Below are positions 1 to 29,264 of a DNA stretch of 29,264 nt, piece by piece. Every line of letters starts with the position of its first letter. Within the stretch, counting starts at the first letter, position 1. The DNA is from a virus. Where the stretch lies: the IMG/VR virus record IMGVR_UViG_3300010354_000424, positions 1-29,264 of that record. One strand, given 5' to 3'. A model generated the notes under the pieces. The model did not search any database. It had not been told where the DNA came from and saw nothing but the letters and a program-made list of their open reading frames with translations. The position numbers and the translations under genes are program-made.

Positions 1-41
1 GAATCTATATTATTAATATAAAGAGTATCACCAATATTATT
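1..41 (-). other. Open frame continuing past the stop of the large virion protein
   Basis: After the TAA stop of the 1145-residue virion protein (42-44), the same minus-strand frame stays open to the window edge and reads NNIGDTLYINNID. The composition and the GDTL motif look like a continuation of the protein's own C-terminal repeats, which contain GYNIGDRLFVVG. It may be the rest of a longer protein cut by a nonsense codon, or the start region of the next gene. Thirteen codons are too few to decide. Confidence 0.3.
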
Positions 42-3000
42 TTAAGTCTTAGAAACTTCTACGATTGCTGTAGTATATCCTACGGTTGTTCCAACGCCAA
101 CAACAAATAATCTATCACCAATATTATAACCACCTCCACCGTCCATAACTTTGACGCCAGTAAGTGATCCAGTTCCATCAATACTGATAACAGCAGTTGC
201 ATTATTTCCAGTTACAGAATTTGATGTTCCTACTAGAGATGCATTGTACACTACCTGATTAGAACCACTACCATATCCAGATCCAGGATTAATAATGGAA
301 AGTTTTGAAATTCTATTTAAGTTATGGTCAATGCTAGTGTATATTGTATGAGCTATTCCTGAAGACGGTGTGGATATAATATTAGTAATAGCAATACCAA
401 CATTAAAATCAGAGTAGATTTTATTGATAGTCTCTTTTGTAATACTAGATTCTGGATCATCTACTATCACCTGACCAACTGGATCGGGAAGAGCATATGA
501 TACAGATGCCTTTGGATCTATTGTTGGATTATCTCTATTGATCTGTGGATAAAGATTCTGAATTGGTTGCCCAAAATTCTCAAGTTCAAAAGGAGATACT
601 ATAGGGGTATTCGATGTATTTGTTACTATTAAATAATATACACCATCTTGTTGATCTCTAACGTATCTCTGAACTTCCTCAGACCTATAAATCGTATATG
701 TTCCAGTATATCTACTCTTATAGAAATAAGGTAGATTTTCATTTCTTACTGAGGTATTATTTGTAAATGTCCCAGGATCACTCGACAACTCTACTACAAA
801 TTGCCTTGAATTTGGAATAGAATCAACATAATATTCTCCATTATATGCAACATAGTCATCTCCAGATGGATTTTGAGTACTTGTTACATTACCAATATAA
901 ACAATAGATCCAATACTCAAATTATGGGGAAGTTCTGTAGTGAAGGTAACTGATCCAGCACTCCAGGTAGCATTTGATATAAATCTAAAGTTTCTTAGCT
1001 CTGAACTATCTGAAAGTGTTTTTTCGGAAAGACTATAATATTTTTCAGTTTCAGATTGAGTACTGAACACATCACTAGACTCTTGAATAACATATCCTTC
1101 AGTAGGGGGTCTAGATGTAAACGGAGTATCTTTTGGTATTACATACCGCAATCTGTATATTCTATCAGTTAATGGTCTAGTATCTGGTTGTCTTAGAATA
1201 TATGTTCTTGGTGTAGATTGTCCAGATAACGATGATAGTAATGGGGTTATTGTATTATCAGTACTAGAAACATTAACGTACCACTGATTGTTAAAAGTAT
1301 CCCATTGGATAGGATGTCCAATTTCTCCAGACTTCTTATCGGATACTCTACTAATAACACGTACAGTGCTTGTTTCATTGCTATAAATTGTCGTTTCTTG
1401 TCCAATTAATGCATCATTAAATGTTTTAGCAATTTGAATCTTATCTGCAGACAAACCACTAGTAATTGCATAATAAACTTGACCATTAATTAATCCATCT
1501 GGTATTTGACCAGTATCACTAACTATTCTTATTGTCTCGCCATTTTCAAAACTATGATTTTCTATAAATGTTATAGTATTTGCTGTTATTTCATTTGATA
1601 TTCCATTTACCTTCTTAGCAACAGTAAATGACTTTTCATAACTGGTTTCAGTACCAGGCATCACTATTCTAGCCTGATATTGAGTTGATATTCCAGAAAC
1701 CTCTATATCAACATACAGTCTATCATTTCGTTTAGCTCCAAGTCTATATCCATCAATTACTGTTTCTGGAGATATGACTTGATTTTTTTCATTATACAAA
1801 TAAAGATGAGATGTAGTTCCAACACCGACACTCTGTTGAATATCAATTGAGGTAAATTCAACACTAATATCAGAAAATTCTGTTTCTCTTGGTGGAATTA
1901 TATGAGTAATATATCCAACATCATCTTTTGGAAAAGATTTATTTCTAAATCCTTTTGATACTAAAGATTTTGCTCCAAAGTTGGAGTTTGAGTTTGTTAT
2001 GGAAAGATCTCCTCCACTTGTTGCGAGGAAATGAACTCCATAACCAATAGCAAATACAGAAACTATTTGAATGAAAGCATTATTACTTGCCTTTACATGA
2101 TAACTCTCATAAGATGGTTTGTATCTGGATAAAGAATCTGAATATAGATTAGCGATACTAGAAGAATCTTCATATGATCCAGACTCTGGGTTATACTTAA
2201 CGAAAGCCTTATTATCTTTTTGAAGACCAATACCAGTGAACTGTGCTACAACAATACTCTTAAATCCATCAGCTTTGCTTCCATCAGCATGTAATCCACA
2301 CATTCCATATACGGAACGTAGAGAAATATTAAAGATATATGGAGATGCTGATGTTACGGTATCAGCGACTATACTTAGACTCGCTTCTGCAATTTCAGAT
2401 ACGGATGGTAAAGGAGTTAATGGTGCCGTTTGAGATTGATACTCAATTACGGTATCACTAATTATTTCACTAACAACAAATTGTCCGGTATATCCATTAA
2501 CAGTAATACCTTGGATTTGAATAGGAGTATCAACATCCAATCCATCTAATGGTTCATTTAGTGTTACCGTGATTGTATTTGATGAAATAACACCATCTCC
2601 AGCTCTAATGCTAGAGATACCCACTTCTGCACCTCTAGATCCTACAATTCTATACTCATCAACTTTTGCTTCAATATCTAGTGGATTATTTACAGTTTCA
2701 GGTTCAATAGGTCTACCGCTGCTCGTTCCATAAACTGCACCAATCTTATTATAATAGCAATCTAAGTCTGTTTTGTTACCATCAAACCATACTAAAAAGT
2801 CATCATTAATATTGACTGGATTTACACCATCGGCATATTCAAAGCAAGTTAATTTATGATGAGAAAAGTTTGGAACAAAAGTATTATTTGTATAATCCTT
2901 ATAGCAAATTGCATTTGGATCAGCATCAAATAGACTAAACTGCCACATGTAGCAGGATCCAGTTAATCTAAAGACCGCAGATCTTTCGATATTATCATTT

Positions 3001-3479
3001 TCTGGGTTGGGGACATATCTTGGTCTTATCTTTGTTTTTCTTAAATCAAGACCAACGATAGAAGTACCTCTAGGTACTATAACACCACCATGAATACTAT
3101 TGAGTTTATAAAGACTATTATTATCAGCTAGTAGATCAAAATTTGTAGTTAGATCAAATGGCGGCAAATCATTCGTAAAATTACCAGACCTAGTATAATA
3201 GTTACCATCTCCTGTTGGTATCCATCCAGGTCTATTATCTACAATATGTTCTCCTGGATAGAGAAGGATAGTAGTTTTTCCAAATCTATCATTTTCTCTA
3301 CCAACTTGGTATGAAAATCTAGCTGCTTCAACTAAAGCTCTTTGGATAGTTTTGAAGGGTCTTGCGAGAGAGTTTCCTTGATTCTCAATACTATCTGTTG
3401 AGTCTAAGCTAGAAGGATCAACATAGAGTATCTCCCCTTTTGTATTTTTTAGAAAATTATCTAAGCGACTAAGACCCAT
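42..3479 (-). CDS. Large beta-helix virion structural protein (cyanomyovirus tail/baseplate fibre type)
   Basis: This 1145-residue protein begins MGLSRLDNFLKNTKG and belongs to a family I recognise as conserved in T4-like cyanophages as a virion structural protein. Residues about 20-75 (YVDPSSLDSTDS, then RPFKTIQRALVEAARF and TTILLYPGEH) form the entry typical of right-handed beta-helix, pectate-lyase-like fibre proteins. A further helix-like stretch lies near residues 490-510 (SITNSNSNFGAKS). The rest is rich in Thr, Ser, Asn and Ile, with no catalytic motif that I can name. The C-terminus holds GSGY and GGGYNIGDRL repeats that also occur in the gp5-like hub protein. It has its own late promoter (AATAAATA, 3510-3517) and follows a terminator. 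The ATG at 3479 has only a weak AAAG ribosome site. The frame stays open past the stop, so the protein may be truncated. Its exact place in the particle (wedge or fibre) is inferred only. Confidence 0.8.
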   Translation of the reverse strand: MGLSRLDNFLKNTKGEILYVDPSSLDSTDSIENQGNSLARPFKTIQRALVEAARFSYQVGRENDRFGKTTILLYPGEHIVDNRPGWIPTGDGNYYTRSGNFTNDLPPFDLTTNFDLLADNNSLYKLNSIHGGVIVPRGTSIVGLDLRKTKIRPRYVPNPENDNIERSAVFRLTGSCYMWQFSLFDADPNAICYKDYTNNTFVPNFSHHKLTCFEYADGVNPVNINDDFLVWFDGNKTDLDCYYNKIGAVYGTSSGRPIEPETVNNPLDIEAKVDEYRIVGSRGAEVGISSIRAGDGVISSNTITVTLNEPLDGLDVDTPIQIQGITVNGYTGQFVVSEIISDTVIEYQSQTAPLTPLPSVSEIAEASLSIVADTVTSASPYIFNISLRSVYGMCGLHADGSKADGFKSIVVAQFTGIGLQKDNKAFVKYNPESGSYEDSSSIANLYSDSLSRYKPSYESYHVKASNNAFIQIVSVFAIGYGVHFLATSGGDLSITNSNSNFGAKSLVSKGFRNKSFPKDDVGYITHIIPPRETEFSDISVEFTSIDIQQSVGVGTTSHLYLYNEKNQVISPETVIDGYRLGAKRNDRLYVDIEVSGISTQYQARIVMPGTETSYEKSFTVAKKVNGISNEITANTITFIENHSFENGETIRIVSDTGQIPDGLINGQVYYAITSGLSADKIQIAKTFNDALIGQETTIYSNETSTVRVISRVSDKKSGEIGHPIQWDTFNNQWYVNVSSTDNTITPLLSSLSGQSTPRTYILRQPDTRPLTDRIYRLRYVIPKDTPFTSRPPTEGYVIQESSDVFSTQSETEKYYSLSEKTLSDSSELRNFRFISNATWSAGSVTFTTELPHNLSIGSIVYIGNVTSTQNPSGDDYVAYNGEYYVDSIPNSRQFVVELSSDPGTFTNNTSVRNENLPYFYKSRYTGTYTIYRSEEVQRYVRDQQDGVYYLIVTNTSNTPIVSPFELENFGQPIQNLYPQINRDNPTIDPKASVSYALPDPVGQVIVDDPESSITKETINKIYSDFNVGIAITNIISTPSSGIAHTIYTSIDHNLNRISKLSIINPGSGYGSGSNQVVYNASLVGTSNSVTGNNATAVISIDGTGSLTGVKVMDGGGGYNIGDRLFVVGVGTTVGYTTAIVEVSKT

Positions 3480-3509
3480 TGTATTTCTTTGTAAAAATCT
3501 TCTATGTTT

Positions 3510-3517
3510 TATTTATT
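3510..3517 (-). promoter_or_regulatory. T4-type late promoter
   Basis: The minus strand reads AATAAATA 31 bases upstream of the large virion protein's ATG and just beyond a terminator. This matches the T4 late -10 element TATAAATA, recognised by the gp55/gp33/clamp system, at seven of eight positions. Confidence 0.65.
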
Positions 3518-3522
3518 CCCAT

Positions 3523-3548
3523 AAAAAAGAGAGATTCGAAGATCTCCC
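3523..3548 (-). terminator. Rho-independent terminator after the Mom-like gene
   Basis: On the minus strand GGGAGAT (3548-3542) pairs with ATCTCTC (3535-3529), seven pairs including one G-T, around the loop CTTCGA, and is followed directly by TTTTTT. It lies 8 bases past the Mom-like stop codon. Confidence 0.75.
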
Positions 3549-3556
3549 TAAAAAAA

Positions 3557-4153
3557 TTAATTTTTCCACATAACTTTTAAATTTTTATCAAAAATCATTA
3601 AATATCTGTGTTTACGACTACGATCTCTCCATTCACCATCTTTACCTTTGATAGAACCTCTTGAATGCTTAGTACCATCAGCATAGTAAAAGTCTTTCTT
3701 AGGATCAGTTAGACCGTAGTAAGTAAAATTACAAGCTCTGTATATAGTTCCAACGTGGTGATTAGCATCAGCGTAACTAAGAATAGCACGAACGCGGGCA
3801 TCTTTTCTAAACCTCTTAATACATTTACTAACAAACCATGAAGTGATATTATATTCTTCTCTTTGCACTTCTGGATCTATACAAAGACGAGAAAGTTCAA
3901 ATAAACCTTCTTGATCATCTCTTTGAAGACCAAAGGCACCTACGGCAATTTCTGGAACTGGGAGACCAGTAAAAACGCAAGCACCAAGACACCCGCCAAT
4001 TCTAATGGGGCATTCCCAGTCAGTATATCTGAAGAGTCCATAATTATATCCAGATTTAAAATCTTTAGATTCGTCTTTTAAATAGTGATGAGTATATAAT
4101 AAATCTTTAATTTCATTTTTACTCACTCTTTCTATATAGAATTCAGACTTCAT
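3557..4153 (-). CDS. Mom-like DNA adenine hypermodification protein (GNAT-related)
   Basis: This 198-residue protein resembles phage Mu Mom, a GNAT-fold enzyme that converts adenine in DNA to a carbamoylmethyl form and so protects phage DNA from restriction. The matching blocks are ELSRLCIDPE (86-95), the most characteristic SYADANHHVGTIYRACNF (126-143), and SRKHRYLMIF near the C-terminus (179-188). All occur in the Mom order and at roughly the family length. No transmembrane segment is seen. It lies 35 bases downstream of a 2OG-Fe(II) oxygenase on the same strand and ends in a clear terminator, so the two may be co-transcribed. The assignment rests on motif memory. A generic GNAT acetyltransferase is the alternative, and the actual modified base is unknown. 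Confidence 0.7.
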   Translation of the reverse strand: MKSEFYIERVSKNEIKDLLYTHHYLKDESKDFKSGYNYGLFRYTDWECPIRIGGCLGACVFTGLPVPEIAVGAFGLQRDDQEGLFELSRLCIDPEVQREEYNITSWFVSKCIKRFRKDARVRAILSYADANHHVGTIYRACNFTYYGLTDPKKDFYYADGTKHSRGSIKGKDGEWRDRSRKHRYLMIFDKNLKVMWKN

Positions 4154-4188
4154 TGAAGTAGGTATAAATTACTAGTTGTATTTTTAAA

Positions 4189-4878
4189 TCAAGATATTTC
4201 TAACCACATACTAGGGTGAAGAGTAGATAATTCCAAATCAATTTCTAATGGATTCTTTCTAGTAGTTATCATTAGGTCATAAGAAACAGAGTACCTATAA
4301 TCATCTCCATAATACTTTGATACTTCATGTTCTAAAGTGGATGGGAATATTACCATCTTATTATTTGATGGTTCTATAAAATAATCTATATGTCTATACC
4401 GAGAGTCAGCTTTACTACAATGTATAGGAAGTAGATTCATTGTACTTCTCATAGACTCATGAAATATCAAATCTCCACCACAATGATTTCTATCATATTG
4501 TTTTTGAGTTTTTATATAATAAACTAAACTTAAATGTGAATTTCTATGAGTATGCTTACCAACACTACCTCCTTGAGGATTTACTATTACTGGCCAAGCT
4601 TTTTGTATATGAATGGATGTTTGAAATACATCCGCATTCAGAGACTTTAAATATCTTTTAACATGATATGCAACTTGACTATTCAACCAAGAAAAAGTGG
4701 GATTATTAAATATCAAGTATTCATTGAGTATATCTCCAGTAACATTAGTATCTTTTATTTCATCTTTAGATCTTTCTAAGAAATCATCCATATAAGATAG
4801 CATCATGTTATATACTTTTTCTGAAGGATTCAGATCATATGTGTATATCGAAGTGGGAAGTATCGTATTCAGTCCCAT
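4189..4878 (-). CDS. 2OG-Fe(II) oxygenase family protein
   Basis: A 229-residue protein with the layout of the non-heme iron, 2-oxoglutarate-dependent oxygenases common in marine phages (PF13759-like). Visible elements are KHTHRNSHLSLVYYI (108-122) with candidate iron ligands H109 or H111, then CGGDLIFHES (133-142), NNKMVIFPSTLEHEV (172-186) with the distal histidine H184, and YRYSVSYD (194-201), where R195 would bind 2-oxoglutarate. The double-stranded beta-helix core thus covers about residues 90-205. The substrate is unknown; protein, nucleobase or lipid targets are all possible. It follows the 53-residue small gene after 9 bases and precedes the Mom-like gene. The pairing with Mom could hint at DNA modification, but that is inference. 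Confidence 0.75.
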   Translation of the reverse strand: MGLNTILPTSIYTYDLNPSEKVYNMMLSYMDDFLERSKDEIKDTNVTGDILNEYLIFNNPTFSWLNSQVAYHVKRYLKSLNADVFQTSIHIQKAWPVIVNPQGGSVGKHTHRNSHLSLVYYIKTQKQYDRNHCGGDLIFHESMRSTMNLLPIHCSKADSRYRHIDYFIEPSNNKMVIFPSTLEHEVSKYYGDDYRYSVSYDLMITTRKNPLEIDLELSTLHPSMWLEIS

Positions 4879-4887
4879 AAGTTACAA

Positions 4888-5049
4888 TTACTTAGTTAAA
4901 ATATATTCAACAGTATTGGCGATATCATTCATAGCATCTTGAAGATTTGGTCTTTGTCCAGATTCTTGTTTTATAATTGGTCTAGAATCATCGGTCAGAG
5001 TCCAACGCCATTGCTGCATTTCTTTGCAGTGCCATAAATTAATCTTCAT
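4888..5049 (-). CDS. Short conserved-looking hypothetical protein (53 aa)
   Basis: A 53-codon frame on the minus strand encodes a protein starting MKINLWHCKEMQQWRWTLTD and ending EYILTK. Its ATG (5047-5049) overlaps the last codons of the upstream 60-residue gene (stop at 5039), the usual arrangement for translationally coupled phage genes. It ends 9 bases before the start of the 2OG oxygenase. The Trp-rich start with a single Cys resembles small cyanophage proteins I have seen, but I cannot assign a function. Support comes from the overlap, the tight packing and protein-like composition. The ribosome site (AGAAG directly before the ATG) is weak. Confidence 0.6.
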   Translation of the reverse strand: MKINLWHCKEMQQWRWTLTDDSRPIIKQESGQRPNLQDAMNDIANTVEYILTK

Positions 5050-5221
5050 CTTCTGATTTATTTTTAAATTCTTCTAATTTTATCCAATTGATTAAAGTTG
5101 TTACTTGTCCTATTTTCTCTTTAACAAATGGATAATCATAAGATAGAGTCGCTAAATGTCCATTATAATGCTCTAGTGCTTCAATTGCTAATTTTCTATC
5201 TTTATTTGATAAGAGAGACAT
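5039..5221 (-). CDS. Small hypothetical protein (60 aa)
   Basis: This encodes MSLLSNKDRKLAIEALEHYN and onwards, 60 residues, charged and predicted helical, with an acidic end (KSEDED). The frame could be opened at an upstream TTG (5233). I chose the ATG at 5221 because GGAG (5231-5228) sits 6 bases before it, and the longer start would place that ribosome site inside the gene. A G/C-rich terminator-like hairpin (5247-5267) stands immediately upstream, so expression may depend on read-through or attenuation. No family is recognised. Confidence 0.65.
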   Translation of the reverse strand: MSLLSNKDRKLAIEALEHYNGHLATLSYDYPFVKEKIGQVTTLINWIKLEEFKNKSEDED

Positions 5222-5230
5222 TGTTTTCTC

Positions 5231-5267
5231 CAAAAAATAAAAAGGTAGGGGGGAATGCTCCCCCCCT
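5231..5267 (-). terminator. G/C-run terminator or attenuator upstream of the 60-aa gene
   Basis: On the minus strand AGGGGGG (5267-5261) pairs with CCCCCCT (5253-5247) around a 7-base loop, followed after ACC by TTTTTATTTTTT. The T-tract abuts the ribosome site of the 60-residue gene. It would end transcripts coming from the tRNA-Thr region, or attenuate the small gene. Confidence 0.55.
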
Positions 5268-5541
5268 TGGCGACTCTACTTAAGATTTGATTTTGCAATA
5301 AATGCTACTTTCATATCATAGAATCATTAAATTTAGCTTTTTGTCCTTTTAAGAAATATAAATTTCTTAAAATTCTCTGCTAAGTTCAGACTATCCTTAA
5401 TTTAAACCGCATCGAGTCTGATGGAGTAAGCGGGCTGAAATAAAAATTTCGGCAAGAGATATTAAAAATTATAGAACTTTATCCGCGAAATAAAATTCTT
5501 TTAAATTTTTAATATAGTTTGTTTGCTGTTAGCTAACATAT
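5268..5541. ncRNA. Gene-free stretch with stacked hairpins and a possible pseudoknot (candidate structured RNA)
   Basis: No convincing protein frame is seen here. Inverted repeats follow one another: TTTTAAGAAA (5347-5356) with TTTCTTAAAA (5363-5372); TCAGACT (5386-5392) with AGTCTGA (5415-5421), crossed by CCGC (5407-5410) with GCGG (5430-5433), an H-type pseudoknot; GCTGAAAT (5434-5441) with ATTTCGGC (5446-5453); ATATTAAAAATT (5459-5470) with AATTTTTAATAT (5504-5515), enclosing AGAA/TTCT and TTTAT/ATAAA; and the 12-base palindrome TGTTAGCTAACA (5527-5538). The 5434 hairpin is fully paired only as plus-strand RNA (one U-G pair). The tRNA and flanking genes run on the minus strand, so the transcribed strand is unresolved. 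I recognise no known RNA family. Confidence 0.4.
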
Positions 5542-5564
5542 TTCCGAAAAATAATTTTTCGGAA
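5542..5564 (-). repeat. Perfect inverted repeat abutting the tRNA-Thr 3' end
   Basis: TTCCGAAAAAT and its exact complement ATTTTTCGGAA flank a single central base, starting at the first base after the tRNA discriminator. It probably acts as a 3' hairpin for processing or termination. No T-run follows the stem on the minus strand, so simple intrinsic termination is doubtful. Confidence 0.6.
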
Positions 5565-5636
5565 AGCCCCCGACAGGATTTGAACCTGCGACCAACGGTT
5601 TACAAAACCGTTGCTCTACCACTGAGCTACAGAGGC
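5565..5636 (-). tRNA. tRNA-Thr (UGU)
   Basis: The minus strand folds into a full cloverleaf: acceptor GCCTCTG with CGGGGGC, anticodon stem ACGGT/ACCGT with loop TTTGTAA (anticodon TGT), and T-arm with GGTTCAAATCC. The discriminator is T and CCA is not encoded. A Thr(UGU) tRNA is common in T4-like cyanophages and suits their A-ending codons. Confidence 0.93.
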
Positions 5637-5642
5637 AAAATA

Positions 5643-5912
5643 TTAATCACTTGGTAACATTTCTGGATTTTCAAGATCCAATTCAAACATAAGTGGATGA
5701 CATAATTCATCAATTAAGTAGAAAGATGTTTTATATAGATCTTCTGGATCAAATCTTCTTTCATTATCAGCTAATCGAATTATTTCTAGATCATACATGT
5801 ATGAATCTGGTAATTCATCAAAAGTAAATGGTATGCTATTTATAAAATACATTAGAACTAATTGAGTTCCTTTATTATACCAAACATATCTAGAATCAAT
5901 TCGATACTTCAT
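5643..5912 (-). CDS. Hypothetical protein (89 aa)
   Basis: An 89-residue acidic protein starting MKYRIDSRYVWYNKGTQLVL, of no recognised family. The ATG at 5912 is preceded by AGGA, but that site and the start codon lie inside the inverted repeat 5911-5926 (ATAGGAA/TTCCTAT), so translation may be modulated by a leader hairpin. A CTAAATA element (5937-5943) 25 bases upstream looks like a late promoter. The gene ends 6 bases before tRNA-Thr on the same strand. Confidence 0.7.
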   Translation of the reverse strand: MKYRIDSRYVWYNKGTQLVLMYFINSIPFTFDELPDSYMYDLEIIRLADNERRFDPEDLYKTSFYLIDELCHPLMFELDLENPEMLPSD

Positions 5913-5936
5913 AGGAAGGTTCCTATTAGTTTGTTA

Positions 5937-5944
5937 TATTTAGA
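5937..5944 (-). promoter_or_regulatory. Putative late promoter (TCTAAATA)
   Basis: The minus strand reads TCTAAATA 25 bases before the 89-residue gene. The same CTAAATA core stands upstream of gp26 and gp48 in this window, which supports its use as a late -10 variant. Confidence 0.45.
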
Positions 5945-5951
5945 GGTTTTT

Positions 5952-6452
5952 CTAAAGGGATATATCTAGAGAACAATATTTAATTGCTAAACTATACCTT
6001 GCTTTAGTTCTAAATGAAGAAGCAGAATGTATCATATTAGCGGGGAAAATAATTGCTCGGTTGGGAATAGGCAAAACACCTCTAATTTCTTCATTTTTAT
6101 CACCAACAACAAACTTTGTTTCTCCTCCTTCGTCTAAATCCCATTCAATGTTTGCATAATAAAGAAAAGTAATCTCATCTTCCTCACCATCAGTGTGATA
6201 ATAAGGTCTTTCTCCAGGTAAGAACAAATTTATATAAGATCTATCAACTACATTGCGTAATGAGAATTTATTTTTAACTTGTTCAACAAAAAATTCAACC
6301 CATTCATTTTTAGAATTTAGGTCACATGCTAGTCCAACTGGTGGAGATTCTTCATGATCGGTTTCGCCATAAGAATAAGAGAGTTTTGTGCAGTATTTGT
6401 AAAATTCTACACATTTTTCTGGAGTAATAAAATTATCATAAATTGTAATCAT
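5952..6452 (-). CDS. 2OG-Fe(II) oxygenase (prolyl-hydroxylase-like)
   Basis: This 166-residue protein starts MITIYDNFITPEKCVEFYKY. It carries a complete 2OG-Fe(II) site: YYHTDGEED gives H86 and D88, IHSASSF gives the distal histidine H142, and ARYSLAIKY gives R152 for 2-oxoglutarate. The surrounding pattern (NLFLPGERPYYHTD, then GGETKFV, then NRAIIFPANMIH) is that of the prolyl-4-hydroxylase-like superfamily. The frame extends 38 codons further upstream, but that part simply reads through tRNA-Leu; the ATG at 6452 has GGAG 7 bases before it and is the true start. The substrate is unknown. It lies directly downstream of tRNA-Leu. Confidence 0.85.
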   Translation of the reverse strand: MITIYDNFITPEKCVEFYKYCTKLSYSYGETDHEESPPVGLACDLNSKNEWVEFFVEQVKNKFSLRNVVDRSYINLFLPGERPYYHTDGEEDEITFLYYANIEWDLDEGGETKFVVGDKNEEIRGVLPIPNRAIIFPANMIHSASSFRTKARYSLAIKYCSLDISL

Positions 6453-6467
6453 TTTTATCTCCAGAAA

Positions 6468-6551
6468 TAGGGCGAGGGGGACTTGAACCCCCACGGGATT
6501 ACTCCCAACGGATTTTAAGTCCGGTGCGTCTACCACTTCCGCCACCGCCCC
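6468..6551 (-). tRNA. tRNA-Leu (UAA)
   Basis: The minus strand gives a class II tRNA: acceptor GGGGCGG with TCGCCCT, anticodon loop CTTAAAA (anticodon TAA), a long variable arm (GGGAGTAATCCC) and T-arm GGGGGTTCAAGTCCCCC. The discriminator is A and CCA is not encoded. It reads UUA, a codon abundant in this AT-rich genome. Confidence 0.92.
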
Positions 6552-6560
6552 GTGGTGGTG

Positions 6561-6593
6561 AGACAATCATAGCATGAGTTGCTATGATTGTCT
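6561..6593. repeat. 14-bp perfect inverted repeat within the tRNA cluster, with promoter-like elements
   Basis: AGACAATCATAGCA (6561-6574) and its exact complement TGCTATGATTGTCT (6580-6593) flank a 5-base loop between tRNA-Met and tRNA-Leu. No T-run follows. On the minus strand the arms carry TAGACA and, 17 bases on, the extended -10 TGCTATGAT, so it may be a promoter/operator for tRNA-Leu and the oxygenase. The alternative is a processing hairpin between tRNAs. Confidence 0.6.
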
Positions 6594-6594
6594 A

Positions 6595-6669
6595 GTGCTG
6601 GTTGCGAGGATCGAACTCGCCTGTATCCGATTATGAGTCGGGTGCTTTCACCAGATAGCTAAACCAGCA
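6595..6669 (-). tRNA. tRNA with CAU anticodon (Met, or Ile2 if lysidine-modified)
   Basis: The minus strand folds with acceptor TGCTGGT/ACCAGCA, anticodon loop CTCATAA and T-arm GCGAGTTCGATCCTCGC. The anticodon is CAT. Sequence alone does not separate elongator Met from an Ile(AUA) tRNA modified by TilS. The initiator C1-A72 mismatch is absent. The discriminator is C. Confidence 0.88.
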
Positions 6670-6671
6670 AG

Positions 6672-6745
6672 GTGCTTCTGCAGGGAATTGAACCCCGTTC
6701 ACACCGTTATAAGCAGTGGGCCTTAACCAATAGGCGACAGAAGCA
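6672..6745 (-). tRNA. tRNA-Ile (UAU)
   Basis: The minus strand folds with acceptor TGCTTCT/AGAAGCA, anticodon stem CACTG/CGGTG with loop CTTATAA (anticodon TAT), and a T-arm containing GGTTCAATTCC. It would read AUA codons directly. It starts 5 bases past the stop of the 60-residue gene and ends 2 bases before the CAU tRNA, so these are probably one transcript. Confidence 0.88.
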
Positions 6746-6750
6746 TAACC

Positions 6751-6933
6751 TTAAAATGGACTCGAATATGCAAGTGTGTCCTCATCCAAAACACTCCTAA
6801 CAAATTCTAGGACATTCATAAACTCATCAACTGTTTCACAAGAAACCTGCTTTTCCGTTCCAGAATTTGAATAGAGATATACTGTTCTTTTAATTGGATC
6901 AACAACGCATCTCGTTAGATACTCATCTTGCAT
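6751..6933 (-). CDS. Small hypothetical protein (60 aa) heading the tRNA cluster
   Basis: This encodes MQDEYLTRCVVDPIKRTVYL and onwards, 60 residues, of no recognised family. The frame can open at a GTG (6957), but a strong sigma70-like promoter (-10 at 6960-6965) would start transcription downstream of that GTG. I therefore prefer the ATG at 6933. Its ribosome site is weak. The gene is followed within 5 bases by tRNA-Ile, which suggests joint transcription of this gene and the tRNAs. Confidence 0.6.
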   Translation of the reverse strand: MQDEYLTRCVVDPIKRTVYLYSNSGTEKQVSCETVDEFMNVLEFVRSVLDEDTLAYSSPF

Positions 6934-6959
6934 TCGGGTCGTCCGTTGATTACCCACAT

Positions 6960-6989
6960 ATTATACACCGAATTTGGGTCAGTGGTCAA
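6960..6989 (-). promoter_or_regulatory. Sigma70-like early promoter (TTGACC-18-TATAAT)
   Basis: The minus strand has TTGACC (6989-6984), an 18-base spacer and TATAAT (6965-6960). This is near consensus for the host housekeeping sigma factor, as expected for a phage early promoter. It overlaps the 3' end of the upstream fibre gene and would drive the 60-residue gene and the tRNAs. Confidence 0.75.
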
Positions 6990-8871
6990 GGTTCTTGGAC
7001 GGTTCCAGAATTGTCCTTCCCTCATCGTCGGTCCAACTCGCTTGCTTAATTTCTTTATCTTGCCTTTCAGCAATAACTAACCATGTAACGTTAGCATTAC
7101 ATGTTTCTTCTTTAGCAAGAATAGTTAAAGTACCATCAGAATCTATTTTTCCTTTCACTGGACACCAATCATCATTATTAGTAACAAAAACATCAGGATC
7201 TCTACAAAGAAGTTTCCAAGTACCAGGAGTCATTCCCACAAATTCATCGAGATGAATAGTTGCAATACCAGAAACTAATTTAACTTTTCCCCTATAGATA
7301 AGATCAGCTCTTGGTCCCTCAATAAATGAATGAACTAAATTATGAGTATCCGATAACTCAGGAAGTGGATGATCTATTCTAAATGTTCCAGTTCCCTTAA
7401 TTAAATCACCAGTAATTCTAACATCACCCTCAAATCTTGCCGCTCTAGTTACTGTATTTTTTAAAATACCACCACGAGCTTCACCAGGAACTCCATTAAC
7501 ATATAAGCGATATCTAGTATCTGGTCTAGTTCCAATACCAACTAAGTCTTCAACATAAAGACCTAGTTGAAATTGAGTTAGATCTTCAGGATCAGTAACT
7601 CTATCTGATGGAGTGGGAGTAATACCAGCATCAAGTTCATCCTGTTTGTTTTTCCATTTATTGTTAAAAATTGATACTATTGGTTCAGGATTTTGTTCGC
7701 TTATGTATCCGATACTTTCATTATGACCAATAAAAACACGTCCCTCCATGTAATTTTTAACTTCGTCATCAATGTAAACTCCCCATCTACCCGTTAGATT
7801 GTATGAATCATATCTAAGATTGCCATTTATATCGATAGTTGTATCTGAGGAATCAGTTTTATCATTACCATCTGGATGTTTTCCATAATAAAAAGCATAA
7901 GAATAGTTGGAAGTAAATTTATTTTGTAAATGATTATTACCTCCCTGTCCCTGATAATATCCATCTTCCCAATCATAGTGGCGGAAATAGTATCCATATT
8001 CTCTTTTTATCAAAGAATTTCCCACTCTCCTGATTTTAAAAGAAATCTGCGTACTACCTATGCCGACAAAAGTATGATCTTTATTTAATTCGAGATAGTT
8101 TGAATTAACTGTAGATAGTCTAGTGTTTCTTTGAATTATTTCAGTTGTATATGCATTCTTTGGAGTATCATCATGAATAAGATCTCCCCTGTATGCTTCA
8201 TCTTCAAGATCAACAGAGATGTTTGTTATTTTTCTTTTTTCTCCCGAGGTTATTATTCCTACCGCAGATATAATCTGTGTCCCTGGCCAGTCTCCATAAT
8301 TTTTCCTTTCTTCATCTGGAGATTGGACGACAAAATGCTTTAAAGTTTCTAGACTAGTTACCTGACATATTTTAAATGAAGGATTTGATGGGTCAGTAAT
8401 CCTCCACAATTCTGGACGAGATAAGAAAGTTGTATAATTTTTAATAGAATCTCCAGATTCAGTTACTTGACTAGCAATAACAGATTGACTATCTATCGCT
8501 ATAAATTGATCTTGAGATGTCGTAAACGTAGATATACCTGATGGAAAGTAACTAGATATACCTGATCCACCGGGAGTGTATGTATCACTAATAAGATCAG
8601 AATCACTTGCAGATGGTGATGGATCATATTGAATATAATCTTTAGATATCTTAAATGTATCAGCTTTTAAATTGATTATTTCTCCACGATCACCAGTTGC
8701 CTTATACTCGACAGCATAAGATATACTATTTGGTGTACTTAAATTTGTAGATAATGGATAGTTAGAAACTGGAGAAAAAGGCTCTACAGGAAGAGGTCCA
8801 GTATACGCATCTCCAGTTAATGTAGGAGATTGATTGAGTTTTGGATTATTGTTATAAATTGGATCAGCCAT
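6979..8871 (-). CDS. Virion structural (tail fibre-like) protein, 630 aa
   Basis: This 630-residue protein starts MADPIYNNNPKLNQSPTLTG and is rich in Thr, Ser, Asp and Tyr, as cyanophage fibre and baseplate proteins are. Its C-terminal domain (about residues 495-600) contains GTFRIDHPLPELSD, LVHSFIEGPRADLIYRG and CNANVTWLVIAERQ. The HP...L.H..EGP.A...RG pattern recurs in the next gene upstream (8874-9674), so the two share a domain by duplication. The two genes are 2 bases apart. No enzymatic motif is seen. It is the last gene of the long late operon, and its stop lies within an early promoter. Its role in host recognition is inferred. Confidence 0.75.
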   Translation of the reverse strand: MADPIYNNNPKLNQSPTLTGDAYTGPLPVEPFSPVSNYPLSTNLSTPNSISYAVEYKATGDRGEIINLKADTFKISKDYIQYDPSPSASDSDLISDTYTPGGSGISSYFPSGISTFTTSQDQFIAIDSQSVIASQVTESGDSIKNYTTFLSRPELWRITDPSNPSFKICQVTSLETLKHFVVQSPDEERKNYGDWPGTQIISAVGIITSGEKRKITNISVDLEDEAYRGDLIHDDTPKNAYTTEIIQRNTRLSTVNSNYLELNKDHTFVGIGSTQISFKIRRVGNSLIKREYGYYFRHYDWEDGYYQGQGGNNHLQNKFTSNYSYAFYYGKHPDGNDKTDSSDTTIDINGNLRYDSYNLTGRWGVYIDDEVKNYMEGRVFIGHNESIGYISEQNPEPIVSIFNNKWKNKQDELDAGITPTPSDRVTDPEDLTQFQLGLYVEDLVGIGTRPDTRYRLYVNGVPGEARGGILKNTVTRAARFEGDVRITGDLIKGTGTFRIDHPLPELSDTHNLVHSFIEGPRADLIYRGKVKLVSGIATIHLDEFVGMTPGTWKLLCRDPDVFVTNNDDWCPVKGKIDSDGTLTILAKEETCNANVTWLVIAERQDKEIKQASWTDDEGRTILEPSKNLDH

Positions 8872-8873
8872 TT

Positions 8874-9674
8874 TTATTTCTTAATGTCGTAATGATAACC
8901 TGCAATGGATCTTTGAGAATTATCACCGGGATAATCTTCAATAGTTCCTCTATACTCTGGTATTAATTTTTCAGTGTCTTTTCTTTCACCCATTATGTAG
9001 TAGAAACAATCAATAGGCATTCCACCCTTTGATTGGAGATATACTTTCTCATCATCCCATCTTTTTACAACTATATCTTGATGTGCCCCAATTGGAGTTA
9101 GATTTACTGTAATTGACTCAATAACAACTAAGTCTTTCCAATAGGAAGGAAGAGTAATTTCTTTTTTATTAGTGATTCTTCCTCGTATATAAACAGATGC
9201 TTCAGGACCCTCAACACAAGTATGAGTTAATCTCCATCCTTCTTTTGATGGATGTGGAATATCAAAGTTTTTCTTTGCAGAAAGAACATGTCCTCCACAA
9301 TGAGACATTACTTGACCTTGAGCAATAATATTATTTCCAGCTCTGATATTTGCTCCAGCATTAATATCCAAATTGACTTCAAGATTATCTAAGATCGCAG
9401 CATCCCCCACAACACAAAGAGAGTATGGAGAGTGATTCCAAGCACCACATGCAACAACAACTCCGGGAAGAAACGGTATAGGAGAATCTATATTTACATC
9501 AGGTCCAATCATCGAAGTCGCATAAACATATGGAAATGGTAATGGACTTCCAGTTACCGTTGGCCCTTCAATATATGCGGATCCTCTTATTTCTGCTGGA
9601 CCTCTACCCAAACATTCTGGTTTTCCATTTCCAACAAATAATCTTTTACCTAAAAATAAATCCGATGCTTTCAT
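8874..9674 (-). CDS. Virion structural protein with a shared fibre-type C-terminal domain, 266 aa
   Basis: A 266-residue protein starting MKASDLFLGKRLFVGNGKPE. The middle (NLEVNLDINAGANIRAGNNI) looks like a short beta-helix or shaft repeat. Residues about 145-230 carry FDIPHPSKEGWRLTHTCVEG then SVYIRGRI and VNLTPIGAHQDIVVK, which parallels the C-terminal domain of the downstream 630-residue protein. GGAG precedes the ATG at 9674. It lies 19 bases after the beta-helix spike gene, so it probably belongs to the tail tip or short fibres. The family name is uncertain; virion location is inferred from the operon. Confidence 0.72.
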   Translation of the reverse strand: MKASDLFLGKRLFVGNGKPECLGRGPAEIRGSAYIEGPTVTGSPLPFPYVYATSMIGPDVNIDSPIPFLPGVVVACGAWNHSPYSLCVVGDAAILDNLEVNLDINAGANIRAGNNIIAQGQVMSHCGGHVLSAKKNFDIPHPSKEGWRLTHTCVEGPEASVYIRGRITNKKEITLPSYWKDLVVIESITVNLTPIGAHQDIVVKRWDDEKVYLQSKGGMPIDCFYYIMGERKDTEKLIPEYRGTIEDYPGDNSQRSIAGYHYDIKK

Positions 9675-9693
9675 TTAATTAATCTCCAAAAAA

Positions 9694-10290
9694 TTAGAAA
9701 AATGGTAGACCAGAAGGGAATCCTGCTTCTTGCTTTTCCAAAGAAGAAACAGCTTTAGATCTTTTAACTTGTGTTGCACCATCTGCAACATCAACTAATC
9801 CACCGTATATATTCAAGATACTATCGCCTATCATCTCTACCAATCCAGAAGAAAAGAACTTAGCAACAGAAGTTGCATTTAATTCAATATTTTTTGATCT
9901 GAGTTCTATTTTTTCATTAGAATTTAAAGATATAACTCCATTTTTATTATCAGCACCAGAAGCTATCATATCAATATTTTCGGCTTCCATTCTTATTCTG
10001 CCGTTTTTGGCATTGATTACAATATCACCTTCTACTGCTTCGATATAAAGAGATGGCGTGTTATATGGAATATCATCTCCACATTTAATTTCAAATACTC
10101 CTGGACATCTATGTACGGTCCAACCTTTTCTTATACTATCAAGTTCCCAAGTAGAATAATGCCTTCCACCATCAGGACCCATTCTTATCATAAATCCTGA
10201 GGTTACTTCATCGTCATGAATGTGACCATATTTTATTTCGGCATCTTTTTGTCCATATCTAATACTATGAAAATTTTTCTTTTTGGCCAT
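9694..10290 (-). CDS. Beta-helical baseplate spike protein (gp5 C-terminal-like)
   Basis: The protein is 198 residues, MAKKKNFHSIRYGQKDAEIK onwards. Residues about 80-170 are short repeated strands (DIVINAKNGRIRMEAENIDM, then NEKIELRSKNIELNATS) like the triple-stranded beta-helix needle of T4 gp5 or P2 gpV. The start is the ATG at 10290, which shares its A with the TAA stop of the gp5-like hub gene (TAATG), so the two are coupled. Upstream in-frame residues (MCRGTRI) lie inside that gene and are not used. The protein likely sits at the membrane-piercing tip on the OB-fold hub. T4 carries OB-fold and needle in one polypeptide; here they are separate genes. Confidence 0.7.
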   Translation of the reverse strand: MAKKKNFHSIRYGQKDAEIKYGHIHDDEVTSGFMIRMGPDGGRHYSTWELDSIRKGWTVHRCPGVFEIKCGDDIPYNTPSLYIEAVEGDIVINAKNGRIRMEAENIDMIASGADNKNGVISLNSNEKIELRSKNIELNATSVAKFFSSGLVEMIGDSILNIYGGLVDVADGATQVKRSKAVSSLEKQEAGFPSGLPFF

Positions 10291-13049
10291 TATTCTCGTG
10301 CCCCTACACAATTCATAACAGTAATAATAGATCTTTCTGGTACAGAAGATGCAATAGTTTCTGGATCCTCATCTCCAATTTTTTTAATACAGAAAATTGG
10401 AACAAGATCTGCATTGAATCCTGTGCTACTATTTATTGTGATATTGGGATACTCGGAAAATCCAGAACCAGGAGAAATAATATCAACTTTTTCTATAATA
10501 CCAAAAGGACCTGTTTTTATTTTCAATTGAGCACCAAAATCTGGTTCAATCGTAACTTCATCAATTCTATCGTCATAATTTAATCCACCAGACACAATTT
10601 CTACACCACACAGATATAAAGTAACCCCATATTCACCGGTAGATAGTACAGGTTTAAATACCTCTGTTTTTTTAGTTTGTTGTAAAATTACATCTTCTTC
10701 GGTTCTTATATCCGGTGCAGTAAATCTAGTATATTGCTTTACAATATATTTTGTTCCTGCTGGGATAATAGTACTTTCCTGAGAATCAGAACCAAATCCA
10801 ACAATTTCTTTTGGTGCAATAACAAGAGATCCTGGTTGTACTTCTACAAATTCTCCAGGTTTAATTGGTGATCTCCAAACAAAATCCGGATTTCTTACAA
10901 TAGTTTCTTCTTTTTTTGCCCAAAGATTACCAAAACTACCAAAACTACCATCTGGTCTCTGCAAATAACCAGTTCCGGGATCAAGAACAATTACATTATC
11001 TACTGTGTATAATTTTGTTGTGGTGGATCCATTACCAACAGCAACACGTATTGAGGCAGTTGCTTGTTTACTTCCATTAGATGCTGTTAATACTAAGGTT
11101 TGTCCCTTATAAACATCTTTAATCTCTACACATCCTTTATTACTATTAACACCAAAATTGGAATTTAATACTGAAGTTCCATTTTTAATGTCCCAGCATA
11201 CAGTAGCAGATTCTCCAGGTTGAATGATACCAGCTGGAGTAACGGTTATAGTAACTTCTGGTTCTCCAATTTCAGCATTTCCGGCAGTTACGGATGATAT
11301 TCCAGATTTTTCTGATTCTGGAGATCCCTTATTGCTTCTATCGCGTGATATTGGTTTCATAACGGGAATTAATTTAGCGCCAGACCCCTTTCCACAAGCG
11401 TCTTGGAGTGATATTGTTGGAGGTTCAGTGTACCCATATCCACCATTAAGTATATCAACTCCCATTATTTCTCCTGCTTGAGAAATAATTGCATTACCAA
11501 CTGCACCAATTCCACCTCCACCAGAAATAGAAATAGTAGGTGGACCGCATAACAATGGACCAATATCACACGCATTAAGAGCATCACCAAATGCTGTATT
11601 AAACGATGCAACTATGTTATTTGCTGCTCCAGTAACACCAGAAACAGCGCCCTGAGCACCAGAAACAGCTGCATTAACAGTGCCTTTTGCTTTATCTTTC
11701 AAACCCTTTGCCTTACCAACAATATTTTTTATTGATGGTGCAGGACCTTTATTTGCTTCGCCTTTCCATATACTCCATTCTTCAGTTTCTGGACATTGAA
11801 GATCTTCATCGCACAAAAAGAATCCTAACAAATCTTTAATGAAGGAAATAATATCACCAGCAAGACTAAAAACAGAACCGATTACATCAGAAATAGCTCC
11901 AACAATGGAATCTATAGCAGATGTTAGGTTACCAAAAATACTTCCAAAAATAGTTCCAAGAACATTTTCAACCATACAAGCTGGTGCATTTAAAACTTTA
12001 CCAACTAAATCTTTCAACATTCCTTTAATAAGATCAATTAGTCCAGCAATAACATTGTTAAAAAGACAATTCAATCCATCAACAACTTTTAACTGAACTT
12101 CTTTTAATTCATCTCTTTCATTGGGAAATAGTAAGAAGTAAAAATCTTTTGCCTTATCCTGTACGAGTTCTATAGTATATTTTCTAACATTATCAACAAT
12201 GATTTTCATAAATTCAGCAACTTTTTTAGAAGCCAAATCAATCAATTTATCAATTCTTTGCTGTATTCCATCAATTTTTCCATTAATTGCTGCTTCCCAA
12301 CTATTAAGTTTTTCTTGTACTTCCTGAATTTTTGTTAATAAATTTTTTATTTCTAATGCTACCCCACCTACACCTTGATTCTCTTCACAACGTATAGGTT
12401 TTTTTAGAGATGATGCCTTTCTACCATCTTGCTCTTGATTTTTACTAGCATATTCTTTTAATTGATCCTGAGCTCCATTAATAATAATACCACTTGCTTT
12501 AGGTTTTGGTGCAGTAGAATCTTTATCAGGAACTGCATTCTCCCCAGTTACAGTTTTTGATACCTCAGGGGAGGTTCTTATATGACTTTCAGGTACTTTA
12601 TCTTTAGGACCATAACCATCAAAGGGGACGAATTTAACTTTTGGTATTTGCTTATCTACTAGAGTGTAATTATTATATCCCAATATACCCATAATAACGG
12701 GTTGTTGAGCATCTTCTCCATCCAAAAAGAATCCAAATACAAATGTCCCCTGTCTTATGTTTGGTGTTTGAAAAGATGCTCCACCACCACCCCCAGCAGT
12801 AACTGGAAGCATTAACTGTGCCCACGGTAAATCATCATCTGTTAAAGCATTATCTTCATACTCAAGATCATGATATCCAAATATTCTTACTTTATATCGG
12901 TCAGCATATCCCTTAACTTCCTTCATTGTAGGAACTCTCCTACCAGGAATATTGGGTGTCCACTTATCTTCGGACGTTACTTGCCCGATCCACCATATAA
13001 ATCCATCCCTACCAACAAAATATTTTTTGACTAATTCGTGATCAATCAT
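10290..13049 (-). CDS. Baseplate central hub protein, gp5-like OB-fold
   Basis: A 919-residue protein whose first 130 residues match the OB-fold of T4 gp5: YKVRIFGYHDLE (52-63), LPWAQLMLP (74-82), GTFVFGFFLDGEDAQQPVIM (101-120) and GILGYN. Residues about 230-420 are long amphipathic and hydrophobic helices (FGNLTSAIDSIVGAISDVIG). Residues 440-490 are Ala/Gly-rich, and 595-675 look like an Ig-type beta domain (EVTITVTPAGIIQPGESATV). Four GxGY-type repeats occur (GGYGY 536-540, GTGY 692-695, GGLNY 821-825, GSGF 861-864). I see no lysozyme active site, unlike T4 gp5; hydrolase domains lie in two neighbours instead. It starts 2 bases after the CP12 gene. The hub role is well supported, the middle region is unexplained. 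Confidence 0.8.
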   Translation of the reverse strand: MIDHELVKKYFVGRDGFIWWIGQVTSEDKWTPNIPGRRVPTMKEVKGYADRYKVRIFGYHDLEYEDNALTDDDLPWAQLMLPVTAGGGGGASFQTPNIRQGTFVFGFFLDGEDAQQPVIMGILGYNNYTLVDKQIPKVKFVPFDGYGPKDKVPESHIRTSPEVSKTVTGENAVPDKDSTAPKPKASGIIINGAQDQLKEYASKNQEQDGRKASSLKKPIRCEENQGVGGVALEIKNLLTKIQEVQEKLNSWEAAINGKIDGIQQRIDKLIDLASKKVAEFMKIIVDNVRKYTIELVQDKAKDFYFLLFPNERDELKEVQLKVVDGLNCLFNNVIAGLIDLIKGMLKDLVGKVLNAPACMVENVLGTIFGSIFGNLTSAIDSIVGAISDVIGSVFSLAGDIISFIKDLLGFFLCDEDLQCPETEEWSIWKGEANKGPAPSIKNIVGKAKGLKDKAKGTVNAAVSGAQGAVSGVTGAANNIVASFNTAFGDALNACDIGPLLCGPPTISISGGGGIGAVGNAIISQAGEIMGVDILNGGYGYTEPPTISLQDACGKGSGAKLIPVMKPISRDRSNKGSPESEKSGISSVTAGNAEIGEPEVTITVTPAGIIQPGESATVCWDIKNGTSVLNSNFGVNSNKGCVEIKDVYKGQTLVLTASNGSKQATASIRVAVGNGSTTTKLYTVDNVIVLDPGTGYLQRPDGSFGSFGNLWAKKEETIVRNPDFVWRSPIKPGEFVEVQPGSLVIAPKEIVGFGSDSQESTIIPAGTKYIVKQYTRFTAPDIRTEEDVILQQTKKTEVFKPVLSTGEYGVTLYLCGVEIVSGGLNYDDRIDEVTIEPDFGAQLKIKTGPFGIIEKVDIISPGSGFSEYPNITINSSTGFNADLVPIFCIKKIGDEDPETIASSVPERSIITVMNCVGARE

Positions 13050-13051
13050 AA

Positions 13052-13264
13052 TCAGTCTTCGTATACTCTACACTCTAAAGCATCTGGGTGCATATCACAG
13101 TATAACTCAAGTGCTGTTGGATCATGTTCATCCTCTGGATGATTTTGATGATAATGTTCTAAAGCAGAAAGTTCTTCTTCAGTATGTCTACGTGCTTGCG
13201 GAGAAATTGTTGGATCATCAAGAAGTTTTTTGTCCTTGGCGATGTGATCGTTAATGTTTTCCAT
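13052..13264 (-). CDS. cp12: CP12-like Calvin cycle regulator
   Basis: A 70-residue hydrophilic protein ending HDPTALELYCDMHPDALECRVYED. The end CD..PDA.EC.VY.D is the signature of CP12, the disordered cyanobacterial protein that ties glyceraldehyde-3-phosphate dehydrogenase to phosphoribulokinase and switches off the Calvin cycle. The C-terminal cysteine pair needed for the redox loop and for GAPDH binding is present. The N-terminal cysteine pair of many host CP12s is absent, as I recall for marine picocyanobacterial and phage forms. Cyanophages are known to carry cp12 to divert carbon toward the pentose phosphate pathway. Unexpectedly, it lies between gp27 and the gp5-like hub, 6 and 2 bases from them, so it would be expressed late. 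A structural role is the alternative. Confidence 0.8.
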   Translation of the reverse strand: MENINDHIAKDKKLLDDPTISPQARRHTEEELSALEHYHQNHPEDEHDPTALELYCDMHPDALECRVYED

Positions 13265-13270
13265 GATTTT

Positions 13271-14581
13271 TTACTTAGAATAGGAATCTCTAACAAGAGT
13301 TAAACTAGTTAGACAATCTTTTGGTGTGATTCTATGACATAAACTAGCTATCATATATTTTCCGCTAGTTTGTTGGTTGGGGCGTCTCGCAATATCATCC
13401 TGAAGATCTGGGAATTCACAGTATACTGTTTGTCCCGCTCTCAAAGTAAAGTCTCCCCTAATAGTTATATTAGTTTTTACCGAATATAATTGATTATATC
13501 TCATAATAGTTTGAGACATTAATTTCGGTGCATCAAAAACAGGTTGTTTAGGTTGACCTTTCCATGTTGATAATTGCTCTTCTGCTTTTTTTCCAACAGG
13601 AAGCCATCCATTATCCAACACTCTAGTCATAAATCTAGTTGGTGTTTGTCTAAATTGCTCAGCAACATAATCTAAGTCAGCACCAGCTAAACTTAGACCA
13701 CCTTGCTGTTCACTTATATCATATGGTCTAGAAACCCATTCAAAAGCGAATGTATCAAAATACAATGTTCTGTTAGCATATGTACCAAGAATCAATTTTT
13801 GCTGCAAGTCCATGTCTTTCTCAATATACATGTCTTGTATTGGTTCAAATCCAGGTTTTGTTTGAGTGCTATTTGTATACAAATATTTTTTAGTCGGTTC
13901 TTGTTCCATCAATAAATCAATTGATCTAAATTGAAACCCATCATAGGTTTCATAGAAAAAATATCCTGCTGCTTGATTTATACTTTTAGTTGGAGCAGAC
14001 CTAGAAGCCAACCAAGTGCAAACGTGAAATGGTTTCCATTGGTTTCCTATAAAATTATAGGGAACACCAGTCTCATCTATCACAGTTTCTTTCTTAGTAC
14101 CCAATCCAAATGGTGGTGGATCTGTTAATATTTTTTTTACTGCTTCAGATATTTTTATATCATATCTTTTTATTATTCTAGTTTGCTCATTTTTTAAAAA
14201 TTCTAAAGAACAAAAATCTAGAAAGTATAAGTCTTTCTGTGTTCCAGGATCAGCAGCTTTTATTCTATTAACATAAAATGACTTATCACCAATAAAAGAT
14301 AGTTTATTTTTATATGCATCTTCAATAATCAGATCAGTTTTTTCTCCACCTCTAATTGGAAGACCATCAAGTATACCAGGCATTGGTTTTTTATTTTCTG
14401 GGTCCAATCCACCAGTATCAGCAACTACAGCAGTAAATGTAATGGAATTTGATAGTAAATTTTCATAATACTTTATTTCCGGTGCTAACCCCTTAATCTC
14501 GGAAGATTTTCCAGTATTAGAATATACTTTGAAAGAAACTATATTACCAGTCGATTTATTATTAGAATCGGGAAGAGCCAT
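13271..14581 (-). CDS. 27: Baseplate hub subunit gp27-like
   Basis: This 436-residue protein starts MALPDSNNKSTGNIVSFKVY. Its layout (EIKYYENLLSNSITFTAVVADTGG, LPIRGGEKTDLIIED, then FLDFCSLEFLKNEQTR and ISEAVKKIL) is that of the T4 gp27 family, whose trimer forms the torus joining the tail tube to the gp5 spike. The C-terminal part (TNITIRGDFTLRAGQTVYCE) matches the tube-like domain of hub proteins. It lies just upstream of CP12 and the gp5-like hub, and 6 bases after the SleB-domain gene, as expected for a hub module. Written here with segments kept short; the family call is from recognition, not a search. Confidence 0.8.
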   Translation of the reverse strand: MALPDSNNKSTGNIVSFKVYSNTGKSSEIKGLAPEIKYYENLLSNSITFTAVVADTGGLDPENKKPMPGILDGLPIRGGEKTDLIIEDAYKNKLSFIGDKSFYVNRIKAADPGTQKDLYFLDFCSLEFLKNEQTRIIKRYDIKISEAVKKILTDPPPFGLGTKKETVIDETGVPYNFIGNQWKPFHVCTWLASRSAPTKSINQAAGYFFYETYDGFQFRSIDLLMEQEPTKKYLYTNSTQTKPGFEPIQDMYIEKDMDLQQKLILGTYANRTLYFDTFAFEWVSRPYDISEQQGGLSLAGADLDYVAEQFRQTPTRFMTRVLDNGWLPVGKKAEEQLSTWKGQPKQPVFDAPKLMSQTIMRYNQLYSVKTNITIRGDFTLRAGQTVYCEFPDLQDDIARRPNQQTSGKYMIASLCHRITPKDCLTSLTLVRDSYSK

Positions 14582-14587
14582 ATATTA

Positions 14588-17476
14588 TTAATAGAGAGCG
14601 GCTGATAGAACTTGCTTAAACATATTTCTACTATCACTATTTAACATGCTGGAATCATAATCTATTCTTGGTCTCGAAGTCTGTCCAGCACTTCCCAAAG
14701 CAGTATTTGCTGCTTGCTGTGGTGGAGGAAGTATTATAGTTGATGGGGATTTTCTATCATAACTAGCAGATTGACTAATAGCACTCGGAGACACTTTGGG
14801 TTTAGTTGAAGATACTGCTGCTTGACTTGGTTTAGCTGGTTGTTGAGATGCTTGAGGGGCTGGTTTAACAGGAACACTAACAAAAGGAGCATTTATATTT
14901 GCATCATTACTATCCTTTGGACCTAAAATTTTCCCCTTTTTATCTCCTAAAATTTCAGCAAACTTACTAAAATCTGTAGTTTCAGATTCTGATGATGCTG
15001 GTGCTGGTGCTGAAGGTGGAGATGAAGAAGGTTCTTGACTTTGTGCTACATTTGCTGATGGAGAACCTTTTGGTACACTCATATTTCCAAATGATGGAAC
15101 TTGCGCTGGTCCAGGATTTTTCTTACCATATGCAATTGCACCAGGACCAACATACCACCCAAACAAATGTCCATGTCTAGTTCTATAACCAAATCCACCG
15201 GGATACTTATTAGCAGCAGAAGGGACGGCAAAATCAGTTCTACCACCAACCCATTCAGCTGCATTTTTTTGTAATGATGGATTTGTAATATTTCTAGCCG
15301 CTTGATCAACATATTTAGTTGCTGTTGCAATTCCCTTTCCCTTATGTGCTGCTACAGCAGCTATTGCAGTTTCTCTATCTTTAATAGCTCTCCATAATTT
15401 TATGGGGACCCCATCACCAGTAACTGGTTGAAACTGTCCTGGAGATAAAATTGCATCCTTGATGGTCTTAACACTAAAAACACCAGATGCAACTCTATTA
15501 TAGACTGCTTGAGCGACATCAGCTTCTCCCTGATCACTGGAACCTTCTAGTGATGCAACAGCTGCTAAAGTCCAAAAATCAGCATCTCCACCCTGTATTA
15601 CTTCACCTGGACCAGGAGGACCTTCTGTACCATCTCCACCATCTCCACCACCTCCAGAGGGTGCTCCAGGTCGAGACTTCATATTCTGCTGATACTTTTT
15701 GCTAGCAGAAACTTCAGCATAAATTCTGCCTCTAGCCCATTTTCTAAATGAGTATGATAGTGAACTTGTATCTATATCATCATCAACATCTATTAATCCA
15801 TTTTCATATGCCTTGAACATCTCATAGGACATATTATCGGCAGCACCATCAGTTGTGGATTTTAATATAGTTTCGCCCATAGCGATGGCCATACCGATTC
15901 TCAACAAATCTCCAATAAATGTTGACTTTTTAAAACCATCACTTAGTTTGAGTAGATATTTTGATTGATCGTCACCAAAGAAAGATTTTGAATTTTTAAT
16001 TGCTTTTTGAGAAATTGCAAAAGGTCTTGATCTATTCAAAACTGCCTTTTTGCTTTCCTTAGATTCAAATGTTCTTTTTTGAACTCCAGTTTCTCTAGTT
16101 ATACCAGAAGGAGATGATCCTGATGTTGGTCTTGTAAGATTCTGTACTTTACCACCCTTTGCTTTTTGTTCTACTTTTGAAGCTTCCTTTTCTGCTTGAC
16201 TAACCCTTCCAGTTAGATTTTTATACATTGATTTTGCAATCCAATCACCAACTGCTGCTCCTATAAATCCAGATGCTCCAATAATAAATGGAGCAGCTAA
16301 TGCACCAATACCACCTGTAGATAAGGTAAGAGCAAGGGCACCGCCTTTTCCAAGAGCACCACCAATAGCAGCACCTATACTAGATCCTATTGCACCAACA
16401 ACTGCACGATCTAAAGGTTCTCCCATAGCGAGATCTATAGCAATTCCCAGTATTGCCCCAATAACAGGAACTCTTTTAAATATTTTACTAAACGCCTTCA
16501 ATCTACCAACAAGTTTTTTAGAACCTTGGCTTGCAGCAAGATCTGCAGCCTTTTTAGACCCAGCAGATACTGCTTTCGATGCAGTTTGTGCTACTTTCTT
16601 TGCTGCTTCGGTTCCAGTTTGTCCAAGTATTTTTTTAGCAATTGATTTTAATGGTCCACCAACTAAGTTGAATATAAATCCACCAGCTTTCTTTAAGAGA
16701 CCAGTCAATAAAGATCCAGCCTTGAATAATAATTTTCCAATTAATTTTATTGGACCACCAAATATTTTTGCTGATAACTTAGCTAGAAATTTAATTTGTT
16801 TAGGAAAATTAGTAGCTAATGATATTATTCCAAATTTAAGAACTTTCCACAAATTATCAACACCAGAAGCAATTCCTTTGATAACATCAATTATTTGTGG
16901 AATATAATTAAATGCCCAGTTCGCTAAACTACCAAGAAAAACATTTAACAAATAATTTGTAATAAAATCAAATATATTACCAGAAGGTTTTGGTGCTGCC
17001 TTTCCAATTTTTTTAGTTTTAGATGGTTTCTTTTCTAATTCATCTTCTTTAGATTTTCTTTTTTGTCGTTCTAACTCTTTTTTCTTTCTAGCATACTCAT
17101 TCTTATCAAATAAAGCACTCTTATCCATTAATGATTTTATGGTGACTAGAGTACTTTTTATTATCAATAATTCATCAAGTAATGGATTATCGGATTCTTT
17201 TTTAACAAGTGCAGATGACTCAGATTTAACTAATGCTCCACCTTTAGAGTCTGTTCCAGAAGAGTTTAAATTTGGTAATTGAGTTTTCTTTGCTAAAAAT
17301 TTTTCAGTAGTTACTTTGACTATTTTTCCTTTTATTTCTTTCTCTGCTTTATCTTTTACCATTCCCTTTACTATGTTTCCGCCGCCACCTGCTGCTGTCC
17401 TTGCACCACCGCTTATAGCTCCTCTAGCAGCAGAGGTTGCTAACATTCTACCAGCAGTAGCGAGAAGTGGTAACAT
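14588..17476 (-). CDS. Large tail protein with a SleB-like cell-wall hydrolase domain
   Basis: A 962-residue protein. Residues about 634-790 match the SleB/Hydrolase_2 family of cell-wall hydrolases: FWTLAAVASLEGSSDQGEAD with candidate catalytic E644, AVYNRVASGVFSVKTIKDAI (657-676), PGQFQPV (679-685), and a Trp/Tyr-rich end HGHLFGWYVG. The N-terminal half has many amphipathic or hydrophobic helices, including YLLNVFLGSLANWAFNYI (175-192), and a long Gly/Ala-rich hydrophobic part (335-415). LLNV.LGSLANW and FSKFAEILGDKKG (836-848) recur in the M23-domain protein just upstream, so the two are paralogues with different enzyme inserts. The end is Pro/Ser/Gln-rich and disordered-looking. It probably degrades peptidoglycan during DNA entry and may span part of the tail. 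Spacing to the previous gene is 1 base. Confidence 0.78.
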   Translation of the reverse strand: MLPLLATAGRMLATSAARGAISGGARTAAGGGGNIVKGMVKDKAEKEIKGKIVKVTTEKFLAKKTQLPNLNSSGTDSKGGALVKSESSALVKKESDNPLLDELLIIKSTLVTIKSLMDKSALFDKNEYARKKKELERQKRKSKEDELEKKPSKTKKIGKAAPKPSGNIFDFITNYLLNVFLGSLANWAFNYIPQIIDVIKGIASGVDNLWKVLKFGIISLATNFPKQIKFLAKLSAKIFGGPIKLIGKLLFKAGSLLTGLLKKAGGFIFNLVGGPLKSIAKKILGQTGTEAAKKVAQTASKAVSAGSKKAADLAASQGSKKLVGRLKAFSKIFKRVPVIGAILGIAIDLAMGEPLDRAVVGAIGSSIGAAIGGALGKGGALALTLSTGGIGALAAPFIIGASGFIGAAVGDWIAKSMYKNLTGRVSQAEKEASKVEQKAKGGKVQNLTRPTSGSSPSGITRETGVQKRTFESKESKKAVLNRSRPFAISQKAIKNSKSFFGDDQSKYLLKLSDGFKKSTFIGDLLRIGMAIAMGETILKSTTDGAADNMSYEMFKAYENGLIDVDDDIDTSSLSYSFRKWARGRIYAEVSASKKYQQNMKSRPGAPSGGGGDGGDGTEGPPGPGEVIQGGDADFWTLAAVASLEGSSDQGEADVAQAVYNRVASGVFSVKTIKDAILSPGQFQPVTGDGVPIKLWRAIKDRETAIAAVAAHKGKGIATATKYVDQAARNITNPSLQKNAAEWVGGRTDFAVPSAANKYPGGFGYRTRHGHLFGWYVGPGAIAYGKKNPGPAQVPSFGNMSVPKGSPSANVAQSQEPSSSPPSAPAPASSESETTDFSKFAEILGDKKGKILGPKDSNDANINAPFVSVPVKPAPQASQQPAKPSQAAVSSTKPKVSPSAISQSASYDRKSPSTIILPPPQQAANTALGSAGQTSRPRIDYDSSMLNSDSRNMFKQVLSAALY

Positions 17477-17477
17477 A

Positions 17478-19787
17478 TCAATACTCCAGTATGTTTAGAA
17501 GAGATTTTACAGCGGTATAATGACTAAATTCTGCCATGTTTATCGAAGAGAAATTAACTGGAGGAGTTCCAGTATTACCAGTCATAGAACCACTAGTCAC
17601 TGGTTTAGCAGACAGATTTGCTGCTGCTAAATTAAGAATCTGAGGAGTTCCAGCAGTTGGGGGAGGAACATTAGATTTTGGGGGAGTTGGTGCAATCTGA
17701 GCTGCTGATGGGGGCATCATTCCAGCTTTCTCATAGGCAGCTTTTTGCTCACCAGACATGATAATATCACCTTTCTTATCACCTAAGATTTCAACAAATT
17801 TACTAAAATCAACAGCCTCTTCTGCGGGTTCTTGCGATCCACCACCTCCGCCACCTCCACCACCACCGCCACCAGCGCCACCAGATTCTAATTGACCTGC
17901 AGAATAATTACCGCCCAAACTAGCCCTAATCCAATTAGTGTGAACTGATTTACTACCATCAACGTGAACGTGTATATCTCTAGTGCCAGTATTTCCTTGA
18001 GTTCCTATAATAGTAGAAGGACTAACTGTTGCACCTTTTTTTGTTTTTATCTTATCCAAATGCAATAATCTTATTAATTTTTCCCCTTTATTATTAACAA
18101 TCTCTACCATATTTCCTGCACCGTCAGCATATCCAGCAAAATCAACTTTTCCAGATACACCAGAAACAACACTCAATCCTCTTCCATGAGAAGGAACTGC
18201 AGCGGGATTAATACCAGTTCTAACGACAGCATAATCTGCTGGAATTGCTCCTCGGAAAGCAGAATAAGATCTATGGTGCGATGGAACACTGGAAAAATCA
18301 GAACTTGATGATAATTTTGTATTTCTTGATGGACTAATTCCCCAAAGATCTATTCCTCCACCACCTGCAGCTGTTCTTATCTTTATATCATTAACTGAAG
18401 CAAATGTTGAGGCATTATTACCACCATACTTTTTATTCATAGATTCCAAAAATGGAATTCCTATTGCTTGAGCTGCACCAGGAACAAGGACAAATTCATT
18501 TTTCTTTAATGCAGTTAATTGAGTATCAGGTCCAAGTCCACTAATATCCAATCCTGTCGATCCACTAACAATTCCACCAGTTTCAGCAATTTTATTGTTC
18601 ATTTTTGGAACTCCCCCACCAGAAGTTTTTTGAACAACATTATTGATTTTTTGCGAATTATCAACGTTTAGATTTTGAATGCTCTTAAGAATTTTAATAT
18701 CACTACCAACTATATTTCCACCCTGATTCTTTACTTGAATGTTTGGTTGTGATTTTTGTGGTTCAGCAGTTTCTGTGCCTGTTATATTTGGTGCTTTTAT
18801 ATCAGGAATATCGGGAATATTCGGTACTTGTGGAGCATCAATAGGAGTAGATCCAGGAATGATACTCATCGCTTTATTAATAATTCCAATAAATCCACTA
18901 ATTGCCGAGTTAATTAAATCAATAAAACTTCTTACTGGTTGTACTACATTATTATCAATGAATTGAAGAATATTATTAAAAAATCCAAAAATACCATCCA
19001 ATAAACTCTGTATTGGTTGTAAAAGCATTTTTGGATTTTGTATTACAGAGAACAACCAATTAGCCAAACTACCAAGTAGAACATTCAACAGGAAATTTTT
19101 AATTGTATCAAAAATACTTACAAACGGTTTCGTTGCTTGTTCAACCATTTTAGTAGCAAAAGATGGTTTTTGCTCCATCTTTTTTTCTCTTGATGATCTA
19201 CCTGCTTTTTCAGATTCTCTAGAGGAAAGAGATGCTAATTTTTGTTTTTCTTGCAATTGCTTTTTCATTGAATCGGCAATTGTAATTACAAGTTCTTTTA
19301 TTTCCTTAACTACAGATAATATTTCATCATCTTTTTTATTCTGTAGTTCTACATTTTTTTGATCGCCATTTTCATCTTGAATATTATCAGGAAGTTTTTG
19401 AATAGCACCAGGAACATTAGCATGAGGTAAAAGATTTACCTTTTTGGGTGCCTGTGTAGCATCAGATCCAGAATCCTTATCAAAAAATTTATTTGCTTTT
19501 ATTTTTTTAGTACTTACTTTAAATCTTCCAGATCTTTTCTTTCTAACTCTTAATAATTCTTCTCTAAGTAAAGTAACATCATCAGTTTCCAGACCTTTGC
19601 CTTTTGAAGATAAAAGATCATTTTCATTTAGCTTTCCAATTAAAAGCGTTTTATAGTCGCCATAATCTAAATCGAAGATATCTTGCAATCCGAGAAGTTC
19701 CAAAACCCTCGGATCTATATTTTCTTCCGCAAGATCTTCTACATTAGTAGATTCAGTTTTTGGTGTATTTGGAGAATCTACCGCCAT
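17478..19787 (-). CDS. Large tail protein with an M23-like peptidase domain (possible tape measure)
   Basis: A 769-residue protein. Residues about 525-625 resemble LytM/M23 zinc endopeptidases: VPSHGRGLSVVSGVSGKV (532-549), LLHLDKIKTKKGATV (574-588), GTQGNTGTRDIHVHVDG (595-611). H606/H608 give the HxH motif, but the first HxxxD ligand set is replaced by HGRG, so activity is uncertain. The N-terminus is charged and coiled-coil-like (150-200); 230-310 is a hydrophobic helical stretch containing FLLNVLLGSLANW, shared with the SleB-domain neighbour, as is FSKFVEILGDKKG (661-673). A poly-Gly tract spans 639-650. It lies 3 bases after the frame downstream of gp26; the gene after a tail-assembly chaperone pair is often the tape measure, but that role is inference. 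Confidence 0.72.
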   Translation of the reverse strand: MAVDSPNTPKTESTNVEDLAEENIDPRVLELLGLQDIFDLDYGDYKTLLIGKLNENDLLSSKGKGLETDDVTLLREELLRVRKKRSGRFKVSTKKIKANKFFDKDSGSDATQAPKKVNLLPHANVPGAIQKLPDNIQDENGDQKNVELQNKKDDEILSVVKEIKELVITIADSMKKQLQEKQKLASLSSRESEKAGRSSREKKMEQKPSFATKMVEQATKPFVSIFDTIKNFLLNVLLGSLANWLFSVIQNPKMLLQPIQSLLDGIFGFFNNILQFIDNNVVQPVRSFIDLINSAISGFIGIINKAMSIIPGSTPIDAPQVPNIPDIPDIKAPNITGTETAEPQKSQPNIQVKNQGGNIVGSDIKILKSIQNLNVDNSQKINNVVQKTSGGGVPKMNNKIAETGGIVSGSTGLDISGLGPDTQLTALKKNEFVLVPGAAQAIGIPFLESMNKKYGGNNASTFASVNDIKIRTAAGGGGIDLWGISPSRNTKLSSSSDFSSVPSHHRSYSAFRGAIPADYAVVRTGINPAAVPSHGRGLSVVSGVSGKVDFAGYADGAGNMVEIVNNKGEKLIRLLHLDKIKTKKGATVSPSTIIGTQGNTGTRDIHVHVDGSKSVHTNWIRASLGGNYSAGQLESGGAGGGGGGGGGGGGSQEPAEEAVDFSKFVEILGDKKGDIIMSGEQKAAYEKAGMMPPSAAQIAPTPPKSNVPPPTAGTPQILNLAAANLSAKPVTSGSMTGNTGTPPVNFSSINMAEFSHYTAVKSLLNILEY

Positions 19788-19790
19788 CTT

Positions 19791-19961
19791 TTATCTCTGT
19801 TGTTGCTTTAATTTCTCATCGTCCAAATGTTGTTGTAATAATGAGACATAAACATCCCTTTCCCAGGGCATCATATTTTCAATCTCAGTCAATGAATATT
19901 TATGATACTGAATCAAAGCAAAATTTAACTTATAGTAATTTTCAAGATCCATATGGACCAT
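19791..19961 (-). CDS. Short frame downstream of gp26, likely a -1 frameshift extension
   Basis: A 56-codon frame starting MVHMDLENYYKLNFALIQYH and ending LQQHLDDEKLKQQQR. It begins 2 bases after the gp26 stop, in the -1 frame relative to gp26, and ends 3 bases before the M23-domain gene. The pattern F.L.....SLTEIENMMPWERDVYV is that of second-frame tail-assembly chaperones (lambda gpT-like): short, helical, W-E-R-D-Y-containing, ending in charged helix. The slippery heptamer at 19970-19976 would fuse it to gp26. Independent initiation is also possible: the second ATG (19950-19952) has AGGA 9 bases upstream. It might be the positional counterpart of T4 gp51, though I see no clear similarity. 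Confidence 0.7.
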   Translation of the reverse strand: MVHMDLENYYKLNFALIQYHKYSLTEIENMMPWERDVYVSLLQQHLDDEKLKQQQR

Positions 19962-19963
19962 TC

Positions 19964-20683
19964 CTAACCGAAAAAAGATGCTAATCCCTCCAGAAGAACT
20001 TCACTTTCAACACCAGTATTAGGATTTTTAATCTTAACTTTATGACTAAGTTTGGGCATCGTTTCAAAGAACTTTTCAATTTGCTTAAATTGACTTGTAT
20101 TCATTTGATCTAGGAACTCAAATAATTCTTTCTTGGTCACATCACTAGAAACCCAAACTTCTTCTTCATTATAAATTTTATCAATGCATGATGTGATAAG
20201 ATCAAAAGATTGATCCATACCAGTATTAGATGAAAAATCAAAATTAGATTTTATAAACTCATCTAGTGAAGGATATTTCATCTCCATAATCAAAGAAGAA
20301 TCCAATTGTATTTTATTATTATGGTCTGGATTCTTATGTACTTGTATATCGTCTACATTTATTGTGGTGGAAACAACACTTTGTTGATCATCTGGACATA
20401 TCAAATTAACTTCAATATCTTCTCCAACAGATTTACCTCTTATATTTAAGAATAAGTATTCAATATCAAAAGTTGGTAAAGTTTCCACTTTAACATTTTT
20501 TGTTTGAATGCAACTTTTAATTACTGTTTTAATTGCGTTGGTTATTTCTTTTATATCTTCTGTTTCTAGTGCTAGAACTAATAGTTTTTCTTCTCTAACT
20601 AAAAATGGTCTATATCTAATCTTTTGTCCACTTGAAGGCAACTCAAGTTCATACGATGGTGTAGAAATTGTAGGTAACGGCAT
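19964..20683 (-). CDS. 26: Baseplate hub assembly protein gp26-like (tail-assembly chaperone type)
   Basis: This 239-residue protein starts MPLPTISTPSYELELPSSGQ. The features RYRPFLVREEKLLVLALE, a CPDD motif (KSVGEDIEVNLICPDDQQ) and FLDQMNTSQFKQIEKFFETM mark the T4 gp26 family (T4 baseplate protein, PF12322). T4 gp26 acts in assembling the baseplate hub rather than as a main structural part. The gene ends GLASFFG, and the final codons TCT TTT TTC form the slippery heptamer T TTT TTC. A CTAAATA element (20716-20722) lies 33 bases before the ATG. It follows the gp54-like gene after 39 bases. The family call is firm; a frameshifted 297-residue product is a prediction. Confidence 0.85.
   Translation of the reverse strand: MPLPTISTPSYELELPSSGQKIRYRPFLVREEKLLVLALETEDIKEITNAIKTVIKSCIQTKNVKVETLPTFDIEYLFLNIRGKSVGEDIEVNLICPDDQQSVVSTTINVDDIQVHKNPDHNNKIQLDSSLIMEMKYPSLDEFIKSNFDFSSNTGMDQSFDLITSCIDKIYNEEEVWVSSDVTKKELFEFLDQMNTSQFKQIEKFFETMPKLSHKVKIKNPNTGVESEVLLEGLASFFG
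19970..19976 (-). promoter_or_regulatory. Predicted -1 programmed ribosomal frameshift site (T TTT TTC)
   Basis: On the minus strand the gp26 frame reads TCT TTT TTC GGT TAG, which contains X XXY YYZ as T TTT TTC. Slipping back one base gives CGG TTA GGA ATG and continues without a stop through the downstream frame to 19791, a 297-residue fusion. GGAGG lies 10 bases upstream of the heptamer, like the dnaX stimulator. A small hairpin (GGTCC/GGATC, 5 pairs including one G-U, at 19959-19946) begins 10 bases downstream. Confidence 0.65.
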
Positions 20684-20715
20684 AACTTTCTATAGAAAAT
20701 TCATTCATTTCCATA

Positions 20716-20723
20716 TATTTAGT
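20716..20723 (-). promoter_or_regulatory. Putative late promoter for gp26 (ACTAAATA)
   Basis: The minus strand reads ACTAAATA directly past the stop of the gp54-like gene and 33 bases before the gp26 ATG. The shared CTAAATA core with the gp48 and 5937 sites suggests a late -10 variant. Confidence 0.45.
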
Positions 20724-21712
20724 CAAATAAACGGAGCTATAGGTCCCCTATTTCTTCCAACGAATGGTAGACCTTCCTCGACTCTTCTACTCCTATTAGT
20801 AACTGCATCGATTATTTCACTTCCCTCATCACGAAGATTAGCAGCGTATGGTGTTCCATTTCTATTGCCTTGGGTATCTGCTGGAACTAACAATCCAAAA
20901 TCTATACCACTTAGTCCACCGGGATCAACACCAAAACTTGGATTTGCAAATTGAGCAAGTTCTGGATTTCCAGGTGAGTTAAATGCCGCTTGGGATAGCG
21001 GATTAAACTCAAGACCGGGATTAGTAGCGTTTTGATTTCTAGAAGCCTCTCCAGAATAAGAAGAATTCCTCTTCAATTCCCTTACTCTATTATATCTTGT
21101 ATAAGAAAATGATACTGTAACTTTTAAAAGTTCAGAAGCATCATATGATATAGGAATTGAAGATACATTTATTGGAAATGCATCAACAAATGTATAAGAT
21201 AATACTGGTTGAGCTACTACATTCAACTTTTCAAATTTTGTTAGAAAAATTTCGCATCTATAATTTTCTGGATAATTCATCCTATAATATGCATTATTCC
21301 TCAAATAATCCGAATACGGAAAAGTTGATCCTTCTCCTACAATGTAATTCATCCAAGTCTCAAAAAATTCTAAAACTTTATAGTTATGGTCAACATAAAA
21401 AGTCAAATCTATACTATCATCATATATTCTTCTGTAGGCCATTTTCTCTGTTACACCATGAAAATCACCAGTAACTTCGTGAGTAGCAAGACCACTACCA
21501 GGAAGAGATGCTTCACAGCATGAAAGGTTTAGTAATTCAGCATCTGTTGTTAAACTAAAATTATTTTTTCTTCCGCCTTGATTAAAGAAACCCTGCAAAC
21601 CAGTTGCCTTAGCAGGAACAACATTCACTAGATAAACAGATGTCTGCGCTGGTTGTAATATCTTCTCCTTCAAGGAAGACATTGATAAATGTCTAGGCGC
21701 TGGTGCAGGCAT
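20723..21712 (-). CDS. Baseplate tail-tube initiator, gp54-like
   Basis: A 329-residue protein starting MPAPAPRHLSMSSLKEKILQ. Residues about 20-215 have the tail-tube fold pattern: SVYLVNVVPAK, then NFSLTTDAELLNLSCCEASL, the long strand MAYRRIYDDSIDLTFYVD, FFETWMNYIVG and ASELLKVTVSFSYTRY. Tube-like proteins in a T4 baseplate cluster are gp54 and gp48; gp48 is assigned to the plus-strand gene at 22233, so gp54 fits best. A tail tube protein itself is unlikely, since it has an extra disordered Asn/Pro/Gly-rich C-terminus (220-329). It heads the minus-strand late operon, with TATAAGTA (21730-21737) 18 bases upstream as a possible late promoter. Confidence 0.65.
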   Translation of the reverse strand: MPAPAPRHLSMSSLKEKILQPAQTSVYLVNVVPAKATGLQGFFNQGGRKNNFSLTTDAELLNLSCCEASLPGSGLATHEVTGDFHGVTEKMAYRRIYDDSIDLTFYVDHNYKVLEFFETWMNYIVGEGSTFPYSDYLRNNAYYRMNYPENYRCEIFLTKFEKLNVVAQPVLSYTFVDAFPINVSSIPISYDASELLKVTVSFSYTRYNRVRELKRNSSYSGEASRNQNATNPGLEFNPLSQAAFNSPGNPELAQFANPSFGVDPGGLSGIDFGLLVPADTQGNRNGTPYAANLRDEGSEIIDAVTNRSRRVEEGLPFVGRNRGPIAPFI

Positions 21713-21718
21713 CTTGAA

Positions 21719-21725
21719 ATAAATA
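21719..21725 (+). promoter_or_regulatory. T4-type late promoter for gp4
   Basis: ATAAATA, preceded by A, stands on the plus strand in the 43-base divergent gap, 30 bases before the gp4 ATG. It fits the T4 late -10 element. Confidence 0.6.
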
Positions 21726-21729
21726 GATG

Positions 21730-21737
21730 TACTTATA
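21730..21737 (-). promoter_or_regulatory. Putative late promoter for the gp54-like gene (TATAAGTA)
   Basis: The minus strand reads TATAAGTA, one base away from the T4 late element TATAAATA, 17 bases before the ATG of the gp54-like gene. Late promoters for both directions would then share this 43-base gap. Confidence 0.4.
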
Positions 21738-21755
21738 TATTATGTATAATCAAAT

Positions 21756-22199
21756 ATGGCAGAAAGTATAAAAAGTAGGTATAAACCAGAATATCCCAAA
21801 AAATACAAAGGCAATCCAAACAATATAATCTGCAGAAGTAGTTGGGAAAGAAAATTTTGTAGGTGGTGCGATCTAAATGAAAATATTATAGAATGGGGAA
21901 GTGAAGAGTTTTGGATTCCCTATATCTCACCAGTAGACAATAGAGTTCACAAATATTTTCCAGACTTTATAATAAAAGTAAAAGATAAACATGGAAATGC
22001 AAAGGTATATGTCGTAGAAGTAAAACCAAAAAAGCAAACTATGCCGCCAAAAAAGAAATCAAGAATTACAAAGTCATATATTAATGAGATTAAAACCTAT
22101 TCAGTCAATCAAGCAAAATGGAAAGCTGCAGATGAATTTTGTAAGGATAGATTAATAGAATTCAAAGTAATAACGGAAGATGATCTTGGTATAAAGTAG
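21756..22199 (+). CDS. 4: Head completion nuclease gp4-like
   Basis: This 147-residue protein starts MAESIKSRYKPEYPKKYKGN. It has SSWERKFCRWCD (28-39), then EFWIPYISPVDNRVHKYFPD, and VYVVEVKPKKQ, which is a PD-(D/E)XK nuclease core: P69-D70 and E88-V-K90. This matches the T4 gp4 head-completion family, needed to finish packaged heads before tail joining. The length is as expected for the family. It is the first gene of the plus-strand late operon, with an ATAAATA late promoter 30 bases upstream, and gp48 follows after 33 bases. Confidence 0.85.
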   Translation: MAESIKSRYKPEYPKKYKGNPNNIICRSSWERKFCRWCDLNENIIEWGSEEFWIPYISPVDNRVHKYFPDFIIKVKDKHGNAKVYVVEVKPKKQTMPPKKKSRITKSYINEIKTYSVNQAKWKAADEFCKDRLIEFKVITEDDLGIK

Positions 22200-22207
22200 T
22201 CTAAATA
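22200..22207 (+). promoter_or_regulatory. Putative late promoter for gp48 (TCTAAATA)
   Basis: TCTAAATA follows the gp4 stop and lies 25 bases before the gp48 ATG, the same form and spacing as the element at 5937 on the other strand. Confidence 0.45.
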
Positions 22208-22232
22208 TTTCTAATAGGTATAAACTAGATTA

Positions 22233-23615
22233 ATGCCCAATCAGGAAACCATATCTGCAAGAAAAACTTCTGGATGGAAGCAAAGTCAATCAAATTTTGA
22301 CGTATATGAATCTGGTATTATAGACACACTAGGTAGAAAGTTTGTATATAATGTTAATACAAAAACTGGAGCAAGGGATATATATGAATATGGAGTTCTT
22401 GGAAACAAATTAGTAATGAATGTTTCTGCAGATGGAACAGTAACTAAAGGTGAAAGATATGCTGATTTAGAACAGAGAGGTGGTGCGTCATATATTACTA
22501 ACTTGAAAGCAAATTCAGCAGCAAAGGCAAAAGAAATAGTTTCTGCAAAAGCACCAGCAGAAGTAAAAGAGCAATTAACTAGAACAAAAGAATACAATGG
22601 AATTCAAAATAAAGCACCAGAAACAGGAACTTCCGAGCAACAATCCGGAAATAATTCAGCATCAGATTCTAATACACTTACACCAGAAGAATTAGCAAAA
22701 ATTACAGTAGTTCCGCAAAGAAAAACAGTATCATATCCACCAATATTAAAATATCCAGAAAAAATAACCGGAGATTATATACAAATACAACTTATAGAAT
22801 ATAGAAAATCTGGTTTGCAAACCCCAGAAAAAGGAAAAGGATTTGGAATTATTGGACAAGAACAAAGAGAAACTAATCTTTTAAGTACAGTACTACTACC
22901 AATACAATCGGGAATTACGGATTCAGCATCAGTTGACTGGGGACAGGGAGAAATAAACCCACTCACAGCACAATTCGCTGGTTTAGCATATGGAACTATA
23001 GCATCATCAGGATCTGGTGGAAATCCATTTGCAACATTTGGAGCAGGTCTAGAGGCTATTGCTGGTAATTTGACGAGTAAAGATTCATCACCAGAACTTA
23101 GACAGATGCTGATAAATTATTTCACCCAACAAGCAATGGGTGGCCAAGTGCAAAATTTATTATCAAGAACAGCAGGTGCTGCTATTAACAATAATTTAGA
23201 ATTATTATTTTCTGGTCCACAACTAAGGTCTTTCACATTTACATTCAGACTAACACCAAGAAATAATAGAGAGACTAAAGCAATAAAAGATATAATCAGA
23301 CTTTTTAAAAGAGAGATGCAACCAGAAGTAACTCCATCACAACTATTCCTACTAGCACCTAATATTTTTAAAATTAAATATATGAGCACGAAAAATAATA
23401 GTAATTCAGCAGTGCAACACCCATACTTAAATAGAATTAAAAAATGCGCGTTAAAAGATTTTAGTGTTAATTATACTCCAGATGGTCAATATATGACTTA
23501 TCTGGAAGATTCTTCAATGACTGCATATGAATTAAATATGACCTTTGCTGAGATCGATCCAGTATACGCAAATGATTATGATGAAGGTGAAGGTGCAACA
23601 GGTATGGGGTACTAA
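22233..23615 (+). CDS. 48: Baseplate tail-tube cap gp48-like
   Basis: A 460-residue protein starting MPNQETISARKTSGWKQSQS. The N-terminal half is Ser/Ala/Lys-rich and low-complexity (about 90-150). The C-terminal half (about 170-450) holds the gp48-type core: YIQIQLIEYRKSG, LELLFSGPQLRSFTFTFRLT, IIRLFKREMQPE and the end region SSMTAYELNMTFAEIDPVYA, a tail-tube-like strand order. In T4, gp48 caps gp54 at the start of tube growth. It is followed after 3 bases by gp53, a baseplate wedge gene, in one plus-strand operon. The length exceeds T4 gp48 (about 364 residues), the extra part being the N-terminal linker. Confidence 0.8.
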   Translation: MPNQETISARKTSGWKQSQSNFDVYESGIIDTLGRKFVYNVNTKTGARDIYEYGVLGNKLVMNVSADGTVTKGERYADLEQRGGASYITNLKANSAAKAKEIVSAKAPAEVKEQLTRTKEYNGIQNKAPETGTSEQQSGNNSASDSNTLTPEELAKITVVPQRKTVSYPPILKYPEKITGDYIQIQLIEYRKSGLQTPEKGKGFGIIGQEQRETNLLSTVLLPIQSGITDSASVDWGQGEINPLTAQFAGLAYGTIASSGSGGNPFATFGAGLEAIAGNLTSKDSSPELRQMLINYFTQQAMGGQVQNLLSRTAGAAINNNLELLFSGPQLRSFTFTFRLTPRNNRETKAIKDIIRLFKREMQPEVTPSQLFLLAPNIFKIKYMSTKNNSNSAVQHPYLNRIKKCALKDFSVNYTPDGQYMTYLEDSSMTAYELNMTFAEIDPVYANDYDEGEGATGMGY

Positions 23616-23618
23616 GAA

Positions 23619-24278
23619 ATGGCTTATTTCGAAAACATTCCAAATATAGAATATATTGATAGGAACGCAGAGGGATTAAACAATTATGTGCTCGCTAAAA
23701 ATATATTCAAAAAAGTAAAAATCAGGGAGGATTTATTAGAAAATGTGTCTTTCTTTGAAAAATATCAAATAATTGGAGATGATAGACCAGATAATGTAGC
23801 AAATGATGTATATGGAGATCCTGGATTTGATTGGATAATTTTGCTCACAAATAATATAATAAATGTTCAGAGTGAATGGCCTTTAACACAACAATCATTT
23901 GACGATTATTTAATAAACAAATATAAAACTTATGATAAAATAAATGAAATTAATCACTATGAAACAATAGAAATTACAAATAGAGCTGGAGAAGTGATAG
24001 TACCAAAAGGATTAAGAGTACCTAGAAATTATAGTGTTTCATATTATGATTACTTACTTGATGCAGACACCATAATAACTAATGTAACTGTTCCAGTAAC
24101 TAACTATCAATTAGAAGAAGAAAGAGAAAATCAAAAAAGAAATATTTACTTACTGAAAGCAACTTATATTGGAGTAATACTTGAAGATATTGATAGACTC
24201 ATGCCATATGAAAATGGAACCATTCAATATAGATCGAAATTCTTGAAAAGATGCGATAATCCTAGATTATACGAATAA
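23619..24278 (+). CDS. 53: Baseplate wedge subunit gp53-like
   Basis: This 219-residue protein starts MAYFENIPNIEYIDRNAEGL. The N-terminal FENIPNIEY, then FEKYQIIGDDRPDNVANDVY and GDPGFDWIILLTNNIINVQS, are characteristic of gp53, the wedge protein that adds last and lets wedges join around the hub. It also resembles LysM-containing wedge proteins in phages. It starts 3 bases after gp48 and ends in a strong bidirectional terminator. Confidence 0.87.
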   Translation: MAYFENIPNIEYIDRNAEGLNNYVLAKNIFKKVKIREDLLENVSFFEKYQIIGDDRPDNVANDVYGDPGFDWIILLTNNIINVQSEWPLTQQSFDDYLINKYKTYDKINEINHYETIEITNRAGEVIVPKGLRVPRNYSVSYYDYLLDADTIITNVTVPVTNYQLEEERENQKRNIYLLKATYIGVILEDIDRLMPYENGTIQYRSKFLKRCDNPRLYE

Positions 24279-24280
24279 AA

Positions 24281-24299
24281 AAGGGGGCAACGCCCCCTT
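24281..24299. terminator. Bidirectional terminator between gp53 and gp32
   Basis: AAGGGGGC and GCCCCCTT flank a 3-base loop, with T-rich tails on both sides (TTTACTTTTTAT on the plus strand, TTTTTTATTC on the minus). It ends the converging gp53 and gp32 transcripts. Confidence 0.88.
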
Positions 24300-24310
24300 T
24301 ACTTTTTATA

Positions 24311-25252
24311 TCAACTTTCTGCTAGACGTTGAAAATAACTAAGAGCATCATCATCTTCTTCATCAACATTAGAAGAACTCAAAGAATTCAATTGAGAACT
24401 AAGGTCTTCTGGTAGTTGAGATTCTTGACGACGAGAACCAAAATCTGGTGTATAAGATCCGCGATCATTATCTTCATCATCAACTTCTTCGTCAAGACGA
24501 GGACGAGAAGACGATTTTTGACCAAGGACCATCTTCAGACGTGATTCAAGTTGCTCATAGGTTTTAAATTGATCTTGAGCAGTAACTGAAACTAGAGAAT
24601 ACTGCTTTTTCCAAATTGCTTCCATTGCCTCATCATCATCGAGAAGTGCAGCAGGGCGATCAAATTCAGACTTATCATAGTTCCAATAACCATCTACCTT
24701 ACGAATCTTCAATTTGAAGTTTGCACCTTCCCAAAAGTCGAAAGGATTGATTGGGGTTTCATCTTCAAATTCTGGTTGCATAGCAGCCATAATTTTATCA
24801 AAGATTTTCTTACCATACTTAAATAGAAAGACTTTACCCTCATTTTGTGGATTAACAGGATCCTTCACAACGTAGATATTAGAGTAGTAAGACAGTTTAC
24901 GCTTCTGCTTACGAACAGTTTCTTTATCCTTATCACTACCGCTATTCCATAGTTCACGATTATATTCGGAAACAGGATCTTTTTGACCAAGAGTAGTCAA
25001 AGAGTTTTCAATATACCATCCGCCAGGTCCCTGAAAAGCGTGGGTGTAGAGTTTTGCCCAGGGAAGATCTTCTGCTTCGGGAGCAGGGAGGAAACGAATA
25101 ACTGCAAAACCGTTTCCAGTCTTATCAAGTTCAGGTTTCCAGAGACGATCATCTTCACCTCCACCTGTAGTATTCATTTTTTCAACTTCTTTAACAAGTT
25201 TAGAAGTTAGAGAGCCAAGTTTGGATTGCTTTTTAAGATCTGCAAAAGACAT
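24311..25252 (-). CDS. 32: Single-stranded DNA-binding protein gp32
   Basis: A 313-residue protein with T4 gp32 organisation: an N-terminal basic region for self-assembly (SFADLKKQSKLGSLTSKL), an OB-fold core (FAVIRFLPAPEAEDLPWAKL, then YSNIYVVKDPVNPQNEGKVF and NPFDFWEGANFKLKIRKVDG), and a disordered acidic, Ser-rich tail (about 255-313). It coats single-stranded DNA and recruits gp59 and recombination proteins. The whole protein has no cysteine, so the zinc site of T4 gp32 (one His and three Cys) is missing. GAGG precedes the ATG. A sigma70-like promoter and a late element lie upstream. Confidence 0.92.
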   Translation of the reverse strand: MSFADLKKQSKLGSLTSKLVKEVEKMNTTGGGEDDRLWKPELDKTGNGFAVIRFLPAPEAEDLPWAKLYTHAFQGPGGWYIENSLTTLGQKDPVSEYNRELWNSGSDKDKETVRKQKRKLSYYSNIYVVKDPVNPQNEGKVFLFKYGKKIFDKIMAAMQPEFEDETPINPFDFWEGANFKLKIRKVDGYWNYDKSEFDRPAALLDDDEAMEAIWKKQYSLVSVTAQDQFKTYEQLESRLKMVLGQKSSSRPRLDEEVDDEDNDRGSYTPDFGSRRQESQLPEDLSSQLNSLSSSNVDEEDDDALSYFQRLAES

Positions 25253-25290
25253 TGGATTACCTCGGATTAATTGGATTTGGCCTTTGTTTA

Positions 25291-25314
25291 AGACACTGCT
25301 ATCATAGCAGTCTT
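25291..25314. repeat. Palindrome over the gp32 promoter -10
   Basis: ACTGCTAT and ATAGCAGT are exact complements around one base, centred on the -10 element, and outer bases extend the symmetry (AAGAC and GTCTT) with one bulge. This is a candidate operator, or a hairpin at the start of the gp32 leader. Confidence 0.5.
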
Positions 25315-25329
25315 CCTATTTATGGTCAA
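25301..25329 (-). promoter_or_regulatory. gp32 promoter: TTGACC-17-TATGAT with embedded ATAAATA late element
   Basis: The minus strand has TTGACC (25329-25324), a 17-base spacer and TATGAT (25306-25301) preceded by TGC, an extended -10. The late motif ATAAATA (25323-25317) fills the base positions right after the -35. This would give both early host-sigma and late phage-sigma transcription of gp32. Confidence 0.7.
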
Positions 25330-25922
25330 GGCATTTCGGGAACGTGTTTTGAAAAATTTGGAGTCACTCGGAAAACAACAGAAGTCCTATATTTGTACTT
25401 CTCTTTTGGACCGAGACCTCTGTGATGTCGATTTGAGGGCAAAATAACCACCCTCCCAGGAACATAATCATGCTCTTCTACAACTTCAGTTAGATTTTTA
25501 TCATTCATTATCTGAAATTCTCCACCCCAACTCTTTTCCCAAGAAGAATTAGTCATAACAAGTATTGTATACTCATCCTCATCATCTATATTACAATCAA
25601 TATGAGGAGTTCCATCACAACCAGTATGTTGAACATTTAATGATATTTGGCTAAGATAAAACCTAACTCCAATTAGGTCTTCAATCATATCATACATATC
25701 AAAAAATAAACGAGAGTGCTCCAAATCTAAAACATCTACTCGATTAATATCCTTCCTCTCAAAAATAGTTTTACCATATAACCTATGAGATCCTTCAAAT
25801 CCATATGGTTTAGTATATCTATTCGCTACATTATTTGGAGAAACTGGTATATCCATGATTGCAGAGTGAGTTTCATGAATATACAATGGGTCAAATATAT
25901 TATCAAATAATTCGCAAATCAT
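25326..25922 (-). CDS. 2OG-Fe(II) oxygenase family protein
   Basis: This 198-residue protein starts MICELFDNIFDPLYIHETHS. It carries PHIDCN, giving H107 and D109, NRHHRGLG, with the distal iron histidine H166 or H167, and YRTSVVFRV, giving R179 for 2-oxoglutarate; FYLSQISLNVQHTGCDG precedes the site as in phage prolyl-hydroxylase-like enzymes. The substrate is unknown. Its ATG overlaps the stop of the methyltransferase by 4 bases (ATGA), so the two are translated together, which may mean joint modification of one target. Its stop codon lies inside the gp32 promoter. Confidence 0.82.
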   Translation of the reverse strand: MICELFDNIFDPLYIHETHSAIMDIPVSPNNVANRYTKPYGFEGSHRLYGKTIFERKDINRVDVLDLEHSRLFFDMYDMIEDLIGVRFYLSQISLNVQHTGCDGTPHIDCNIDDEDEYTILVMTNSSWEKSWGGEFQIMNDKNLTEVVEEHDYVPGRVVILPSNRHHRGLGPKEKYKYRTSVVFRVTPNFSKHVPEMP

Positions 25923-26656
25923 GAGGAAAGTCCACTTACTCCATTTGGTACATTTTTAAACCATAAAAAACAGTCATTGTGAGCTCTATACATTCTATCG
26001 GTTATTCCATTTTTTTCTCTAAAATTTTTGACTGCATAATAAGTTTCAACACTCATGTAATCATGACCACTAATAATACCACCAGACCTAACTTTGGGTA
26101 ACCATTTTTCCAAATCAGAATAAAGTTGATTATAAGATAAGTGACAGTCTATAAAAATAAAATCATAATAATCATCTCTAACTGATGTTAGAAATTTATT
26201 AGTATCAGTTACATGTAAATTAACTTTATCAATATACCCAGAAGATAATAAATTTGTTTTTGCTTTATCAAATATATCTGTTATTTCCTCTTGCTGAAAC
26301 TCATCTGGATAAACATCAGGAAATTCAGAAGGATCTTTTGATAGAATATTATGAACTTCGTCCGTAGATTTTCCAGAAAAAATATCTAATAGTTCATACT
26401 CACTACAATACGATCCGCGAAATGTTGAGTATTCTTTATTTGTATAAGTAATACCACCAATATAATCATAGTATGGGAGATATGCATCTACCAAATCTAG
26501 TTTCTTAATTAATGGAGATTCTTGAAGTAAGATACAAGCGCATACTGCTTCACCAACTCCAAGAAGTAAACCATTCAAATCTTCTCCCAATTTATTAATA
26601 AAAAAGGGCATACCTAGAGTAGAGGTAGAGCAAGTTCCAAAATAAGTTTTAAACAT
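25919..26656 (-). CDS. Class I SAM-dependent methyltransferase
   Basis: A 245-residue protein with a Rossmann-type methyltransferase pattern. LLLGVGEAVCACILLQES (30-47) is in the place of the glycine-rich motif I, KLDLVDAYLPYYDYI is motif II with an acidic residue, and YDFIFIDCHLSYNQLYSDLE followed by SGGIISGHDY is the motif IV to V part typical of Methyltransf_24 enzymes that act on sugars or small molecules. It is coupled to the 2OG oxygenase downstream (4-base overlap) and lies 3 bases after the DUF1825 gene. Target unknown. Confidence 0.75.
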   Translation of the reverse strand: MFKTYFGTCSTSTLGMPFFINKLGEDLNGLLLGVGEAVCACILLQESPLIKKLDLVDAYLPYYDYIGGITYTNKEYSTFRGSYCSEYELLDIFSGKSTDEVHNILSKDPSEFPDVYPDEFQQEEITDIFDKAKTNLLSSGYIDKVNLHVTDTNKFLTSVRDDYYDFIFIDCHLSYNQLYSDLEKWLPKVRSGGIISGHDYMSVETYYAVKNFREKNGITDRMYRAHNDCFLWFKNVPNGVSGLSS

Positions 26657-26659
26657 AAA

Positions 26660-26992
26660 TCAGTTATTAATAATATTATTTTTCATTGATTGAATTAATT
26701 TTACCATATTTCCAAATAATACACTAATATCAACATTAGAATCTAAACCCATTAGTTTTGTAGATTCAGATATTTTACTTACCATTTCTTTAGCTTGCTT
26801 ATCGTCAGATAAAGACAAACGAGTATATAAAACTCTTTGTTTTTCTAAAAGTTTTTCCATCAATTCAATGTGACGTATCTTCTCTTCTTTATTAAAAGAT
26901 GGAAATTTAAATACAGTATTATATAACTGCTCTTGCAATTCTGATATTTCGACCATTTCAGATCTTACTATCTCGGAATCAAAAAAACTCAT
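26660..26992 (-). CDS. DUF1825-like protein
   Basis: A 110-residue helical protein starting MSFFDSEIVRSEMVEISELQ. The beginning FFDSEIV, the middle FNKEEKIRHIELMEKLLEKQ and the end region LFGNMVKLIQSMKNNI match the plan of DUF1825, a small family found in nearly all cyanobacteria and in cyanophages. The function is unknown. The start overlaps the gp59 stop by 4 bases and has AGGAG before it. The location between gp59 and the methyltransferase suggests middle expression. Confidence 0.75.
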   Translation of the reverse strand: MSFFDSEIVRSEMVEISELQEQLYNTVFKFPSFNKEEKIRHIELMEKLLEKQRVLYTRLSLSDDKQAKEMVSKISESTKLMGLDSNVDISVLFGNMVKLIQSMKNNIINN

Positions 26993-27576
26993 AAAAAACG
27001 CTCCTTTAATATTTTTTTGTAATAAAATATATCAATATTTAGAAATGGCTTATATTTCTTTATTTTATTTCTCACAATATCCCAAACTGGATCTTTCAGT
27101 TTCTTATCAAAATTATTCCCGAACAGGAAAATCTTATCATAAATCACTAGGGTTTCTAGTGAAATTTTCCCGCTCAGGAACTTTTTTAAAACGGGAGGAT
27201 GCCCCTTAGAGCAATCAAAAGCTTCCTCCAATTTATCGGTAGAAAATAAAATATCAGTCTCTTCCTTAAAAACATAAGATAGAGACTGAATTTTTTTTGT
27301 CCAATTTTTGTATATAGTTTCCCCTTCTCTAATAATACTACCAATCCACAATGACTGCGGATCATCACATGAAACAAAATTAGAGATAAAGAAATTTTCT
27401 ACTTCTTTATCTGTTTTATTTCTAGATAGTTTTTCAAACCAATACCGATCTTTTCTCTTATAAAAAGATTGAAGACTTGCTCTGCTTTTACCACAGTATT
27501 TGTGATAATCATAGTTATCTTTACTAAAATGATTTTTTAGTGCTAGATATGTTTTATAGCATTCAAATGGACTCAT
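26989..27576 (-). CDS. 59: Replicative helicase loader gp59
   Basis: This 195-residue protein starts MSPFECYKTYLALKNHFSKD. SRASLQSFYKRKDRYWFEKL, then FISNFVSCDDPQSLWIG, FLSGKISLETLVIYDKI and DPVWDIVRNKIKKYKPFLNI are the hallmark blocks of T4 gp59, which binds forks and loads the gp41 helicase onto gp32-coated DNA. The length is close to T4 gp59 (217). It lies two genes upstream of gp32's neighbours, in the usual replication block. No good ribosome site is seen upstream (ACTTTTTT before the ATG). Confidence 0.92.
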   Translation of the reverse strand: MSPFECYKTYLALKNHFSKDNYDYHKYCGKSRASLQSFYKRKDRYWFEKLSRNKTDKEVENFFISNFVSCDDPQSLWIGSIIREGETIYKNWTKKIQSLSYVFKEETDILFSTDKLEEAFDCSKGHPPVLKKFLSGKISLETLVIYDKIFLFGNNFDKKLKDPVWDIVRNKIKKYKPFLNIDIFYYKKILKERFL

Positions 27577-27629
27577 AAAAAAGTAATATAGAGAAAAATT
27601 TACCGGGATTTTTTTCGCCCAAAAATGGA

Positions 27630-27899
27630 TTAAAAAACCAATTTTGCCCTGGAAGTTCTCTTTAGAAAATTTAATTCCATTGCATTATATTTTATCTTTT
27701 CCTTTAACGGTTTTGATATTAACTTAGGAACTGATTCTAAATCAATATTATTCTCTTCACAGAAATAAATTATAGCATCGATGTAATTCATTTCTGAATT
27801 CATTTTAACAAGACTTTCTATTTCTTGAGCAAATTTTGAAGGGCAAAAGAATTTACTCTCTAATACTTTCTCTAGTTCATTTTCTACTTTACTCTCCAT
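27630..27899 (-). CDS. 33: Late promoter transcription coactivator gp33
   Basis: The protein is 89 residues, MESKVENELEKVLESKFFCP onwards. KFAQEIESLVKMNSEMNYID, then FCEENNIDLESVPKLISKPL and KEKIKYNAMELN follow T4 gp33 (IIEKMVEEFGMSYLEATTAF, LEENSIPE, then IPSGIIEKIQSEAIDENLL). gp33 bridges RNA polymerase and the sliding clamp at late promoters. The frame can open further upstream (27998), but that part lies within the exonuclease gene, so I take the ATG at 27899, which overlaps that gene's end by 11 bases. The C-terminus ends RTSRAKLVF and lacks the hydrophobic-acidic clamp-binding tail of T4 gp33. Confidence 0.78.
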   Translation of the reverse strand: MESKVENELEKVLESKFFCPSKFAQEIESLVKMNSEMNYIDAIIYFCEENNIDLESVPKLISKPLKEKIKYNAMELNFLKRTSRAKLVF

Positions 27900-28590
27900 A
27901 CTGTCCCAATTTAAATTTAACAAACTCTCTAATATATTCGGTGAGAAGTTTGATGTATTTTGATTTGTTATACTCTTCATAAACAATACATTCTCCATTT
28001 TCGCATGACATTATAATTACAAACTTCTTTACCATTATACCAGTAATTTCATATAACATACAAGCATAAGCTGCACATTGAACAAAGTAATGCTCAATCC
28101 ATTCTACTGGTTTTGGTTTTTTTGAAGTCTTGAAGTCGATTATCGCTAATTCTGGAGTATTATTCTTTCCTGTATACTCAGCAATACAATCAACTGTCCC
28201 AGCAATCCCCAAAACTTTGCTGTAAAGGGAACTTTCGAGAGCATGAATATTATTTATCTTGTTCAGTTCTGGTTTAGAAATTTTAAAAAGATACTCAGAT
28301 AAAGGTTGAACTTTGGGAAGATCTAAATTATTGGAAAGGTAATTTTCAGTAAGAGTATGCATATCAGTTCCACGACTAGTTGCCTGTCGTGTAATCTTAT
28401 CTGCTTCTTCTTCCCCAATTTTTTTACGCCAGTTAGCAAAAAACTGGCGATTTTTATGACTAGTAACAGAAGTAATAGAAACCAATCTAATTAATTCATC
28501 GTTATCTGGAACTTTATAATATCTTACTCCATCAATAGTTTCTCTATCTAAGACGGGCAAATCAATATCAACATGATTAAACATCATCAT
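27889..28590 (-). CDS. PD-(D/E)XK exonuclease, RecB/Cas4-like
   Basis: This 233-residue protein starts MMMFNHVDIDLPVLDRETID. The RecB-type nuclease motifs are in order: RGTDMH (73-78, H78), GIAGTVDCIAEY (128-139, D134), LAIIDFKTSKKP (148-159, D152 and K154) and QCAAYACMLYE (171-181, the QxxxY motif). It resembles mitochondrial genome maintenance exonuclease 1-type proteins, which degrade single-stranded DNA ends, and is common in T4-like cyanophages near gp33. It overlaps gp33 by 11 bases and the upstream unknown gene by 14 bases, suggesting one operon. Confidence 0.82.
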   Translation of the reverse strand: MMMFNHVDIDLPVLDRETIDGVRYYKVPDNDELIRLVSITSVTSHKNRQFFANWRKKIGEEEADKITRQATSRGTDMHTLTENYLSNNLDLPKVQPLSEYLFKISKPELNKINNIHALESSLYSKVLGIAGTVDCIAEYTGKNNTPELAIIDFKTSKKPKPVEWIEHYFVQCAAYACMLYEITGIMVKKFVIIMSCENGECIVYEEYNKSKYIKLLTEYIREFVKFKLGQYGE

Positions 28591-29260
28591 TTATTTTGGA
28601 GTTAAAAGGACAAGATTTTTTAAATAGAGTATCTTGGAGTAAGATTTTATCAGATTTAATATCATCCTGAAGTTTATTCCTGGATGCTTCGTCAAAATCT
28701 ATTTTTGTTTTTTCAACTATAGAAAATACGTCGTCAAAATTTTTAGAAAAGAATTTTATCCTATAAAGAGGATCTCCTGGTTGAACAGAAACATCTACTT
28801 GAGAATCAACAATTTGAAATGCAATGCTCATGCTTCTTGGATAGTTGGATAAATTCCACCAACCACTAAGAGTTACAAGATTATTATTAAATGATGTTAA
28901 TGGATGATCTAAAAATTCAATCCAAATATCTTCACTTTCTGTCCAAAAAAAGTATTCTGGATAGCTGTACTGAATTACTGGATTTGAACCATAAAAATCA
29001 TCATATTCAAGTGATTCTTCAATTTTAAAATATTGACCAGAATCTTTAAGATTACTTGAATAATCCATTGAACCATCTTCTTGGTTCACAAACAAACAAA
29101 ATTCGAATGAAGAATGATATACGAATGTTCTACTTGCTTTATGCAACCATACAGGACATTCCTGGTATGAATATCGGTCTCCAGTATCAAACAGTTCTCC
29201 CGTCTTGATAATATCTTTGCCTGGATCTTTTTTATAATAAAAAATTTTATGCAGAGTCAT
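28577..29260 (-). CDS. Conserved hypothetical protein
   Basis: A 227-residue acidic protein starting MTLHKIFYYKKDPGKDIIKT, rich in aromatic residues. A C-terminal block, WNLSNYPRSMSIAFQIVD followed by VQPGDPLYRIKFF, looks like a beta-sandwich pattern seen in some cyanophage unknown proteins (perhaps DUF6065-like, low confidence). No catalytic motif can be named. The frame is not closed upstream of the ATG at 29260, so the true start could lie outside the window. Its end overlaps the exonuclease start by 14 bases. Confidence 0.65.
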   Translation of the reverse strand: MTLHKIFYYKKDPGKDIIKTGELFDTGDRYSYQECPVWLHKASRTFVYHSSFEFCLFVNQEDGSMDYSSNLKDSGQYFKIEESLEYDDFYGSNPVIQYSYPEYFFWTESEDIWIEFLDHPLTSFNNNLVTLSGWWNLSNYPRSMSIAFQIVDSQVDVSVQPGDPLYRIKFFSKNFDDVFSIVEKTKIDFDEASRNKLQDDIKSDKILLQDTLFKKSCPFNSKINDDV

Positions 29261-29264
29261 ATCA

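Follow-up and report, generated by a model that had tools for sequence, protein, structure and literature searches.

Introduction

In phage lambda, the tail assembly chaperones G and GT are absent from the virion and bind the tape measure protein and the tail tube, and in 2016 the G-T frameshift was called conserved "except T4" (PMC5009743). PMC3004832 counts T4 gp26 and gp51 among the hub assembly chaperones and states that gp51 is required yet absent from the particle. The tail assembly chaperones of T4-like phages were identified by Vladimirov, Gautam and Davidson (Virology 2022, 566:9-15), a study that we know through the papers citing it. PMC10885494, in the passage that cites it, credits it with T4-like phages that dispense with frameshifting and have one short gene and one long, fused gene, and the citing passage of PMC12846349 credits it with poly-T slip sites in T4-like chaperone genes.

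The window analyzed here is the whole 29,264-nucleotide stretch of IMG/VR virus record IMGVR_UViG_3300010354_000424, which appears to come from a T4-like phage of marine cyanobacteria. Its initial annotation proposed that a programmed -1 frameshift fuses gp26 to the following frame to give a short and long pair of the G/GT type, and treated this as apparently not yet described for T4-like phages. The conserved signal and open -1 frame reported below support the proposal. The claim of novelty fell, since later papers, in the parts that bear on it, credit the 2022 study; the principle of chaperone frameshifting in T4-like phages should be taken as already known, and the window as a well-supported further case.

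Results

The gp26 gene ends with the codons TCT TTT TTC GGT TAG, and across the junction the minus strand reads CTGGAGGGATTAGCATC TTTTTTC GGT TAG GA ATG GTC CAT ATG (Table 1). The first ATG of the gp51 frame, at 19961, lies 2 nt past the gp26 stop, and this frame ends 3 nt before the 769-aa ORF that starts at 19787. The initial annotation had located the heptamer, stop, GGAGG and hairpin, with all distances between them, correctly to the base; the 56-codon frame was present with the spacing it gave on both sides, and its fusion of 297 residues and about 34 kDa agrees with the computed product. Through phrog_634 the second frame is assigned to gp51, "baseplate hub assembly catalyst". It matches the phrog_150 profile as well, at positions 240-280, an early hint of fused members in this family. 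The window has a single gp26 gene followed by a -1 frame, unlike T4, where 26 and 51 are separate, divergent genes.

Table 1. Features of the gp26-gp51 junction and its surroundings, in window coordinates
Feature	Position	Strand	Evidence
gp26 gene, 239 aa, putative short form of the tail assembly chaperone	19964..20683	-	PF12322 E 3e-74, phrog_150 E 4e-77
Slippery heptamer T TTT TTC (TTTTTTC)	19970..19976	-	read from sequence; one codon before gp26 stop
gp26 stop TAG	19964-19966	-	read from sequence
SD-like GGAGG, possible stimulator	19987..19991	-	exactly 10 nt upstream of heptamer
Hairpin GGTCC-ATAT-GGATC, possible stimulator	19946..19959	-	10 nt downstream of heptamer
gp51 frame, 56 codons from first ATG, putative C-terminal domain of the long form	19791..19961	-	-1 frame; phrog_634 E 5e-27
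Predicted frameshift product gp26-51, 297 aa, 34.6 kDa	19791..20683	-	computed; colinear with in-frame T4 gp51
769-aa tail protein with M23 peptidase domain, directly downstream	17478..19787	-	PF01551 E 2e-9

Slippery-type heptamers are common in the window, with roughly 80 in-frame X XXY YYZ matches among its 9,161 codon pairs. A heptamer by itself therefore carries little weight, and the evidence lies in its conservation. Scanning viral contigs yielded 80 close relatives, and in all 79 whose junction was readable by script TTTTTTCG is invariant while the codons around it vary freely. The set was widened by further contig scans and 15 isolate loci to 200 usable loci, with gp26 clustered at 80% identity (54 clusters) or 90% identity (99 clusters); an alignment of gp26 from all types was too diverse for locus scanning, and scans with single proteins were used instead. 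At 80% identity, 52/54 clusters carry T TTT TTN at the junction, with TTC as the last codon in 33, TTT in 11, TTA in 6 and TTG in 2. The second residue of the slip pair is accordingly F or L, and the codon ahead of the heptamer is always NNT, encoding S, D, N, A or T. Elsewhere in gp26, just 6/153 F[FL] pairs take the T TTT TTN form (Fisher p ~2e-39 against 52/54, with shared ancestry ignored). The heptamer is kept across lineages down to ~20-30% gp26 identity, and also occurs in the isolates phiWae14, CC2, phiN3 and S-SSM7 (four further). Conservation of the FF residues in place of the heptamer had been named as a pattern that would speak against frameshifting; the opposite was seen, as the bases are kept while the residues vary.

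The frame that a -1 slip would enter is also maintained. Among the 79 close relatives it stays open for 53-63 codons past the stop, compared with closure of the +1 frame within 7-21, and over all 54 clusters the -1 ORF runs for 53-67 codons. Wherever the gp51 HMM domain was found in frameshift-type loci it lay in the -1 frame, and no frameshift-type relative has the second gene in another frame or separated from gp26. Most lineages, including the window, have an in-frame ATG near the start of gp51, from which some gp51 could be made alone. One close relative (L038) has no ATG in its -1 frame, and 41/200 loci, representing 23/99 clusters at 90% identity, lack ATG, GTG and TTG in that frame as far as 12 codons beyond the stop. 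Because a start codon is absent in these 23 clusters, the slip is the likeliest route to gp51 there.

RNA folding at the start of the -1 frame was compared with synonymous shuffles, giving a mean z of -2.4 over the 54 clusters, 57% of which reached p<=0.05. When the test was moved 54 and 96 nt further, the mean z was -0.4 and -0.7. In the window's clade, 151/170 hairpin stem cells pair, versus 40-101 when the stem is slid; the window hairpin taken alone was not significant against synonymous shuffles (p 0.13). The SD-like element shows a modest bias over synonymous shuffles across clusters (p 0.08 in the window), and both it and the hairpin are absent from some lineages.

Five phages (VAP7, K445, Maynard, 2050H1 and phiDP10.3) have a related -1 ORF, with a weak domain match for K445, but no canonical heptamer. 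Their junctions read NTT TT(C/T); a weaker single slip is possible in these phages, as is coupling in those that have TAATG. The same NTT TT(C/T) sequence is a possible non-canonical slip site in five loci from Ackermannviridae and the related Vibrio phage K445 (L220, L221, L222, L089 and L092). Separately, the gp51-like -1 domain following gp26 is unannotated in two Ackermannviridae, Salmonella phage Maynard and Serratia phage 2050H1, and in Aeromonas phage CC2 (L220, L221 and L224).

T4 and 44RR have a divergent gene pair, 26 and 51, and no frameshift; in further loci (L208-L217) a gp26 homologue likewise lies on the strand opposite gp51. In T4 gp51 a complete PF12322 domain at residues 1-201 (E 4e-52) precedes the gp51 domain in the same frame, and both domains were also found with profiles built without T4 sequences. 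The join between these domains falls where the -1 slip would place it, so that T4 gp51 is colinear with the predicted fusion. T4 gp26 is thus the counterpart of the short form, and the predicted fusion has its counterpart in T4 gp51. The initial annotation described gp26 and gp51 as separate in T4-like phages; T4 gp51 is a gp26-like domain joined to a gp51 domain rather than the equivalent of cyanophage gp51. In T4, 44RR and the T4-type contigs examined, the frameshift is replaced by a pair of divergent genes, 26 for the short form and 51 for the long one. In an unrooted gp26 tree with long branches, a branch sets off each of the two T4 gene types, and likewise the frameshift type, from the rest. 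The C terminus of a T4-type gp51 model (mean pLDDT 91) forms a helical domain, and the model gave no confident PDB match.

The gp26 structure model (pLDDT 87) gave a Foldseek probability above 0.3 among the 50 PDB matches listed solely for the HK97 tail assembly chaperone 2ob9 (0.80 and 0.47; E ~1). With ~63 aligned columns at this E value, the modeled likeness to HK97 gp13 is suggestive, and a gp26 profile search against PDB sequences returned nothing useful. Downstream of the gp51 frame lie the 769-aa tail protein and then a 962-aa one. Neither showed clear homology to a known tape measure protein, and the 769-aa protein did not match T4 gp29; it is possibly the tape measure protein. In Cr30 the tape measure annotation belongs to the gene that follows an 82-aa ORF. 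The two large window proteins (17478-19787 and 14588-17476, minus strand) carry cell-wall hydrolase domains, M23 peptidase and Hydrolase_2 respectively.

Elsewhere in the window, a homologue of gene 59, the DNA helicase loader (26989-27576, minus strand), has T TTT TTA just ahead of its stop and overlaps the next gene (26660-26992, minus strand) by ATGA in the -1 frame. We set this aside as a second frameshift: ordinary coupling or overlap is probably the better explanation, since the ATG is preceded by a well-placed AAAGGAG and the two frames are related differently in the P-SSM2 overlap. The gene at 3557-4153 (minus strand), adjoining a tail fibre gene, has a product similar to Mom-like DNA modification proteins (phrog_1384, E 7e-31).

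Discussion

The conserved signal, the open -1 frame, the lineages whose gp51 lacks a start and the colinearity with T4 gp51 lead us to conclude, with a probability of roughly 0.9, that one gene gives two forms of the tail assembly chaperone through a -1 slip on T TTT TTC. Most ribosomes would halt at TAG to release gp26, and a minority would slip and continue to gp26-51, aided by the downstream hairpin and, in some lineages, by the SD-like sequence. By analogy with lambda G/GT, the additional C-terminal helical domain of gp26-51 would be the chaperone's link to tail tube or baseplate, and gp26 and gp26-51 would act as a tail chaperone pair. We infer the slippage itself, its rate and the partners of each form.

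One alternative makes gp51 a small gene of its own, reached by termination-reinitiation once gp26 has been translated, with the T run kept only for its amino acids. Database records do annotate gp51 as its own gene, an ATG lies near the gp26 stop in many lineages, and TAATG or TGATG occurs in 11/54 clusters. We consider this improbable given the clusters with no reachable start codon, the fusion of the T4 domain to a gp26-like domain, and a T run whose bases stay fixed although the residues change. It is less probable still that RNA polymerase, rather than the ribosome, slips on the T run and produces a mixed mRNA population. The run is 7-8 T long in 11/54 clusters, which would suit this mechanism, but in 41/54 it is exactly 6 T, and 6 T is short for polymerase slippage. 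Moreover, the commonest form breaks the run with TTC, although Phe is more often encoded by TTT in the rest of gp26, and a selected hairpin just 3' of the site fits ribosomal frameshifting. The abundance of slippery-type heptamers in the window might suggest a chance match in an AT-rich genome, a reading that persistence of the heptamer over such distant gp26 sequences contradicts and that we regard as negligible.

A more elaborate version of the frameshift reading is tentative, and we put it at somewhat below even odds: the frameshift would be a tuned, multi-part signal (heptamer, 3' hairpin and optional SD-like element) and, for a sizeable share of T4-like phages, the sole way to make gp51, with Ackermannviridae including Maynard keeping the -1 domain behind a non-canonical (A/G)TT TTC slip site. 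The statistics on the hairpin, the lineages whose gp51 lacks a start and the variant junction of Ackermannviridae are possible additions to the 2022 report.

These findings support, by independent comparison, the view that T4-like cyanophages use frameshifting to make both a short and a long tail chaperone, while T4, the textbook model, has two genes instead. They also bear on annotation: the "gp51, baseplate hub assembly catalyst" annotated in hundreds of cyanophage records probably represents the C-terminal portion of a fusion, and some records lack gp51 because it has no start codon. Gene callers should merge both frames.

Among known systems, the T4-like gp26/gp51 chaperones of Vladimirov et al. 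2022, as the citing papers present them, belong to the same gene family as those of the window. The likeness to lambda G/GT lies in the short and long pair and not in any demonstrated sequence homology, and the lambda heptamer is different. The chaperone locus of Vandenendeviridae and Andersonviridae, described for phage Adele (PMC12846349), shares a conserved T-rich motif and an open -1 frame, likewise argued from alignment, but its motif is GTTTTT and the phage families are others. T4 genes 26 and 51 encode the same two domains as the window and preserve their order in gp51, but do so from two divergent genes.
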